Notes: generated from the sequence alone by a model not told the origin. A DNA stretch of 64,000 nucleotides from Ignavibacteria bacterium (GCA_025612375.1 JAAXKN010000024.1:1-64000); one strand, 5' to 3'; counted from the stretch's first letter, positions 1 through 64,000 are shown. Numbers and translations are program-made.

Positions 1-54
1 AACAGGTGGCAGGTTTTCATGGCCCTGGGTGGCTGGTTTTGATGGCCCTTGACA
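1..54. mobile_element. Terminal end of an IS21-family-like insertion sequence
   Basis: Two 22-nt direct repeats lie at 5-26 and 28-49, differing at two positions. Each begins GGTGGC and ends ATGGCCCT. The unit is followed by TTGACA, so the element would end in CA at position 54. Multiple short direct repeats inside a terminus ending 5'-TG...CA-3' are typical of IS21-family ends, where they serve as transposase binding sites. The body of the element, with istA and istB, would lie left of the window. The family assignment is inferred from this architecture because no transposase is visible. Confidence 0.55.
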
Positions 55-570
55 TTGCTGCAGGGGAATGATTTTCAGCTGCTCTTAAAAGTTGAAGATT
101 ACAATCTAATATTTAATGCTGAAGTAAAGCAGAATATCAGCAGAAGTACTATCGGACTGTTAAAGTCGCAGCTTAACTTAAACCATAATCTGTTTCTCCT
201 GGTTGTCAGGTATGTAAATCCTGAAATGGCGGAAGTACTCAGAGGTCTGGATATAAATTTTATGGATACTGCAGGTAGCGCTTTCATAAAATTGCCTCCC
301 TTATATATAGACATTCAGGGCAGGCGCCTGAAAGAACCAGAAAGGGTACAAAGACCTGGAAGAGTCTTTCAGCCTGCTGGTTTGCAGCTGATTTTTACTC
401 TTCTTTGTAATCCCAGATTGGAAGAAAATCCCTTACGTGAAATTGCAGAATATTCCAGTGTAGGCCTGACAACCGTTCAAAAGACCTTAAAAGGCCTGGA
501 GCAGCAGGGATTCCTGGCCCTGCAGTCGAACAAGAAATATAAGCTTATTAACAAGGAGACTTTGATTTAG
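49..570 (+). pseudogene. Truncated AbiEi-type (type IV TA) antitoxin remnant
   Basis: The frame is open from a TTG inside the IS end, with an in-frame stop at 40-42, so no native start is present. The protein resembles AbiEi family antitoxins. The central part has the FMDTAGSAF and IDIQGRRL strings typical of that family, followed by a winged-helix segment (about residues 110-160) with LREIAEYSSVGLTTVQKTL and a beta wing. Family members usually continue past this point with another domain, but this frame stops after KLINKETLI. Both ends therefore look lost, the 5' end by the insertion. No AbiEii nucleotidyltransferase partner follows. It is probably non-functional, although a short DNA-binding protein made from the TTG cannot be excluded. 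Confidence 0.55.
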
Positions 571-732
571 AAGTATTCTTAAATGTTACAATACTATGAA
601 ACCTGAAATTCCAGGACCGTTTTGGTCCAATCATTTATTTCTCAGTCCGTTCATATAAACCTTCTTGAAGAATCATTACAAACTGTTTAACTTTAGGGCA
701 ACACTTTTCTCCAATAAAACAAAGGGTGACAA

Positions 733-2436
733 ATGCTAAAAAGAAAGTTTCATCCCGCCTTTCATGCTTTTTTTATTCTCCTGTTTTCCATAACTTTATT
801 TAACTGTGCAAGTACAAATAAGGATCAAATGGAAAAGGACTTTCAAAAATTCGTAAAAGATTACGAGGCCAAGGTCATTCCTCTTTCGAGGGATGCAAAC
901 CTGGCATATTTTAACGCCACCATTTCAGGCAAGAAGGAAGATTACGACAAGTCTGCCGAGCTTGAAATTAAAAGAAGTATGGTTTACACGAGCAAGGAGG
1001 ACTTTGAGAAGATAAAGAAGTTCAAGGAATCGGGGCTTATAACAGACCCCACGTTAAAGCGCGAGCTTGAAACTCTTTATAACGCTTATCTGGAAAACCA
1101 GGTGGATACGAAAAAACTTGAAGAGATCATAAAGCTCAGGACAGACGTGGAGAACAAATTTTCCACCTTCCGCGCCGAGGTAGGAGGCAAAAAACTGACA
1201 GATAACGAGATTGAAGAGATACTTAAGAATTCAACCGACTCCAGGGAACTTAAAGCCGCATGGCTGGGCAGCAAGGCAATCGGGAGAGTTGTTGCCAGTG
1301 ACGTCATAAAGCTTGCCAAAATGAGAAATGAATCGGCCCGTGAGCTCGGCTTTAAGAATTATCATGAAATGAGCCTGAAGCTCAGCGAACAGGATCCGCA
1401 GGAAATTGAGAAGCTTTTTGACGAGCTGGACAACCTGACACGCGACTCTTTCATGAAGCTTAAAGGTGAAATGGACGGGGTTCTTGCAAAAAGGTATAAT
1501 GTTGCACCGGGTGAACTAATGCCGTGGCACTACCAGAACAGGTTCTTCCAGGAAGCCCCGAAAATATATGAGGTTGACCTGGATAAGTACTATAAAGACA
1601 AGAATATTGTTGATATAACAAAATCCTACTATCAGGGCATCGGGCTTCCGATGAGTGACCTGGCGGAAAAAAGCGACCTTTATGAAAAGGAAGGAAAGTA
1701 CCAGCATGCCTACTGCACATCGATAGACCGCGATGATGACGTAAGGGTTGTAATGAACGTTAAACCGAACTACAACTGGATGAACACTTCGCTTCACGAA
1801 TTCGGGCACGCGGTTTATGACAAATTTACAGACCACAGCCTCCCCTGGCAGTTAAGAGAGCCCGCGCACACATTTACAACAGAGGCAATTGCAATGATGT
1901 TCGGGCGCTTTGCCTCAAACCCCAAATGGATGCAGGATGCCCTGGGTATTTCAGATGCAGAAAAGACTAAGATCGGAGATGCGGGCTTCAAATCCTTAAG
2001 GCTTGAGCAGCTGGTATTCAGCCGCTGGGTGCAGGTGGTCTACCGTTTTGAAAAAAGCATGTATGAGAACCCCGATCAGGACCTGAACAAGCTCTGGTGG
2101 GATCTGGTTGAGAAGTACCAGGGGCTTAAAAGGCCCGAAGGCAGGAATGAACCCGACTGGGCGTCAAAGATCCACATCTCGAGCTACCCGTGCTATTACC
2201 ACAATTATATGTTAGGTGAGCTCCTTGCCTCACAGCTGTATTTCCACATAACGGGCAAGGTATTAAATGCAGCGAACCCCAAAGAGCAGAGCTTCTTCAA
2301 TAAAAAAGAGGTCGGGGATTATCTTAAGAAAAATGTTTTTGAGGCAGGAAGAAAATACTACTGGAACGATATGATTGAAAAGGCAACGGGAGAAAAGCTT
2401 ACGGCTAAATACTATGCCAGACAGTTTGTAGAGTAG
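733..2436 (+). CDS. M2-family zinc metallopeptidase (peptidyl-dipeptidase A-like), lipoprotein
   Basis: This 567-residue protein belongs to the angiotensin-converting-enzyme (M2) family and should remove dipeptides from peptide C-termini outside the cytoplasm. The N-terminus is a lipoprotein signal with a hydrophobic core and lipobox LFNC, so mature Cys25 would be lipidated. The zinc site is visible: HEFGH at residues 355-359 (ligands His355 and His359, catalytic Glu356) and Glu384 in TEAIAMMFGR as third ligand, close to the spacing in ACE. The length matches bacterial single-domain M2 enzymes. The ATG is preceded by AAAGGG. The gene is monocistronic and ends at a strong terminator. The family is clear, but the physiological substrate is unknown. 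Confidence 0.9.
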   Translation: MLKRKFHPAFHAFFILLFSITLFNCASTNKDQMEKDFQKFVKDYEAKVIPLSRDANLAYFNATISGKKEDYDKSAELEIKRSMVYTSKEDFEKIKKFKESGLITDPTLKRELETLYNAYLENQVDTKKLEEIIKLRTDVENKFSTFRAEVGGKKLTDNEIEEILKNSTDSRELKAAWLGSKAIGRVVASDVIKLAKMRNESARELGFKNYHEMSLKLSEQDPQEIEKLFDELDNLTRDSFMKLKGEMDGVLAKRYNVAPGELMPWHYQNRFFQEAPKIYEVDLDKYYKDKNIVDITKSYYQGIGLPMSDLAEKSDLYEKEGKYQHAYCTSIDRDDDVRVVMNVKPNYNWMNTSLHEFGHAVYDKFTDHSLPWQLREPAHTFTTEAIAMMFGRFASNPKWMQDALGISDAEKTKIGDAGFKSLRLEQLVFSRWVQVVYRFEKSMYENPDQDLNKLWWDLVEKYQGLKRPEGRNEPDWASKIHISSYPCYYHNYMLGELLASQLYFHITGKVLNAANPKEQSFFNKKEVGDYLKKNVFEAGRKYYWNDMIEKATGEKLTAKYYARQFVE

Positions 2437-2462
2437 ACAAAGGTTTTAAGAAGCACTTTTAT

Positions 2463-2503
2463 AAGGCTCTGAAGATTATGGAAAGTCTTCAGGGCCTTTT
2501 TTT
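2463..2503 (+). terminator. Rho-independent terminator of the M2 peptidase gene
   Basis: A 13-bp stem (AAGGCTCTGAAGA pairing with TCTTCAGGGCCTT, with a single G-T pair) encloses a 10-nt loop and is followed by seven T residues. It sits 27 nt after the peptidase stop codon and just before the end of the convergent gene. Confidence 0.85.
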
Positions 2504-3014
2504 AAGGATTACTCCCCTCGCTTTTCATTCCGGTATTATGCTGTCTCAGCTTAAAGAGCAGTTCATCGCTTTTTTCTTTTCTGATTTTACTTAAGATTAT
2601 AGTTAAAAGGTCATTTATCCTTTTCAGATGCAGAGAAAAAGCTATCGTAATATTCTGTCTGCCGTCGTAGATATGAATAGGCCTGTTTTTGATTTCATTA
2701 AATATGCTTCCTGTTACTTTTTCAATATCCTCAAATTTGATCTGGATGATCTTGCGGCTGAAGGGAAAATCCGAACAGATCATTTTCTGGTCATCCACCT
2801 GAATCTTATAGGGAAAAAGCTTATAGAGCCTGAAATAATAACGGTTAACAAAATAAATCAGCAGAACATTAATAGCAGCAGGAATGATACTAAATGAACT
2901 GATTCTCAAAGCCATTACGGAGATGAAGAGATACATCAGCAGAACAAATGTTACCGGAATGTTTGCGTAACGGTAAATAAGTTTTGGAATCAATGGGTAT
3001 GTAAAAGTGATCAT
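2502..3014 (-). CDS. Small membrane protein with PH-like domain, function unknown
   Basis: This 170-residue protein has two closely spaced hydrophobic segments (about residues 18-60). A soluble C-terminal part alternates short strands, such as YKIQVDDQKMICSD and IIQIKFEDIEKVTG, and ends in a helix. The pattern resembles bacterial PH-like (YdbT/DUF304-type) domains behind a membrane hairpin. I chose the ATG at 3014 because AGGAG lies 6 nt upstream; a longer frame from 3038 lacks such a signal. It is divergent from ypdA. The fold is inferred from pattern only. Confidence 0.6.
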   Translation of the reverse strand: MITFTYPLIPKLIYRYANIPVTFVLLMYLFISVMALRISSFSIIPAAINVLLIYFVNRYYFRLYKLFPYKIQVDDQKMICSDFPFSRKIIQIKFEDIEKVTGSIFNEIKNRPIHIYDGRQNITIAFSLHLKRINDLLTIILSKIRKEKSDELLFKLRQHNTGMKSEGSNP

Positions 3015-3241
3015 CGCCGCTCCTCTTTCTATAGACATAGTTATGGATATTTTTCCAAATCGTCAATGATAAAATCCAGGAGAAGGGGCCGGTAAAATCA
3101 GGGCTTTCGGCTTTAGTAATCTCTTAGGTACCTGAGGGCTCAAAATTTCAGTTACTTTTTGGTCCCTTTTATAAATTTTTGTATAATGAATTAATAGACA
3201 ATCTGGTGAGCTGATAAACAGCCGATTATTAAAGGATGAAT

Positions 3242-4210
3242 ATGCCCCATACATATGATATAATTATAATAGGTGCAGGCCCGATCGGTCTTGCCTGCGG
3301 AATTGAAGCAGCAAGAGAAGGATTAAGTTATTTAATAATAGAAGCCGGGTGCCTTGTAAACTCACTTTATCACTACCCGGTAAACATGACATTTTTCTCC
3401 ACCAGTGAGCGCCTGGAAATTGGCGGCGTCCCTTTTATCTCCCACGGCTACAAACCGACGCGCTCTGAGGCACTTGAATATTACAGAAGAGTAACATTCT
3501 CCTGGAACCTTAGCGTAAAGACTTATGAGAGGGTACTGGACATAAAGGACCTGGATTACGGATATCTGGTCAAATCCGAAAAAGGTATCTATACGGCAAA
3601 CAACGTCGTTATTGCCACCGGATTCTACGGTGTACCGAACCTTATGAACATACCGGGTGAAAGTCTTAAGAAAGTCAGACATTACTATGACGAGCCCCAC
3701 CCTTATGCCGCTCAGGAGCTGGTCATTGTTGGAGGCGGGAACTCTGCTGTAGATGCCGCGCTGGAAACCTTCCGCCGGGGTGCCCATGTAACGATGGTAA
3801 TAGCCGGAGGTGAACTCGACCCGGGGGTGAAGTACTGGGTGAGGCCGGATATTGACAACCGCATAAAAGAGGGCTCTATTAATGCTTATTTTAATTCCAC
3901 CATTAAGGAGATACGGGAAGATGAGGTGGACCTCTGCACGCCGGAGGGTGAATTTTCAATTAAGAATGACTTTGTGCTTGCAATGACAGGCTACCAGCCC
4001 GACTACACACTGTTAAAAAAGGCGGGGGTTAAAATATCCCATGATGAACTCAGGGAGCCTTACTACGACGGGGAGACTTTTCAGACGAACAAGGAAGGCC
4101 TTTTTTTAGCCGGGTGTGTATGCGGAGGAATGAACACGAGCCGCTGGAATATCGAGTCATCGAGATATCATGCAGAAAGAATAATAAAATTTATCAAATC
4201 GCGGAAATGA
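3242..4210 (+). CDS. ypdA: YpdA-family FAD/NADPH disulfide reductase (bacillithiol reductase)
   Basis: This 322-residue flavoprotein of the YpdA family reduces bacillithiol disulfide with NADPH in the cytoplasm. The FAD dinucleotide motif GAGPIGLACGIEA is at the N-terminus, and a second NADPH-binding motif (VIVGGGNSAVDAAL) lies near residue 160. A C-terminal GLFLAGCVCGG is typical of the family's FAD-contacting end. The ATG at 3242 is preferred over 3236 because AAGG is 6 nt upstream of it and abuts the earlier ATG. It implies that this organism uses bacillithiol as a low-molecular-weight thiol, although no bsh genes lie in this window. It stands alone, convergent with the phosphoesterase gene. 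Confidence 0.85.
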   Translation: MPHTYDIIIIGAGPIGLACGIEAAREGLSYLIIEAGCLVNSLYHYPVNMTFFSTSERLEIGGVPFISHGYKPTRSEALEYYRRVTFSWNLSVKTYERVLDIKDLDYGYLVKSEKGIYTANNVVIATGFYGVPNLMNIPGESLKKVRHYYDEPHPYAAQELVIVGGGNSAVDAALETFRRGAHVTMVIAGGELDPGVKYWVRPDIDNRIKEGSINAYFNSTIKEIREDEVDLCTPEGEFSIKNDFVLAMTGYQPDYTLLKKAGVKISHDELREPYYDGETFQTNKEGLFLAGCVCGGMNTSRWNIESSRYHAERIIKFIKSRK

Positions 4211-4249
4211 GTATTTTCTAAAGGACTTCACGAAAAGCCCCATATTATC

Positions 4250-5815
4250 TTATTCATGCCTCTGAATTCTGAGCTCCCTGTTTCCCGTTTCGTTTTCGGA
4301 CAGTTCCCCGCCAAGGGCAGCAAGGAGGACCGGCTGTTCCGTGTCGTTATTCCATTGCTGAAGAAAGCCGGCTTCTTTTCCCTCGCGGCTTCCTCTGTAG
4401 AGGTGCATAAATGTACATGCATTATCCTTCTTTTTTTCAGAGGCAAAGAGCTCCACAGTAGGAATCCAGCTTCCGGTATTTACAAACCACTGATTATTTA
4501 GGTTGAAGGCTTCAGGATTATGCGTGTGGCCAAAGGTTATAAGGCGGTAGCGCGTGTTTTCAGAAAACTTCCTGCGGGCATACTGGTAAAGGCTATTGGG
4601 TTCTTCAAGCTGAATGTAAGAAGAAGCCCTGCTCATAATAAACGAGACCAGGAAAAGCCCGAGATTCTCCAGCATGCTCTGTCCCGGCATTTTAAGGAGG
4701 TTTTGTCTTGAGGAGGGGCTTTCATTTTCAGCATCCAGCCTTAGAGTCAGGGGTTCAATTATATTCCAGAACTTATCCATTGCATAAAGCAGAGGAAGAA
4801 ACACAGTAAGGACTATCATGAGCACGCGTCCGAAGAGATAGCGGTAGTAGCGCATAGGGATAACGAGAAACAGCGGGGGTATGTTCTCAAAGAGTTTTCT
4901 TATACCTACAAAGAACCTCTTTTCAACAAGTAGAGGGAGTATGCTCCTTTTTAAGCGCACATTCTTAAAAGGCGGGTAAGCCAGCTCAATGTGGTTAAGG
5001 AGATAGCGGTTAAAGAAAGAGCCAAAAGGCATATTTATCTCTTTTTTGTTCTTCAGGAGGGGTCCCCCTATGGAATGGCAATACTTGTCGTACTTATGCC
5101 CGTGCTCTATATAATATTTATTGTCAATTATGAGCGAATCATCCACAAACAGAAGGTTCGGGAAGATCTTATTTTTCAGGACATTTTCCAGGCTGCCATT
5201 GCCGGAAACCTGCTCAGCAAGAGCCAGCCGCATATAGTTTCTTACGGCAGACCAGTAGAACTCAAGGTCGTGATTCCCCTTAACAATTATGAGTTTATTC
5301 CCCTTTTCGATCCACTGCATAAGGGAACTGAAGATTCTGAAATGCTCTTTTGCAACAATGTGGAGCTTCCAGACGGACTTAAAGTCGTCCGTATTAAGCC
5401 CGTATTTGAGTTCTTTTTTTGATATAGAGGATTTGAGATATTCTACCGGTTTACTGATTCCTATTTTGCTTAAGATATGATTCCATTCCTGAAAATCCGT
5501 ATCTGTCTGAGGCAGCCCTGTAATGCGGAGGAAATCAATAAAATCGCCGTTTATTATGAGTATTCCCCTGCCGGAGGCAGTTCTGCGGGTTAAATACTTC
5601 ATAAAGTTTGTAAATGCATCGTCCTTAGGGGTATCCGAAGGGGGGAGGTTTTTCCCGTTATTTCTGGTCTGGGTAATATGCAGGTCGCTTACTATATATA
5701 TATCTTTTCCGCCGGAAACAATTGAGACTTCAGGATTGCCGTAGTTTTCCGTAAAGTTATCCTTTTCGCATTTCAAGAGAAGGTTTCCGATGTATTCAGC
5801 AAAATCGTCCGGCAT
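4250..5815 (-). CDS. Calcineurin-like metallophosphoesterase, large
   Basis: This 521-residue metallophosphoesterase shows the family blocks in order: DLHIT near residue 43, NGDFIDF near residue 90, GNHDLEFYW near residue 180, a HGHKYD block, and GHTHNPE with NTGSW near the C-terminus. These supply the two-metal ligands. Between the GNHD and GHTH blocks sits a long insertion with hydrophobic stretches (including VLMIVLTVFLPLLYAM and ENLGLFLVSFIMS), so membrane association is likely. I start at 5815 because AGGAG lies 9 nt upstream, whereas the longer frame begins with a TTG lacking a signal. The substrate is unknown; UDP-diacylglucosamine hydrolases and general phosphodiesterases share this fold. 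Confidence 0.75.
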   Translation of the reverse strand: MPDDFAEYIGNLLLKCEKDNFTENYGNPEVSIVSGGKDIYIVSDLHITQTRNNGKNLPPSDTPKDDAFTNFMKYLTRRTASGRGILIINGDFIDFLRITGLPQTDTDFQEWNHILSKIGISKPVEYLKSSISKKELKYGLNTDDFKSVWKLHIVAKEHFRIFSSLMQWIEKGNKLIIVKGNHDLEFYWSAVRNYMRLALAEQVSGNGSLENVLKNKIFPNLLFVDDSLIIDNKYYIEHGHKYDKYCHSIGGPLLKNKKEINMPFGSFFNRYLLNHIELAYPPFKNVRLKRSILPLLVEKRFFVGIRKLFENIPPLFLVIPMRYYRYLFGRVLMIVLTVFLPLLYAMDKFWNIIEPLTLRLDAENESPSSRQNLLKMPGQSMLENLGLFLVSFIMSRASSYIQLEEPNSLYQYARRKFSENTRYRLITFGHTHNPEAFNLNNQWFVNTGSWIPTVELFASEKKKDNACTFMHLYRGSREGKEAGFLQQWNNDTEQPVLLAALGGELSENETGNRELRIQRHE

Positions 5816-6101
5816 TAAAATCCACTCCTGTTCCTTAAGACACTTTATAAGTTTGTTCCCGCACAACGCATATGTGGATAATTTAATGTATTCAGCTTAC
5901 GTTCTATTATCAACTTTTCTTTTAGGGGTAATTTTTGTGCCTTACTGCCTCTTTACGGGCCATTAAGGGGGAAAAATCATTTAAGCTTAAAGGGATATAA
6001 GCCATAGTCTGAAATTAAATTCCACCCGGAAAAGTTAAATTGATTTTAGTCATTTATTAGTTTAATTTTATGGGTATTTTTTTACAAAATCGGATTTTTA
6101 A

Positions 6102-7457
6102 TTGGACGAGAAACGTATTAACGATGGAAATGACGCCCCCAATCCACAGGATAATCAGGGGGAAAAGCAGAATAAGCCGCAGGGCTCCCATCAGGAAAGA
6201 CAGCCCAGGCAGCAAAATCCCCAGGCTGAAAAGCAATCTGAGAAGCAGACAGACAGACAGTCTGAAAGGCAGCCCCGGCACGAGACAGAAAGACAGCCCA
6301 GGCAGGAATCAGACAAGCAGTCTGAAAGGCAGCCGAGGCCGGAGCAGCAGGCCAGAAAATCTGAGCCTCAGCAGCAGCAGGGAAAGCAGCAGCCACAGAG
6401 AGGGCAGGCAAAGATAGTGCCTCCTAAAAGCCCCAACAAACCTCATTACAGCAGGTACAGGGGAAAACATTACAGCAGCAGCTACAACCGTCCGACTGCA
6501 ACACCAGCCGAAGCAAGCCCGAAGAAGACGAGCTTTAAGAAAATTTCAATAGTTGTGCCGCTTTACAACGAGGAAGAGTCTTTAAGGCCCCTGGCCAACG
6601 AGATCAAAAAAGCGATGAGGCTGATTTTGGCAGAGTACGAAGTCGTTTTTGTAGACGACGGTTCAACAGACAAGTCTCTGTCAGTTCTGAAAGAAATTTC
6701 AAGGGTTGACCCCAAATTTAAGTATATAAGCTTCCGTAAGAATTACGGCAAATCGGCAGCTCTTCAGATGGGATTCAAGCAGGTTACAGGTGACGTTGTA
6801 ATTACAATGGATGCCGACCTGCAGGATGATCCGAGCGAGATAGTAAATTTATTGCAGAAGCTTGAAGAAGGTTACGACCTTGTTTCAGGGTGGAAAAAGC
6901 AGCGTTTTGATCCCTTTATCAAGCGCCACTCATCCAAGTTCTTCAATTATGTAACGGGGCTTATGAGCGGAATAAAGATACACGACTTTAACTGCGGCCT
7001 TAAGGCTTACAGGCGTGAAGTTGTAAAGAACCTGAATGTTTACGGTGAGCTGCACAGATACATGCCTGTACTGGCAGACTGGCAGGGTTTCACTATTTCA
7101 GAAATTCCGGTTAAGCATCATCCGCGCCGTTACGGGTCGACAAAGTTTGGAATCTCACGTTTTTTCAAGGGTTTTATTGACCTGATGACCGTAATATTTA
7201 CAACGCGCTATATAAAGCGTCCGATGCATCTCTTCGGATTTTTAGGTGCAATTGCCTTCTTAATAGGTTTTGTGGTTAACGGTTATCTTTCCATAGAATG
7301 GATGCTGGGCCGCAGCCTGAGCAACAGGCCTCTTCTGTTCTTCGGCATGCTCCTTATAATTGTGGGTGTTCAGTTCTTCTCTGTAGGGCTTTTAGGTGAG
7401 ATGATGGTTCACTCAATGCAGAACGACAAAGAGTATTCAATAAAGGACAAGAGCTGA
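6102..7457 (+). CDS. GT2 glycosyltransferase (dolichol-phosphate-mannose-synthase type) with Q/R-rich N-terminal tail
   Basis: This 451-residue protein has a charged low-complexity tail (residues about 8-120, rich in Gln, Arg, Glu, Lys and Ser with repeated ERQPRQ units). A GT-A domain follows (SIVVPLYNEEES, VFVDDGSTDKS, then the metal-binding MDADLQDDP), and two C-terminal membrane segments (about residues 375-435) complete it. The catalytic part matches GtrB/DPMS-type enzymes, which load a sugar onto a polyprenyl phosphate at the inner membrane. There is no ATG before the catalytic domain. The frame opens with TTG at 6102, directly after an in-frame stop at 6099, with no Shine-Dalgarno. It heads a run of glycan genes on this strand. 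Confidence 0.8.
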   Translation: MDEKRINDGNDAPNPQDNQGEKQNKPQGSHQERQPRQQNPQAEKQSEKQTDRQSERQPRHETERQPRQESDKQSERQPRPEQQARKSEPQQQQGKQQPQRGQAKIVPPKSPNKPHYSRYRGKHYSSSYNRPTATPAEASPKKTSFKKISIVVPLYNEEESLRPLANEIKKAMRLILAEYEVVFVDDGSTDKSLSVLKEISRVDPKFKYISFRKNYGKSAALQMGFKQVTGDVVITMDADLQDDPSEIVNLLQKLEEGYDLVSGWKKQRFDPFIKRHSSKFFNYVTGLMSGIKIHDFNCGLKAYRREVVKNLNVYGELHRYMPVLADWQGFTISEIPVKHHPRRYGSTKFGISRFFKGFIDLMTVIFTTRYIKRPMHLFGFLGAIAFLIGFVVNGYLSIEWMLGRSLSNRPLLFFGMLLIIVGVQFFSVGLLGEMMVHSMQNDKEYSIKDKS

Positions 7458-7480
7458 AAAATTAAGCAAAATTCATACTA

Positions 7481-7520
7481 AGCCGGGCATTCAGCAGCCC
7501 GCTGAAAAACCGGCTTTCTT
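7481..7520 (+). terminator. Nested hairpin terminator after the GT2 gene
   Basis: An outer stem AGCCGG/CCGGCT encloses an inner stem TTCAGC/GCTGAA, and TTCTT follows. A second small hairpin (GGCTTTT/AAAAGCC, 7536-7552) lies just downstream, before the next gene. It may only attenuate transcription, since the following genes have the same orientation. Confidence 0.5.
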
Positions 7521-7581
7521 ATGAGAAATTAAACGGCTTTTGCCGAAAAGCCATTATTTACAAATTTAACTTATAATTAAT

Positions 7582-8676
7582 TTGAAGATATCGGACTTAA
7601 AAATAAACTGCCGCTTCTTCAGGGGTGACATTCCCTGCAAACCCCACAAGCTCCACGGCGTACACTGCGTGGAGGCTGATGGAAGCGACTGCCCTTACTA
7701 TGAGGCCACCAAAGGGAAAGTGTTAATTATAAAGCTGGGTGCCGTAGGTGACGTTATACGCACTACTCCGATTCTTTCTCCGTTGAAGGAAAAGTATCCG
7801 GAGGCAAAAGTATACTGGCTTACATATACCCCTTCGGTTGTACCAAAGGAAGTGGATACAATAGTTAAGTTTAACGCCGAAGGCGCAACGTTTCTTCGGG
7901 CTCTGGAATTTGACTACATAGTAAACCTGGATAAGGACAAAGAAGCCTGCGCGCTCATGGAAATTCTTAATGGGCAGGTAAAAAAAGGCTACGTATTAAA
8001 AGACGGAGTCCCATATCCTGCCGACAAGGATGCCGAAGCCAAGTATATGACCGGGGTTTTTGACGACATAAACAAGGCAAACACCAGGAATTATCTTGAA
8101 GAAATCTTTGAGATCTGCGGCTTCAGCTATAAAGGTGAAAAATATGTGCTTTCCAATTTCAGCCAGTATGCCGGGGACTGGGACCTTGAGAAGGCTAAAC
8201 CTGTTATCGGGCTTAATACCGGATGCGGCGGCAGGTGGACCTCGCGCCTATGGCCGGATGAGAACTGGATAGAGCTCTCAAAAAGGCTCATCAAAAAGGG
8301 TTATCAGGTGGTGTTCTTAGGAGGCGAGCAGGAAGACGCAAAAAACAGAATGTTTGCCGAAGCAACCGGAGGCAGGTATTTCGGGCACTTCCAGCTTGAA
8401 AAATTTATTAACCTTGTCGACCAGTGCCAGCTTGTGGTTACAGGCGTAACGATGGCAATGCATATAACGCTCGGGCTCAGGAAAAAGATTGTTCTGTTCA
8501 ATAATATTTTTAATCGCCATGAGTTTGAGCTCTTCGGGCTTGGAGAAATAATAGAACCCGAGAAGGAATGCCAGTGTTTCTACAGCGCCGTCTGTACTAA
8601 TCCAGAGTACCAGTGCATGAATTATATAACAGTCGACAGGGTATTTAATTCAGTCACAAAACTTCTTCCCCGATGA
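7582..8676 (+). CDS. GT9 heptosyltransferase-like glycosyltransferase with cysteine clusters
   Basis: This 364-residue protein is of the GT9 (ADP-heptose:LPS heptosyltransferase) type with two Rossmann domains. KVLIIKLGAVGDVIRTTPIL opens the N-domain at about residue 49, GLNTGCGGRWTSRLWP begins the C-domain, and VTGVTMAMHITLGLRK is the donor-site loop. It should add a heptose-like sugar to lipid A core or a related glycan on the cytoplasmic side of the inner membrane. Two cysteine clusters are notable: Cys10, 19, 29 and 37 before the catalytic fold, and CQCFYSAVC plus another Cys near the end. The start is a TTG without a clear ribosome site. Its stop overlaps the next gene by 4 nt (ATGA). 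Confidence 0.8.
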   Translation: MKISDLKINCRFFRGDIPCKPHKLHGVHCVEADGSDCPYYEATKGKVLIIKLGAVGDVIRTTPILSPLKEKYPEAKVYWLTYTPSVVPKEVDTIVKFNAEGATFLRALEFDYIVNLDKDKEACALMEILNGQVKKGYVLKDGVPYPADKDAEAKYMTGVFDDINKANTRNYLEEIFEICGFSYKGEKYVLSNFSQYAGDWDLEKAKPVIGLNTGCGGRWTSRLWPDENWIELSKRLIKKGYQVVFLGGEQEDAKNRMFAEATGGRYFGHFQLEKFINLVDQCQLVVTGVTMAMHITLGLRKKIVLFNNIFNRHEFELFGLGEIIEPEKECQCFYSAVCTNPEYQCMNYITVDRVFNSVTKLLPR

Positions 8677-9794
8677 AAATAACAATTCTATCAACTGCTT
8701 ATCCACTGCGCGGGGGGATTGCTCATTTTAACGGATTGCTTTATAATGAGCTTTCAAAAAACAATGACGTCAATGTAATTACCTTTAAGAGGCAATATCC
8801 TTCCATACTGTTCCCGGGAAAGTCGCAGACCGAATCGGGAGAAACCGTGGAAGCCATACCGACTGAGGTCCTGGTAGATTCAGTCAACCCTCTCAACTGG
8901 ATCAGCGTTGGAGAAAAGATAAAGAAAAATGCGCCCGACCTGTTGATATTCAAGTATTGGATGCCTTTTTTCGGTCCCTGCTTCGGGACCATCTCGAAAA
9001 TTGCAAAGAAGAACGGACGGACGAAGGTGCTGGTAATCTGCGACAACGTGATTCCGCACGAAGGGCGCCCGGGCGACAGGGCCTTTACAAAGTACTTCTT
9101 CTCCAGCGCCGACTATTTTGTCCTGCTGTCTAAAAAAGTGCAGGAAGATCTCCTGAGTCTTTTCCCAAATGCCAGAAACAAGGTTCTTCCCCACCCCGTT
9201 TATTCCAACTTCGGTCTTCCGGTTACAAAAAGTGAAGCCAGGAGTCACCTTCGTCTTAAAGACGAGAAACTTATACTCTTCTTCGGTTTTATAAGGGATT
9301 ATAAGGGGCTCGACATACTGATGGAATCCCTTGCCATGTTAAAAGGCAGGCTTAATGTAAAACTGATGGTTGCAGGTGAATTTTACTCAAACGAGGACAA
9401 GTACAAAAGTTTGATTGAAAAGCTGGGCATTAAAGACTCGCTTTATCTTTTTACAGATTTTATTCCCACCTCTGAAGTCAAATATTATTTTTGCGCTTCA
9501 GACGCAGTAATTCTTCCCTACAGGAGCGCCACTCAGAGCGGGATTGTACAGATAGCTATGAATTTCCGCAAACCGGTAATTGCAACAAACGTGGGAGGTC
9601 TTGAAGAGGTGGTGCTTGAGGCCAAGACGGGCTACATAGTGGAGAAAGAGGACCCGGCCAAAATGGCTGAGGCTATAATGAAATTTTACGCCGAAGAAAA
9701 AGAAGCCGAATTTCAGAAGAATATTGAAGGCGAAGTTGACAAGTATTCCTGGAGGAAATTTGCCGAAGGAGTGCTGGAGCTTGCGGGAAAATAA
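8673..9794 (+). CDS. GT4 family glycosyltransferase
   Basis: This 373-residue GT-B enzyme starts with ITILSTAYPLRGGIAHFNGLL, the usual N-domain glycine loop, and has a C-domain with LILFFGFIRDYKGLDIL. The donor-binding block is ILPYRSATQSGIVQIAMNFRKPVIATNVGGLEEVV, with the E-x7-E-like region following. It is a retaining GT4 that uses a nucleotide sugar, probably acting at the inner face of the cytoplasmic membrane. Its start overlaps the GT9 stop (ATGA), which signals translational coupling, so the two probably act on the same surface glycan. Confidence 0.85.
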   Translation: MKITILSTAYPLRGGIAHFNGLLYNELSKNNDVNVITFKRQYPSILFPGKSQTESGETVEAIPTEVLVDSVNPLNWISVGEKIKKNAPDLLIFKYWMPFFGPCFGTISKIAKKNGRTKVLVICDNVIPHEGRPGDRAFTKYFFSSADYFVLLSKKVQEDLLSLFPNARNKVLPHPVYSNFGLPVTKSEARSHLRLKDEKLILFFGFIRDYKGLDILMESLAMLKGRLNVKLMVAGEFYSNEDKYKSLIEKLGIKDSLYLFTDFIPTSEVKYYFCASDAVILPYRSATQSGIVQIAMNFRKPVIATNVGGLEEVVLEAKTGYIVEKEDPAKMAEAIMKFYAEEKEAEFQKNIEGEVDKYSWRKFAEGVLELAGK

Positions 9795-9907
9795 AAGATA
9801 AAATTGTTCAGCACCAGAGCAGTTTGTGACCAGAAGAGTTCTTGACCAAAACAGGCTAATTATAAAAGCATATTCAGAAACATCAAATTTCAGCGATTGA
9901 CAACCTT

Positions 9908-10738
9908 ATGCATTATGACCCAATAAAAAACATTTTCGCCAGGTGGATAAAGAGATTTCCCTTTTTACGCATCTGGTTTTATAAGATGCTAGACGTAATG
10001 TTTCTGCGTTCCTGGTATGTAAGGCGGGAGCTTAAGAAACTAAGAAAAGAATTTGGAAAAAGGCAGATAAGCATATATGATGCGGGAACAGGATACGGCC
10101 AGTACGCTTACTTTATGGCTAAGAATCTGGCGCCCAATAATATTTACGCCATTGACGTAAAAGAAGAATGGATAGAAGACTGCAGGGAATTTTTCAGGAG
10201 CCAGAACTTAAATAATGTATCTTTTGGCGTTGAGGACCTGACTCAGATCAGCCACGAAGCAGGCTTTGATCTTATACTTTCCGTTGACGTAATGGAGCAC
10301 ATTGTTGAAGACGTGAAAGTTTTCGAGAATTTTCACAGGGCGCTTCGTCCAGGCGGATATTTAATGATCAACACCCCCTCGATTTATGGAGGCAGTGACG
10401 TGCACGAGGAAGAGGAGGAAAGCTTCATCGGAGAGCATGCAAGGATAGGCTATTCGGTTGAGGATCTAAGAGGCAAGCTTGAGCCGCTGGGATTTGAACT
10501 CTACCAGTCGAAGTACACATACGGCACCTGGGGTGACAGGGCATGGCGCCTTGGGATCAAGTACCCGATGCAGATGCTTAACAAATCAAAACTGCTTTTT
10601 ATACTACTGCCTCTATATTACACTTTCACTTTCCCTTTCACGCTCTTAATGATGTATATGGATTATACGGCTAATAACAAAGTCGGAGCGGGAATCAATT
10701 TTATTGCAAGAAAACCGGAGCTAAGAAAAAATGTCTAA
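9908..10738 (+). CDS. Class I SAM-dependent methyltransferase
   Basis: This 276-residue protein carries SAM motif I as IYDAGTGYGQYAYFMAKN (about residues 56-73), the acidic residue of motif II as AIDVKEEW, and motif post-II as DLILSVDVMEHI. It is of the Methyltransf_11/UbiE-like class. A basic N-terminus (PIKNIFARWIKRFPF) and hydrophobic C-terminal stretch (LLFILLPLYYTFTFPFTLLMMYM) suggest peripheral membrane contact. It overlaps the YfhO-like gene by 8 nt, so the two are probably co-translated. The substrate is likely a glycan or lipid, judged from context only. Confidence 0.75.
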   Translation: MHYDPIKNIFARWIKRFPFLRIWFYKMLDVMFLRSWYVRRELKKLRKEFGKRQISIYDAGTGYGQYAYFMAKNLAPNNIYAIDVKEEWIEDCREFFRSQNLNNVSFGVEDLTQISHEAGFDLILSVDVMEHIVEDVKVFENFHRALRPGGYLMINTPSIYGGSDVHEEEEESFIGEHARIGYSVEDLRGKLEPLGFELYQSKYTYGTWGDRAWRLGIKYPMQMLNKSKLLFILLPLYYTFTFPFTLLMMYMDYTANNKVGAGINFIARKPELRKNV

Positions 10739-13277
10739 AACTACAAAAAGAACAATCGGTACGGCTGGCAAGGCAGCCAGGGAAACCAGAACTGAAGGAT
10801 TTACAATTGATAAGATAATACCGGGGAAATACCAGACCCCGCTCTCACTTGCAATACTTCTGATACTGTTCCTCATATTCTTCTCTCCCATGTATTTCGG
10901 GGGCAAGACGCTGCAGTCGGGTGACATAATAACGAGCAAGAGCCTTCAGACCTATGTTACGACTCACGAGGGGGGCTATACGCTCTGGAACCCTTACATA
11001 TTCTGCGGTATGCCCGCCTACTCACTGGGTGTGGGATTTAAGTGGTTTAACCTCATTTATGTGGGTTTTACGGCCATGAAGTGGCTTTTTGCAAAACTCT
11101 TCTCTGTTGAATACGCTGTCTGGAGCCTTTACCTCATTATACTCTCATTTACGAGCTATTTCCTCATGAAGTATAAGACCAGGAACACTCTAATAAGTCT
11201 CTTTACAGCCATTGCGGCCTCATTTTCAACGGGGCTTGTCATCTTCCTTTTCATTGGTCACGTAACAAAGCTGACCTCACTTTGCATGTACCCCCTTATA
11301 TTCCTGATGCTACTGAAGTTCCAGAAGAAGGTCAGGCTCCTGGACTTTGCAATCCTGACCATCGCACTTCAGCTTTTTGTGCAGGGATGGCACGTACAGA
11401 TCATCTTCTACACACTTTTTGCAGTCGGGATCTACTTTGTCTATTACTTTATCCGTTCCCTCATAAAGAAAGACCGCGAGCTCCAGCGACAGCTCCTTAA
11501 GTCCTTAGGTGTCTTTGCCGCAGCAGCAATGATTGCCATACTCATTCAGAGCGACAACCTGACACAGATCTACGAGTATTCTCCTTATTCGACGCGTGGG
11601 GGCAAGAGTGTTGTTGAGAACCAGGGTCCTGCAGCAAAGGGTGAACCGACCTCAGGGCAGGCTTATTATGATTACCACACACAGTGGTCATTTTCTCCCG
11701 GTGAAGTAATGACTTTTCTTATCCCTTCTTACTACGGGTTTGGAAATTCAACATACCAGGGGCCGCTGACAAATGAGCAGGAATACAGGGTCAACACATA
11801 CTTCGGGCAGATGGAATTTGTGGATGTTGCAATGTACATGGGAGTCCTGGTATTCTTACTGGGGCTTTATGCCATTTTCACCTGCTGGAAGGACCCGTTT
11901 GTACAGTTCCTTACAATTCTTTCGGGCATTGCGCTTTTTATATCCTTCGGGAAGACCTTCTCCCCTATTTTCGATCTGATGTTTTATTACTTCCCGGCAT
12001 TTGACAAGTTCAGGGTACCTTCCATGATACTTGTGCTTGTGCAGCTGAGCTTCCCGTTTTTAGCCGGCATCGGGCTTTGGAAGATCATTAGCCTGAGGAG
12101 TGAGAAGGACTTAAGGGCTGAGAAGATAGTAAAATTTGCAGCTTTCGGGTTTACGGGACTGCTTGTTCTTTCTTTCCTCTTAAACGGAGTTCTCAGGGAC
12201 TGGTTTACAGCAAGGGTAACCGAGTCGGGCAAAAATCCGCAGTACCTCAAGCAGCTTGCCGACTATGCAGCTGACATGTTCCTTACGGATACACACATAG
12301 TGCTTGCACTTGCAGCTTTGACCTTCGGCCTGGCATTAACGTACGTCAATCAGAAGATAAGCCGTGACGTGGTGCTGCTGGCAGTATTAGTATTTACGGT
12401 TTTTGACCTGTGGAGGATTGACAACCGCGGCGCAGAATATGTTCAGCAGGCAAATATGGAGGAAGCCTTCAGGCAGCCGTTCTATGTTTCAGCCATTAAG
12501 TCTCAGAACGACAAGGAGCCTTTCCGTATAATTAATCTGAAGCAGGACGGTTCTCTTGGTTCAGTCGGGAACGATGCCAACTTTAATGCATACTTCCTTG
12601 TACAGGATCTTTTCGGCTATTCAGGTGTCAAGCCGAGAGCCTATCAGGATATAATGGATGTAGTCGGGACTCCTGCAAATCCGACGCTCTGGAGGATGCT
12701 AAATACAAAATACGTTGTCTTCGACCGTCAGATAAATTTCACAGATCTGACAGAAGTATCCAAAGGCGAAAAGGATGTTGTCTACAGGTACGACAGGGCG
12801 CTTCCGAGGGCGTATTTCGTAAGCAACGTACAGGTTAAGCCGGCCATACAGATACTGAATCTGATAAAGAACAATGCGTTTGATCCGAAGGAACTGGCGT
12901 TTTTAGAAGAAGGCGGCATCAGTGTGGACAGGCCCGACACGACGCAGGCATATGTAAAGATAAACCAGTACAAAGATGAACTTATTTCAATTCAGGCAAA
13001 GGCAACCGGAAACAACCTTCTGTTCCTAGGCGACACCTATTATCCGAAGGGGTGGAAGGCCTTAATTGACGGCCAGGAAACAAAGATTTACCGTGTAAAT
13101 CATGCATTCCGCGGAATTGTGGTACCAAAAGGCGAGCACAAAATAGAGTTCAAATTTGAGCCTGTAAGCTTTGTAATAAGCAAATACCTGGCTCTTACGC
13201 TCAGTTCCTTAATTGTGATTGTATTTATATTCAGCCTGATAACTTCAAAAAGAAGAAAAGAGGCAGTTCAGGAGTAA
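10731..13277 (+). CDS. YfhO-type polytopic membrane protein (GT-C-like)
   Basis: This 848-residue protein has about a dozen hydrophobic segments between residues 35 and 560 and one more at the C-terminus (YLALTLSSLIVIVFIFSLI). An extracytoplasmic beta-rich domain lies at about residues 600-800, with YPKGWKALIDGQETKIYRVNHAFRGIVV-type text typical of the YfhO family. YfhO proteins are GT-C-like enzymes linked to glycosylation of teichoic acids and other surface polymers in Firmicutes, and are common and unassigned in Bacteroidota. The charged N-terminal tail is cytoplasmic. It closes the 6.1-13.3 kb glycan operon. Confidence 0.8.
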   Translation: MSKTTKRTIGTAGKAARETRTEGFTIDKIIPGKYQTPLSLAILLILFLIFFSPMYFGGKTLQSGDIITSKSLQTYVTTHEGGYTLWNPYIFCGMPAYSLGVGFKWFNLIYVGFTAMKWLFAKLFSVEYAVWSLYLIILSFTSYFLMKYKTRNTLISLFTAIAASFSTGLVIFLFIGHVTKLTSLCMYPLIFLMLLKFQKKVRLLDFAILTIALQLFVQGWHVQIIFYTLFAVGIYFVYYFIRSLIKKDRELQRQLLKSLGVFAAAAMIAILIQSDNLTQIYEYSPYSTRGGKSVVENQGPAAKGEPTSGQAYYDYHTQWSFSPGEVMTFLIPSYYGFGNSTYQGPLTNEQEYRVNTYFGQMEFVDVAMYMGVLVFLLGLYAIFTCWKDPFVQFLTILSGIALFISFGKTFSPIFDLMFYYFPAFDKFRVPSMILVLVQLSFPFLAGIGLWKIISLRSEKDLRAEKIVKFAAFGFTGLLVLSFLLNGVLRDWFTARVTESGKNPQYLKQLADYAADMFLTDTHIVLALAALTFGLALTYVNQKISRDVVLLAVLVFTVFDLWRIDNRGAEYVQQANMEEAFRQPFYVSAIKSQNDKEPFRIINLKQDGSLGSVGNDANFNAYFLVQDLFGYSGVKPRAYQDIMDVVGTPANPTLWRMLNTKYVVFDRQINFTDLTEVSKGEKDVVYRYDRALPRAYFVSNVQVKPAIQILNLIKNNAFDPKELAFLEEGGISVDRPDTTQAYVKINQYKDELISIQAKATGNNLLFLGDTYYPKGWKALIDGQETKIYRVNHAFRGIVVPKGEHKIEFKFEPVSFVISKYLALTLSSLIVIVFIFSLITSKRRKEAVQE

Positions 13278-13334
13278 TTCCCAAAAGCTCTGCCGCCCGA
13301 GGCAGAGGCCTTTAGAGCGGTAATACAGTGATTT

Positions 13335-13376
13335 AAAAAAAACGGGCGTTCAGTGTTCTGAACGCCCGTTTTTTAT
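13335..13376. terminator. Strong bidirectional terminator between convergent genes
   Basis: A 17-bp perfect stem (AAAAAACGGGCGTTCAG pairing with CTGAACGCCCGTTTTTT) has a TGTT loop. The A and T runs on its flanks allow it to work on both strands, ending the YfhO operon and the convergent flippase gene. A weaker 7-bp hairpin (CTCTGCC/GGCAGAG, 13288-13307) lies just before it. Confidence 0.9.
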
Positions 13377-13430
13377 TTATAATATTTACTTTCCTCTTAT
13401 AAACAATAAAAGCACATTTCGAAAAAATTC

Positions 13431-14927
13431 CTACTGAACCTTTTCCAGAAATCTTCTTATTGTTCTTGAGAGTACGGCATTAATATCTTCTGAAGCCCTG
13501 GAAAGCAGAACCAGCAGAGAAAAAAGGACAGCAATAAAAAATCCTCTTATTGCAACGTCCCAGACAAAATGTCCAGACACGTGGGGGAACATATAGTTAA
13601 AAATAAGTACAACCAAGCTAATCAGCAGTACTTTAACGGTCTGCTTTGAAAAGGGCTGCATCCTGTAAATGCGCCAAATAAAAGCAAACCTGACCAGATT
13701 ATAAATTATTATTGAGATGGCGCTTGCCATTGCGGCTCCCAGGATTCCCCAAATTGGGATCAGCAGCATATTAGTTCCAATTGCCAGTAAACTTAAGAAC
13801 GCATAGAAGAAAATGTCGTACTTGTAATATTTCGATGTAGTCATAATTTCGGCATTTATACCCATAGCCATATCGAACAGTTTTCCTATTCCCAAATAAA
13901 AGACCACATATTTACCCGCAATAAAGACACTTCCGTTGGGTATAAATTTGAAAATATTGTCAATATTGCACCAGATTACCAGAAAGACAAGTCCGCCAAT
14001 AATCATCTGGTTAATTGATGACTTCTTGTATATTTCCGCAATTTTTTTCATGTCGCCATTCTTTGTAGCCTCAGCAACCAGAGGTATAACCACCTGCGAC
14101 ATGGATCTTCTGGGAATTTCAAGCACAAGCGCTATATAAAGAGCAATGGTGTAGATTCCTGTGCTCTTAAGGCCTGAATATGACCCCAGCATCAGGCTGT
14201 CAATATTTCTTATTATTATATCGCTTGTATTTCCAAGGAGCACAAAGCCGCCGAAGACCAGCATACTTTTTAGCATAGGGTTCTTAAATACCGAAAAGTT
14301 CGGGCGGAGAAACAGGACCCCCCTGGAATAGACATATATGACAAGCAACAGCAGTGCTATTACGTAAACTACAAAGATGAAATTTATGAATACATGAAAC
14401 GTTATCATGTGATATAAAATTCCAAGTACGCCAAGAGTCAGCAAACCCCTGATAACAATCTCCCGGATGAACCGGGGCACCACCGGTTTTAGCTGAACCA
14501 GCATATATACCTCAAGAATAAACAGGCAGAGCTGAATAAATGTAAAAGGGATGAGATAATAAAAATACTCAGTCAGCTGGGCGGCATTACGGGAATATAT
14601 CCCGATAAGTGTATCCTTGAAGATAAAAAACAGCGCCACAAAAACTATATATCCCACAAAACTCAGGCAGAATAGAAAAAAAAGAAAACCGTTGTGTTCT
14701 TTTTTGGGGTCCTTGAAATAAGGGAAGTACCTGACAGGGATATGAGTTGCCCCCAGGGCTGCAAAGGTGGCAAAAAAACCTGTAACATCGAGCAGTATTC
14801 TCTGCAGGCCGATCTGCTCAACTGAAAGTGCAAGCGGGTAAAAAATGAGAGTATTGACGTACCCAATTAAAAATCCCAGATACGTTACTATTAATGTTTT
14901 AGCGCTCTGACGTATTACAATTCCCAT
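13431..14927 (-). CDS. Polysaccharide/oligosaccharide flippase (MOP superfamily)
   Basis: This 498-residue protein consists almost entirely of hydrophobic segments, about 12-14 membrane spans. It has the layout of Wzx/RfbX-type flippases, with a conserved early FFATFAALGATHIPVRYFPYF and a mid-protein GSYSGLKSTGIYTIALYIALVLEIPRRSMSQVVIPL block typical of the family. It would move lipid-linked oligosaccharides across the inner membrane. It is transcribed away from the adjoining glycosyltransferase genes, so it sits in the same glycan region but not in the same operon. Confidence 0.85.
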   Translation of the reverse strand: MGIVIRQSAKTLIVTYLGFLIGYVNTLIFYPLALSVEQIGLQRILLDVTGFFATFAALGATHIPVRYFPYFKDPKKEHNGFLFFLFCLSFVGYIVFVALFFIFKDTLIGIYSRNAAQLTEYFYYLIPFTFIQLCLFILEVYMLVQLKPVVPRFIREIVIRGLLTLGVLGILYHMITFHVFINFIFVVYVIALLLLVIYVYSRGVLFLRPNFSVFKNPMLKSMLVFGGFVLLGNTSDIIIRNIDSLMLGSYSGLKSTGIYTIALYIALVLEIPRRSMSQVVIPLVAEATKNGDMKKIAEIYKKSSINQMIIGGLVFLVIWCNIDNIFKFIPNGSVFIAGKYVVFYLGIGKLFDMAMGINAEIMTTSKYYKYDIFFYAFLSLLAIGTNMLLIPIWGILGAAMASAISIIIYNLVRFAFIWRIYRMQPFSKQTVKVLLISLVVLIFNYMFPHVSGHFVWDVAIRGFFIAVLFSLLVLLSRASEDINAVLSRTIRRFLEKVQ

Positions 14928-15261
14928 TTAACAGAACCTGCTTTGTTTCCTTGAATTTCATTACTTCCAATCCTGACCGTCCCTTATCCTGCCGCAAAGG
15001 CATTATAGGATATCGGCTTTTCGGATCTTTGAAACACAAATATAGTTAATTTTATGCTATAAAAAATCTTCAATTATGGCCTGTAGTGCTCCCAAAAGCC
15101 GGAATATCATAACGTTTAAATAAAATTATATATAAAATTTTTCCGTAAATTTAGACCTTCGGAATAAAGAGAGTCGATGCCGGTGATTTTACCGGAAAGA
15201 CAGGGAAATGGTTTCCGGTAAGCTAAATAATAAACCCTAACAACAGCAGCTAAGACAGAAC
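14928..15261. promoter_or_regulatory. Divergent intergenic region with an alternative-hairpin leader
   Basis: This 334-nt AT-rich gap separates the flippase and a GT2 gene. Promoters for both genes should lie here, but I find no convincing pair of hexamers. At 15180-15221 there are two mutually exclusive hairpins: CCGGT/ACCGG (180-184 with 191-195) and the longer TTACCGGAAA/TTTCCGGTAA (189-198 with 212-221). They lie 41-82 nt upstream of the GT2 start codon. I see no coding potential and no match to a riboswitch class that I know. Confidence 0.4.
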
Positions 15262-16278
15262 ATGAATGTTTGTGCGGTAATAGTAACTTATAATAACCGG
15301 TTTAATCTTCTAAAGCAGGTAATTGACGGCCTTTTCAGGATCAATGTTCAAAAAATCATAGTTGTAGACAATAACTCTGAAGACGAAAGCAGAAGCCAGC
15401 TTATAAGTTTAGAAAAAAATAACGTTTCCAGGTTGAAGGTACTATATCTGAATGAAAATACCGGATCCGCAGGGGGCTACGCAAGGGGTTTAAGGGAATT
15501 TTATGATGAAAAGTCGTGTGACTTTGTCTGGCTTTTGGATGACGATAATGTCCCAAAAGAAGATTCCTTTGAGGTAATAAGAAATTTCTGGAGCAGCTTA
15601 ACTGCCCCGGATAAAGAAAGCTCTATTGCGCTATTGTCTTCGAGGCCCGGAAGGAAAATTTATGAGACTGCCGTTATACAAAACAACCCCGATCTGGTTA
15701 TTGGAGATATCAATGGCTTCATGGGCTTCACCGTCACCGGCTTTTTCTCCAGGATAGCCCGTTCTTTTTTCAAAAAAGAGGCAGGCAGCAGGGATGCAGT
15801 TTCGCATGGTAATGTTGCCGCTGCTTATTACGGCGGGTTGTTTTTTCATAAAAGTTTATTGGACATAATCGGTTACCCCAATGAGGATCTTTTTGTTTAT
15901 TCAGATGATATTGAATATTCAAACAGGATAGTCAGAAAGGGTGGTAAAATCATAGTTTTGTTTAACAGCAGGATAGATGATGTTGACGAGAAATGGCATT
16001 CACCTGAAGACAAAATCACCTGCCTTAAGCTGCCACTAATGAATGAGTCCAACAAGCACCGGTTTTATTACCAGATCAGAAACCGGATTTATTTTGAAAA
16101 ATACAGGACCAAATCCAGCAGCCTCCTATATTCTTTTAACAAATTTGTTTACTTTGTGATTTTAAAAGTAGTATTATTGACGAACAAAAATATCAGTTAC
16201 AGTAAAATAATTAAGCTGGCTATTAAAGACGGGTTAAAAGGAAACTTGGGGAAAAAAGATACGGCATATTTGGGTTAA
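15262..16278 (+). CDS. GT2 family glycosyltransferase (rhamnosyl/galactofuranosyl type)
   Basis: This 338-residue GT-A enzyme begins with VCAVIVTYNNRFNLLKQVIDGL, followed by IIVVDNNSEDES and the metal motif WLLDDDNVP. The ENTGSAGGYARGL segment is typical of the GlfT/rhamnosyltransferase branch. Later SDDIEYSNRI provides the catalytic-base region. A short hydrophobic stretch near the C-terminus (FVYFVILKVVLL) may anchor it to the membrane. It is followed by other glycan genes on the same strand but with gaps of 100-200 nt, so independent promoters are possible. Confidence 0.8.
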   Translation: MNVCAVIVTYNNRFNLLKQVIDGLFRINVQKIIVVDNNSEDESRSQLISLEKNNVSRLKVLYLNENTGSAGGYARGLREFYDEKSCDFVWLLDDDNVPKEDSFEVIRNFWSSLTAPDKESSIALLSSRPGRKIYETAVIQNNPDLVIGDINGFMGFTVTGFFSRIARSFFKKEAGSRDAVSHGNVAAAYYGGLFFHKSLLDIIGYPNEDLFVYSDDIEYSNRIVRKGGKIIVLFNSRIDDVDEKWHSPEDKITCLKLPLMNESNKHRFYYQIRNRIYFEKYRTKSSSLLYSFNKFVYFVILKVVLLTNKNISYSKIIKLAIKDGLKGNLGKKDTAYLG

Positions 16279-16484
16279 CTTTTTTAATAACTCCCCCGAA
16301 GCATTTCTTCCTGCTTATAGATCTGGATAATCTTCCAAAGATTGGTTATTTTACTGCTTTTCAAAGCTCACAGGAAGCAGCTTTAATGAACAGACCGGGA
16401 AGGCTGCCCAAAAGTATTCCGGGGGACAAGTTCATTAAACGATTTCCGCAGGATTATGTAAGATGATTAACCTTCCCTCGAAGA

Positions 16485-17213
16485 ATGAAGGGATCAAGCA
16501 TTATTTCACCATTATATTCAAAGCAGCAGATGGACAAAAACAAAGATAATTTATCAGAAAAGACATTTTCATTAGTGCGTCCTTTATGGATGTTAATCAG
16601 GAAACTAAGTCCCAAGGGAGCATATATAAAGCTGGGAGATTACTGGGTAAAAGACCCTTCACTGGCAAAGATTGACAGACTGTTTCCCCGCACACGGCAA
16701 AAAATTGATGTGGAAAACTACGAAGAGAACAGCATTGCGGCTCTCAGGAGATTTGTCAGTCAGGGAGACAGAGTTACTATTGTCGGCGGAGGATACGGCA
16801 TCACAGGGATTGTGGCGATGGAAAAAGGGGGCCAGGTTACCCTTATTGAAGCCAGCAAGGAAAGAGCCAAAGATATTCTAAAGACATGGGAAGAATATAA
16901 GTTAAAGGGCACAGTCATACACGGCTATGTAGGGTCTCCGGTAAATGTTTGGGGAGAGATGGAAGGAGCAGATAAAATTGAAGAGATACCCGACTGCGAT
17001 ATACTTGAGCTGGACTGTGAAAGCGGCGAAAAGGAGGTTTTAGCAAATCTTGGCATACAGCCAAGGGTGATCATTGTTGAATCGCATGGAGACCTGGGTT
17101 CACCGACCTCACTTGTAAAAGAACTTTTAGAAAGAAAGGGTTATGAAATAATTGAGGAAAAAGATGAAGAACCCTCCCGCGACATCATGGTTCTGGTAGC
17201 TAAGAGGAAATAG
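16485..17213 (+). CDS. FkbM-like SAM-dependent methyltransferase
   Basis: This 242-residue protein has a SAM-binding glycine loop (VTIVGGGYGITGIVAMEKG, about residues 94-112), followed by VTLIEASKERAKD. A later DCDILELDCESGEKEVL carries the acidic substrate-site motif of FkbM-type methyltransferases, and IIVESHGDLG follows. These enzymes typically O-methylate sugars. The first ATG is at 16485 without a strong ribosome site; Met15 or Met16 are alternatives, but the N-terminal residues are not conserved enough to decide. The target is probably a surface glycan, given its neighbours. Confidence 0.7.
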   Translation: MKGSSIISPLYSKQQMDKNKDNLSEKTFSLVRPLWMLIRKLSPKGAYIKLGDYWVKDPSLAKIDRLFPRTRQKIDVENYEENSIAALRRFVSQGDRVTIVGGGYGITGIVAMEKGGQVTLIEASKERAKDILKTWEEYKLKGTVIHGYVGSPVNVWGEMEGADKIEEIPDCDILELDCESGEKEVLANLGIQPRVIIVESHGDLGSPTSLVKELLERKGYEIIEEKDEEPSRDIMVLVAKRK

Positions 17214-17379
17214 TCCAGCAGCCTTTTGAGGCAATAATATTTCTGGCATCTACAGATGCTGCTTCAGCTTAAGTGTCCGATACTAAATAGTATATTGAAA
17301 AGAAGGTAAATATCCGTTATTTTAATTCCGTTCATTAGACGTAAAATAAAGTTTTAAAATGTGAATCTTCTGATAAATT

Positions 17380-18291
17380 ATGATTAATCTTGCCCCAATA
17401 GCCCTATTTGTTTATAACAGGCCGGTCCATACCTCTGAGACTCTGAAAGCCTTAAAAGAAAACGTGTATGCAGCTGAAAGCGAATTATTTGTTTTTTCTG
17501 ACGGCCCCAGGAGCTCCAAGGATATTCCGCAGGTAAATGAGGTTAGAGAAATTGTAAAGAAAATATCAGGCTTTAAGAACATCACCATTATAGAACAGAA
17601 AGAAAATCTGGGCTTAGCCAACTCCATTATAAGCGGGGTAACAAAGCTTTGCAATGAATACGGCAAAGTTATAGTGCTGGAAGATGATTTAATCTCCTCC
17701 CCATATTTTCTAAAGTATATGAACGAGGGCCTTAACTACTATGAAGGCTATAAAAATGTCTTTACGGTCTGCGGCTTCAATCATAACCCGGGTATAATGA
17801 AAATAAATAAAGATTACGCTTTTGACGTGTTCTTTTCCTACAGAAACAGTTCATATGGCTGGGGAACCTGGCGTGACAGGTGGGAGCGTGCAGACTGGGA
17901 ACTGCCGGATTATAATGAGTTTATGCTGGATAAAAAGAAGCAGAAGCTGTTCAATAAATCCGGCGATGATTTAACAAATCTGCTGGTTAAGCAGGTAAAA
18001 GGCAGAATAGATTCCTGGTCCATACGCTGGACTTACAGTCATTTTAAGAATAATGCCTTAGCCGTATATCCCCGGTTCTCTTACATTGATAACATTGGTT
18101 TCGACGGCAGCGGCGTACACTGCAAGCCCATATATAAATATAACAACGATCTCAGCAAAAGTATTATAGATCCTACGTTTGTGCCTCCCTTCACAGATGA
18201 AAAAGTACTGGAGGCATTTCGAAACATATACAAATACAGCCTGATTAAAAAAGCTAAAAGATATATAGCTGTCAATCTTCTTGAAAAATAA
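17380..18291 (+). CDS. GT-A fold glycosyltransferase-like protein
   Basis: This 303-residue protein has a GT-A layout: PIALFVYNRPVHTSETLKAL at the N-terminus, LFVFSDGPRS, ENLGLANSIISGV, and the likely metal motif VLEDDLISSPYFLKYMNEGL. A SSYGWGTWRDRW segment in the middle marks a branch of bacterial glycosyltransferases distantly resembling GnT-I (GT13-like). Its context is entirely glycan synthesis. The donor and acceptor cannot be told. There is no visible Shine-Dalgarno at the ATG. Confidence 0.7.
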   Translation: MINLAPIALFVYNRPVHTSETLKALKENVYAAESELFVFSDGPRSSKDIPQVNEVREIVKKISGFKNITIIEQKENLGLANSIISGVTKLCNEYGKVIVLEDDLISSPYFLKYMNEGLNYYEGYKNVFTVCGFNHNPGIMKINKDYAFDVFFSYRNSSYGWGTWRDRWERADWELPDYNEFMLDKKKQKLFNKSGDDLTNLLVKQVKGRIDSWSIRWTYSHFKNNALAVYPRFSYIDNIGFDGSGVHCKPIYKYNNDLSKSIIDPTFVPPFTDEKVLEAFRNIYKYSLIKKAKRYIAVNLLEK

Positions 18292-18404
18292 AATAGTTAC
18301 GCTTTAAGGCAGAGTGCTATAAGATAACGAGAGAAAAAGCGTAAACTTAAGCATAAAGCAACTGATTTCAAGAGGTTTCAGGGCTACAACTTTGAGGGAA
18401 CTTC

Positions 18405-19163
18405 ATGCAGGAAAATGAAAGATTAACACAGCACTACAACGAAAAGTATAAAATAGAAACCGAAAGGGTTTATGATGATTATGTAGGATTAAAAAAATTT
18501 CCTCATTCCAGAATAGAATCATGCCTGAAGTATTTTCCTCTTAATTTTAACGGGGGCGACGTTCTGGAACTTGGTGCCGGATCGGGAATGCTCGTCCGGA
18601 GCTTTATAAATGCAGGTATTAGTTTTAAGAGTTATACAATAAGCGATTTTTCAAGTGTACGTGTTGAAGGGATGAAAAAAAGTGTTATTGACCCCAGAAT
18701 AAGGGTCGAGCAGATTAACTGTGAGAACATACCTGTAGAAAGCCTGCCCCGGTATGATGCTGTCATCATGATAGCGCTGATTGAACATCTGATAGATCCT
18801 CTTGGAGTAATGCAGAATGTGCGTAAACTTCTTAAGCCGGGGGGCATTGTTTATATTGACACTCCCAATATGGCACTCTATCACAGGAGGCTCAAACTTT
18901 TAAGAGGAATTTTCCCTTCGACGGCTTCAAAAAATGAGGGTCTGACCACCTACGACAATAAGCCCGTTGATCTTTACGACGAAGGGCATCTCCACTACTT
19001 TACGTACAGTGCCCTTTCAAAAATGCTCCTGAGCAGATGCGGCTTTAGTTCCGTAACAAAATTAGGTTACTTTTACGGTGGGATAATAAGTGAAGCCCTG
19101 ATGGATAAGCTTGCCCGTAGGTGGCCTGAATTTTTCTCCGAACTTGCCGTAATTGCCAGATAA
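18405..19163 (+). CDS. Class I SAM-dependent methyltransferase
   Basis: This 252-residue protein has motif I as DVLELGAGSGMLVRSF (about residues 48-63) and motif post-II as YDAVIMIALIEHLIDPLGVMQNVRKLLKPGGIVYIDTPN. That is the classical Methyltransf_11/23 signature, including the LLKPGG turn. GAGGGAA precedes the ATG. It is the third methyltransferase in the glycan region, which suggests methylated sugars or methyl-capped chains. The substrate is unknown. Confidence 0.75.
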   Translation: MQENERLTQHYNEKYKIETERVYDDYVGLKKFPHSRIESCLKYFPLNFNGGDVLELGAGSGMLVRSFINAGISFKSYTISDFSSVRVEGMKKSVIDPRIRVEQINCENIPVESLPRYDAVIMIALIEHLIDPLGVMQNVRKLLKPGGIVYIDTPNMALYHRRLKLLRGIFPSTASKNEGLTTYDNKPVDLYDEGHLHYFTYSALSKMLLSRCGFSSVTKLGYFYGGIISEALMDKLARRWPEFFSELAVIAR

Positions 19164-19238
19164 AATTCAAATGCTGAAGACTGCAAATGCAGAGCAAAGT
19201 TTTCTTCAGGCTCACTCCGGGCACTAAATTATCTGCTA

Positions 19239-20540
19239 TTATAATACCGATGTACTTGCCATTCCCATCCACAGACTGGTACCGTCACCCCCGGTATAAT
19301 ACAGCCTGTATTCGTTGTTAAATTTTCCTATATAGGGATAGGCAATTTTTGTACACCATTTAAGCTGACCCACTTTCCAGAACGGCTCGGATTTTTTTGT
19401 CCAGTTAATCCCATCAATCGAGTTTGCCATGCCAAAACCATCGTTATAATAGTTCATATAGACCATCTTAAACTGGCCGTTATCATAAATTACTGAGGGA
19501 GAAAATATTCCGGAGCCTTCCCAGCTTTGGTTTGCCTTTAAGACAGGGTTTCCTGAATATTTTGTCCATTGAACACCATCTGTCGAAGTTGCAAGGCACA
19601 TGGCTCTGTCGCCATTAATCTTTGCATAGTTGTAGAACATATAATATGTACCATCTTTTTTAATGACACTGCCGGCCCATACCTTTTCTTCAAATGATGA
19701 GGCGGTCAAAACTGGCGAAGGGTGTTTCTCCCAGTAAATTCCATCCTGTGAGACAGCCAGGCCAACACTCATTGTTCCATTCTGGTCATGGAAGCCACAA
19801 TAATACATCTTATATACACCTCCATCTTCTAAAACCGCTCCTGTTGTTACGGCATAATCATCCCATGCGCCGGCAGAGCCCGGAGAAAGGACCGGTTTTG
19901 CTGATGCTGAATTCCAATGTATGCCATCTACGGATTCCGAATAGCCGATGTCTGCTTTTGCACTGTAGTAGGTATTCAAATACCACATTTTGTACTTACC
20001 GTCTTTATACAAGACTTTACCCTGCGAGACAAGCAAAGGGTTTGCAGGACTGTCATAAATTGAGAACAGAGGATTTGCGGGATAGTCTATCCAGGATGTA
20101 CTTCCCCACCTCACACTCACATAGATGCTTCCAACACCGCTAGGTTTTGGTGTCAGCGTCAGGTATACTTCAGTAGTCTTTGAATCCTCTATCATTATAT
20201 CTGTCTCTCCGGTGTAGAGAACTTCACCCGCATTGTTTTCTGCGGTTATTCTAAGGTGCCACGATCCGGTCTTAATGTTCTCAAATAAGATATCGGCTAA
20301 TGAGGAGGACAAATCTGCAAAAATGTTCAGGTCTTTTTTCAGCGTATCGCAATCAGGCCTTGAAAGGTATGCCTTGACCAGTGTAACTTCCAAAGGGGCA
20401 TTTACCTTATCAATCTTAAATGACACACTGCCCAGTGTCTGGGTGGTTTTACTGCCCGGCTCAACTGTATTTTCTTTGGAGCAGCTGCTAAGGCAGAAAG
20501 CTGATAAGGAGATCAGCACTATGCCAATAAATCTTTTCAT
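19239..20540 (-). CDS. Lipoprotein with glycoside-hydrolase-like five-bladed beta-propeller (copy 1)
   Basis: This 433-residue lipoprotein has lipobox LSSC at about residue 20. An N-terminal beta-sandwich-like domain (residues about 40-150) resembles carboxypeptidase-regulatory or DUF4382-type modules and ends TTEVYLTLTPKPSGVGSI. The propeller part repeats blades of the form GKYKMWYLN...GYSESVDGIHWN...PVL, as in GH43/GH32/GH130-like proteins. It has an upstream paralogue (20588-21883) with the same architecture, 48 nt away in the same orientation, so this is a tandem duplication and probable operon. It could bind or trim surface or environmental glycans. I could not assign catalytic acids with confidence. 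Confidence 0.7.
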   Translation of the reverse strand: MKRFIGIVLISLSAFCLSSCSKENTVEPGSKTTQTLGSVSFKIDKVNAPLEVTLVKAYLSRPDCDTLKKDLNIFADLSSSLADILFENIKTGSWHLRITAENNAGEVLYTGETDIMIEDSKTTEVYLTLTPKPSGVGSIYVSVRWGSTSWIDYPANPLFSIYDSPANPLLVSQGKVLYKDGKYKMWYLNTYYSAKADIGYSESVDGIHWNSASAKPVLSPGSAGAWDDYAVTTGAVLEDGGVYKMYYCGFHDQNGTMSVGLAVSQDGIYWEKHPSPVLTASSFEEKVWAGSVIKKDGTYYMFYNYAKINGDRAMCLATSTDGVQWTKYSGNPVLKANQSWEGSGIFSPSVIYDNGQFKMVYMNYYNDGFGMANSIDGINWTKKSEPFWKVGQLKWCTKIAYPYIGKFNNEYRLYYTGGDGTSLWMGMASTSVL

Positions 20541-20587
20541 TATTTAGTCCTAAGTTTAATAGTTAAATGTGCTTACTGACATTTCAA

Positions 20588-21883
20588 TTACTGATATTCG
20601 GCAACAGCCATATTGAAGACCCCGTTGGCAACTCCGGTATAATAAATTCTAAGCTTGTTTCCGTTCTTAAACAGATATGGATAATTTATCTGGGATGCCC
20701 AGTTTCTGTAAGTATTATTTAATCCGAAGACCGGGTTCTTCGGGTCTTTTTTCCATGTAACGCCGTCTGTTGAAGTAGCCATTCCGAAGCCTGTGCGGTC
20801 CCAGTTATCGTAGATCATCATGAACCTGGTCCCGTCATAAATTACGCTTGGATAAACTATTCCGCTTAACTCCCATGTTTCCGCCGGCAGGAGAATTGGA
20901 TTTCCGGAGTACTTAGTCCAGTGTATCCCGTCCTGGCTTTGAGCCATATTAAGATTAAAGATGGGGTTAATAGAAGTATAATACATGTAATATACGCCAT
21001 CTTTCTTTACAACGCCTGAGACACAAAGACTCGGTTCAGTTGCCACTGAGAAGATGGGCTCGGCCCTTTTCTCCCATGTAAGCCCATCCTGGCTCACGGC
21101 AAGTCCCATAGAGTAGTAATCCGGATTTTCATTGCTGTAGCCCGCGTAGTACATTTTATAGCCGTCATCATCTTTTAGCAGAGCTGTAATGCCAACCGAA
21201 CGGCTGTCAAAGCTGCCCGCCGCGCCGTGCGACAAGACAGGTCTTTGAAACACATTATGCCAGTGAATGCCGTCAATGGATTCAGCATAATTTATGTCGG
21301 CTCTAGCGGCTTCATAGGTATGCATATACCACATTCTGTACTTACCGTTTTCATAAAGCACTTTCCCTGCAGCTACGCCGCCGTAAGGGTTGTTGTAGGC
21401 ATCATACCTGGTAAATATCGGATTATTTGCATAATCGATCCAGCCCGAAGACTGCCATTTAACGCTTATATATACGCTTCCCACTCCTGTCGGCACAGGT
21501 GTAAGTGTCATATATACGTCAGTCGTTTTAGAATCCTCGACCACCAGGTCAGTTTCGCCCGAATAAAGCAGGACATTTGTGCTGCTTTTAGCCTCAATTT
21601 TCAGGTGCCATGTGCCTGTCTTAATATTTTCAAATGACACTTCTGCATCTGAAGAATCGAACATGCTGAGGTTTTTAACCAGTGTGTCGCAGTCAGCTCT
21701 TGAGAGGGTTGCCGTAACGAGCGCAACATTTGATGGAGCGTTAATTTTATCAAGCCTTAAGGAAACCTTTCCCAGCGCAGGATCTGCAGGTTTTTCCTGG
21801 GGGCCTGTAGAACTGTCTTTTGAACAGCTGCTTAAAAATAAGAGAGAGAATATGAACAGAACTCCGGTAAGAAGGGTTTTCAT
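20588..21883 (-). CDS. Lipoprotein with glycoside-hydrolase-like five-bladed beta-propeller (copy 2)
   Basis: This 431-residue protein is the first gene of the pair, with AGGGG before its ATG. Lipobox LSSC is followed by a Ser/Thr-rich linker. A beta domain with TWHLKIEAKSSTNVLLYSGETDLVVEDSKTTDVY closely parallels the downstream copy, and a five-bladed propeller follows with repeated ES-DGIHW, SQDGLTWEK, SQDGIHWTKYSGNPI and STDGVTWKK blades. Both copies keep the same order and length. They sit inside a glycan-synthesis region but on the opposite strand. The enzyme class is inferred from fold pattern only. Confidence 0.7.
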   Translation of the reverse strand: MKTLLTGVLFIFSLLFLSSCSKDSSTGPQEKPADPALGKVSLRLDKINAPSNVALVTATLSRADCDTLVKNLSMFDSSDAEVSFENIKTGTWHLKIEAKSSTNVLLYSGETDLVVEDSKTTDVYMTLTPVPTGVGSVYISVKWQSSGWIDYANNPIFTRYDAYNNPYGGVAAGKVLYENGKYRMWYMHTYEAARADINYAESIDGIHWHNVFQRPVLSHGAAGSFDSRSVGITALLKDDDGYKMYYAGYSNENPDYYSMGLAVSQDGLTWEKRAEPIFSVATEPSLCVSGVVKKDGVYYMYYTSINPIFNLNMAQSQDGIHWTKYSGNPILLPAETWELSGIVYPSVIYDGTRFMMIYDNWDRTGFGMATSTDGVTWKKDPKNPVFGLNNTYRNWASQINYPYLFKNGNKLRIYYTGVANGVFNMAVAEYQ

Positions 21884-22082
21884 TTTTGCCCCTGGGGATT
21901 ATTAATTAAAATAACATAAATGATTTATATTCCGCGAGATTTATCTTATTTTACACTACTCAAATTATAACTCTTAATTTTAAATGGCAATCAAATTCCG
22001 GGTAATTATTGAACTAATTTCACAAATAAATATGAAATAATTACCCATTTGTGACGCAAAATACACTAAAGCCTAAAAACAT

Positions 22083-23330
22083 TTGAAAATACTATTCATA
22101 AATATTTCAGACATCGTAGGCGGTGCTGCAATTGCCGCAAGGCGCCTGGGCATGGGGCTGGAAAAGTACCATAATACCGAAAACTTCTTTGTGGTAAGGA
22201 GTAAAGCTTCAACAGATAAAAATGTGTTTCCTACCAGGGAGAGCGGCTTTGTACAGGTAGCTGAAAAGTGGTTTAATATTTTTTCAAATCTGCTTGGAAT
22301 TCAGTACCAGTATCTTCCTTTTTCTCCTAAAGTCATACTCCAGAAAACACGTGAAATCAAGCCAGACATTATCAGTCTCCATAATACTCTTGGCGGATAC
22401 TTTACTACTTCCCTTATAAGAGAGCTTTCCAAAGAGGCTCCCATCGTCTGGACGCTGCACGACATGTGGGCCTTTACCGGAAACTCAGCCCACACCTTCG
22501 GCGACGTGTCCTGGAAGGAGATGAAAAACAGCAGGTCAAACACGCGCATTTATCCATCCATTGGTATAAATACAGGGAGTATGCTGCTCAGGCAGAAGAA
22601 AAAAATTTACTCTGAGTCAGACATTACCGTTGTAACTCCTTCAGACTGGCTTTTGAGTCTGGCCAAAGAAAGCCCGGTTTTTGCGGGAAAAGAGCTTCAT
22701 CACATTTTTAACGGAATTGATCTTGACATATTTAAGCCCCGTTCCGGGGAGGAGTTAAGAAAAAGCCTTAATATTCCCCCTGATGCCAGGGTTATTATGT
22801 TCAGCGCTGAAAAGCTGAATAAGAATCCTTATAAAGGAGGAAGGGACTTAATTGAAATCTTAAAGATCATTAATGCCAGGACAGAAAAAAAAGTGCACCT
22901 TCTTATTCTCGGAATAGGAAGGCTTGAGGAACTGGAGCTTTTTAACAACTTTACCGTCCATACGACCGGATACGTGAGAGATGAGGCAGAGGTAGCGGAA
23001 TATCTTTCCATGGCGGATCTGTTTGTATACCCCACGCGGGCAGACAATCTATCCAATGCGCTCATTGAATCCGTCGCCTCGGGCACGCCTGCCGTTACAT
23101 TTGACGTAGGAGGGTGCAAAGAGATAATAAAAAATGACGTAAGCGGCTGCCTTATAGGGCCTTTTAATATAGAAAAATTTGCCGGGGAAACTCTCCGCCT
23201 TCTTACTTCGGATGAAAAGCTGAAGGAGTTATCGCATAAAAGCCGGAAATTTGCAGAAGAGAACTTTTCGCTTAAAAGTATGAGTGAGAGCTACTATGAG
23301 CTCTTCGAAAAGAAAATAAGAAGAAAGTGA
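22083..23330 (+). CDS. GT4 family glycosyltransferase
   Basis: This 415-residue GT-B enzyme begins KILFINISDIVGGAAIAARRLG, and its N-domain includes ISLHNTLGGYF and VWTLHDMWAFTG, the latter typical of GT4 enzymes making exopolysaccharide or LPS. The C-domain has VIMFSAEKLNKNPYKGG, and the donor site is YPTRADNLSNALIESVASGTPAVTFDVGGCKEII. The start codon is TTG with no Shine-Dalgarno, as in two other glycan genes here. Its 3' end forms one arm of a hairpin shared with the convergent GT4 gene. Confidence 0.85.
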   Translation: MKILFINISDIVGGAAIAARRLGMGLEKYHNTENFFVVRSKASTDKNVFPTRESGFVQVAEKWFNIFSNLLGIQYQYLPFSPKVILQKTREIKPDIISLHNTLGGYFTTSLIRELSKEAPIVWTLHDMWAFTGNSAHTFGDVSWKEMKNSRSNTRIYPSIGINTGSMLLRQKKKIYSESDITVVTPSDWLLSLAKESPVFAGKELHHIFNGIDLDIFKPRSGEELRKSLNIPPDARVIMFSAEKLNKNPYKGGRDLIEILKIINARTEKKVHLLILGIGRLEELELFNNFTVHTTGYVRDEAEVAEYLSMADLFVYPTRADNLSNALIESVASGTPAVTFDVGGCKEIIKNDVSGCLIGPFNIEKFAGETLRLLTSDEKLKELSHKSRKFAEENFSLKSMSESYYELFEKKIRRK

Positions 23331-23355
23331 AAGATAAACTTTCTTCTACTTTTTA
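23319..23355. terminator. Hairpin between convergent GT4 genes
   Basis: A 10-bp perfect stem (AGAAGAAAGT pairing with ACTTTCTTCT) has a 9-nt loop that contains the end of the plus-strand gene's stop region, and ACTTTTTAA follows. It probably terminates the plus-strand GT4 gene; its right arm overlaps the last codons of the convergent gene. Confidence 0.6.
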
Positions 23356-24614
23356 ATTTTTAATTGGTTTAAGATCTCCGCCATATCTCTGGCAATTGTC
23401 TTGCGGTCAAACTTTCTTACCTTCTCCAGGTCAGTTTTCAGTGCATCGGCTTTTTCAAAAAATTCCTCTGCCGGGCTGTTATAGGGGAATAGCATGCCTG
23501 CATTTGTCTTTCTTAAAATTTCTTCCACCTCGTCATTATCATCGCCAAATGCAATTATGGGCTTTCCCGTTCTAAGGTATTCAAAGAGTTTCCCCGGCAG
23601 GTGCCTGGGTTCTGTTGCACAGACAAGGAGGTATGAAGCCCTCATCATCTCTTTTACGACCTCGCTATATGGGAGGAACCCTGAATACTCCACCCTGTCA
23701 TTCAGGCCAAGATCTTCAAGCGACTTTTTAATGTGGGGCCCAACGGTGCCGATAAACTTCAGCTTTATGTTACCGCCTTTTTCGATCCGGCTTTTAACAG
23801 TCTTCCAGAAAGGCACCTGGTTCTGGTAGTCAAATATGTTACCCGCATGAAGGAGAATCTTTTCGTCTTTTGGAGGCTTCACCTCAAGGCCTTCAAAGCT
23901 GTCCTCATTATAGCCCCAGTAAAGAACGTGCGACTTACTTTTTAAGAAGGGGTATTTTTTTACAAAGTCCTCTTTAGTATTCTTAGTTACGAAGACGACC
24001 TCCGAGGCCTCTTTCATAACGGACCTTTCAAAATAGTTATCCAGCGCCAGTGTTACGGGATTTCTCTTAAATCCCCTGTAATAAACTATATCAATCCAGG
24101 GATCAATTAACACGGGCACGTGCGGGATATTGAAGGCTTTTGAAAGCTTTTTTCCAATAAGGTGCGTCGAGTGCGGGGGGCCGACGGTAACAATGGCGTC
24201 TATTTTATTACTCTTCAGGTATTCTTTTCCCCTTTGGACCGCCTTAGGGTACCAGCCGATCCTGGCATCAGGCACAAAGAGGTTCATTCTTATCCAGATG
24301 GAAATCCTGTGGGGTAAGCTTTTGTTTGTTTTTGATATTGTTTCGGAGGCAACGAGGGGTTCATCCTGAGATTTCCCCAGAAACTTCCTGTAGAGCCTGA
24401 ACGGATCGAAGTAGCCTGTTTTCATTACCTCCAGCTCGGGAGAAATTTCCTTCAAGAGGCTTTCATCCTTAGCTGAAAACGTATCCTCATTTACTGTCAG
24501 TACAGAGGGCTGCCAGCCTGAGGAGGGCAGGTACTTTATAATTTTAAGCGGCCAGTGGAGTGTGGCTTTACCCGAAGGAGGCCAGAAAAAGGTAATAAAC
24601 AGGACTTTTTTCAT
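23346..24614 (-). CDS. GT4 family glycosyltransferase
   Basis: This 422-residue GT-B enzyme opens with VLFITFFWPPSGKATLHWPLKIIKYLP, an N-domain loop typical of the GT4 group with FxPP-G. Further motifs are DAIVTVGPPHSTHLIGKKLSK and KILLHAGNIFDYQNQ at the domain boundary. The donor block is LVCATEPRHLPGKLFEYLRTGKPIIAFGDDNDEVEEIL. It is the third GT4 enzyme of the region. It is transcribed divergently from the AI-2E family gene. Confidence 0.8.
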   Translation of the reverse strand: MKKVLFITFFWPPSGKATLHWPLKIIKYLPSSGWQPSVLTVNEDTFSAKDESLLKEISPELEVMKTGYFDPFRLYRKFLGKSQDEPLVASETISKTNKSLPHRISIWIRMNLFVPDARIGWYPKAVQRGKEYLKSNKIDAIVTVGPPHSTHLIGKKLSKAFNIPHVPVLIDPWIDIVYYRGFKRNPVTLALDNYFERSVMKEASEVVFVTKNTKEDFVKKYPFLKSKSHVLYWGYNEDSFEGLEVKPPKDEKILLHAGNIFDYQNQVPFWKTVKSRIEKGGNIKLKFIGTVGPHIKKSLEDLGLNDRVEYSGFLPYSEVVKEMMRASYLLVCATEPRHLPGKLFEYLRTGKPIIAFGDDNDEVEEILRKTNAGMLFPYNSPAEEFFEKADALKTDLEKVRKFDRKTIARDMAEILNQLKIKK

Positions 24615-24762
24615 ACTTTAAGAGAATTTCAGTTATTGGTCAACCAAATATACTATTGTTATTGCTATTTATTGTATATTTTTATTTGCTTATCTTTTGT
24701 TTAAATGCATTAAGTTTAAACAGATAAATTTCCTGAACTGTTCATAAATAAAAGAAAATAAT

Positions 24763-25911
24763 ATGCATACGGAAAAGTCCCGTTTTTCTGCAACCAGTGC
24801 TTTTTTTGTCAATGTTATAGGCATCGTTGTTATTTTTATTGTGTTGAAATCGCTTGCTGAGATTTTTATTCCTTTTATAATAGCATATTTTCTTTTTTTT
24901 GTTTTCTCTCCGTTAAACGCTCTTCTGGAAAGCAGAAAGGTTCCCATTTCGGCCGTTGCCATTCTGGACATACTCATAATAATTATTGTACTTGGAAGTT
25001 TTTCTTCTGTAATTGTCAACTCCTTCAGCGCCCTTGGAGAGGCACTTCCGGGCTATGAGGCAAAGCTCAACCAGATTGTCTCATCAACCGCCAATTCATT
25101 TGGAATTAAAGACAGGCAGTTTCAGAATTTCAAGATTACGAATCTCTTGCAGAGAATAGATTACGGCCCCTTAGCCGGGAATGTTTTCTCATCGACATTT
25201 TCTTTTCTCGGAAGCTTTTTATTCGTGCTCTTCTTTTTCATTTTTATCATGTCGGGGCATAAGAATATTTACGGCGCCATAAAGAGGCGTTATCTGATGA
25301 GCCACATGCCTGAGGACCTGAAGACACCGGAGGTGGAAGCTGAAGCGAGATCAAAAAGCATCAGCCCAGATTCGCTGCAGGTTTCTGAGAAGTACCGCGC
25401 CAGGAGGGAAAGAGAGCAGACCTTGCAGAGCACATTTCAGGAAATTACGGATCAGATTCAGAAGTATGTTATTGCAAAGTTTGTAATAAGTCTTCTTGTG
25501 GGCATTGCAACGGCAATAGTACTTCTGCTTTTCGGGGTCGATTTTGTGGTTGTCTGGGCTGTAATTACATTCCTTTTCAATTTTATTCCGAATATCGGCT
25601 CGCTAATTGCAACTGTTCTTCCGGCCTTAATGACGCTTGTACAGTTCGGATCGATCGGTTATGCCTTAATTGTTGCCGGCATTCTGGTAGTTCTGCATAA
25701 TGTTTTTGGAAATGTTGTTGAGCCGAGGATTTTCGGGCACCGCCTGGGCTTAAACCCCCTGGTAATACTCCTTTCCCTACTGCTCTGGGGTTATATATGG
25801 GGAATTGTAGGGGCAATACTGTCAGTACCTTTAACCGCAATCATAAAAATTATAATTTCCAGGCTGGATTCGCCTAATGCAAACTTCTTCAACGACCTGA
25901 TGGGAGTTTAA
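24763..25911 (+). CDS. AI-2E family (PerM/YdiK) membrane protein
   Basis: This 382-residue protein has two membrane segments at the N-terminus, a soluble middle part, a single span (FLGSFLFVLFFFIFIMSG) near residue 150, and four to five spans at the C-terminus. The latter include VWAVITFLFNFIPNIGSLIATVLPAL, the conserved N-F-I-P-N-I-G family motif. Members export signals or ions; the AI-2 role holds for TqsA, but many are Na+/H+ antiporter-like. A charged insertion (about residues 185-225, rich in Glu, Arg and Ser) precedes the last block. Substrate unassigned. Confidence 0.8.
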   Translation: MHTEKSRFSATSAFFVNVIGIVVIFIVLKSLAEIFIPFIIAYFLFFVFSPLNALLESRKVPISAVAILDILIIIIVLGSFSSVIVNSFSALGEALPGYEAKLNQIVSSTANSFGIKDRQFQNFKITNLLQRIDYGPLAGNVFSSTFSFLGSFLFVLFFFIFIMSGHKNIYGAIKRRYLMSHMPEDLKTPEVEAEARSKSISPDSLQVSEKYRARREREQTLQSTFQEITDQIQKYVIAKFVISLLVGIATAIVLLLFGVDFVVVWAVITFLFNFIPNIGSLIATVLPALMTLVQFGSIGYALIVAGILVVLHNVFGNVVEPRIFGHRLGLNPLVILLSLLLWGYIWGIVGAILSVPLTAIIKIIISRLDSPNANFFNDLMGV

Positions 25912-26260
25912 GAAAAGATAAAAGCCCGCATTATGAACTCTCCCCCTTATGAAGTCTTATTATCGGATTAATTTCCTGGTTTTATAGACAGAAATTATGT
26001 CCTTTATTTAGTGACCCCGGATTTCTATTTATGGTACCATCTTTTTACCCTTTGGGAACATAAAAGCCCTGCGCCCGGTAAACAGGACACAGCCTCCCAT
26101 ATTTTGCCGGCTGTTATTTTCAGGAATTTTATTCCTTATTAAATATTTTTTATTTTTTTTGATAAAATTTTCCGAAAACGGTCTTCGTCACCATATATAT
26201 TAGTATGGAATGGATTTATTATTGGTCTTAAGGAATCGTCAACTATTAGAAGGAAAGTAA
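25912..26260. other. Non-coding gap of about 350 nt
   Basis: This AT-rich stretch lies between the AI-2E family gene and a small membrane protein. It has no open frame with a plausible start, no strong hairpin and no repeat. An AAGGA ribosome site at its right edge serves the next gene. Confidence 0.5.
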
Positions 26261-26563
26261 ATGAAGAATATTTCTACTACGAATAGTGCTACAGAACAGA
26301 GTGCCACAGAAAGTCAGGACAGCCAGGTATTTAAGAATATAAAATCTTACTTTTTGAATCCTGTAAAAGGAGGAATTTTCGGTTTTGCAGCCTTCTTCGG
26401 GCTCCTTTCGGGGATAAAATATTTCAGTTATTTAGTAGGCAGCCAGGCGAAGTTCAGCCTTGATATTGCAGACGTTACGCTTTCGCTTCTTGGATTTGTG
26501 CTCGTATTTTTAATAAAGTTCCTGGAAAATTTTCAGGAAAAAGAGCCGGGAATCGGGAAATAG
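26261..26563 (+). CDS. Small membrane protein, function unknown
   Basis: This 100-residue protein has a polar Thr/Ser/Gln-rich first 25 residues, then two hydrophobic segments (GIFGFAAFFGLLSGIKYFSYLV and VTLSLLGFVLVFLIKFL), and a charged tail. AAGGA is well placed before the ATG, which supports real translation. It stands alone in a long gap and is convergent with prfA. I do not recognise a family. Confidence 0.6.
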   Translation: MKNISTTNSATEQSATESQDSQVFKNIKSYFLNPVKGGIFGFAAFFGLLSGIKYFSYLVGSQAKFSLDIADVTLSLLGFVLVFLIKFLENFQEKEPGIGK

Positions 26564-26577
26564 GCTATATAGAAGAA

Positions 26578-26602
26578 AACCCTGAAGAGTGCCTTCAGGG
26601 TT
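26578..26602 (-). terminator. Terminator of prfA (shared hairpin)
   Basis: A 10-bp perfect stem (AACCCTGAAG with CTTCAGGGTT) and 5-nt loop sit 8 nt beyond the prfA stop codon. On the minus strand TTTTCTTCT follows, which makes it a good terminator for prfA. On the plus strand the T-tract is poor. Confidence 0.75.
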
Positions 26603-26609
26603 AACAGTT

Positions 26610-27689
26610 TTAAGCTTCCACGTTACTGTTGAGTTTTTCTGCCCTGTCGGCAAGTTTTAACTGCTCAATCAGCTCCGAAAGGTCACCTTCAATTATATTT
26701 GACAAGTTATAGAGCGTAAGGCCTATTCTGTGGTCAGTTACCCTGTTCTGCGGGAAGTTATAGGTACGTATCTTATCGCTTCTGTCGCCCGAGCGGACAA
26801 TTGATTTTCTCTGGGCGGCAATTTCATCTGTCTGCTCTTTCTGTTTCATGTCGTAAAGGCGTGCTCTCAGGACCTTGAGCGCCTTCTGGCGGTTTTTAAG
26901 CTGCGAGCGTTCATCCTGGCACTGTACGACGAGACCTGTAGGTATGTGAGTGATTCTTATTGCGGTTTCGACTTTATTGACGTTCTGTCCGCCTGCGCCG
27001 CCGCTTCTATAGACGTCAATTCTGAGGTCGTTTGGGTCTATATCCACCTGCACGTCTTCAACCTCGGGCATAACCACCACTGTAGCGGCTGAAGTATGCA
27101 CTCTTCCGTTAGTTTCTGTTAAAGGGACTCTCTGCACGCGGTGTACGCCGTTTTCGAACTTCATATCGCCATATGCGCCCTGTCCGTTCAAGGAAAAGAC
27201 CACTTCCTTAATGCCGCCCATGCCGGACTCACTTATATCTATAATTTCTTTTTTCCATCCCCGGACCTCGGCAAACCTGGAATACATCCTATAGAGGTCG
27301 AACGCAAAAAGCCCCGCTTCATCGCCCCCGGTACCGGCGCGTATTTCCACAATTACGTCCTTATTGTCGTTCGGGTCCTTTGGGATCAGAATGTACTTGA
27401 TCTCCTCTTCCAGCTTTTCCTTTTCCTTTTTCAGGTCTTCAAGTTCAGCCTGGGCAATTTCAGAAAGCTCCCTGTCCTCTCCAAGTTCAATAATCTCCCT
27501 GTTGCCTTCAATATCCTTAAGCACCTTGTCGTAGCGTTCAAAAGCATCCACCACTTCCAGGAGTTCGCTTCTTTCCTTGCTGAGAGTGACTATTTTTTCC
27601 TGGTTGTTGAGATTGGCGGGGTCAGCCAGCTGTTCATTAATTTTCTCGAATTTCTCTTTAATTGCCCTTAATTTGTCGATCAGTTCCAT
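26610..27689 (-). CDS. prfA: Peptide chain release factor 1
   Basis: This 359-residue class I release factor recognises UAA and UAG and triggers peptide release at the ribosome. The GGQ motif is at residues 233-235 in SGGAGGQNVNK, and a P-x-T type codon-recognition motif (RVPLTET) lies at about 187-193 followed by GRVHTSAA. Domain 1 is the Glu/Lys-rich coiled region at residues 1-105. The start at 27689 gives the standard E. coli-like length and has AGAGAG upstream; an upstream in-frame extension from 27758 is not part of the family. The prmC methyltransferase is not adjacent. Confidence 0.95.
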   Translation of the reverse strand: MELIDKLRAIKEKFEKINEQLADPANLNNQEKIVTLSKERSELLEVVDAFERYDKVLKDIEGNREIIELGEDRELSEIAQAELEDLKKEKEKLEEEIKYILIPKDPNDNKDVIVEIRAGTGGDEAGLFAFDLYRMYSRFAEVRGWKKEIIDISESGMGGIKEVVFSLNGQGAYGDMKFENGVHRVQRVPLTETNGRVHTSAATVVVMPEVEDVQVDIDPNDLRIDVYRSGGAGGQNVNKVETAIRITHIPTGLVVQCQDERSQLKNRQKALKVLRARLYDMKQKEQTDEIAAQRKSIVRSGDRSDKIRTYNFPQNRVTDHRIGLTLYNLSNIIEGDLSELIEQLKLADRAEKLNSNVEA

Positions 27690-27894
27690 CAATTCTCTCT
27701 TTGTTTGAATACAAATATAGCAAAGATATGCCTGAAAATCTAAGTAATTAGAAGTCATACCATGCCCTTGCTAACCAAACAAATTCCCGGGCAAAAAGGT
27801 TTTCTTTAAGAGGCAGGATTTCCCCGGGGAAAAAATTCTTTTCTGTTTAGGAAAAACCGGATTATATTTATAGTAACAAATTCATGGGTTAAAG

Positions 27895-28503
27895 ATGCTT
27901 GAAAAATGGAATGAGAGGTTTTCTGAAGAAGGCTACGCATACGGGAAAGAACCGAACGCTTTTTTCAGGGAGGAAATTGATAAATTAAAGCCCGGAAGGC
28001 TTTTGCTCGTTGCCGAAGGCGAAGGGCGCAACGCCGTCTATGCCGCGCGAGAGGGCTGGCAGGTGGACTGCTTCGACTACAGCGAGGCGGCCAAAGAAAA
28101 AGCCCTTAAGCTGGCCGAAGAAAACAATACAACCATAAACTATACAGTTCAGGACCTGGAGAGTTTCTCTCCAAAAGAGGATTATTACGATGCCGCCGGA
28201 ATTATCTACATGCATCTTCCTGAAGAATTGCGCACAGAGGTAAACCGGAAAATCATCTCGTCTTTGAAAGCGGGAGGCAAACTCATTCTTGAAGTCTTTG
28301 AAAAAGACCAGATAGAGAAATCCTCCGGGGGCCCGAAGGATCCGGAACTCCTCTACTCTTTAGAGGACATTGTAAATGAATTTACCGATCTCGACTTCCA
28401 GCAGCTCAGCAAGGAAGTAATTGAGCTAAGTGAGGGGAAATACCACCATGGCGAGGCGGTTGTAATAAGGTTTACCGGCACAAAAGAACATCCTGAGGCC
28501 TAG
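27895..28503 (+). CDS. SAM-dependent methyltransferase (TehB/thiopurine-like)
   Basis: This 202-residue protein starts MLEKWNERFSEEGYAYGKEPNAFF, the N-terminal pattern of TehB-like methyltransferases, with SAM motif I LLLVAEGEGRNAVYAAREGW (about residues 36-55), then VDCFDYSEAAKEKAL and SSLKAGGKLILEVF. Members detoxify tellurite or other small thiol compounds, but many are uncharacterised. It lies directly before the TetR efflux operon promoter. Whether it belongs to the same stress response is speculation. Confidence 0.75.
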   Translation: MLEKWNERFSEEGYAYGKEPNAFFREEIDKLKPGRLLLVAEGEGRNAVYAAREGWQVDCFDYSEAAKEKALKLAEENNTTINYTVQDLESFSPKEDYYDAAGIIYMHLPEELRTEVNRKIISSLKAGGKLILEVFEKDQIEKSSGGPKDPELLYSLEDIVNEFTDLDFQQLSKEVIELSEGKYHHGEAVVIRFTGTKEHPEA

Positions 28504-28569
28504 CAAAAGAGCCTTTATCCGCAAAATTGCCCCAAGGGAGCTCTCCCGCCAGAAAAAATCAAGAAAAAT

Positions 28570-28597
28570 GGAAACTAATATTGACAAATTAGTTTCC
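28570..28597. promoter_or_regulatory. Operator 1 for the TetR regulator
   Basis: A perfect 10-bp inverted repeat (GGAAACTAAT at 28570-28579 and ATTAGTTTCC at 28588-28597) has an 8-nt spacer. It covers the -35 box of the downstream promoter, so binding would block RNA polymerase. TetR-family regulators commonly bind such palindromes next to their own gene. Confidence 0.8.
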
Positions 28598-28609
28598 TTT
28601 TGTTAAATT
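28581..28609 (+). promoter_or_regulatory. Sigma-70 promoter of the tetR-efflux operon
   Basis: A consensus -35 box TTGACA (28581-28586) is followed by a 17-nt spacer and TAAATT (28604-28609) as -10. The -35 lies inside operator 1, and operator 2 starts directly at the -10 edge. It is the best promoter visible in the window. Confidence 0.75.
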
Positions 28610-28637
28610 GGAAACTAGTAATACGATAATAGTTTCC
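28610..28637. promoter_or_regulatory. Operator 2 for the TetR regulator
   Basis: A second palindrome has the same arm core: GGAAACTA at 28610-28617 and TAGTTTCC at 28630-28637. It spans 28 nt like operator 1, with its centre 40 nt further on. It overlaps the transcription start region and ends 12 nt before the regulator's ATG. Confidence 0.75.
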
Positions 28638-28649
28638 AAGGGAGCCCAA

Positions 28650-29255
28650 ATGGAAGATAAGGAAAAGATACTCTTTTTTGCACGTGAAAAGTTCTTCAAA
28701 GAGGGATTTTATAAGACCTCCATGGATGAGCTTGCACGCGAGCTCAAAATGAGCAAGAAGACCATCTACAAGTACTACCCTTCAAAGGAAAAGCTAATTG
28801 AAGAGGTAGTGGAAAGCATGATGAGCGAAAACTCAGAGAAAATCCATCAGGTGCTTGAGAAAGATATGGATGCTGTAAGTAAAATTAAGGCACTGCTCGG
28901 CATTCTCAGCAATCTTATCATTAAGATCAGCGACCACTGGTTAAAGGATATGCAGTATCACACGCCCCAACTCTGGGCAAAAATTGACAACTTCAGAACC
29001 CGGATAATGTATACCAATATAGGCAGGATATTCGAACAGGGGAAAAAAGAAGGGCTCTTTGAAGAGAGGCCGATTGAACTGCTTCTTGTAATATTCACCT
29101 CTTCCCTGCGGGCTATAGTAAACCCCGATTTTCTCTTAAACAGCAAATTCTCCCATAATGAAGCACTTGAAATGACATTTCAGATACTCTTAAACGGCAT
29201 ACTGACCGATAAGGGAGCCATGACATTTAAAAACACTAAAAATCAGGATAAATAG
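28650..29255 (+). CDS. TetR/AcrR-family transcriptional regulator
   Basis: This 201-residue repressor has an N-terminal helix-turn-helix (AREKFFKEGFYKTSMDELARELKMSKKTIYKYYPSKEKL, about residues 10-48) and an all-helical ligand domain. I chose the ATG at 28650 because GGGAG lies 6 nt upstream; an upstream TTG at 28608 falls inside the -10 box and cannot be used. Two palindromes flank the promoter, so the protein probably represses itself and the six downstream efflux genes, releasing DNA when a toxic compound binds. Its stop is followed immediately by the adaptor's ATG. Confidence 0.9.
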   Translation: MEDKEKILFFAREKFFKEGFYKTSMDELARELKMSKKTIYKYYPSKEKLIEEVVESMMSENSEKIHQVLEKDMDAVSKIKALLGILSNLIIKISDHWLKDMQYHTPQLWAKIDNFRTRIMYTNIGRIFEQGKKEGLFEERPIELLLVIFTSSLRAIVNPDFLLNSKFSHNEALEMTFQILLNGILTDKGAMTFKNTKNQDK

Positions 29256-30221
29256 ATGAAAACCACATTGTTAATAGGTGCATTGAGCTTTGGACTTTTT
29301 GTCTTAGGCTGCGGAAACGGAAACGATAAGAATACCATTGAAGCCTCAGGCACAATAGAGGCCACAAATGTAACCGTCAGTTCCAAAGTTGCAGGCCAGG
29401 TTCAGAAAATTTATAAAGATGAAGGGGACAATGTTAAAGCAGGCGATACCCTTCTGACCGTAGATCACGATCTGCTTTCCATTCAACTGGACCAGGCATT
29501 GGCAGGGCGTGACTTTGCCGAAGCGCAGCTTAAGCTTCTTCGCAAGGGAGCCAGGAGCGAGGATATCAGCCAGGCAGAGGAAAACACGCGCCAGGCGCAG
29601 ATAAATCTTGACATGGCACAGAGGGATAAAGACAGAATGACGAAGCTCTACGAGCAGAAATCGATCACAAAAAAGCAGTACGAAGACGCCATGGCAAAGT
29701 ACCAGCTTACCGGGGCACAATTTAATGCCGCAAAAGACAACCTGAAGAAGATGAAAAACTTCGCCCGCCCCGAGGAGATCCGGCAGGCAGAGGCAAACCT
29801 TGGCAAGGCAGAGGCAAGTGTGGAGCTCCTGAAGAAAAACATACAGGACAGTTATGTTACCTCCCCCATGAACGGGATTCTGGTAAAGAAATTTGTGGAA
29901 GCAGGAGAAACCGTGGGTCCCAACTCGTCACTTTTCAGGATATCGGACCTGAAGGTTGTGGATCTTGTAATTTACGTCTCTGAAGAGGAGCTGGGAAGAG
30001 TAAAGCTGGGGCAGAAGGCTGAAGTATCGGTGGATGCATTTAAGAATAAAACATTTGAAGGAAAAGTAATCTATATTTCCCCCGAGGCGGAGTTTACGCC
30101 AAAGAACATACAGACAAAGGATGAAAGGACAAAGCTGGTTTTTGCAGTAAAAATTGAGATCCTTAACCCGAACTTCGACCTTAAAGCCGGAATGCCGGCC
30201 GACGCAGTGATAAAGTATTAA
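29256..30221 (+). CDS. HlyD/EmrA-type efflux adaptor, lipoprotein
   Basis: This 321-residue periplasmic adaptor has lipobox VLGC at residues 16-19, so it is likely anchored to the inner membrane. After a first lipoyl half (EATNVTVSSKVAGQVQKIYKDEGDNVKAGDTLL), a long alpha-helical hairpin rich in Gln, Ala, Glu and Lys follows (about residues 75-195). A second lipoyl half (VTSPMNGILVKKFVEAGETV) and a beta-barrel domain complete it. It is of the YbhG/HlyD type and would bridge the ABC-2 permeases to the TolC-like channel encoded two genes on. It starts on the base after the regulator's stop codon. Confidence 0.9.
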   Translation: MKTTLLIGALSFGLFVLGCGNGNDKNTIEASGTIEATNVTVSSKVAGQVQKIYKDEGDNVKAGDTLLTVDHDLLSIQLDQALAGRDFAEAQLKLLRKGARSEDISQAEENTRQAQINLDMAQRDKDRMTKLYEQKSITKKQYEDAMAKYQLTGAQFNAAKDNLKKMKNFARPEEIRQAEANLGKAEASVELLKKNIQDSYVTSPMNGILVKKFVEAGETVGPNSSLFRISDLKVVDLVIYVSEEELGRVKLGQKAEVSVDAFKNKTFEGKVIYISPEAEFTPKNIQTKDERTKLVFAVKIEILNPNFDLKAGMPADAVIKY

Positions 30222-30244
30222 TAGAAAAAAGAAAAATCAGCATC

Positions 30245-31159
30245 ATGGAAACAACCATAAAAATAGAAGGCCTTAAGAAAAGTTTCGGGGATGTTCATGC
30301 CGTAGATGGCATCAGCCTGGAGGTGGGTAAAGGTGAAATGTTCGGCCTTGTTGGACCCGACGGCGCAGGCAAAACAACAACAATAAGAATGCTTTGCGGC
30401 CTTATTGAACCGGACTCGGGAGAGGCCAGGATACTGGGGCTTGACCTCGTAAAGCAGAGGAAAAACATTACAAAGGACATCGGTTACCTGTCCCAGAAGT
30501 TCAGTCTTTACGGCGATCTGTCAGTGGACGAAAACATAGAATTTTTTGCCGACATCCACGGTGTTAAAGGCTACAGGGAAAGAAGAAATGAGCTCCTGGA
30601 ATTCACACGGCTTACGCCGTTCCGCGACCGCCTGGCAGACAAGCTCTCGGGAGGAATGAAACAGAAGCTTGCCCTGGCCTGCACGCTCATTCATAAGCCG
30701 AAAATAATTTTTTTAGATGAACCGACTACAGGAGTCGACCCGGTTTCAAGGCGTGACTTCTGGAAAATTCTGGCAAGCCTTATAAAAGAGGAAATTACAA
30801 TCTTTATGTCAACTCCGTATCTGGACGAGGCCGAAAGGTGCAACCGCGTGGCACTGATGAATAAAGGGAAGATTATAAGTTTCGACACCCCGCAGAACGT
30901 GAAGGCTTCCCTCGGCAAGGACGTGGTTGAAATAGTCTGCAACCCTTCGCGCCAGGCATATAAGGCAATCAAGGGAAATACGCACTTTGAAGTACAGATG
31001 TTCGGCGACAGAATAGACGTGGTTGTAGATAACTGCGATCCGGACTGCGAGACGATTAAGGATCTCCTTACGAAGGAATCGGTTACAATTACAGATTTAA
31101 GGGTAGTTCCCCCATCACTGGAAAACGTTTTTATTCATTTAATTTCAAGCGCCAAATAA
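30245..31159 (+). CDS. ABC transporter ATPase, first subunit (degenerate H-loop)
   Basis: This 304-residue ATPase of the ABC-2 drug-efflux group carries Walker A GPDGAGKTTT near residue 37 with Asp where Asn is usual, a canonical signature LSGGMKQKL, and Walker B IIFLDEPTTGVDP. The H-loop reads MSTPYLDEAERC with Pro191 where the switch His is expected. This is also seen in the first ATPase of YbhF-like systems. The C-terminal extension (about residues 220-304) is typical of drug-efflux ATPases. It probably pairs with the second ATPase of this operon. Confidence 0.9.
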   Translation: METTIKIEGLKKSFGDVHAVDGISLEVGKGEMFGLVGPDGAGKTTTIRMLCGLIEPDSGEARILGLDLVKQRKNITKDIGYLSQKFSLYGDLSVDENIEFFADIHGVKGYRERRNELLEFTRLTPFRDRLADKLSGGMKQKLALACTLIHKPKIIFLDEPTTGVDPVSRRDFWKILASLIKEEITIFMSTPYLDEAERCNRVALMNKGKIISFDTPQNVKASLGKDVVEIVCNPSRQAYKAIKGNTHFEVQMFGDRIDVVVDNCDPDCETIKDLLTKESVTITDLRVVPPSLENVFIHLISSAK

Positions 31160-31174
31160 ATATAGGAATAAATA

Positions 31175-32488
31175 ATGAAGAAGATTTTGTTCATTAACCT
31201 GTTACTGCCCGCCATAATGTTTGCACAGGCACAGAAGCTTTCGCTTCAGCAAAGCATTGAGCTGGGTCTTAAGAACAGCAAGGATCTCAGGATATCGCAG
31301 TCGAAGGCGACAACAGCTGAAAGCAAAGTTACAGAGGCAAATTCGCAGCTTCTGCCGCAGCTGAAATTTGCAGCAGGCTACACCAGGCTCAGCAGTGTAC
31401 CGCCTTTCCAGGTATCAATACCCGGGGCACCATTTCCGATAAAGATTTCGGACGTGATATTAAACAACTACAACATCAGGTTTTCTCTTCAGCAGCCCTT
31501 GTTTACAGGCCTCAGGCTCACCTCGCTTAAGAGTGCCGCGGAGCTAAACAGCAAGGCAGCTGAAACAGATTATTCAAAAGACGTCAACGAGGCGTCGTTT
31601 AAGATACAGTCCTCCTTCTGGCAGCTCTATAAGGCAGAAGAGATGTTAAACCTCCTGAATGAGACTCTCCTTCAGAATGAGCGTCATCTTCAGGATACAA
31701 AAAACAACCTGGAAAACGGCCTTGTTACACAGAACGACGTATTAAAGCTTGAAGTGGTTTATTCAAATACAAAGCTTCAGCAGATCGAGGCGCAGAACAA
31801 CCTTGACATAGCAAAAATGTCTTTTAACCAGGCACTAGGGCTTCCATTGAATTCACAGACTGCAATTGACGCAGGCACAATTGACACTTCCATTACGGGC
31901 TACAGGTTTGAAGACATTCTAAAAGAAGCCAAGGAAAACCGCGGCGAGCTTAAATCGATGGAGTACCGTCTTGAAGCAAGCGGCGAAGGGATACGTGCCG
32001 CCCGTTCAGGCTGGTTTCCATCCGTATACCTCAGCGCAAACTATTACTACAACCGTCCCAACCAGCGCTATCAGCCTCCAATAGACGTTTTCAAGAATAC
32101 GTGGGACCTTGGAGTTACGCTTAACTGGGACATCTGGAACTGGGGGCTCACCTCATCTCAGACCTCGCAGGCAGAAGAGACCCGCGTGCAGGCAGAGGCC
32201 TCTCTTTCGCAGTTAAATGATGCCGTTGAGCTGGAAGTTTATTCCAATTACCTCACCTATGAGCGTTCAAGTGAAAAGATATCCGTAAGCCGTCAGAGCG
32301 TGCTCCAGGCAAAGGAGAACTACCGCATCATCAACGACAAATACAACGCCCAGCTTGCAACCAGCACGGACCTGATTGATGCCGAGACCGCGGTTCTGCA
32401 GGCCGAGACAAATTACAATAATGCGCTTGTTGACTATGAAATTGCAAAGATAAGGCTTGAAAAGTCACTGGGAAGAAGGATATACTGA
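31175..32488 (+). CDS. TolC-family outer-membrane efflux channel
   Basis: This 437-residue protein has a signal peptide (residues 1-19, cut after MFAQA-like text). It shows the two-fold repeat of outer-membrane efflux proteins: LSLQQSIELGLKNSKDLRISQSKA and, in the second half, YRFEDILKEAKENRGELKSMEYRLEASGEGIRAARSGWFPSVYLSANYYY. Both are followed by long helices. It forms the trimeric exit duct for the ABC pump. Its stop codon overlaps the next start (TGATG), so it is translationally coupled to the second ATPase. Confidence 0.9.
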   Translation: MKKILFINLLLPAIMFAQAQKLSLQQSIELGLKNSKDLRISQSKATTAESKVTEANSQLLPQLKFAAGYTRLSSVPPFQVSIPGAPFPIKISDVILNNYNIRFSLQQPLFTGLRLTSLKSAAELNSKAAETDYSKDVNEASFKIQSSFWQLYKAEEMLNLLNETLLQNERHLQDTKNNLENGLVTQNDVLKLEVVYSNTKLQQIEAQNNLDIAKMSFNQALGLPLNSQTAIDAGTIDTSITGYRFEDILKEAKENRGELKSMEYRLEASGEGIRAARSGWFPSVYLSANYYYNRPNQRYQPPIDVFKNTWDLGVTLNWDIWNWGLTSSQTSQAEETRVQAEASLSQLNDAVELEVYSNYLTYERSSEKISVSRQSVLQAKENYRIINDKYNAQLATSTDLIDAETAVLQAETNYNNALVDYEIAKIRLEKSLGRRIY

Positions 32489-33417
32489 TGAATTCAATAG
32501 AGGTTAAAAACCTGACAAAAAAGTTCGGGAAGTTTGTTTCAGTCGACAGCATTTCCTTTAACGTTGAGCAGGGAGAGATCTTCGGCTTCCTGGGTGCAAA
32601 CGGCGCGGGAAAGTCGACTACGATAAGAATGCTTTGCGGCATACTGGAGCCCACGGGCGGCGACGCGCTTGTCGGGGGCTACAGCATCAAGAATGAGCCC
32701 GACAAGGTAAAGACGCAGATAGGCTACATGTCGCAGAAGTTTTCCCTTTACAACGATCTTACAGTTGAAGAGAACATAAATTTTTTCGGCGGTGTCTACG
32801 GGCTCTATAATGACAAGCTCAGGGAAAGAAAAAAATGGGTCTTAAAGGTTGCGGACCTGGAAGGGCGGGAGAAGACAATTACGGGCTCGCTTCCAGGCGG
32901 AATCAAGCAGCGCCTGGCACTTGGTACTGCGGTAATACATGAGCCCAAGATAGTTTTTCTGGATGAACCGACCTCAGGCGTTGATCCTATTTCAAGAAGG
33001 AATTTCTGGGACTTAATAAATGAGCTTTCCTCGCACGGAATTACCGTATTTGTAACCACACACTATCTGGAAGAGGCTGAATTCTGCAACAACATCATAC
33101 TCATTAATGCCGGGAAGCTTATTGCCGAAGGGAGTTCGAAGGAGCTTAAGACAAATTACCTTTCAAACACCATTCTCGAGATTGAGTGTGAGCGTACGGT
33201 TCAGGCCATGGAGATCCTCGAGAAAGAGGACTTTGTGGATGAGGTTTCAATTTTCGGAAACAACATGCACATAGCAGTCAACAGCAAATACACGGGAGAG
33301 GATGAGATAAGGCGGATTCTCGGGGAGAAAAACTCAATCCCGGTTAAAAGAATAGACAGGATTGTTCCTACTCTTGAGGATGTATTTATTCACCTTTTGG
33401 AGAAGGATAAAAAATAA
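32488..33417 (+). CDS. ABC transporter ATPase, second subunit (altered signature)
   Basis: This 309-residue ATPase is homologous to the product of 30245-31159. Walker A GANGAGKSTT, Walker B IVFLDEPTSGVDP and the H-loop TTHYLEEAEFC are intact. The signature motif reads LPGGIKQRL with Pro136 in place of the serine that normally contacts the ATP gamma-phosphate. AAGGA precedes the ATG inside the end of the tolC-like gene. The lesion is complementary to that of the first ATPase, as expected for an asymmetric heterodimer. Confidence 0.9.
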   Translation: MNSIEVKNLTKKFGKFVSVDSISFNVEQGEIFGFLGANGAGKSTTIRMLCGILEPTGGDALVGGYSIKNEPDKVKTQIGYMSQKFSLYNDLTVEENINFFGGVYGLYNDKLRERKKWVLKVADLEGREKTITGSLPGGIKQRLALGTAVIHEPKIVFLDEPTSGVDPISRRNFWDLINELSSHGITVFVTTHYLEEAEFCNNIILINAGKLIAEGSSKELKTNYLSNTILEIECERTVQAMEILEKEDFVDEVSIFGNNMHIAVNSKYTGEDEIRRILGEKNSIPVKRIDRIVPTLEDVFIHLLEKDKK

Positions 33418-33418
33418 A

Positions 33419-34549
33419 ATGCTTAACAGAATTCTTGCACTGGCTAAAAAGGAAGTCCGCCAGTTAAGGCGCGACACAAGGATGCTTCTTATTATATTCC
33501 TTTTTCCGATACTGCTCCTGGTAATTTTCGGATATGCGATAAATTTCGATGTACATCATATAAAGATAGCCATCTACGACCGCGACAAGTCGGAGGACAC
33601 GCGTGCATTTATAAACGCGCTAACAAGTTCCAGCTACTTTGACCTTGTGGGCACAATAACCAATGACAGCCAGATTAAGAAATATCTTGACGGGCAGACG
33701 GCGCAGGCTGTAATAGTTTTCCCTGAGAACATGTCTCGCACAATGTATTCAAAGGGCGATGCCCGCGTTCAGATTCTGGTTGACGGCGTAAACGGGAACA
33801 CGGCAACTCTTATCATGAATTATCTCAACCTTGCGACAATGAGCTATTCGCAGAACTTCTCGAAAGAGACGCTTGCACTCTCAGGACGCGGCACGTACGT
33901 TCCGCTGGATGTTGAGCCGGTCTTCTGGTTTAATCCGAGTCTGGACTCCACGCATTTCCTAATACCCGGGCTGATTGCAATGATAATGATTATTACGGCT
34001 GTAATATCGATTTCGCTTTCAATTGTGCGCGAAAAAGAGCTTGGGACAATAGAGCAGATCAATGTCTCTCCCCTTTCATCACTTGAGCTTATAATCGGGA
34101 AGACTCTTCCCCATGCATTTATCTCTTTGATGGTTGCGGTTTTTATACTCATTTCGGGCTACTTACTTTTCAGCATGCCTGTAAAGGGGAATTTAATTCT
34201 TCTTCTTCTGACGACGCTTGTATTTATTTTCGCCTCTTTAAGCTTGGGGATTTTCGTCTCCAGCATTGCCAACAACCAGCAGGTGGCCTTTCAGATGGCG
34301 ACCTTAATGTCGATGCTCCCTTCTGTAATACTGTCCGGCTTCATTTTCCCGATTGAGAGCATGCCTTTGTTTGTACAGATTCTTTCAAACATTACGCCGG
34401 CAAAATTTTATTCAATTATTCTGCGCGATATACTCTTAAAGGGAGTGGGGCTGGAATCATTCTGGCCGCAGGTTGTATACCTCTTAATTTTCTCCGGCGT
34501 ATTTTTAGGCATAGCGACCCTAAGGAACAGGAAGATGAGAACCGTATAG
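33419..34549 (+). CDS. ABC-2 type permease, first subunit
   Basis: This 376-residue membrane subunit has one N-terminal span (MLLIIFLFPILLLVIFGYAI), a large periplasmic domain (about residues 45-180), and five C-terminal spans starting at IPGLIAMIMIITAVISISLSIVREKELGT. The VREKELGTIEQINVSPLSSLELIIGKT coupling helix is typical of YbhR/YbhS permeases. The ATG at 33419 follows the ATPase stop directly; a longer upstream frame would overlap the ATPase. It probably pairs with the next permease. Confidence 0.9.
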   Translation: MLNRILALAKKEVRQLRRDTRMLLIIFLFPILLLVIFGYAINFDVHHIKIAIYDRDKSEDTRAFINALTSSSYFDLVGTITNDSQIKKYLDGQTAQAVIVFPENMSRTMYSKGDARVQILVDGVNGNTATLIMNYLNLATMSYSQNFSKETLALSGRGTYVPLDVEPVFWFNPSLDSTHFLIPGLIAMIMIITAVISISLSIVREKELGTIEQINVSPLSSLELIIGKTLPHAFISLMVAVFILISGYLLFSMPVKGNLILLLLTTLVFIFASLSLGIFVSSIANNQQVAFQMATLMSMLPSVILSGFIFPIESMPLFVQILSNITPAKFYSIILRDILLKGVGLESFWPQVVYLLIFSGVFLGIATLRNRKMRTV

Positions 34550-34570
34550 TTTGAATAAGGAAAACAAAAA

Positions 34571-35701
34571 GTGAAAACAATTATAAACATTATTATTAAG
34601 GAATTCATACAGGTAAGGCGCGACAAAAGGCTTTTCGGAATTGTATTTATGGCTCCCATTCTGCAGCTCATATTTTTAGGATATGCCGCAACGATGGACG
34701 TAAACACGGTTCACACAGCAGTCTTCGACCAGGATAAAACCGTAACGAGCCGCGAGTTTATCAGGAGTTTCGAGCGCTCAGGATATTTTTCCATAGATTA
34801 TTACGTTCACAGCTACGAAGAGATTGTGGACCTCGTGAACCGCGGCAAGGTGCTTGACGCCATAGTAATTCCGACTGACTTCGAGAAGAAGGTCAACACC
34901 ATGCAGACCGCCCCTCTGCAGGTGATCTTTGACGGCTCCGACGGGAATAAGACCTCGATTGCCTTCGGCTACGTGCAGTCTATTGCATCGAGCTATTCAA
35001 AAAACATACTTCTTGAGGCGAGGGAGAAAAGCGGAATGAAGCTTTCCATTTCAGGCACACTCACGCCTGAGGTCAGGGTATGGTACAATCCCGATCTTAA
35101 GACAAGGAACTTCATGGTTCCGAGCATAATGGGGCTGGTGCTGATGGTAATTACAACGATACTGATGTCGATGGCGGTTGTAAAGGAGAGGGAAATCGGG
35201 ACGCTGGAGCAGCTTATAGTAACCCCGATCAAGCCCTATCAGCTGATAATAGGAAAGATGGTACCTTTTATGATCATAGGGTTTCTTGAAGTATTGCTCG
35301 TAACGTCAATTATGACTCTCTGGTTCGGGATTCCGGTAAGGGGGAGCTTTTTGTTTTTGATATTCTCCTCGCTTTTATTCGTAATGTCCACGCTGGGCCT
35401 GGGGCTTTTCGTATCGACGATTTCAAAAACGCAGCAGCAGGCTATGATGGTTGCGCAGTTCGGTTTAATGATGCCGATGATCTATCTCTCAGGCTTTGCA
35501 TTTCCTATTGAGAATATGCCTCAGATAATACAGGTAATTACGTATGCCATTCCCCTCAGGTATTACATTACGATATTAAGGGGGATAATATTAAAAGGGA
35601 CGGGTTTTTCGGAGCTCTGGCTTGAGACGCTTGTTCTGTTCTTAATCGGTGTGGTAATTTTAATTGCAAGTTCGTTAAGGTTCAGGAAGAGATTAGAGTA
35701 A
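34571..35701 (+). CDS. ABC-2 type permease, second subunit
   Basis: This 376-residue permease has the same topology and length as the first: an N-terminal span, a periplasmic domain, then spans from MVPSIMGLVLMVITTILMSMAVVKEREIGT onward, with VKEREIGTLEQLIVTPIKPYQLIIGKM as coupling helix. The start is GTG, with AAGGA 10 nt upstream. It is the last gene of the operon. With two ATPases, two permeases, an adaptor and a TolC-like protein, the set encodes a complete trans-envelope exporter. Confidence 0.9.
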   Translation: MKTIINIIIKEFIQVRRDKRLFGIVFMAPILQLIFLGYAATMDVNTVHTAVFDQDKTVTSREFIRSFERSGYFSIDYYVHSYEEIVDLVNRGKVLDAIVIPTDFEKKVNTMQTAPLQVIFDGSDGNKTSIAFGYVQSIASSYSKNILLEAREKSGMKLSISGTLTPEVRVWYNPDLKTRNFMVPSIMGLVLMVITTILMSMAVVKEREIGTLEQLIVTPIKPYQLIIGKMVPFMIIGFLEVLLVTSIMTLWFGIPVRGSFLFLIFSSLLFVMSTLGLGLFVSTISKTQQQAMMVAQFGLMMPMIYLSGFAFPIENMPQIIQVITYAIPLRYYITILRGIILKGTGFSELWLETLVLFLIGVVILIASSLRFRKRLE

Positions 35702-35713
35702 GCTCTAATCTCT
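35688..35713. terminator. Hairpin formed by the ends of two convergent genes
   Basis: An 11-bp perfect stem (AGAGATTAGAG with CTCTAATCTCT) has a 4-nt loop holding the permease stop codon. Its arms are the last codons of the permease on one strand and of the response regulator on the other. The stop codons are only 3 nt apart. There is no T-run, so classical termination is uncertain. Confidence 0.5.
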
Positions 35714-36385
35714 GTGCTGAATCATGTACTGAATTGCATATTTTATGAGTTCGGGCAGGCTTTTGATGCCGAGTTTGCTCATAAGGTGAATCCTGTGCGT
35801 GTCGACGGTTCTTTTGCTGAGGCCTGTCTTAGAGGCAATCTCGTTGCTGGTGTAGCCCTCGCCGATAAGCCTTAGGATCTCAATTTCCCTTTGTGTCAAG
35901 GAGGCCTCGGCAAGCTGAACGCTTATGCCGCCTCCGTCGCCGCCGGAATACTTCTCTCTGAGCTCTTCCAGTCTTTCCTCAGTCCAGTAAGCGCCGAAAT
36001 ATTTCTTTCCGCTATAGACTGTTTTAATGGCGTAGACCAGTTCACCCTTCATGACATTTTTGCTGATGAGTCCTTTTCCGCCCGACTTGAGAATGTGGTA
36101 GACGTATTCTTCTCCCTCGTGCATTGAAAGGAAGAGGGCTTTTGCCGAAGGGTCGCGGGCAAGGATTTTCTTCAGGGCTTCTATTCCCGTCACGCCGGGC
36201 ATAGATATATCCACCAGTATAACATCGGGCTTAAGCTCGAAGTACTTTTCATAGAGGTCTCCGCCGTCGGTAGCCTCGCCAACCACAAATATCTCTGCCG
36301 CATCTTCCAGGAGGCTGATTATACCGCTGCGGAAAAGGGAATGATCATCGGCGACAACAATTCTTATACTATTCGGGTTAGGCAT
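35705..36385 (-). CDS. NarL/FixJ-type response regulator
   Basis: This 226-residue two-component response regulator has a receiver domain with acidic pair Asp13 and Asp14 (VVADDHSLFRSG) and phospho-acceptor Asp59 (VILVDISMPGV). A C-terminal LuxR-type helix-turn-helix (LTQREIEILRLIGEGYTSNEIASKTGLSKRTVDTHRIHLMSKLGI) follows. The ATG at 36385 has AGGA 8 nt upstream and lies inside the end of the kinase gene (8-nt overlap), so both are made from one transcript. All key receiver residues are present, unlike in its partner. Confidence 0.9.
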   Translation of the reverse strand: MPNPNSIRIVVADDHSLFRSGIISLLEDAAEIFVVGEATDGGDLYEKYFELKPDVILVDISMPGVTGIEALKKILARDPSAKALFLSMHEGEEYVYHILKSGGKGLISKNVMKGELVYAIKTVYSGKKYFGAYWTEERLEELREKYSGGDGGGISVQLAEASLTQREIEILRLIGEGYTSNEIASKTGLSKRTVDTHRIHLMSKLGIKSLPELIKYAIQYMIQHRD

Positions 36386-37406
36386 GTAAAAATCCTGCTT
36401 GTTTTGGTACTTCAACAATTATAACTGTTCCCTTTTGCAGGAACGAATCAATTTTTAATTTTCCGTTCAAGGCTTCAGTTCTTTCCTTTATATTCAAAAG
36501 TCCAAGACCATTAGTTTGTCCGTCTATTATTTTATCGGGTTCAAATCCAATGCCGTTATCGGAGAGGAACACCCTGGTAAATTTCTCATTATCAATGAGC
36601 TGCACGCTGAATTCAGTTGCCCTGGAATGCATAACAATATTGTTCAGTGCTTCCTGTATTATTCTATAGAGATAAGTGGCGCATTTCTTATCCATGTTAG
36701 CATCCGTCTGCATGATGTTAACGCTTCCTTTAATGCCGCTTTGCCTGGAGACCTCGTTACAAAGGCTGGTTACTGCAGGCCCCAGGCCCACTTCATCCAG
36801 GATTTTTGGCTTCAGGTTATAGGAAATGTTCTTCAGAACGTTTATTGTACTCTCCAACAGACCGATCGTCTGCTGGTATTCTTCCGACTCCCGGTCGTTA
36901 TCGCGGAGCTTGTTCAGATTCTGCAGCTTTAGACGAACGACAGACAGGTTTTGATTTACTTCATCATAGAGCTGTCTTGCCAGAGTCTGTTTTTCCAGTT
37001 CAGCCTTCTCCCTCAGTACGCCGGCAATTTCTTTATGTCTTCTTTCAGATTCGATCAGCCTTTCTTCCTGCTGTTTTACTTCAGTAATATCATGCAGGTA
37101 AATCTGTGCCATCTGGAGGTATGAGATACCCTGGAAGTAAACGGAATAGTGGCGGCCGTTGATCTTTTCAGAAAAATGAGTTGAGCAGTCGTTTTTGATA
37201 TATTCCCCGAGGTCAAACGGGAATTTTATAAATTCAGTGAGGTTCTTCCTCAGAAGATCGGGTGAAGGATATAAAGCAATAGAGGATTCATTAGCATGAA
37301 TTACCCGGCCCTCGGGATTGATGCTGATTACCGGTTCCGGATTAAAGTCCGACAACAGTGCTGTAAGCTGGGCATCCTTAATATCAAGTTCTTTCATCTG
37401 GAGCAT
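36378..37406 (-). CDS. PAS sensor kinase of HisKA_3 type lacking the phosphoacceptor histidine
   Basis: This 342-residue cytoplasmic protein has no membrane span. A PAS-like domain (about residues 15-110) is followed by a coiled linker, a dimerisation helix and a HATPase domain with N-box EALNNIVMHS, DNGIGFEPD and GLGLLNIKERTEAL. In the dimerisation helix the usual L-H-D-E is QLYDEVNQNL, so Tyr147 (codon TAT) stands where His is phosphorylated in the NarX/DegS group. The ATPase motifs look intact. It may be non-phosphorylating, may act as a phosphatase, or may regulate by binding. Confidence 0.85.
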   Translation of the reverse strand: MLQMKELDIKDAQLTALLSDFNPEPVISINPEGRVIHANESSIALYPSPDLLRKNLTEFIKFPFDLGEYIKNDCSTHFSEKINGRHYSVYFQGISYLQMAQIYLHDITEVKQQEERLIESERRHKEIAGVLREKAELEKQTLARQLYDEVNQNLSVVRLKLQNLNKLRDNDRESEEYQQTIGLLESTINVLKNISYNLKPKILDEVGLGPAVTSLCNEVSRQSGIKGSVNIMQTDANMDKKCATYLYRIIQEALNNIVMHSRATEFSVQLIDNEKFTRVFLSDNGIGFEPDKIIDGQTNGLGLLNIKERTEALNGKLKIDSFLQKGTVIIVEVPKQAGFLHA

Positions 37407-37876
37407 AGTTTCGTTATCTGCAGAAAGTTTATATGCTTTGAGTCAAAATAAAATTCTTTACCGGTCCCCTGTTAAAAAATTGTTTATTTTTTTTAGCTAA
37501 TACTAAATATACGACCTGAAAAATTAAAAAAAATCAGTATTTATACTGATTTTAGGCATAAAGGCATACTGATACGCGATTTCAGCTTAAAATCGCGCTT
37601 TTTCACATATTTTTCTTCAAAAAAAGAGTTTAACGGCCCTCAGCCAGGCATTTTTAGGACGTTTTTTCCGTAAAAGACGCTTCAATTGTGCACATTTCTT
37701 AATCAGTACTCAGTATCTTGTTTCAATTAATGTTAAGGGGTACTGATTTTTTTTGAATATGTGCTCTTTATATTTCTTCCCATAAAAAACCGACATTAAA
37801 TTCTGCTCTTTTTCAAGCCGCCTTTTCAAAGGCAGCATTAAACAAGAGCAAAAGATGTAATAAAATTGCTGGACCC
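37407..37876. promoter_or_regulatory. Long AT-rich divergent regulatory region with repeated AATCAGTA sites
   Basis: This 470-nt gap separates the sensor kinase and the 341-residue unknown protein. It contains an 11-bp perfect inverted repeat (AAAATCAGTAT/ATACTGATTTT, 37530-37553), a further ATACTGAT at 37566-37573, AATCAGTAC at 37701-37709 and its reverse complement GTACTGATT at 37740-37748. A hairpin CGCGATTT/AAATCGCG (37575-37597) followed by CTTTTT could terminate a short plus-strand transcript. The repeated core suggests several binding sites for one regulator. I see no coding frame. Confidence 0.5.
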
Positions 37877-38902
37877 ATGAAAACTGAAAGAAAAAGGAAA
37901 ATTATAAATACGCTTGAGATTCTTGAGAAGGAAAATATTACTCCCGGCGAGTTAAACGAACTTGCAAAATTCTGCTGTAATATTTCCTACATGTTTGTAA
38001 TTAAAAACAGGAACAAGATAACCCCCTGCTTTTTAGGAGGCGAATATAATTACAAGGATTTCGCCATCAGCGCTGTAACCCCCTTATTTTTGCGCAACCA
38101 GCAGAATGAATACTCGATCAGAACTGCTTTTAAGAACTGGGGCAGCCCGATCAGCACCCAGTCTGAGGCCATTGCATTTCTTCATAAGCTCATTAAAAGC
38201 AGGGTTGAGCAGCATCTGTCCGAATCAATAAGAAATTCCGATCCTTACTACATAAAGCTGCAGAGGACAATTTATCATTTTGCCAGGAAGCAGAATTTCA
38301 GGATCATAAAGCACAGCGGCAAAACCTACTTTGCAAAACCGGATGTAACGTTTGCCTGCCGGAAGTTTATTGACGAGGAGGCTTTTGAGTCAATTCCCTA
38401 CTATCTTCTTTCAAACGATGAAACGATCCTGAGAGAAATAGCAGCATTCCTGGAGTCGGAGACAGATTTTGTTCCGGCAATTCCCGTCAATATTCTCATC
38501 AGAAGGCTCAGGTACCTGAGAGGAGACGAAGAGTACGATTGCGAGGTAAACCCCGGGGATAATTCTGAAGCAATAACAGAAAGCCGCATAAATTACATGG
38601 ACGATTCAATCCATGTTAATGATATGATCAGCTATGCGATCTCGAAATCGGCAGCAAAGCTGGATAAATTCTATCTTGGGAAAAACAAATTAAACAGCCA
38701 TGAGGCCGGATCGCTGAAGGCCGCAATAGCTGATATGGCCTGGGATATTAAGCACGGCTTTTCATGCCACGGGCTGCATAGCTATCTGGATACACACATG
38801 GAATCCTTAAGCCGTGAAGATTATGAACAGAAGTATCAGAATATACTTGAATACCTGCTTAAGACGATTAAAACGACGATTGCCCAGAGCATGGTAAACT
38901 AG
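37877..38902 (+). CDS. Unrecognised 341-residue protein
   Basis: A soluble, basic and largely helical protein that I cannot place in a family. Visible features are a charged N-terminus (KTERKRKIINTLEILEKENITPGELNELAKFCC), a middle part resembling short degenerate repeats, and a C-terminal helical stretch after residue 240. It has no signal peptide and no membrane segment. The clusters AKFCCNIS and the lone Cys near DVTFACRKF do not form an obvious metal site. It is preceded by a long regulatory gap and followed by two small paralogous genes on the same strand, so a small operon is plausible. Confidence 0.6.
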   Translation: MKTERKRKIINTLEILEKENITPGELNELAKFCCNISYMFVIKNRNKITPCFLGGEYNYKDFAISAVTPLFLRNQQNEYSIRTAFKNWGSPISTQSEAIAFLHKLIKSRVEQHLSESIRNSDPYYIKLQRTIYHFARKQNFRIIKHSGKTYFAKPDVTFACRKFIDEEAFESIPYYLLSNDETILREIAAFLESETDFVPAIPVNILIRRLRYLRGDEEYDCEVNPGDNSEAITESRINYMDDSIHVNDMISYAISKSAAKLDKFYLGKNKLNSHEAGSLKAAIADMAWDIKHGFSCHGLHSYLDTHMESLSREDYEQKYQNILEYLLKTIKTTIAQSMVN

Positions 38903-38939
38903 CAGACAGGGAAAGAAGAGTTAAAAAGAAAGCCCCATT

Positions 38940-39206
38940 ATGAAAAGAGCCATGATGACAATTGATTTTGACGGGAGCGCGACCTTTGAGCAAAGCAGAA
39001 GTTTTTCCAATGAACTCCTCAGGCGCGACTGGCAGAAGCTTGATAAATTAAACACAGTATGGCAGACCATCTTTGAAGAGGGCCTGTCCGGAGAAAACAT
39101 TTTCGATGTAATTAAATCAGATATAAATTTTGCTCTCGATAAGGCCGGAATAAAAAAGATCAAAGCAGAAATCTATCTGGGAAGTTCAAAATTTATTCTT
39201 GCCTGA
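38940..39206 (+). CDS. Small unknown protein, paralogue A
   Basis: This 88-residue protein shares a pattern with the next gene: a beta start (MMTIDFDGSATFEQSRSF), then NELLRRDWQKLDKLNTVW, a hydrophobic-acidic stretch, an Asp/Ile helix (IFDVIKSDINFALDKAGI) and a final beta strand. There is no membrane segment or signal. It begins 37 nt after the preceding unknown gene. The function is unknown; the double occurrence argues that both frames are real genes. Confidence 0.55.
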   Translation: MKRAMMTIDFDGSATFEQSRSFSNELLRRDWQKLDKLNTVWQTIFEEGLSGENIFDVIKSDINFALDKAGIKKIKAEIYLGSSKFILA

Positions 39207-39247
39207 TCAGAATGAATCAGAGCCGCATATGATTGGAACCGGAGAAA

Positions 39248-39535
39248 ATGGAAATAAAAGCAGTACTAAAAATTGATCTGCCGGGAGATCCCACAATAAA
39301 ACAGTGCAGGGATTTTTATCAGGAATTGTCGGAAAGGAACTGGCAGAAGATGACAAATGAGGAAGCAAGGTTCATTGTAGTCTACAATAATCTGCTTTCT
39401 TACGAAGAAGCGCTTGATGCAATTAAAAAAGAGATTTCTCAGGCATCCAGGATCTCAGGCATTGCGAGGTACGGCACTCTTGTGCATTTCATTGAAAATA
39501 ATACGGTGGTTTTTTTCTGCGGCAAAGCAGACTAG
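39248..39535 (+). CDS. Small unknown protein, paralogue B
   Basis: This 95-residue protein is a diverged copy of its upstream neighbour. It aligns in order: KAVLKIDLPGDPTIKQCRDFYQEL, ERNWQKMTNEEARF, EEALDAIKKEISQASRISGI and a final beta strand LVHFIENNTVVFF. The start is the ATG at 39248, with GGAG 4 nt upstream, rather than the TTG at 39233. It is followed by an inverted repeat at 39575-39608. No known family is recognised. Confidence 0.55.
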   Translation: MEIKAVLKIDLPGDPTIKQCRDFYQELSERNWQKMTNEEARFIVVYNNLLSYEEALDAIKKEISQASRISGIARYGTLVHFIENNTVVFFCGKAD

Positions 39536-39574
39536 AAAGAAAACGGTTTTAAGGTTTGACACTACCCCATACAA

Positions 39575-39608
39575 TAATCCGGCGGATCGATTCTGGTTCG
39601 CCGGATTA
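39575..39608. repeat. Inverted repeat with CCGGCG core, copy 1
   Basis: A 10-bp perfect stem (TAATCCGGCG with CGCCGGATTA) encloses 14 nt. It shares the CGGCGGA core with the hairpin at 40738-40769, and the two flank the outer-membrane protein gene. It lacks a T-run, so it could be a terminator helped by Rho or a REP-like unit. Confidence 0.55.
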
Positions 39609-39710
39609 AGCAAACACACACATCTATCCCCTTCCGTTTAATATTTGTCAGGCAACAGTAGTTTTACTAAATTTAACCCGCGATGTTACAGCTTTAAGGA
39701 ATATCCGAAT

Positions 39711-40727
39711 ATGAAGAGGTCACTTGTTTTACTTTTATTCTGCTTCACATTATTATTCCAGGGGTTTTCTTACGCACAGAATATTTACGGCGGCATCAGG
39801 CTTGAGCCGAACTTCCTGGTAACAGACCTTTCAGTGCGCCAGGCCCCTTTTAACTTAGAACCCGCGATAAGCCTGGGTATAAAGCTCAGAGACAAATTTT
39901 CCCTGGAGGGAAGGTGGGGACTTCTATTTGCAGGTGACTTCAGCGGCGAGCAGTACGGGCTTTATGCCAGAGGAAATATACTGCAGGATAACTTCTACGC
40001 CTTAGGCGGAATAAACTTTCACAGCTATTTCGGATACCAAGGCCAGGACGGTACGGGAAGAGACGAATTCCATACGCTGCTCGGGGCTGGAATAGGTTTT
40101 AATGCTACGGAAAAATTTACAGTTGAGCTTCATTACTACAAAACGCTGAACGAAAAGTTCTTCCGGAGTTATTATCTGGACGAAAACATGGAGCGCCAAA
40201 CCGATTACCAGAAGCTTTATCACATCATAAAACTAAGCCTGGGTTATAATTTTAATTTAGCCTCAGCTCCAGGGAAAGAAAAAAGCACTATAGAAAAAGA
40301 GGAAAGCGCGGTTGAAACTCTGAAAGAAAAAAGACACCTCTTTCTGGCAGGCGGAACAGGATACCCGGACCTTCTTCATACACAGCTGGGCTATCAGATT
40401 CTGGATTACCTGAGTGTAGCCGGAGTGCTCAACTGGAATGTTTATTCAAACCCCAAATTCAAGGAATTCTCTGCCGGCATGAAGCTGACAGGCTACTTTT
40501 CGGGTCCCGGCTTTAACAACGTCTCTGTTGAGTACAGCAGAGAGCTGGCCAACTTTTTCAGCAGCAGCAAGGAAGGCATTACAGTAATGACTGTGGGCGG
40601 CGATAACATTATTCCGGACAGATATTTTCACTTCTTCTGGGCAGCAGGACTAATGACGAGCAATAGCAACGGAAGCTTCAGAGGAGGTTTTCCGGTCTTT
40701 AAGGTAGGCACAAACTTAAACTTTTAA
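39711..40727 (+). CDS. Outer-membrane beta-barrel-like protein, function unknown
   Basis: This 338-residue protein has a signal peptide (residues 1-23, ending FSYAQ) and then alternating hydrophobic and polar strands rich in Tyr, Phe and Gly (GLYARGNIL, YALGGINFHSYF, AGIGFNATEKFTVELHYYK). It divides into two halves around residue 210, each a small barrel-like unit separated by a Lys/Glu-rich linker (KEKSTIEKEESAVETLKEK). I chose the ATG at 39711, with AAGGA upstream, because it starts the signal peptide. Its 3' side ends at a strong hairpin. Confidence 0.65.
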   Translation: MKRSLVLLLFCFTLLFQGFSYAQNIYGGIRLEPNFLVTDLSVRQAPFNLEPAISLGIKLRDKFSLEGRWGLLFAGDFSGEQYGLYARGNILQDNFYALGGINFHSYFGYQGQDGTGRDEFHTLLGAGIGFNATEKFTVELHYYKTLNEKFFRSYYLDENMERQTDYQKLYHIIKLSLGYNFNLASAPGKEKSTIEKEESAVETLKEKRHLFLAGGTGYPDLLHTQLGYQILDYLSVAGVLNWNVYSNPKFKEFSAGMKLTGYFSGPGFNNVSVEYSRELANFFSSSKEGITVMTVGGDNIIPDRYFHFFWAAGLMTSNSNGSFRGGFPVFKVGTNLNF

Positions 40728-40737
40728 CCATTAAGAC

Positions 40738-40769
40738 ATTCGGCGGACCCGTTAGCGGGTCCGCCGAAT
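40738..40769. terminator. Perfect GC-rich hairpin between convergent genes (inverted repeat copy 2)
   Basis: A 14-bp perfect stem (ATTCGGCGGACCCG with CGGGTCCGCCGAAT) has a TTAG loop. It lies between the barrel gene and the convergent GH13 gene. Its core resembles the inverted repeat at 39575-39608. The symmetry suits bidirectional termination, though the T-tract is short. Confidence 0.6.
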
Positions 40770-40783
40770 TAAACAAACAAAAA

Positions 40784-42178
40784 TTATTTTCCGCTTACAT
40801 ACACCCTGTATTCCCACGGGTTTAGTTTTAACGTCTCTTTTTCGGCAAAGGGCTTCCTGTCATTTGTAAAGAGTTCAGTGTAGCTTCCCTTCAAGCCTGG
40901 GCCATTTAGCTGAGCCTCTTTGTTTTCACCTGTAAGGTTAACTACAACAAGTATCTTATCTTTGCCTCTTTGCCTTGTAAAAGCGTATACAGCCTTATCG
41001 TCTCTGGAAGAAAGGAGCTGCATCTGCCCGCCTTCAACTCCGTTGGCAAGGGCCTTATTCACGAGCTTTAATTTAATTAATGCGGTATAGAACCCTCTGT
41101 ACTCGGAATCCTTCCAGTCGATAGGATCCTTTTCAAAGAATGCGAGGCGTTTATTTAAGCCTGCTTCCTGGCCGCTATAGATGAGCGGCATACTCTGCGG
41201 AAGAGTAAACGTAAGCACACTGAAAGCCTCAACGCCCCCTTTCATGCGTTCAAACTCGGTACCGTTCCAGGAATTTTCATCGTGGTTGGTTGTAAAATAC
41301 ATCCTGTAGGCGTCACGTGGGTAAAGGCTGTCCTGTCTTGCAAGATAATTATTAATGGCAGAAGCGTAATTTCTTCCCTGTGCTATATCGTTCATGAGGT
41401 GGTGCAGATCCCAGCCGTAAGTCATGTCGAAAGCATTCCTGTGGAGTTCGGCGTTTTCAGCCTCAGCCAGCATAAAGACCGGCTTAACCTTATCGAGTTC
41501 TTTGCGGGCTTCATCCCAGAACGGGGTCGGGACCATTCCTGCCACGTCGCAGCGGAAGCCGTCAATGCCTCCCTCTTTAACCCAGAACTTAAGTGCTCCG
41601 ATCATATATTTCCGGAGGTCCTTGTTATCGAAATCGAGCTGAATGACGTCTGTCCAGTCCCTTACAGGAGCCACAAAATTTCCTATGGAATCCTTTCTGA
41701 AGAATTCCGGATGGGTTTTGGTAAGCACATTATCCCAGGAGGTATGGTTTGCCACCCAGTCGATTATAATTTTCATACCCAGCTTATGGGTTCTGCCAAC
41801 GAGCGACTTAAAGTCCTTCATTGTACCATATTCAGGGTTAACAGCCATATAGTCTTTTACGGCATAGTAGCTGCCGAGTGATCCCTTGCGGTTTTTTTCG
41901 CCTATCGGATTAACCGGCATAAGCCAGAGGATACCCACTCCCATATTTTTAAGTTTAGGGAGTTCACGCTCCAGCTCCTTAAAAGTGCCGCTTTTTGTAT
42001 ACTGGCGAATATTCACCTCATATATCATTTTGTTGCGCGTCCATGCAGGGTGTTTTACAGAAGTCTTTACCGCCTGGGCAGATATGTCCTGAATACTTAT
42101 GAAAAGGATTAAGAGAACCAGTATGTATCCGGCCATAATCTTTGAAAAGTTTTTAACAGGGTATTTCTTTTGAATCAT
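40784..42178 (-). CDS. Extracytoplasmic GH13 alpha-amylase family enzyme
   Basis: This 464-residue glycoside hydrolase carries a signal peptide (residues about 1-35, hydrophobic YILVLLILFISI, ending DISAQA). It shows the GH13 regions: I DWVANHTSWD with Asp140, II GFRCDVAGM with nucleophile Asp211, III LAEAEN with acid Glu239, and IV TTNHDENSW with Asp300. It should cleave or rearrange alpha-glucans outside the cytoplasm; the subfamily is unclear, and a maltogenic or periplasmic amylase role is reasonable. The ATG at 42178 has AGGAG 6 nt upstream, so the longer frame is rejected. Confidence 0.9.
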   Translation of the reverse strand: MIQKKYPVKNFSKIMAGYILVLLILFISIQDISAQAVKTSVKHPAWTRNKMIYEVNIRQYTKSGTFKELERELPKLKNMGVGILWLMPVNPIGEKNRKGSLGSYYAVKDYMAVNPEYGTMKDFKSLVGRTHKLGMKIIIDWVANHTSWDNVLTKTHPEFFRKDSIGNFVAPVRDWTDVIQLDFDNKDLRKYMIGALKFWVKEGGIDGFRCDVAGMVPTPFWDEARKELDKVKPVFMLAEAENAELHRNAFDMTYGWDLHHLMNDIAQGRNYASAINNYLARQDSLYPRDAYRMYFTTNHDENSWNGTEFERMKGGVEAFSVLTFTLPQSMPLIYSGQEAGLNKRLAFFEKDPIDWKDSEYRGFYTALIKLKLVNKALANGVEGGQMQLLSSRDDKAVYAFTRQRGKDKILVVVNLTGENKEAQLNGPGLKGSYTELFTNDRKPFAEKETLKLNPWEYRVYVSGK

Positions 42179-42315
42179 GAGAATCTCCTGGTTGCTAAGA
42201 TATTGGATTTTGAGAGTGTGCAAAGAGTCTGCACTAAAATAAGAAAAAACGGGCAATCAAGATAGAATAGAATTTCCGAAAAGGTTTTAAGCAAAATGGT
42301 TTTAAGCAAAAGGTT

Positions 42316-43029
42316 TTAAGGAGTAAAGCCCTCAAATATGATGTTGTCGCAGTAGAAGCTAGCGTTATTGTATTCCTCCCTGCTCTTTGCGGTATAGCCT
42401 ATTACCGGGACGCCGTTCAGGCGGAAGCTATTGACCCTTTTTGCGGGCAGGTATCTTATATCATATGCAATAAAGTCGGGGCGGCAGAGCCGTGAGAACA
42501 GGTGTCCTCTTAAGAATGCTCTTCTGCTGAGCGCGCGTGCTGCGCCAAAGGCTCCCGAGAGCTGTCCGCGTATAATTCCGGGGGCATTATCCCTGAACCA
42601 TTTGACCACAAGAGGGTTAAATGATTCTATGGCATATTCTCCCTTATAGACCGAGAGGAGGTTCAAAAGGCGGTTTTCCAGCTGTCCGACGCCTCTTCTG
42701 TTCTTAATTTCTATCAGGAGCGGAACCTTCCCGTTAACAAGGTTAAGGACTTCCGAAAGGAGGGGAATATATTCATCTGTTCCGAGCAGGCGGATACTTC
42801 TGACATCTTTTGAAGTTTTTTTCAGTATTGAGCCCTTCTCACCCGTCATTCTGGAAAGGTATATGTCATGGAAGACGCAAATATAGCCGTCCTTTAAGAG
42901 TCTGACATCCAGTTCAATAGGATATCCCGCCTCAATAGAGCGCCTGAAAGCTTCCATAGAGTTTTCGGGTACGGTTATATTATCGTGCAGCCCGCGATGG
43001 GTAATAGGAGTATTTAGAAGCCAGTCCAT
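42316..43029 (-). CDS. Glycerophosphodiester phosphodiesterase
   Basis: This 237-residue cytoplasmic-type GDPD-fold enzyme has ITHRGLH at the N-terminus, NSMEAFRRSIEAG, then IELDVRLLKDGYICVFHDI supplying the metal and catalytic residues, and a later LIEIKNR strand. It hydrolyses glycerophosphodiesters such as glycerophosphoethanolamine to glycerol-3-phosphate and an alcohol. The length is near that of the small UgpQ-like type. No signal peptide is seen. It is probably expressed with its neighbour on the same strand, although the gap to the aldolase gene is 90 nt. Confidence 0.85.
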   Translation of the reverse strand: MDWLLNTPITHRGLHDNITVPENSMEAFRRSIEAGYPIELDVRLLKDGYICVFHDIYLSRMTGEKGSILKKTSKDVRSIRLLGTDEYIPLLSEVLNLVNGKVPLLIEIKNRRGVGQLENRLLNLLSVYKGEYAIESFNPLVVKWFRDNAPGIIRGQLSGAFGAARALSRRAFLRGHLFSRLCRPDFIAYDIRYLPAKRVNSFRLNGVPVIGYTAKSREEYNNASFYCDNIIFEGFTP

Positions 43030-43118
43030 TTTTGTTTACAAATTTCAAAACCTGCAGTTAATAAAAAGCACAGCCATAAAGAAATTACGGCTGTGCCCCA
43101 AATAAATCAATGACAGAA

Positions 43119-44150
43119 TTATCTGCCTAAAGTAGTACCTTCTCCGCAAAGGTCCTTAACGGCACGAATTACTCTTTCCTTCATTCCTGTTTCAGCTTTT
43201 TTCAGGTAAGCGCGGGGATCGTAAACTTTCTTATTACCAACTTCGCCTTCAACTTTAAGGACTCCGTCGTAATTTTTGAAGAAGTGGTCGACCATCGGGC
43301 GTGTAAAGGCGTACTGAGTATCAGTATCGACGTTCATTTTAATTACGCCGTACTCGAGAGTTTCCCTGATTTCTTCGAGTGAAGAGCCGCTGCCGCCGTG
43401 GAATACGAGGTCAAAGGAGGCATCCTTACCGAATGCAGCTGCTGTGGCATCCTGCCCCTGTTTGAGGATAATGGGGCGGAGTTTTACGTTACCCGGTTTA
43501 TAAACGCCGTGAACGTTGCCGAAAGTAGCAGCGAACATGAATCTTGCACCCTTAACAGATGAGAGGCGTCTGTAGACCTCAACCATATCTGCAGGAGTTG
43601 TATAAAGTTTTTCAGCAGGGGCGCCTTCGTTGTTAACGCCGTCTTCTTCACCGCCGACAACGCCGGCTTCAACTTCAAGAATAATTCCCAGTTCTGCGCA
43701 TTCTTTCAGGAGTTCAACTGCTATGTCCATGTTTTCCTTTAACGGGAGTTCACTTCCGTCGAACATGTGTGAGTTAAACAGCGGTTTTAATCCCTGAGCG
43801 ACTCTTTTGCGTGATTCTGCGATCAGAGGCCTTACGAAAGAATCAAGTTTCTTAGCCGGGCAGTGGTCTGTATGCAGAGCTACGTTAATGTCGTATTTTT
43901 CAGCTATAAGGTGAACGTGCTGTGCAATTGACATTGCACCTAAGGCAGCATCCTTAACAGCCTGTCCTGAGGCAAACTCACCGCCGCCTGTGGAAACCTG
44001 AATTATACCATCGCTCTTTGTTTCTGCAAGTGCAGCAAGCACAGCGTTTGCCGTAGCTTCAGAGGTAACGTTTATTGCAGGGTAAGCAAATTTATTTTTC
44101 TTTGCGTTATCCAGCATTTCGCAATATTTCTTATAATCTACAACGGGCAT
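43119..44150 (-). CDS. fbaA: Class II fructose-bisphosphate aldolase
   Basis: This 343-residue zinc-dependent aldolase cleaves fructose-1,6-bisphosphate to glyceraldehyde-3-phosphate and dihydroxyacetone phosphate in glycolysis and gluconeogenesis. NVTSEATANAVL and VALHTDHCPAKKL supply the zinc-ligand region (the His pair in HTDHC). LEVEAGVVGGEEDG follows, with LVFHGGSGS for phosphate binding and INVDTD-like IKMNVDTDTQYAF near the end. The pattern is that of the E. coli FbaA (class IIA) subgroup. AGGAG precedes the ATG. It faces the HAD hydrolase gene divergently. Confidence 0.9.
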   Translation of the reverse strand: MPVVDYKKYCEMLDNAKKNKFAYPAINVTSEATANAVLAALAETKSDGIIQVSTGGGEFASGQAVKDAALGAMSIAQHVHLIAEKYDINVALHTDHCPAKKLDSFVRPLIAESRKRVAQGLKPLFNSHMFDGSELPLKENMDIAVELLKECAELGIILEVEAGVVGGEEDGVNNEGAPAEKLYTTPADMVEVYRRLSSVKGARFMFAATFGNVHGVYKPGNVKLRPIILKQGQDATAAAFGKDASFDLVFHGGSGSSLEEIRETLEYGVIKMNVDTDTQYAFTRPMVDHFFKNYDGVLKVEGEVGNKKVYDPRAYLKKAETGMKERVIRAVKDLCGEGTTLGR

Positions 44151-44381
44151 ATTAACACTCCTATTGGATTTATTTGATTATATTTCTGATTTTAATAGCT
44201 AAAATCTTTTCTTCTTGCCTAAAATTAAACGTTAAACTTAGTTATAATTTGATATTTTTGCAAGGATGAAACCTTATAACATTACAAACTTGGAATTATT
44301 GTGAAAAAATGGAATAAATTTTAAGCTTAAGTTGTTATTAATGGAGTTATTTCAAACATTCAAAGAAAATTACGGAATTAT

Positions 44382-45050
44382 ATGAACAGCACCCCAAAAA
44401 TCAGAAGCGTTGTATTTGACTTAGACGGAACACTCATGAGCTCAAGTGCAACGATATACAAATGCACACTCAGGACTTTCCAGGAATTCAACATTGCAGC
44501 CGAGCTTTCCGAAGAGGAGTTCAACAAAAAGATCGGATACCACTTTAAGGATATATTTGCCGATTTCAATATATCGGTTCCCGATCTGGAAGGGTTTATT
44601 GACAGATATAAATCCCTCTACTTCGATTTTATAGATGAATCGAAAGTTTACCCGAATGTGCTTAAGGTGCTGGAATTCCTGAAAGAAAACAGCATACTCA
44701 CCTCCCTTCTTACAACAAAGGCGCAGGACCAGGCAGAAAGAATACTTGAACATTTTGGACTTAAAGATTATTTTTCAATTATTACGGGCCGCCAGAACGG
44801 CATGGCTATAAAGCCTGCCCCGGATGCCCTCTTAAAGATATGCAGAGAGACTGGTGTGGGTCCCGCTGAGACACTGATGGTCGGGGATTCAGAGCTTGAC
44901 ATAAGGTGCGGGAAGAATGCAGGATCTCTTACCTGCGGCGTAACCTTCGGCTACAGGCAGAAAGAGGAGCTGGAAAAAGAAAATCCCGATTACCTGATTT
45001 CCGATATGAAGGAAATCATTGACATAGTGGGCAGTAATGAGGTTAAATAA
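44382..45050 (+). CDS. HAD-superfamily phosphatase (phosphoglycolate phosphatase-like)
   Basis: This 222-residue Haloacid-dehalogenase fold enzyme has motif I VVFDLDGTLMSSS, motif II LLTTKAQD, motif III with the Lys in KPAPDALL, and motif IV LMVGDSELDIRCGKNAG. A four-helix cap sits between motifs I and II. This layout fits Gph/PpaX-like small-phosphate phosphatases. The substrate cannot be read from sequence. It is transcribed away from the aldolase gene. Confidence 0.85.
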   Translation: MNSTPKIRSVVFDLDGTLMSSSATIYKCTLRTFQEFNIAAELSEEEFNKKIGYHFKDIFADFNISVPDLEGFIDRYKSLYFDFIDESKVYPNVLKVLEFLKENSILTSLLTTKAQDQAERILEHFGLKDYFSIITGRQNGMAIKPAPDALLKICRETGVGPAETLMVGDSELDIRCGKNAGSLTCGVTFGYRQKEELEKENPDYLISDMKEIIDIVGSNEVK

Positions 45051-45109
45051 GTAAAAGTATCTGTATATCAAAGGACAGCTGTTTTAACACAAAGCAAAGG
45101 GGTAAGTTT

Positions 45110-45877
45110 ATGGAAGAGACTGGTGAAGTATCGGTTAAGATAAACAACAGCATTGCCGTAGTCACATTTTCCCATCCCAAGGGGAACAGCCTTCCTTCGG
45201 CGCTTTTAAAAAGTATGGCTGATGATATAGAGAGTCTTTCAGACAATGATGAAACGCGTGTTATTGTACTTGCCAGCAAGGGCGAAGGGGCGTTCTGCGG
45301 GGGGGCGTCTTTTACAGAGCTCTTAAACATCAGCAGTTATGAAGAAGGGAAAGAGTTTTTCATGGGTTTTGCGCATCTTATTAACGCCATGAAAAACTGT
45401 CCCAAGTTTATCATCGCGCGTGTTCAGGGAAAGGCTGTTGGAGGAGGCGTGGGGATAATTGCGGCATCGGACTATGCGCTGGCGCATTCATCGGCCTCAA
45501 TTAAGTTAAGCGAGCTGGAGCTGGGCCTCGGGCCCTTTGTTGTAGGTCCCGCGGTTGAAAGAAAGATCGGCAAAAGCGCATTTGGTGCGCTTTCGATAGA
45601 TACGAACTGGCGGGATGCCCTGTGGGCCGAGAACAGCGGTCTTTATACGGATGTTTTTCAGGAAAGAGAGGAGCTGGACAAAGCGGTGCTGGAAGTGGCA
45701 GTAAGGCTTTCAAAGACGAATCCCGAGGCTATGGCAAAGCTGAAATCGATACTCTGGGAAGGCACAGCTCACTGGGACACCCTGCTTGAGACGAGGGCCG
45801 AGATATCGGGGAAGCTGGTGCTTTCGGAGTTCACATCAAATTACATTTCTAATTTTAGGGATAAAAAATCTACCTGA
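45110..45877 (+). CDS. Enoyl-CoA hydratase/isomerase family protein
   Basis: This 255-residue crotonase-fold protein has SIAVVTFSHPKGNSLPSALL at the start, VIVLASKGEGAFCGGASFTEL as the oxyanion-hole segment, and ARVQGKAVGGGVGIIAASDYALAHSSASIKLSELELGLGPFVV as the second glycine-rich block. Glu in KLSELELGLGP is a candidate catalytic base. It could be a methylglutaconyl-CoA or enoyl-CoA hydratase, or a related crotonase enzyme. GGGG precedes the ATG. No other beta-oxidation genes are nearby. Confidence 0.8.
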   Translation: MEETGEVSVKINNSIAVVTFSHPKGNSLPSALLKSMADDIESLSDNDETRVIVLASKGEGAFCGGASFTELLNISSYEEGKEFFMGFAHLINAMKNCPKFIIARVQGKAVGGGVGIIAASDYALAHSSASIKLSELELGLGPFVVGPAVERKIGKSAFGALSIDTNWRDALWAENSGLYTDVFQEREELDKAVLEVAVRLSKTNPEAMAKLKSILWEGTAHWDTLLETRAEISGKLVLSEFTSNYISNFRDKKST

Positions 45878-46004
45878 AATGCTCCTGGAGACCCATATCT
45901 GCTGCCCTTTCAGTCTTTCCGTAATTCCGGCCGGATATATTGGTACAAAGTTTAGTCAAGGAAACATCCCTTGTTTTTATTCATGCGCTTGCGTATTTTT
46001 ATAG

Positions 46005-46018
46005 GTGGGATATCCCAC
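46005..46018. promoter_or_regulatory. Palindrome upstream of the toxin-antitoxin pair
   Basis: GTGGGATATCCCAC is a perfect 14-bp palindrome 55 nt upstream of the antitoxin start codon. Antitoxins usually repress their own promoter through such sites, so this is the best operator candidate. It lies inside the likely promoter region, where no strong hexamers are visible. Confidence 0.5.
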
Positions 46019-46073
46019 TTTTTATCATATTCAACTGTTTCATTGAACTAAGACATAGAAAGGATGTCATGCT

Positions 46074-46331
46074 ATGGCACCGGTTGTAAAAGAATACTCC
46101 GCTAAACTTGACAGCAAGAGGCGCCTGATCATTAGAGACTCGAAATTCGAGCACTATAAGGTCCAGGTACGCAGGGACGGGACTATTACGCTCAAACCTC
46201 AGATTCTTGTTGACCTGGATGATATTTCAGAAGACACATACAATATGATTAAGGACTCTGCCGGAAACCTGAAGAAGGGTAAAGCTTCCAGACCCGTTAA
46301 CCTGAATGAATTCGATTTTGATAAGGAATAA
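46074..46331 (+). CDS. Probable antitoxin of a type II toxin-antitoxin pair
   Basis: This 85-residue basic protein has a beta-rich first half (PVVKEYSAKLDSKRRLIIRDSKFEHYKVQVRRDG) with an AbrB-like look and an acidic C-terminal tail (NLNEFDFDKE) of the kind that wraps a toxin. AAAGGA lies 9 nt before the ATG. The toxin gene follows after 8 nt. The AbrB-like fold is inferred; the pairing is the main evidence. Confidence 0.6.
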   Translation: MAPVVKEYSAKLDSKRRLIIRDSKFEHYKVQVRRDGTITLKPQILVDLDDISEDTYNMIKDSAGNLKKGKASRPVNLNEFDFDKE

Positions 46332-46339
46332 CACCTGAA

Positions 46340-46720
46340 GTGAATTTTAAGATCAGACTTGGCGTTCCTGATTTCGAAGAGCTATGGAACCGCCTCGCAG
46401 ATAAATACCGTTCTAATACGATGTCTGAAGACGAACGCCGCAGATTTAATCAGATTGGTAAGGTTATGAAGCTCCTGAGCTCTAATCCCAGGCATAACAG
46501 CCTTAGGACTCACGAAATTGACGAACTAAGCCGTGAGTTTGGCTTTAAGGTCTGGCAGTCTTATCTGGAAAACAATACCCCTGCTGCTGGCCGGCTCTTC
46601 TGGGCTTACGGTCCCGGCAAAGGTGATATTACCATCCTTGGTTATTCTCCCCATCCCGATGAGAAGAAGGGTGCTTATAAACGTATTAAACTCTCAGGCT
46701 TTCCAATAAAACCGGAATAA
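46340..46720 (+). CDS. RelE/ParE-like toxin
   Basis: This 126-residue protein starts with GTG 8 nt after the antitoxin stop. Its C-terminal core (RLFWAYGPGKGDITILGYSPHPDEKKGAYKRIKLSGFP) has the RelE-superfamily beta-sheet pattern with conserved Arg, Tyr and His-Pro. An N-terminal helical part (FEELWNRLADKYRSN, RRFNQIGKVMKLLSSNPRHNSLRTHEI) precedes it. Proteins of this architecture are annotated as toxins next to small antitoxins. If active, it would cleave mRNA or block translation. No fragmentation or frameshift is seen. Confidence 0.6.
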   Translation: MNFKIRLGVPDFEELWNRLADKYRSNTMSEDERRRFNQIGKVMKLLSSNPRHNSLRTHEIDELSREFGFKVWQSYLENNTPAAGRLFWAYGPGKGDITILGYSPHPDEKKGAYKRIKLSGFPIKPE

Positions 46721-46809
46721 TATTACGTTTTACTTACCCGCAGGACGGATCCTTTTATTTTAATTAATTGAATTTGGAAGCCTGGATTTTTGTTAGCATT
46801 ATGTATTCT

Positions 46810-46829
46810 CCTTTTCACCGGTGAAAAGG
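46810..46829. promoter_or_regulatory. Perfect 20-bp palindrome
   Basis: CCTTTTCACCGGTGAAAAGG is a perfect palindrome in the 230-nt gap before the DUF3109 gene. It carries no T-run on either side and stands 120 nt upstream of that gene, so it looks more like an operator than a terminator. The binding protein is unknown. Confidence 0.4.
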
Positions 46830-46948
46830 CTAAAATTACTGCCGTGTAAAATGGAAAAGAGCTAATTAATATTCTTTCCAATTAGTTTTATTATTATTAT
46901 TTTTAACAAAAATTATTCCAAAGTTTAACCCCAATCAGAATAGAGTGC

Positions 46949-47521
46949 ATGTATTTAGATAACGTATTACAAATAGATGGCGTAACTGTCCGCAAGGATA
47001 TAGTTGATTCGCACTTCGTCTGTGATTTAACGAAGTGCAAAGGGGCATGCTGTACAATGGAAAGCGAGTATGGCGCCCCGATAAAAAAAGAAGAAATTGA
47101 TGAAATTGAGAAGGTCCTCCCTGTGGTAAAGGAATATCTTTCCCCCAGGCACATCAAAGAGATTGAAGCTAATGGTTTCTGGGAGGAAAAAGAGGGTGAA
47201 CTTTTAACCAGAAGCGTCAACGACAGGGCCTGCGTCTTTGTATATTATGAAGGTGACATTGCCAAGTGTGCAGTTGAAAAGGCTTTTAAAGAAGGCAAAA
47301 TAGGCGTCAATAAGCCGATATCCTGCCATCTCTTCCCTATCCGTGTATCGAGGTTCGGGGGCGACATACTGAGGTATGAAAGAATTCCCGAATGCTACGC
47401 TGCCGTGGAAAACGGCGTAAAGCTGGGTGTTAGAATTGCCGATTTCTGCAAGGAATCTTTAGTCAGGCTTTACGGAGAGTCCTGGTATGAAAAATTAAGG
47501 ATAGCCAGGAGGGAAAAGTAA
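46949..47521 (+). CDS. DUF3109 family cysteine-rich protein
   Basis: This 190-residue protein of the DUF3109 family, frequent in Bacteroidota, has CDLTKCKGACCTMESEYGAPI near the N-terminus, ACVFVYYEGDIAKCAVEKAF, and ISCHLFPIRVSRFG. These cysteines resemble the YkgJ-type zinc or iron-chelating cluster. The exact function is unknown. It lies one base upstream of rpoN (stop TAA, then A, then ATG) and is likely co-transcribed with it. Confidence 0.85.
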   Translation: MYLDNVLQIDGVTVRKDIVDSHFVCDLTKCKGACCTMESEYGAPIKKEEIDEIEKVLPVVKEYLSPRHIKEIEANGFWEEKEGELLTRSVNDRACVFVYYEGDIAKCAVEKAFKEGKIGVNKPISCHLFPIRVSRFGGDILRYERIPECYAAVENGVKLGVRIADFCKESLVRLYGESWYEKLRIARREK

Positions 47522-47522
47522 A

Positions 47523-49016
47523 ATGTTATCATTAAATCAAAGACTTTCACAGCTTCAGAAGCTCTCGCCCCAGCAGATACAGTACCAGAAACTTCTGCAG
47601 CTTAATACGCTTTCACTTGAACAGAGAATAAAAACCGAGCTTGAGCTTAACCCGATCCTGGAAGAAACACTCCTGGATGATTATGAACTTGAAATGAGCC
47701 AGGACGAAGAAAAGCCGCAGGACGACCGCGTGGATGACGCTGCTACTGACGGCGAGAGTGACGACGAGGAAATTGCAGATACAAGCGACGACGAGTTTGA
47801 GTTAGAAGACTTTATGAACGACGCCGACTCTGAGCCGGAGAACGAATACTATAACAAGAACGGCGATGAGGACAGGACCCAGCCCGTTGCACCTTTAAGG
47901 GAGACCTTAAACGAGCACCTGACGCGCCAGCTTTACCTGTTGGATTTAAGCGAAGACATGTTCGCCCTGGGCGAAGAGATAATAGGAAACCTGGACGAGG
48001 ACGGATACTTAAAGCGCGACCTGAAGAGCATAGTTGAAGAGCTCAATATGTTTCAGCACGTTGAGGTTCCGCTGGAGAAAGCCGAAAGCCTCTTAAAAAA
48101 GATACAGACATTTGACCCTGTAGGAATTGCCTCGAGGAACCTGCAGGAATGCCTCCTGGTACAGTTAAAGAATACATCTTTTGACCCTTATTACTCCTAT
48201 CTGGCAGAACACCTTCTTTTGGATCATTTCAACGACTTTATAAATAAGCGTTTTGATGCCATACAGAAGAATATGAATCTTACGACTGAGACTCTGAAAT
48301 CGACTATCAGCCTTATTCATAAGCTTAATCCCAAGCCGGGGGAAGGCAACATAGAGTCAGACCAGGCAAACCAGATAACGCCCGACTTTTTAGTTGAGAA
48401 AGTGGACGACAACTTTATTATTTCACTTAACGACCGCCACGTCCCTTCTGTTACAATCAGCTCCACGTATCTTGAGATGCTGAATTCAAATAAGAGGAAA
48501 AGGAACATTTCAAACCGCGAGAAAGAAACCCACAAGTTCTTAAGGGAGAAGTTCGAGTCGGCAAAATGGTTCATTGCCTCGATCCAGCAGCGCCGTGAGA
48601 CGCTGATGAAGATCATGCGCGCCATTGTTGAAAAGCAGTACGCGTTTTTTGAATACGGTCCCAAGGCCCTGCGCCCCATGATATATAAAGATATTGCCGA
48701 GGAGATCGGGATGGATATATCAACCATTAGCAGGGTTGTTAACGGCAAGTATGTCCAGAGCCCCGTAGGAATTCACGAGCTGAAATATTTCTTCAGCGAG
48801 GGGCTTTCGACCGACGACGGCGAGGAGATCTCGAACAAGCACATTAAAGAGCTGATAAAAGAGATCTGCGACTCTGAGACCAAGAACGCTCCATACAGCG
48901 ACGACAAAATAGCAGAACTGCTGAATGAAAAAGGCATTCACATTGCGCGCAGGACAGTAGCCAAGTACAGGGAGCAGCTCAGGATACCGGTTGCACGCCT
49001 GCGCAAGGAATTATGA
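47523..49016 (+). CDS. rpoN: RNA polymerase sigma-54 factor
   Basis: This 497-residue protein has the sigma-54 layout: region I with Gln-rich repeats (LNQRLSQLQKLSPQQIQYQKLLQLNTLSLEQRIKTELELNPILEE), an acidic region II (about residues 60-130), the core-binding domain (about 130-320), an HTH (IAEEIGMDISTISRVVNGKYVQSP), and the RpoN box (ARRTVAKYREQL) near residue 480. It directs polymerase to -24/-12 promoters with activator ATPases. The next gene starts inside its stop codon (ATGA). Confidence 0.95.
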   Translation: MLSLNQRLSQLQKLSPQQIQYQKLLQLNTLSLEQRIKTELELNPILEETLLDDYELEMSQDEEKPQDDRVDDAATDGESDDEEIADTSDDEFELEDFMNDADSEPENEYYNKNGDEDRTQPVAPLRETLNEHLTRQLYLLDLSEDMFALGEEIIGNLDEDGYLKRDLKSIVEELNMFQHVEVPLEKAESLLKKIQTFDPVGIASRNLQECLLVQLKNTSFDPYYSYLAEHLLLDHFNDFINKRFDAIQKNMNLTTETLKSTISLIHKLNPKPGEGNIESDQANQITPDFLVEKVDDNFIISLNDRHVPSVTISSTYLEMLNSNKRKRNISNREKETHKFLREKFESAKWFIASIQQRRETLMKIMRAIVEKQYAFFEYGPKALRPMIYKDIAEEIGMDISTISRVVNGKYVQSPVGIHELKYFFSEGLSTDDGEEISNKHIKELIKEICDSETKNAPYSDDKIAELLNEKGIHIARRTVAKYREQLRIPVARLRKEL

Positions 49017-49642
49017 GTCTTTTCCGGGACGTTATTGTAATAGTTTTTTCCTATTTCCTTTTCGGCCTCGTGCATTCCGTTCTTGCCTCCCGGAAGCTAA
49101 AAAAATTATTTGCAGAAAAGTACGGAGACTATATTGCCTTCTACAGGCTCACGTACAATGTAGTCTCCTTTCTTTCTTTCATGCTGCTATTGGAATTCGT
49201 TCCGAAACCCGACAGCATTATTTATGACTTAGATGCTCCTTACGACATAATTGTTTTTGTTCTTCAGGTTATAAGCCTTGCCTTCCTCATCTGGTCCTTT
49301 ACACATTTCGATCTCATGGAATTCTTAGGTATTAAACAGATTGTGCGGTGGTATAACGGAAACTACAGCGCGGAGGATCTGGATGAAAAAGGAACTTTAG
49401 TAACCAAAGGACTTTATAAGATAAGCCGCCACCCGGTTTACCTGTTTTCAATACTGTTTCTGGGCTTAAGGCCGCAGATGGATCTTTTTTACCTGGTTTC
49501 TTTTATCTGTTTAACGGCTTATTTTTACCTGGGTTCAATTTACGAAGAAAGAAAACTTACAGAAAGGTTCGGGCAGGAATATACCGATTACAAAGGAAGA
49601 GTTTCCAGAATCTTTCCGCTTAAATTTAAGCGGCAAAATTAA
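49013..49642 (+). CDS. Isoprenylcysteine-methyltransferase-like / NnrU-type membrane protein
   Basis: This 209-residue polytopic protein has about five hydrophobic segments, with the family motif GLYKISRHPVYLFSILFLGLRP followed by EERKLTERFGQEYTDYKGRVSRIFPL. This matches the ICMT/PEMT-like membrane methyltransferase fold, whose bacterial members have mostly unknown targets. Its start overlaps the rpoN stop (ATGA), so it is translationally coupled to the sigma factor. This coupling is probably fortuitous clustering rather than a functional link. Confidence 0.75.
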   Translation: MSLFRDVIVIVFSYFLFGLVHSVLASRKLKKLFAEKYGDYIAFYRLTYNVVSFLSFMLLLEFVPKPDSIIYDLDAPYDIIVFVLQVISLAFLIWSFTHFDLMEFLGIKQIVRWYNGNYSAEDLDEKGTLVTKGLYKISRHPVYLFSILFLGLRPQMDLFYLVSFICLTAYFYLGSIYEERKLTERFGQEYTDYKGRVSRIFPLKFKRQN

Positions 49643-49659
49643 AATTATAAAAACAGAAA

Positions 49660-51495
49660 ATGAAAAAAGCTTTTTTACTTTTCACTTTTATCGCACTCTG
49701 CCCTGCTTTGTTAAGAGCACAGGCAAATAATGATGAAATCCTGGCCAAAGCCGGCAGTAAAACAATTACAAGAGAAGAGTTCCTGGAAAGATTCGAAATG
49801 ACGCCGTGGCCGCGTCCGCCAAAGAAAGTAACGCCTGAAAACCTGAAACTGGGATTTCTTTATTCGCTTGCCGCCGAGAAGCTCTGGGCCTTAAAGGCGC
49901 AGGAAATGGGGCTTGATACCTCAGGTGCCGTTAAGATGGCCTTTAGTTCGCTGGAAAAGATGTATGTAAGAGACGCCCTCTGGAAGCTTGAGATTAAGGA
50001 CAAGACCGTTATTCCTGAGAGTGAAGAAGCAAAGGGATATTTAAGAACCCGGTTTGCCTACAGGACCGATTACCTTATTGCAGGATCTGAAAAAGAAATT
50101 AACAGCATGTATGAACGTCTTCAGAAAGGGACCTCTTTTGATGCTGTTCTGAAGTCTAACGGAAGCAAAGGGCTGGATACACTGACCGTTTCATACGGCA
50201 TGATGGAAGAAGCCGTGGAGGACGCAATTTACAACTTAATGGTGGGACAATATACCTCACCCGTCTTTACCCCAAACGGCTGGTGCATCTTCCGCCTCAG
50301 GGATATAGTTGAACTGAAGCAGGACCCAAAAGACCAGCAGAAAGTAGAGCAGCTGGTTAAAAAGATTACAAACGAGAGGGCCACGGCGAGGGTATATCAG
50401 AAGTTCTACCGCAGCTTCTTCTCCAATCAGAAAGTGAACGTCAGCAGCAGGCTTTTTAAGGAGCTTGCGGATAACCTTGTAAAGATTATAAAAGAGAAAA
50501 AAAATAACGGCAGTATATCAGACAGCACCCTTGTAAGCCTTCAGCCCCCGGACATTCTTAAGCTTGAAGGCGCCTTCAGGCCTGAAGTGCTGAATATGGA
50601 TTTTGTTCAGTTCGAAAAAAATCCTGTAAGCTTAAGGCAGTTCATTGAAGATTTTGCAATGGAAGGCTTCAGCACCCAGACGGCGGATCCCAGGATGGTT
50701 TTCGGGATATTCAACAGGGTGGTAAAGAAATACGTGGAAAACGAGATGTTGACGCGCGAAGGCTACAGGCGCGGGCTTCAGAACCTGCCGGAGGTAAAAA
50801 GAGAGCTTGACATGTGGAAGGACAATTACCTTTCGCAGATGCTCAGATCCACATTCAGGGATTCTGCAAGCGTTACGGATCTTGAGGCGGAGCAGTATTT
50901 CCACAAGGTGCAGCAGGGTGCCCCGATGACCGCACAGGTAAACATTGTTGAAGTGCTTACAGACAGCCTTGAAGTTGCCGAGAAGGTGCTGGATGCCGTA
51001 AAGAAGGACGTGGATATGCACGTTCTTGCGCGCATGTATTCAAAACGTGAGTCGACAAAGAAGACGCAGGGTGAGACCGGTTTCTTTTCCATAAATGAAT
51101 ATGGTGAGATCGGCCGCATTGCAGGCAATATGGCAATCGGGGACGTCTACGGCCCATTAAAGGTGCCGGAAGGATACTCAATATTTAAGTTAGCCGGAAA
51201 AAAAGAAGACTCACTGCACGTGGATAAACCTTTTTCCGAACTTAGGGATTCCATAAAGAAGAATCTTTCGACTGAGAAGGCATATAAATCCGTCTTAAAT
51301 TACACGGTTAAGCTTGCCGGCGAGTACGGCCTCAGGATAGATGAAAAAGCACTTCAGTCCACACAGGTAATAAACGTTCCGATGTTCACCTACCGCTTCA
51401 TGGGCTTCGGGGGCAAGCTTCCGGCCGTACCTATGACTGCTCCCTATACGGAGTGGGTAAACCCCTGGTTAGAATATAAATCGAATTTACCTTAA
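49660..51495 (+). CDS. SurA-like periplasmic peptidylprolyl isomerase/chaperone
   Basis: This 611-residue protein with a signal peptide (residues 1-21, ending LLRAQA) starts the mature part with a SurA-type helical segment (NDEILAKAGSKTITREEFLERF). It contains two parvulin-like stretches, one at about residues 130-245 and one at about 415-530 (VNIVEVLTDSLEVAEKV, ETGFFSINEYGEIGRIAGNM, GYSIFKLAGK). It should help outer-membrane proteins fold in the periplasm. It has an adjacent start 18 nt after the previous gene, so an operon is likely. Confidence 0.8.
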   Translation: MKKAFLLFTFIALCPALLRAQANNDEILAKAGSKTITREEFLERFEMTPWPRPPKKVTPENLKLGFLYSLAAEKLWALKAQEMGLDTSGAVKMAFSSLEKMYVRDALWKLEIKDKTVIPESEEAKGYLRTRFAYRTDYLIAGSEKEINSMYERLQKGTSFDAVLKSNGSKGLDTLTVSYGMMEEAVEDAIYNLMVGQYTSPVFTPNGWCIFRLRDIVELKQDPKDQQKVEQLVKKITNERATARVYQKFYRSFFSNQKVNVSSRLFKELADNLVKIIKEKKNNGSISDSTLVSLQPPDILKLEGAFRPEVLNMDFVQFEKNPVSLRQFIEDFAMEGFSTQTADPRMVFGIFNRVVKKYVENEMLTREGYRRGLQNLPEVKRELDMWKDNYLSQMLRSTFRDSASVTDLEAEQYFHKVQQGAPMTAQVNIVEVLTDSLEVAEKVLDAVKKDVDMHVLARMYSKRESTKKTQGETGFFSINEYGEIGRIAGNMAIGDVYGPLKVPEGYSIFKLAGKKEDSLHVDKPFSELRDSIKKNLSTEKAYKSVLNYTVKLAGEYGLRIDEKALQSTQVINVPMFTYRFMGFGGKLPAVPMTAPYTEWVNPWLEYKSNLP

Positions 51496-51690
51496 AAAAG
51501 GTCATATTCAGGCCAGGAATTTCCTTATCCTGCATTTGGATATTTTTAAGACTTTAATTTATTATATTGATTAGATACAATTAAATCTTCAAACCCCGGA
51601 CAAAGAGGCGTGTTAGATGCGTTTGTCCCGGATCTGAAGATTGGTTTTTTATTACCATTAATTTTACGCGCAAAACAACAGGAGATAAAA

Positions 51691-52227
51691 GTGGGTCAAA
51701 AAATTCGCTCAACCACAATACTGGGTGTTGTTCATAACGGCGTGGCCGCCATCGGAGGCGACGGGCAGGTTACGCTTGGCAATACAGTTGTAAAGCACAA
51801 TTCCATGAAGATAAGAAAACTTTATAACGGCAAGGTTCTCTGCGGGTTTGCCGGAAGTGCGGCAGACGCATTTACGCTGCTAGAACGTTTTGAGGAGAAG
51901 CTGGAGCAGTACAGAGGCAACGTGGGGCGTGCGGCAGTTGAACTTGCAAAGGACTGGAGGACAGACAAGTACTTAAGACGTCTGGAGGCAATGCTTGCCG
52001 TTCTGTCGCAGGATCAGGCATATATCATTTCCGGCACGGGAGACGTCATTGAGCCCGAGGACAACATTGTTGCCATAGGTTCAGGCGGAATGTACGCCCT
52101 TGCAGCAGCAAAAATGCTGAAGAAATACAGCAGCCTTTCGGCCAAAGAGATTGTAGCAGAGGCCCTCAAGACTGCAGCAGACATTTGCATTTACACCAAT
52201 GACAAGATAAGCGTTGAGACTATCTGA
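51691..52227 (+). CDS. hslV: HslV peptidase subunit of the HslUV protease
   Basis: This 178-residue threonine peptidase forms a double hexamer that is capped by HslU. The start is GTG at 51691, with AGGAG 6 nt upstream; the longer frame from 51610 is not supported. The residues [24 protein letters not shown] contain the catalytic threonine, here Thr8 after a short propeptide-like MGQKIRS, and GDGQVTLG is the family hallmark. [19 protein letters not shown] and the final TNDKI follow. It is directly upstream of hslU with a 59-nt gap. Confidence 0.95.
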
Positions 52228-52286
52228 TATTTTTCCGGAAACTGTAACCAGAAATATACATAAGAATTAAAACGGATTTACATAAA

Positions 52287-53666
52287 ATGAAAAATGATTT
52301 AATGAGAAATCTGACGCCGACCCAGATCGTAAAAGAGCTTGACAAGTTCATAATCGGGCAGGATGACGCCAAGCGTGCAGTTGCAATTGCACTCAGGAAC
52401 CGCTGGCGCAGGCAGCAGGTTGAAGAAAAACTAAAAGAAGAGATTCTTCCAAACAACATAATTTTAATAGGCCCGACCGGCGTGGGTAAAACAGAAATAG
52501 CCCGCCGCCTGGCAAAACTCTCAGGCGCACCATTTATTAAGGTTGAAGCTTCAAAGTACACTGAAGTGGGCTACGTGGGGCGCGACGTTGAATCCATGAT
52601 ACGCGATCTTACGGAACTTGCCGTAACAATGGTAAAATCTGAAAAGACCGGAGAGGTTCAGGAGAAAGCAGAAAGAATAGCAGAAGAAAAAATTCTGGAC
52701 CTGCTGATTCCGCCTGTAAAGAAGCCGAGCACAGCTCCGCAGGAGGAGAACAGCGACGAGCCCGACGAGGCATTCCAGAACCAGAAGACGCGCGAATGGA
52801 TGAGGCAGAAGCTCCGCAACGGGGAGTTAGACGACAAGATGGTGGAGTTCGATACTTCATCGGCGCAGGGCGGGGTCGGGATGCAGGTCTTGGGGCCATT
52901 CGGATTTGATGACATGGGTATAAACATACAGGAGATCATGAGCAACATAATGCCCAAGAAAAAGAAGAAAAGGAAAACCCCGATCAAAGAAGCCCGCGCA
53001 GTAATTGCGCAGGAAGAGGCTCAGAAGCTGATAGATATGGAAGCCGTGCAGAAAGAAGCAATTACGCGCGTGCAGGATTCGGGCATCGTGTTTATTGATG
53101 AGATAGATAAAATTGCAGGAGGCGGAAAAGGCCAGGGGCCTGACGTGTCGCGCGAAGGCGTGCAGAGGGACCTGCTTCCGATTGTTGAAGGCTCGAGCAT
53201 AAATACAAAGTACGGCGTTGTTAAGACGGACCACATTTTGTTTATTGCTTCGGGAGCTTTCCACGTCTCTAAGCCATCGGACCTGATACCGGAACTTCAG
53301 GGACGCTTCCCTATACGCGTGGAGCTGAAGAGCCTGACCGAGGACGACTTCATCAAGATTCTTACTATTCCTCAGAACGCGCTTCTTAAGCAGTATGCAG
53401 CGCTCCTGCAGACAGAAGGCGTTGAGATTGAATTTCTTGAGGACGGAATAAAGGAAGTAGCCCGCATTGCAACCATAGTAAACGAGCAGGTGGAAAACAT
53501 CGGGGCAAGAAGGCTTCACACAATTCTGACCACTCTACTGGACGACATTCTCTTTAATGTACCCGACCAGATCCCCGGCTCAAAGGTAATGATCAATGGT
53601 GAAATGGTTAAGGATAAGCTTGAGAGGATTGTTCAGAACAGGGATCTGAGCAAATACATACTTTAA
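52287..53666 (+). CDS. hslU: HslU ATPase subunit of the HslUV protease
   Basis: This 459-residue AAA+ unfoldase feeds proteins into HslV. Walker A is GPTGVGKTE at residues 62-70 and Walker B is [12 protein letters not shown] near residue 270. The intermediate I-domain (about residues 110-245, charged and helical) is present, and the C-terminal sensor segment is [18 protein letters not shown]. The pore motif (GYVGRD) lies just after Walker A. A strong terminator follows 17 nt after the stop, closing the operon. Confidence 0.95.
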
Positions 53667-53683
53667 CATGAACTGATTTTATG

Positions 53684-53728
53684 CGGGCGGATTTCTCTAA
53701 TGTGGAAAATCCGCCCGTTTTTTATTTA
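53684..53728 (+). terminator. Terminator of hslVU
   Basis: An 11-bp perfect stem (CGGGCGGATTT with AAATCCGCCCG) has a 12-nt loop and is followed by a T-rich tail (TTTTTTATTT). It sits 17 nt after the hslU stop codon. Confidence 0.9.
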
Positions 53729-53787
53729 GTAAAAAGTTTCATACCTTTAGTTCCTTTAAAAAAATTGTTTTCTGATTTGGGATTTTT

Positions 53788-54450
53788 ATGAAATACTTTA
53801 ATGTCCGTACAATCAGTTATTTACCAATCATAGTCATTGCCGCAATGCTTGCGGGGTGCTCCTCTGCTCCCAAGCTGCTCAATCTTGACACTGCCAAAAA
53901 AGAAGTCGGGCTTTACTACGAGTCAGGCCAGTACGATAAAGACGTTCAGGAAGTGGTGGAAGACGCAATTAAAGATTTTGACGGCGTAAAAGTCCGTGAC
54001 AGTTCAGCCGTAGTGTTTGATGTAGACGAGACGGTCCTATCGAACTATTCCGAAATAAAAAGTGTTGGTTTCGGTTTTGAAGGAGAGCACTGGAACAGAT
54101 GGATACTTGAGGAAAAGGCTCCTGCAATTGAAGGCGTAAAAAACCTTTATAATTATCTCATAGGCAGGAAGTTCCGCATACTTTTTATTACAGGAAGGAC
54201 GATGGCGCAGTACGAAGCCACGTACAGGAATCTTAAGCAGGCGGGCTATACAACATTCGATACGCTTATTGTGCGGCAGGGCAGTATGCTGAAGGCTCCG
54301 GCCGAGAATTTCAAGAGCATTGAGCGCACGGTGCTTACCGATATGGGCTACAAAATTGAAGGCTGCGTAGGCGACCAGTTAAGCGATCTTAAAGGGGCCT
54401 ACACGGGCATAAAAATAAAGCTTCCAAATTATCTTTATCTGGTTGATTAG
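53788..54450 (+). CDS. HAD-type acid phosphatase lipoprotein (e(P4)-like)
   Basis: This 220-residue protein has a lipoprotein signal ending AGCS and then motif I VVFDVDETVLSNYSE with the two catalytic aspartates. Motif II is ILFITGRT, and motif III/IV includes VGDQLSDLKGAYTG. The pattern matches class C/HAD-IIIB acid phosphatases such as Haemophilus e(P4), which dephosphorylate nucleotides and related phosphomonoesters at the cell surface to supply nutrients. Length and order of motifs agree. GGGA precedes the ATG. Confidence 0.85.
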   Translation: MKYFNVRTISYLPIIVIAAMLAGCSSAPKLLNLDTAKKEVGLYYESGQYDKDVQEVVEDAIKDFDGVKVRDSSAVVFDVDETVLSNYSEIKSVGFGFEGEHWNRWILEEKAPAIEGVKNLYNYLIGRKFRILFITGRTMAQYEATYRNLKQAGYTTFDTLIVRQGSMLKAPAENFKSIERTVLTDMGYKIEGCVGDQLSDLKGAYTGIKIKLPNYLYLVD

Positions 54451-54643
54451 GGGATTATTTCCCCGGCATATTGTGATGTGCGATACTTGCATATAGCGTT
54501 AAATAAGCATACATTTATGTGTTACCCAAGTTATGCCTCCATTCCGAATGTTTGTCATAGATCCTTAATGTACCAGTAGAAATGTGCTTAGTTTCCGGTA
54601 TAAGTTAGACCGGTAGAATTTGTCCGTGCAACGAGGAGGGATT

Positions 54644-55078
54644 ATGAAGTATGCCATTTTTCTTTTGGCCGTCTTTCTTATTGCCCCGGGCTGCAGCAGG
54701 AAGGAAAAGTCTTCTCTAAAAGAGAAGTCCAGGGCTGAGGAAAGCATCAGTAAGACTATAGCCCGTATGGATAAAATTAACGACACTCTTTCTGTTTATA
54801 CACAGAAATTTGTTTCAGCTGCAAAGGAAGAGTTAAGTGATCCTAAGTTTCAGGAGAACCTGATTTCAAAACTAGACGGCTATAGCAGGCAGCTGAGCAG
54901 CTGCAAGTGCGAAATCAAAAGCCTGGCGCTTGTGGATAAGGCGTGCAGGGCCAAAATTTCAAAGCTGCAGGATGTAATTTCAAAGGGGGAAGAAAAGATC
55001 ATTCTTCTGCAAAAGGAAATTGCAGACGTAAAGGCAAATATGGAGGAAAAAGGATCGCAGCTGGCCCGGACGCTCTAG
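54644..55078 (+). CDS. Small coiled-coil lipoprotein
   Basis: This 144-residue lipoprotein has lipobox APGC near residue 17 and a long charged helical region (KEKSSLKEKSRAEESISKTIARMDK, then repeated Lys/Glu/Ile heptads) that should form a coiled coil. GAGGAGG sits just before the ATG at 54644, which settles the start. Cys pairs (SSCKCEIKSLALVDKAC) occur in the middle and could be oxidised. No family is recognised; structural or periplasmic scaffolding roles are possible. Confidence 0.55.
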   Translation: MKYAIFLLAVFLIAPGCSRKEKSSLKEKSRAEESISKTIARMDKINDTLSVYTQKFVSAAKEELSDPKFQENLISKLDGYSRQLSSCKCEIKSLALVDKACRAKISKLQDVISKGEEKIILLQKEIADVKANMEEKGSQLARTL

Positions 55079-55177
55079 TGCCATAATATTTCAGCAGATC
55101 ATTACGTTTCAGCAGGTATGCCATCCTGAACAGATATAATTTATTTCAATTTGTTCAGGATTTGTTATTTTAAAGCC

Positions 55178-56137
55178 ATGAAAATCAAAAACCGCATTAC
55201 AGAACTTTTTAATATCGAGTACCCCATAGTGCAGGCCGGAATGGTCTGGGTCTCGGGCTGGAGACTCGCTTCAGCAGTATCCAACTGCGGGGGACTAGGT
55301 CTAATTGGTGCAGGCTCCATGAAGCCGGAGCTTTTAAGAGAACACATACAAAAATGCAGGGCTGCAACAGTTAAGCCCTTCGGGGTTAATATACCTCTTC
55401 TGCGCGAGGATGCATCAGAGCTGGTAAGAACGGTAATTGAAGAAGATGTAAAGATTGTGTTCTCCTCAGCGGGGCATCCGGGTAAATTCATTGAAGAATT
55501 AAAAAAGCACGGCATAAAGGTTACGCACGTTGTCCCATCTCTTAAATTTGCCCTTAAGGCCGAAAGTGTCGGCTGCGATGCCATTGTAGGTGAAGGCGTT
55601 GAAGCCGGAGGGCATAACGGTTTTGATGAGCTTTCGACAATAGTCCTCATCCCGCAGCTTAAAGATGCCGTAAGTATTCCTGTTATGGCGGCAGGTGGAA
55701 TTGCCGACGGGCGGGGCATACTGGCAGCACTTTCTCTTGGCGCCGAAGGGGTGCAGATAGGAACGCGTTTTGCCGTAACGGTGGAATCCTCGGCGCACGA
55801 GGAATACAAGAAAAGGATCTGCGAGGCACATGACAACGATACCGTTCTGATATTAAAGAAGATCGGACTTGTAAGGACGCTTAAGAACCAGTATACCGAC
55901 CAGGTGCAGGCGGCCGAGGCCTCCGGTGCCGGTACGGAAGAATTAAAAGAGCTTCTGGGAAAAAAGCGTGAACGCCTCGGCATCTTTGAAGGCAACAGAG
56001 ATCAGGGCATGATGGAAGCCGGTCAGGGTGTGGGAATAATTAAAGACATACCTACAGTAAAAAGTCTTTTGGAAAAGCTAATTCAGGAATTTGACGCAGC
56101 CTGCCGAAATCTTCCCTGCGGGGAAAAGAAAATTTAG
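55178..56137 (+). CDS. Nitronate monooxygenase / FabK-type enoyl reductase
   Basis: This 319-residue TIM-barrel flavoprotein begins TELFNIEYPIVQAGMVWVSGWRLASAVSNCGGLGLIGAGS, the typical NMO/FabK start. It has VGEGVEAGGHNG with the FMN-binding and catalytic His, PVMAAGGIADGRGILAALSLGAEGVQIGTRF for phosphate binding, and a C-terminal helical part. The family covers FMN-dependent nitronate oxidation and enoyl-ACP reduction; which applies is not decidable here. The start is the ATG at 55178 rather than the upstream TTG frame start. Confidence 0.8.
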   Translation: MKIKNRITELFNIEYPIVQAGMVWVSGWRLASAVSNCGGLGLIGAGSMKPELLREHIQKCRAATVKPFGVNIPLLREDASELVRTVIEEDVKIVFSSAGHPGKFIEELKKHGIKVTHVVPSLKFALKAESVGCDAIVGEGVEAGGHNGFDELSTIVLIPQLKDAVSIPVMAAGGIADGRGILAALSLGAEGVQIGTRFAVTVESSAHEEYKKRICEAHDNDTVLILKKIGLVRTLKNQYTDQVQAAEASGAGTEELKELLGKKRERLGIFEGNRDQGMMEAGQGVGIIKDIPTVKSLLEKLIQEFDAACRNLPCGEKKI

Positions 56138-56249
56138 TCCTGCATTTCCCAAATTTAAACACATAGGGTTGTGGCATGCAACCCTTCGAAACTAAATCCC
56201 TCCGGCACTTGTTGAATATTAAACATGGCAGAATCAAAAAGGCATTTAT

Positions 56250-58208
56250 ATGAGGGCTTTAACGGCATTAGCACTTCTGCTTATATTCAGTTTTACCGGC
56301 TGCACAGATAAAAACTACAAAGGAAGTGAAGCTATGGCTAACAGGTATACACACGGGGATGCACCTGAATTCCCTGGGGGACTAGACTGGCTTAATGTGG
56401 ATAAACCGATTAAACTCCAGGACCTGAGGGGAAAAGTTGTGCTTCTCGATTTCTGGACCTTCTGCTGTATTAACTGCATGCACATTATACCCGACCTGAA
56501 AAAGCTTGAGGCGAAATATCCCGATGAGCTTGTTGTTATAGGAGTCCACTCGGCAAAATTCCTCACCGAACAGGAAACCGGCAATATAAGGCAGGCAATC
56601 CTTCGCTATGACATTGAGCACCCTGTTGTAAACGATAAGGATTTTAAGATATGGACAAGTTACGGCGCAAACGCATGGCCGACGGTTGTGCTAATAGACC
56701 CCCGGGGCGACGTCGTAGGGCATCACTCGGGCGAAGGTGTTTTTGAAAGCATGGATGGCGCAATCGGTGATATTATCAGGCTTAACAGCTCTTCGATTAA
56801 CAAAACGCATATAAAGTTGAGTCTTGAGAAAAATAAGAGGTCCGAATCGATACTTAGCTTCCCGGGCAAGGTGCTGGCAGATGAGACTTCCGGCAGGCTC
56901 TTCATTACGGACTCAAACCACGATAGAGTTATTATTTCAGACCTTGATGGGAACGTGCAGGACATTATAGGATCCGGAAAACCGGGGCAGAAGGACGGAC
57001 CATTTAATGAGGCCTCTTTTTTCCGCCCGCAGGGGCTCGCGCTTAAGGGTGAGGAGCTTTATATTGCCGATACGGAAAACCACCTTATACGCAAGGCTGA
57101 CCTTAAGACAAAGAGGGTTTCAACAATTGCGGGACTTGGAAGACAGGTATATAACAGAAACCCCAAAGGAGACGCAAAACAGGCAGGGCTTAATTCGCCG
57201 TGGGATCTTACGATAAACGATAACATTCTTTACATCGCCATGGCCGGGCAGCATCAGCTGTGGGCTTTGAATTTGGCCGATAACACAATCCGCATTCACG
57301 CAGGCACGGGAAACGAGAACATAGTTGACGGCGAGCTCAGAGGTGCCCTTCTTTCACAGCCGAGCGGTATTACAACTGACGGAAAAAGGCTTTACTTTGC
57401 CGACAGCGAGGTCAGCGCTGTAAGAAGCGCCGACTTTAATCCTGTAAACGGAAAGGTTTCGACTATTATAGGAAAAGGGCTCTTTGATTTTGGCGACACA
57501 GACGGCGACTCCAGGCGCGCAAGGCTGCAGCACCCGCTTGGCATTACATACTTTAACGGGAAACTTTATGTTGCAGATACGTATAATAATAAAATTAAAA
57601 TAGTGGACCCCGCGGAGAATACGAGCAGGACATTTGCAGGCACAGGGGCTGAAGGCATGGATGACGGAGATTTAACAAAGGCAAAATTCAATGAACCGGG
57701 CGGCATTTCATATGCAAAAGGAAGGTTTTATGTTGCAGATACGGATAACAATCTTGTCAGAATAATTGACCCTGCTCAGGAGAAAGTCTCCACGCTTCAG
57801 CTTAAGGGGATAGAAAAGTTAAGAAAGCCCTTTGCATTTAATGAGAAGGAATTTCAGGGGGACAAGGAAGTTTTAAGCGGGGTAAATCTTTCCAGGCTGA
57901 AGGGAGTGAGTCTTAGTCTTTCATTTCAGAATAATTACGGGTTGAACCATGATGCGCCGAGCAAGATAAGGATATTCTCTCGCGACGGGAAAGTTAACGT
58001 GGAAAAAAGCATTACTTCCCCAAAGACAGAAATTGATTTACCGGGTCTTAACGGGGTGGACAAGCTTTATTCCGAGATGGTGGTTTATTACTGCAAGGAA
58101 GGAAATGAAGGCTTGTGCCTTATTAAAGACGTGCTTTTTGAGATAAACAATTCGCCGGAGGGAAAAGAGCAGCTGGATATAAATTACAGTCTGGCGGCGG
58201 CGAAATAA
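56250..58208 (+). CDS. NHLRC2-like lipoprotein: thioredoxin-like domain plus NHL propeller
   Basis: This 652-residue lipoprotein has lipobox FTGC at about residues 16-19. A thioredoxin-like domain (about residues 35-180) carries the active-site motif FCCINCMH, a CxxC preceded by a third cysteine (CCINC), and a DFWTF strand. An NHL beta-propeller follows (about residues 200-520, repeated ADTENHLIRKADL, ADTYNNKIKIVDP and ADTDNNLVRIIDP), and then a beta-rich tail. The arrangement matches NHLRC2. It may act as a surface-exposed thiol-disulfide or binding protein. Confidence 0.8.
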   Translation: MRALTALALLLIFSFTGCTDKNYKGSEAMANRYTHGDAPEFPGGLDWLNVDKPIKLQDLRGKVVLLDFWTFCCINCMHIIPDLKKLEAKYPDELVVIGVHSAKFLTEQETGNIRQAILRYDIEHPVVNDKDFKIWTSYGANAWPTVVLIDPRGDVVGHHSGEGVFESMDGAIGDIIRLNSSSINKTHIKLSLEKNKRSESILSFPGKVLADETSGRLFITDSNHDRVIISDLDGNVQDIIGSGKPGQKDGPFNEASFFRPQGLALKGEELYIADTENHLIRKADLKTKRVSTIAGLGRQVYNRNPKGDAKQAGLNSPWDLTINDNILYIAMAGQHQLWALNLADNTIRIHAGTGNENIVDGELRGALLSQPSGITTDGKRLYFADSEVSAVRSADFNPVNGKVSTIIGKGLFDFGDTDGDSRRARLQHPLGITYFNGKLYVADTYNNKIKIVDPAENTSRTFAGTGAEGMDDGDLTKAKFNEPGGISYAKGRFYVADTDNNLVRIIDPAQEKVSTLQLKGIEKLRKPFAFNEKEFQGDKEVLSGVNLSRLKGVSLSLSFQNNYGLNHDAPSKIRIFSRDGKVNVEKSITSPKTEIDLPGLNGVDKLYSEMVVYYCKEGNEGLCLIKDVLFEINNSPEGKEQLDINYSLAAAK

Positions 58209-58252
58209 CGTGCCTTTCCGCCGTGGCAGAGGCATCCCCTACAGACACATTT

Positions 58253-59392
58253 TTATCTTAGAAAGAAGACAATGACCACAATTGTAACCGTGCCCACGGC
58301 GGCAATCTGGCTGTAGAGCCTGTTCCATTTTTTAATTCTTCCCCATACTATGGCAGAAAGAACCATTAGTCCCGCAAGGGCAATTGAGGCCAGGATGCAC
58401 TGTATAAAATCGAACCTCTCCCCTACTATGGAATATATAGTTGTGTCGTGATAGATTTTCCTGTAGATTACCTGCAGGTGCAGCCAGTAGACCAGAAGAG
58501 ACTCGCGTCCCACTTCAAGCACAAAAGATTCCGTTGTATTCCTTGAGAGTTCATAGTACCTGAGTGATATGAGGAGCACCACAACTATACCAAGCCTGAG
58601 GAGAAAGAAAAACTGGTTAGGGACAACTTTACTGATGTAATCCAGCATATCAAGCGGAAACCAGAGCACAAACGCCCCTACAAGAATTAAGGCTATTCCC
58701 CACCTCATTGCGAGCTTAAGGAAGCGGGCTTCCTCATTGCGGTTTTTGAACATCATGTAATAATAGCTTATGAGCGAACCCGCAAGCATAAAGCCGAGCC
58801 ATGGGAAGAGTGGGAAAAGGGACCCATGCTGCTCGTTAAAATAATTTGCCAGGGGAAGAGGCATAAACTGAGTAAAATCTATTTTATAAACCAGCGGCGC
58901 AAAAATGAAGGAAATGAGCGTTATTACTGCAAGTATGGCATTATAAATAGTGTCACTTTTTATAAGGAGCCGCAGAATGAACATAAGGAGCAGTCCGAAG
59001 GCGATGCAGTGCAGTACGTCGACGCTTAAGAAAGGAAGTATTTCCTCGGGCGTAGCCTTGTGAAGCATTTTCTGGAGCGAGAGGTATGGAAGCCTGAGGG
59101 AATAGCCGACGAGCCATATTAAAACTATTCTTCCCAGCTGCCGCCAGAAATCGAACTTGTACTGCCTGAAAGCTTCGAGCTTTCTCTGGCTTGCAATTGT
59201 AAAGGCAAAGCCCGAGATAAAGAGAAACGAGGGCGCAACAAGCCCGTTAATAAAAGTAAGGTGCTTAAACCACTCCGAAGCCCTTAACTCCGGCCTGAGC
59301 ATGGCGTTAAAGATGTGGGTCTCGATCATGAATAAGAGAGCCCAGCCACGGTAAAGATCAATAAAGGCAAAACGTTTTTTTGTTGCGTCCAT
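58253..59392 (-). CDS. DUF1624 / heparan-alpha-glucosaminide N-acetyltransferase-like membrane protein
   Basis: This 379-residue polytopic protein has about ten hydrophobic segments. It begins FAFIDLYRGWALLFMIETHIFNAML, the start motif of the DUF1624/HGSNAT-catalytic family, and continues with FLFISGFAFTIASQRK. A VLHCIAFGLLLMFI and an LFPLFPWLGFMLAG block follow. Family members move acetyl groups across membranes onto sugars. It could acetylate a surface glycan, but this is inference. It is divergent from the giant gene at the right edge. Confidence 0.75.
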   Translation of the reverse strand: MDATKKRFAFIDLYRGWALLFMIETHIFNAMLRPELRASEWFKHLTFINGLVAPSFLFISGFAFTIASQRKLEAFRQYKFDFWRQLGRIVLIWLVGYSLRLPYLSLQKMLHKATPEEILPFLSVDVLHCIAFGLLLMFILRLLIKSDTIYNAILAVITLISFIFAPLVYKIDFTQFMPLPLANYFNEQHGSLFPLFPWLGFMLAGSLISYYYMMFKNRNEEARFLKLAMRWGIALILVGAFVLWFPLDMLDYISKVVPNQFFFLLRLGIVVVLLISLRYYELSRNTTESFVLEVGRESLLVYWLHLQVIYRKIYHDTTIYSIVGERFDFIQCILASIALAGLMVLSAIVWGRIKKWNRLYSQIAAVGTVTIVVIVFFLR

Positions 59393-59670
59393 AAAAAAGG
59401 AAAATAGTTAAAGGAAAAATAAAACAAAGGGAAATCGCAATAAGAGGGGAAAAAAGATTTTCCCTTAATTTAAAGGCTGAATTATTTATTTTTGATTATC
59501 GCATATTTTCGCAATGCAAAGATAAGAGGAGCAGACGTATAATCATAATGTTTTTTACTCTCCCCTCTTAAACAAAATTCAACTTATCATAAATTTGGAC
59601 GAAGAAGTTTCTTTTAAGGCAGTTTTTCCTGCCCAATAATCAGGATCTGATAAAATATAAACGGAAATTT

Positions 59671-62600
59671 ATGTATAACGAAACACTTAATGAATTACGC
59701 TCTGAACTTGATAACTGGAAAAAACGCCAGGAAACGGACAAAAGTTCTGCCTGCAGGGTATTATCCCTGGCCGAAGAAATACTCTCCTCTCCTGAAAAAG
59801 CCGGCATTGAAGAGGCCTTCTGGCATGAATATCTTGATATAACACGCCACCCGGTATTCTTAAAGAGCCTGGATGACAGGCCCGCGCGCTACCGCTGGGC
59901 AGATACGGCATTTAAGGCCATAGATCTGTCGGACTATAACCTGAAGAGGCTTTTCGATCAGAGGGTGGAGTTACACCCCGAAAGGATCCTTTTCAGCATA
60001 ACCGAAGACAATAAGCTTACCGAGTTCAGCTACAGGTGGGTGCAGAAAAGAGCGCGCCAGATCGCATCTGTCCTCTATGAGGCGGGCGGGGGAAGCCCGA
60101 GAGTGGCAATATTCTCTGAAAACACGCTTGAAAGCGCAAGCTGCGACATTGCATGCCTGCTTTATGACATTTTTGACGCACCATTAAATATACATTTCAG
60201 CTCGGATACGGTTGCGGATATTTTTAACAGGACCAGCATTAACATTGCCGTTACAGATTCCGAGACAAGGCTTAACCTTCTTTTAAGGGTCCGTGAAAAG
60301 CTGGGACGGAGCTTTAAGATCATTTATACGGGCTACGACAGGATAGAGCCTCAGCCTGAGGTCTATATAATGGAAAAGCTGATCTCGGAATTTGATCCTG
60401 CAAGAATTGACAGTGTGCTTTCAGGAAGGAAAAGGCTTCATCTTCACGAGGCCGCAACGGTTCTTTTTACCTCGGGAAGCACCGGCATGGCTAAAGGGGT
60501 CGTTTTTACGATGTACAATCTTATAACAAAGCGCTTCGCGAGAGCCGCGGCATTGCCTGAAGTGGGTGAAAAAGAGCTTCTGCTTTGTTATCTGCCCCTT
60601 TACCACACTTTTGGGAGATACCTCGAAATGATGGGAATGATATTCTGGGGAGGCACATATGTTTTTGCAGGCAACCCCTCGGTTGAAACGCTTCTAAGCC
60701 TCATGCAGAAAGTAAACCCCACGGGCATTATAAGCATTCCGCTCAGGCTAGTGCAGATTAGGGACAAGTTCCTGCACCAGTCGTCAAAGGCTGTTGATAA
60801 GAAGCTCTTCCGTGAGCTGACGGGCAAGAACCTGCGCTGGGGGCTTTCGGCAGCAGGGTTTCTGGATCCCAGGGTGTTTCAGTTCTTCCATGAGCACGGT
60901 GTTGAGCTCTGCTCCGGCTTCGGAATGACGGAGGCCACGGGGGGAATATGCATGACGCCCCCGGGGGAATACGTAAAAAATTCAGTCGGCATACCTTTAC
61001 CCGGCATCGAGATGCGCCTAAACACAAAAGGTGAACTGGAGATCTCCGGGCACTACGTGGCAGAATACCTTGATGACGACATTAAGGAGAAAAATGAGGG
61101 CTGGATGCCTACGGGCGACCTGTTCAAGATGGACAAGAACGGGCACTACCATATTGTTGACCGTATAAAGGATATTTATAAAAATATAAAGGGACAGACA
61201 ATTGCGCCCCGCCCCATAGAAAAACTCTTTGACAATATACCGGGCTTCAAGAGGACTTTCCTCGTGGGCGACGGGATGGCATACAACACACTTTTAATTG
61301 TACCCGACACAAACGATGCTATTTTGCAGAAGGCACTTTCCAAGAAGAAGCAGACGGATTACTTCCGCCCTATTATCGCCTCGGCAAACCGGGAGCTTGC
61401 CCCGTACGAGCGCATAGTGGACTTTTCCATTCTTGACCGCGATTTTGAAGAGCAGAGGGGTGAACTTACTTCCAAGGGAAGCATGAGGAGAAAGGCTATT
61501 GAAAACAGCTTTGCCAATGAAATAAGCAGGATGTACAAATATCCGAACGTGGACTTCAAAATTGACAGCCTTAAGGTTATAATTCCCCGCTGGGTTATAA
61601 GGGACCTGGGAATTACCGAGTACGACATGAAAAGCCAGCACGACGGGCTTTATAACAAGCTGAATGATACAAGGCTCACCATTAAATTTAACCCTAAGAC
61701 AGAAAGGGTCCAGATAGGCGACTTTGAATACATTGTTTCGGGCTCACAGGTGGATCTCGGGGTGTTCATCAGGCAGCCGATGCTTTGGGCGGGCAACATT
61801 TCGCTCATTAACTTTGCGCTATGCAAGGACGGATGGGATACGCCTTACGATGAAAAAATTTCGCCGCAGGTTTTCCTCGCCTCTTCCTTAAACAGGCTTT
61901 ACGCGGGAAAGCTTCCTGTTATAAGCAACAAAATACCGGAAGCAAAACTGAAGGAGCTGAACGACATTGTAATTAAAAGTATCTACGGGCGCGGAAGCGC
62001 GGCACTTGAGGCCGTGCAGAGCCTTGAAAGGCAGCTCCACACCGAAAGCCACAGGGTAACCTACCTCATACGGCGGAGGCTTGAATCGCTCGCCCTGCAT
62101 CCGGATTTTGAGGTCAGGAGCTACGCCTACAGGATACTGCTTTTTGACGAGCCGTGGCTGGATTACAGCAAGTACCTGCCGGCATTTATCAACTCGGGGC
62201 TTCCTTTTATAAACAAGAAAAGCATAGAGCAGATCTCGCAGGCGGATTTTGAACGCGGGCGCCTTGAGGCCTTGAGGCAGAGGCTGGAATCGTACCGTAC
62301 TACTCTGGACTGGGATTCCTCACCCATAATGATAACGCAGTTCAAAAGGATACTTGAGCTTCTTGTACATTTTGCACGCCACAACAGAAATTCATATGGG
62401 GCTGTAAGAGAGGAGCTCGTAAGCTGGATACTGCACAAGGATGAGCCGCAGCTTTCCTCTTACGCACAGGAGCTGTTCAACAAGCTTTCAGCCTGGTTTG
62501 AATCCACATTTGAACTTTCCCCTTTTGAAAGCGAGGAGGAAAACTGGAAAGAAAGAGTGGTCTTCCAGGAGGACTTTACTCCCGATGAAATTAAGAGGAT

Positions 62601-64000
62601 TGAAAAAGTAATCTTCTGTTCAACATTCCTGAAGGAATCCCTTCTTCTTATTTTTGATGAAGACAGGTTTAACCTGAAGCAGGTTGCGCATGAGGGGATC
62701 TGGATTTCAAGAATTTTGTCGCCGCATAATTCTTTCCTTTACCGTATAAGCATCAATACGATCTACGACAAGCATTACGACCTGATGCTTCTTATAAAAG
62801 ACGACATTACAAGAACCGCGGTGCGCGAGACAATCTACTGGATGATAAAGATCTCGGGGTATCCCGGGGCTTCATCCGTAATGCCGAAGTTCGGGAACTT
62901 CCGCTCATCGATGGGTGCGGCATCGCTGGCATATGTGAATGACCTTACGGTATGGGACAAGATCAGGGATTACTCCAGCGTAAGAACAACGCAGAACTCG
63001 TTTAAGAACGAGTACAGGTGGAAGGCGCTTTTTGTAAGGGCGTTTATTGCTTTTCTTAAGGCATGGCAGAACAGCGCATATGCACTTACACCGGGCTCCA
63101 TTACGCCTACAAACGTGGTTGTGCCGGAGGCGGACCTGAAGCTTAACTCGCGCATTCTTTCACTTTCAGGCTGGCAGCCTTATAAAAATACGCTTTCTAT
63201 CATTCATCCTTTTATAAAGAACTTTTACCTGCAGACAATAGGCAACTATCCCTGGAACAAGGATGCAATCAAGATAGAATGGATGTTTGATGCCGCCGTT
63301 GAAGCCTTCAGCAAAAAAAGAGCGCTGAGGTATCTGGAAAATTTGAAAAACGACATTATGAATTCCCCCACGCGCTACGATGAGTTCGACCTCAGGGGAG
63401 CAATAGACAGGTACATAGAAAAAAGGAAAACCGAGCCTTATAAGAATCTGGCTCTTTTAGGCGCAATTGAACGCTACAATGAATGGATCAGCCAGAACCG
63501 CGAATCCACCAGCGAGGCACGCGAGCAGTTTATAAGAAAGCTGTATTCACTTTACCAGCTCAACCGTTTTCCTGCAATAACGCGGTATATGTTTTATCAG
63601 AAAACATATTTTGCAAACGCGGATGAACTGGTTAAAGAAAGGTTCAGCCGCCTTATTCAGATAATGTTCGAGCAGCCGGAGGTACATGCGACAAGGCTTG
63701 TAGAGCTTTCGGAGCTTCAGGATGCGCTTACTTCCTTTGATGACCGCCAGGTCTTCAGCAAGCTTGTATTTCCTGACGTTTCAAAGAGGCTCCAGATGGA
63801 GCTTATTCCGGTGGGAGAAGATGAAAAGAAGAGTGTCATTGTAAAGACGCTGGTTTCGGACCGCAGGAATGTTGCGCACGTTGTACGGCAGGCATTGTCT
63901 CCTTTTGAAGTAGGCAACCTGAACCGCCTGTTTATACTGGATGACTACCCGGTAAACATAACATCTGAGGATCACTTCCTTATTCTTACAGACAACGAGG
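59671..64000 (+). CDS. Giant acyl-activating (AMP-binding) fusion protein, partial
   Basis: The frame is open from the ATG at 59671 through the window end, at least 1443 codons. An N-terminal unrecognised segment (about residues 1-95) precedes an adenylate-forming domain (about 95-620). Its P-loop TSGSTGMAKGV starts at residue 267, and YLPLYHTFGRY, GFGMTEATGG (GMTE 418-421), GWMPTGDLF, DRIKDIYKNIKGQTIAPRPIE (Asp497) and an LTSKG segment with Lys602 follow. This is closest to long-chain acyl-CoA synthetases. The remaining 820-plus residues are helical and largely unrecognised; one stretch (RSSMGAASLAYVNDLTVW, about residues 1079-1096) may have a kinase or PEP-synthase-like flavour, but I cannot confirm it. 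The final 60 residues could begin an acetyltransferase domain. Confidence 0.8.
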   Translation, partial: MYNETLNELRSELDNWKKRQETDKSSACRVLSLAEEILSSPEKAGIEEAFWHEYLDITRHPVFLKSLDDRPARYRWADTAFKAIDLSDYNLKRLFDQRVELHPERILFSITEDNKLTEFSYRWVQKRARQIASVLYEAGGGSPRVAIFSENTLESASCDIACLLYDIFDAPLNIHFSSDTVADIFNRTSINIAVTDSETRLNLLLRVREKLGRSFKIIYTGYDRIEPQPEVYIMEKLISEFDPARIDSVLSGRKRLHLHEAATVLFTSGSTGMAKGVVFTMYNLITKRFARAAALPEVGEKELLLCYLPLYHTFGRYLEMMGMIFWGGTYVFAGNPSVETLLSLMQKVNPTGIISIPLRLVQIRDKFLHQSSKAVDKKLFRELTGKNLRWGLSAAGFLDPRVFQFFHEHGVELCSGFGMTEATGGICMTPPGEYVKNSVGIPLPGIEMRLNTKGELEISGHYVAEYLDDDIKEKNEGWMPTGDLFKMDKNGHYHIVDRIKDIYKNIKGQTIAPRPIEKLFDNIPGFKRTFLVGDGMAYNTLLIVPDTNDAILQKALSKKKQTDYFRPIIASANRELAPYERIVDFSILDRDFEEQRGELTSKGSMRRKAIENSFANEISRMYKYPNVDFKIDSLKVIIPRWVIRDLGITEYDMKSQHDGLYNKLNDTRLTIKFNPKTERVQIGDFEYIVSGSQVDLGVFIRQPMLWAGNISLINFALCKDGWDTPYDEKISPQVFLASSLNRLYAGKLPVISNKIPEAKLKELNDIVIKSIYGRGSAALEAVQSLERQLHTESHRVTYLIRRRLESLALHPDFEVRSYAYRILLFDEPWLDYSKYLPAFINSGLPFINKKSIEQISQADFERGRLEALRQRLESYRTTLDWDSSPIMITQFKRILELLVHFARHNRNSYGAVREELVSWILHKDEPQLSSYAQELFNKLSAWFESTFELSPFESEEENWKERVVFQEDFTPDEIKRIEKVIFCSTFLKESLLLIFDEDRFNLKQVAHEGIWISRILSPHNSFLYRISINTIYDKHYDLMLLIKDDITRTAVRETIYWMIKISGYPGASSVMPKFGNFRSSMGAASLAYVNDLTVWDKIRDYSSVRTTQNSFKNEYRWKALFVRAFIAFLKAWQNSAYALTPGSITPTNVVVPEADLKLNSRILSLSGWQPYKNTLSIIHPFIKNFYLQTIGNYPWNKDAIKIEWMFDAAVEAFSKKRALRYLENLKNDIMNSPTRYDEFDLRGAIDRYIEKRKTEPYKNLALLGAIERYNEWISQNRESTSEAREQFIRKLYSLYQLNRFPAITRYMFYQKTYFANADELVKERFSRLIQIMFEQPEVHATRLVELSELQDALTSFDDRQVFSKLVFPDVSKRLQMELIPVGEDEKKSVIVKTLVSDRRNVAHVVRQALSPFEVGNLNRLFILDDYPVNITSEDHFLILTDNE

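Follow-up and report, generated by a model that had tools for sequence, protein, structure and literature searches.

Activation of an acyl group and its transfer are combined in one chain in Aas, and the large part of the acetyltransferase Pat is of the NDP-forming type. Pat and PatZ share a layout in which a large part related to acyl-CoA synthetases is followed by a C-terminal GNAT domain (PMC4053389). The GNAT enzyme AcuA binds the AMP-forming synthetase AcsA and inactivates it by acetylating the catalytic residue K549 (PMC11255334). The gene analyzed here, from an Ignavibacteria bacterium, lies at the end of a stretch of 64,000 nucleotides (hereafter the window), corresponding to G000:C24:1-64000 of a contig that runs on to 70,899 bp. 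Its predicted product resembles Pat and PatZ in that a large synthetase-related part precedes a C-terminal GNAT domain, and the AcuA-AcsA pair in that an AMP-forming synthetase is physically coupled to a GNAT enzyme. Based on its sequence, we tentatively favor a reading in which the chain would activate a carboxylate, the GNAT domain would transfer the acyl group to an amine, and the central region would act as a scaffold, a reading to which we give somewhat less than an even chance.

Gene extent and conservation

The open reading frame starts at position 59671 on the plus strand, on which all features given below also lie, and stays open through the window edge (59671..64000). The departure of the gene from the window after 1443 codons, as described in the earlier note, was confirmed, and reading on along the contig placed the stop at 64252-64254, 254 bases past the window. 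The full gene thus comprises 1527 codons (1,527 aa) in a single frame, with no frameshift. The near relative L041 (1526 codons) begins at the same Met, which supports the assigned start codon. A frameshift or misassembly joining two genes, about which a warning had been given, or a chance fusion of separate genes, has a negligible probability: a gene of 1526 codons with 88% identity, flanked by the same neighbors, was found in the contig of a neighboring species, an independent assembly with identical architecture and conserved gene order, and the same single ORF was found again in dozens of genomes. Misassembly and frameshift were ruled out by this independent assembly together with the family-wide conservation, and the observed gene is confirmed as encoding a real 1,527-residue protein.

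When compared with its closest relative, the gene showed dN/dS values of ~0.03-0.07 over residues 95-1527, indicating that every part is under purifying selection. The N-terminal leader (residues 1-94; 59671..59952) was poorly conserved, with 65% identity to the nearest relative vs. 87-97% in the other parts, and had no Pfam match above cut-off.

The AMP-binding domain

Residues 95-623 are assigned to an AMP-forming acyl-CoA-synthetase (ANL) domain with both subdomains present, based on Pfam matches to the large AMP-binding subdomain (residues 95-457; 59953..61041; PF00501, E 6.6e-49) and to the small AMP-binding_C_3 subdomain (residues 506-623; 61186..61539; PF23562, E 3e-13). Motifs were evaluated in two alignments, A1 and A5, of 21 members reaching down to 26-35% identity. 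The ATP-binding motif A3, TSGSTGMAKG (residues 267-276; 60469..60498), had T, S, G, T, G and K invariant in both alignments, as was motif A5, GFGMTE (residues 416-421; 60916..60933); in the A8 hinge motif, DRIKDIYKNIKGQT (residues 497-510; 61159..61200), D, R, K, I, Y, K, N, G and T were invariant. Considered as cores, A3 (TSGSTG..KG), A5 (GFGMTEATGG), A7 (TGD) and A8 (DR.KDIYKN..GQT) were invariant or nearly so in A1 and A5, an invariance of active-site motifs that argues for activation followed by transfer. Moreover, the ANL domain was the best-conserved part of the protein, with a mean pairwise identity of 0.46 vs. 0.26 for the center and 0.38 for the GNAT domain. The description of a complete domain at about residues 95-620 with all core motifs therefore stands as far as the domain is concerned and fails at motif A10, where the lysine position is occupied by Ser or Thr.

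Searches against NCBIfam returned generic acyl-CoA-ligase matches only, far under the cut-offs for all 25 models listed, and the Aas-type models matched through the AMP-binding part only. Regarding partner domains, no PlsC acyltransferase domain was found with Pfam, and no PP-binding, condensation, thioesterase or reductase model was matched even at E<=10, in agreement with the previous statements that PCP, condensation and thioesterase motifs were missing and that the protein was not an NRPS. Only AMP-binding models matched the synthetase part, with no NDP-forming CoA-ligase model among them. The identities of NRPS, carboxylic acid reductase, Aas and Pat were consequently rejected, as their defining partner domains were absent in the Pfam results.

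The A10 lysine position

The loop equivalent to A10 reads ELTSKGS (residues 598-604; 61462..61482), with Ser604 in the canonical lysine column and Lys602 (61474-61476) two residues upstream. Against the genome's own FadD the loop aligned without gaps (GEVTPTLKLKRKVIE against GELTSKGSMRRKAIE), the canonical lysine column being Ser or Thr in the family, and the same was observed in a 19-sequence alignment. Overall, Ser or Thr occupied this column in 29/29 family members examined, while the comparators that aligned there carried Lys (Arg in Pantoea). The family loop reads ELT-x-K-x-[ST], and the T-x-K-x-[ST] pattern was present in 29/29 proteins: 25 matched the regular expression directly, and the remaining four (L052, L053, L145 and L146) read TPK[AHN][ST] in the alignments. 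A comparable T-x-K-G loop may occur in some feruloyl-CoA synthetases; the one annotated fcS compared carried the canonical A10 lysine. Lys602 was invariant in A1 and A5 although the closest ANL paralogues have no lysine at that position, a pattern that speaks for the favored reading. The substitution at the canonical column counts against the same reading, since the A10 lysine is needed for adenylation in the studied ANL enzymes and is Ser or Thr throughout this family. Its loss matters because acetylation of the catalytic lysine in such enzymes blocks adenylation (PMC4053389). From the alignments, two options follow: a shift of the catalytic lysine to a new position, or an ANL domain that acts as a sensor, along the lines suggested for acetyltransferases of the Pat type.

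The second of these options would make the protein a Pat-like, regulated protein acetyltransferase, in which the ANL domain senses ATP/AMP, acyl-AMP or acyl-CoA and controls a GNAT domain that acetylates lysines of metabolic enzymes, as a convergent AMP-forming version of Pat/PatZ. We consider this, the main rival of the favored reading, possible but rather unlikely: the absence of the canonical A10 lysine in 29/29 members speaks for it, yet the best-conserved ANL domain, with nearly all catalytic motifs and Lys602, exceeds what a sensor needs. A fused counterpart of AcuA-AcsA can also be envisaged, where the GNAT domain would acylate the ANL domain of the same chain on a lysine (e.g. K602) and stop synthesis when acyl-CoA accumulates. 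Both activities are predicted in one chain, and the invariant lysine falls in the same loop as AcsA K549; however, K602 is off the canonical position, no link between the GNAT domain and K602 appeared in the results, and ~750 residues of other protein would be superfluous for such a role, making this self-regulation improbable.

The C-terminal GNAT domain

The last ~125 residues are assigned to a GNAT acyltransferase domain, which lies mostly outside the window. Its start (residues 1401-1443; 63871..64000) is contained in the window and the remainder extends past it, to residue 1527. Pfam matched Acetyltransf_1 (PF00583) at residues 1431-1507 (E 2e-9), a C-terminal profile built from 21 relatives (A3) matched Tetrahymena GCN5 (E 1.4e-9), and Acetyltransf models also matched the divergent members. 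GNAT had been listed among the fold candidates for the part then unrecognized; the domain itself had been missed because its acyl-CoA-binding motif, RGRGIG, falls past the window edge. The recognition of both end domains well above cut-off, and of the GNAT domain also against solved GCN5 structures, speaks for activation coupled to transfer.

The acyl-CoA-binding motif [RQ]-x-x-G-x-[GA] was present, with R1474 invariant and G1477 nearly so in A1, and both at >=90% in A5. Its last position was Ser in many members of families f2 and f3, so that R-x-x-G-x-[GSA] describes the motif retained in most members, as would be expected if acyl transfer takes place; the first Arg was lost in L144 and L145, of family f11, which weighs against it. 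This loss of one motif residue in two members, together with that of the A10 lysine in all, would suit a degenerate or non-enzymatic scaffold, with neither end domain catalytic and the protein serving as an assembly platform. Such a role is very unlikely, given motifs that remain invariant over deep divergence and the low dN/dS values mentioned above.

The central region

By sequence, the central region (residues 624-1400; 61540..63870) matched neither Pfam families nor PDB entries: no credible Pfam match was obtained for the ~750 residues from about 640 to 1400 in any of the 21 members scanned, and a profile search against the PDB returned nothing credible. The report of more than 800 unrecognized residues was thus right about a large region with no family match and too high in its extent, because the window edge hid most of the GNAT domain.

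Residues ~1000-1170 recall by eye a degenerate protein kinase, with 'PGSITPTNVVV' resembling a catalytic loop. Using hhalign, residues 955-1290 scored weakly against Pkinase (24.6, in register at the hinge and catalytic loop, with 2/300 column shuffles scoring higher) and against a shallow, 5-sequence ABC1 profile (26.3, in register, 0/300 shuffles higher, also weak). With a deeper ABC1 profile of 33 sequences the register was lost and the score fell within the shuffle range, and hhalign probabilities were 1-5% vs. 96-99% for true kinase pairs. A kinase-like fold for residues 955-1290 was accordingly not upheld and is kept as a lead only. Two AlphaFold2 runs with three close sequences gave models too poor for use (mean pLDDT 39 and 45), a result that does not help the favored reading. 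A bolder version of that reading, which we regard as improbable, is that the fold of the center belongs to a class of its own, perhaps combining a helical solenoid with a degenerate kinase-like module, and presents a specific partner to the GNAT domain, in a dedicated single-chain acylation machine whose ANL domain would charge CoA in situ by means of a catalytic lysine at a new position.

Distribution, evolution and gene neighborhood

Using the center plus the GNAT domain as query, matches were found in 71/146 related genomes, and those not cut by contig ends were single open frames of ~1,430-1,650 codons. The architecture, a single ORF of ~1,510-1,610 aa, is shared by a group of environmental bacteria and spans four or more families of the class Ignavibacteria. 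When the phylum was sampled evenly, 21/395 genomes were positive, all within the same class, and in a class-wide sample 34/294 genomes had some match, including family f11 and the divergent family f56, which yielded full-length homologues (1,513-1,553 aa) for alignment. These three sets bear out the conservation of the fusion across Ignavibacteria, a check proposed beforehand. In the phylum search centered on G514, full-length members scored >=357 bits vs. <=125 bits for ordinary FadD-type proteins. Relatives with a name were MAGs listed as Ignavibacteria bacterium or Bacteroidota bacterium. Apart from fragments at contig ends, neither the related genomes nor the phylum and class samples contained a central region that was split or stood alone. 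No relative of the center plus C-terminus was found on plasmids (second query, the C-terminal 880 residues of L149), none on viral contigs scanned with the full-length alignment, and PADLOC gave no match.

Pairwise identities of the ANL, central and GNAT parts were correlated (Spearman 0.83-0.90). The f1+g28 clade and the f56 clade were recovered in 3/3 domain trees, as was the split isolating f2/f3 from the rest, weakly for the center, while f11 was monophyletic in 2/3. Since the three parts share most clades and their identities correlate, the fusion is ancestral rather than reshuffled, and such an unshuffled chain, with no separate center found, is consistent with activation and transfer acting together.

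Eleven of the loci examined, all from families f2 and f3, had a citrate (Si)-synthase gene upstream in the same orientation, with a distance of 81-142 bp in 5/11 and of up to 2.4 kb in others; hpnC, hpnD and hpnE also occurred in many f2 loci. A neighbor of this kind, in loci from two families, would suit a regulator of central metabolism and hence the Pat-like sensor, but a genome search showed that the window genome has no citrate synthase of that type. The link is therefore suggestive and not universal, and by itself the recurring neighbor is no pointer to an acyl group. The neighbors in the window genome differed from these and were an HGSNAT-like acetyltransferase (opposite strand), YbjQ, NmrA and DUF4954.

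Discussion

If the chain couples activation to transfer, as we tentatively propose, the N-terminal ANL domain would bind ATP together with a carboxylate, which is probably a hydrophobic acid such as a fatty acid, and would form an acyl-adenylate and then an acyl-CoA, with Lys602 doing the work of the usual A10 lysine. From there the acyl-CoA would pass to the GNAT domain at the C-terminus for the acylation of an amine; the most plausible acceptor is a lysine or amino group of a partner that the central region of ~750 residues would hold. The sequences show the architecture, its conservation as one unit, the purifying selection and the displaced lysine, whereas we infer that both domains are catalytic, that the hand-over is direct, which acyl group and acceptor are involved, and that the center serves as a scaffold.

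An active protein would couple acyl activation and N-acyl transfer in one polypeptide, and would direct the acylation of lysines or small amines from free acids, not from the bulk acyl-CoA pool. If its ANL domain is a sensor, the protein would be an AMP-forming counterpart of Pat with an independent evolutionary origin. In both cases nature provides an example of an ANL domain in which the catalytic lysine is displaced or lost and the remaining site is frozen, along with a large and conserved stretch of protein that belongs to no known family. The term novel ligase, used for it at the outset, was not borne out, as both end domains are of known kinds; it is their combination, ANL, center and GNAT, for which no describing paper was found in the open-access literature.

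With long-chain acyl-CoA synthetases (PF00501 and PF23562, NCBIfam PRK06187-like) the protein has motifs A3, A5, A7 and A8 in common, and the genome's own FadD aligns with residues 144-622 at 27% identity; it differs from them in the Ser/Thr at A10, the Lys two residues upstream and ~900 further residues. The C-terminal ~125 residues, with an R-x-x-G-x-G/A motif in most members, are like those of the GNAT superfamily (Tetrahymena GCN5), but here they follow an ANL domain and a long center within one chain. Aas has a PlsC-type acyltransferase, whereas the transferase of the present protein is a GNAT domain and lies at the other end. AcuA and AcsA, unlike this protein, are two separate proteins with no central region and with the canonical K549 present. 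Compared with Pat and PatZ, the synthetase part is an AMP-forming ANL domain, and ~750 extra residues stand between it and the GNAT domain.

Phylogenetic placement and motif variation

In the three trees built separately for the ANL domain, the centre and the GNAT domain, proteins of genus g28 from family f3 (loci L043, L044, L045 and L059), represented by L044 and L045, clustered with those of family f1 and not with other f3 members (3/3 trees). This grouping suggests that the family gene was horizontally transferred between f1 and f3. At the C-terminus of two proteins from family f11 (L144 and L145), the GNAT CoA motif lacked its first Arg (SNRGLG, TNRGLG); because this residue is replaced, the GNAT domain of this subgroup may be altered.

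Genomic neighborhood

In 11 loci from two families, the family gene is preceded on its own strand by a gene for a PRK09569-type citrate (Si)-synthase (L047, at 5636-6943, with equivalents in L050, L058, L048, L054, L056, L051, L055, L052, L057 and L146); in five of these loci the distance between the two genes is 81-142 bp. An operon and a functional link are possible.

In the window, an HGSNAT-like membrane acetyltransferase (58253-59392, minus strand) adjoins the family gene, as it also does in L042 and in the near relative L041. Downstream, an acetate-CoA-ligase-like gene (9114-11395 of locus L002, equivalent to ~68,100-70,400 of contig JAAXKN010000024.1) is broken into two ORFs by a run of N, while its L041 counterpart is a single ORF of 710 codons.

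Plasmid collection

Three PLSDB records of 4-12 Mb entered as plasmids (NZ_OL790811.1, NZ_OL790812.1 and NZ_LT559118.1) are probably mislabelled chromosomes. On a plasmid of Pantoea sp. Lij88 (L163), a gene (3318-5563) whose AMP-binding product carries Arg in place of the A10 lysine overlaps a 'thermostable hemolysin' (PF12261) gene, possibly representing an acyl-activating enzyme paired with a second protein as separate genes.
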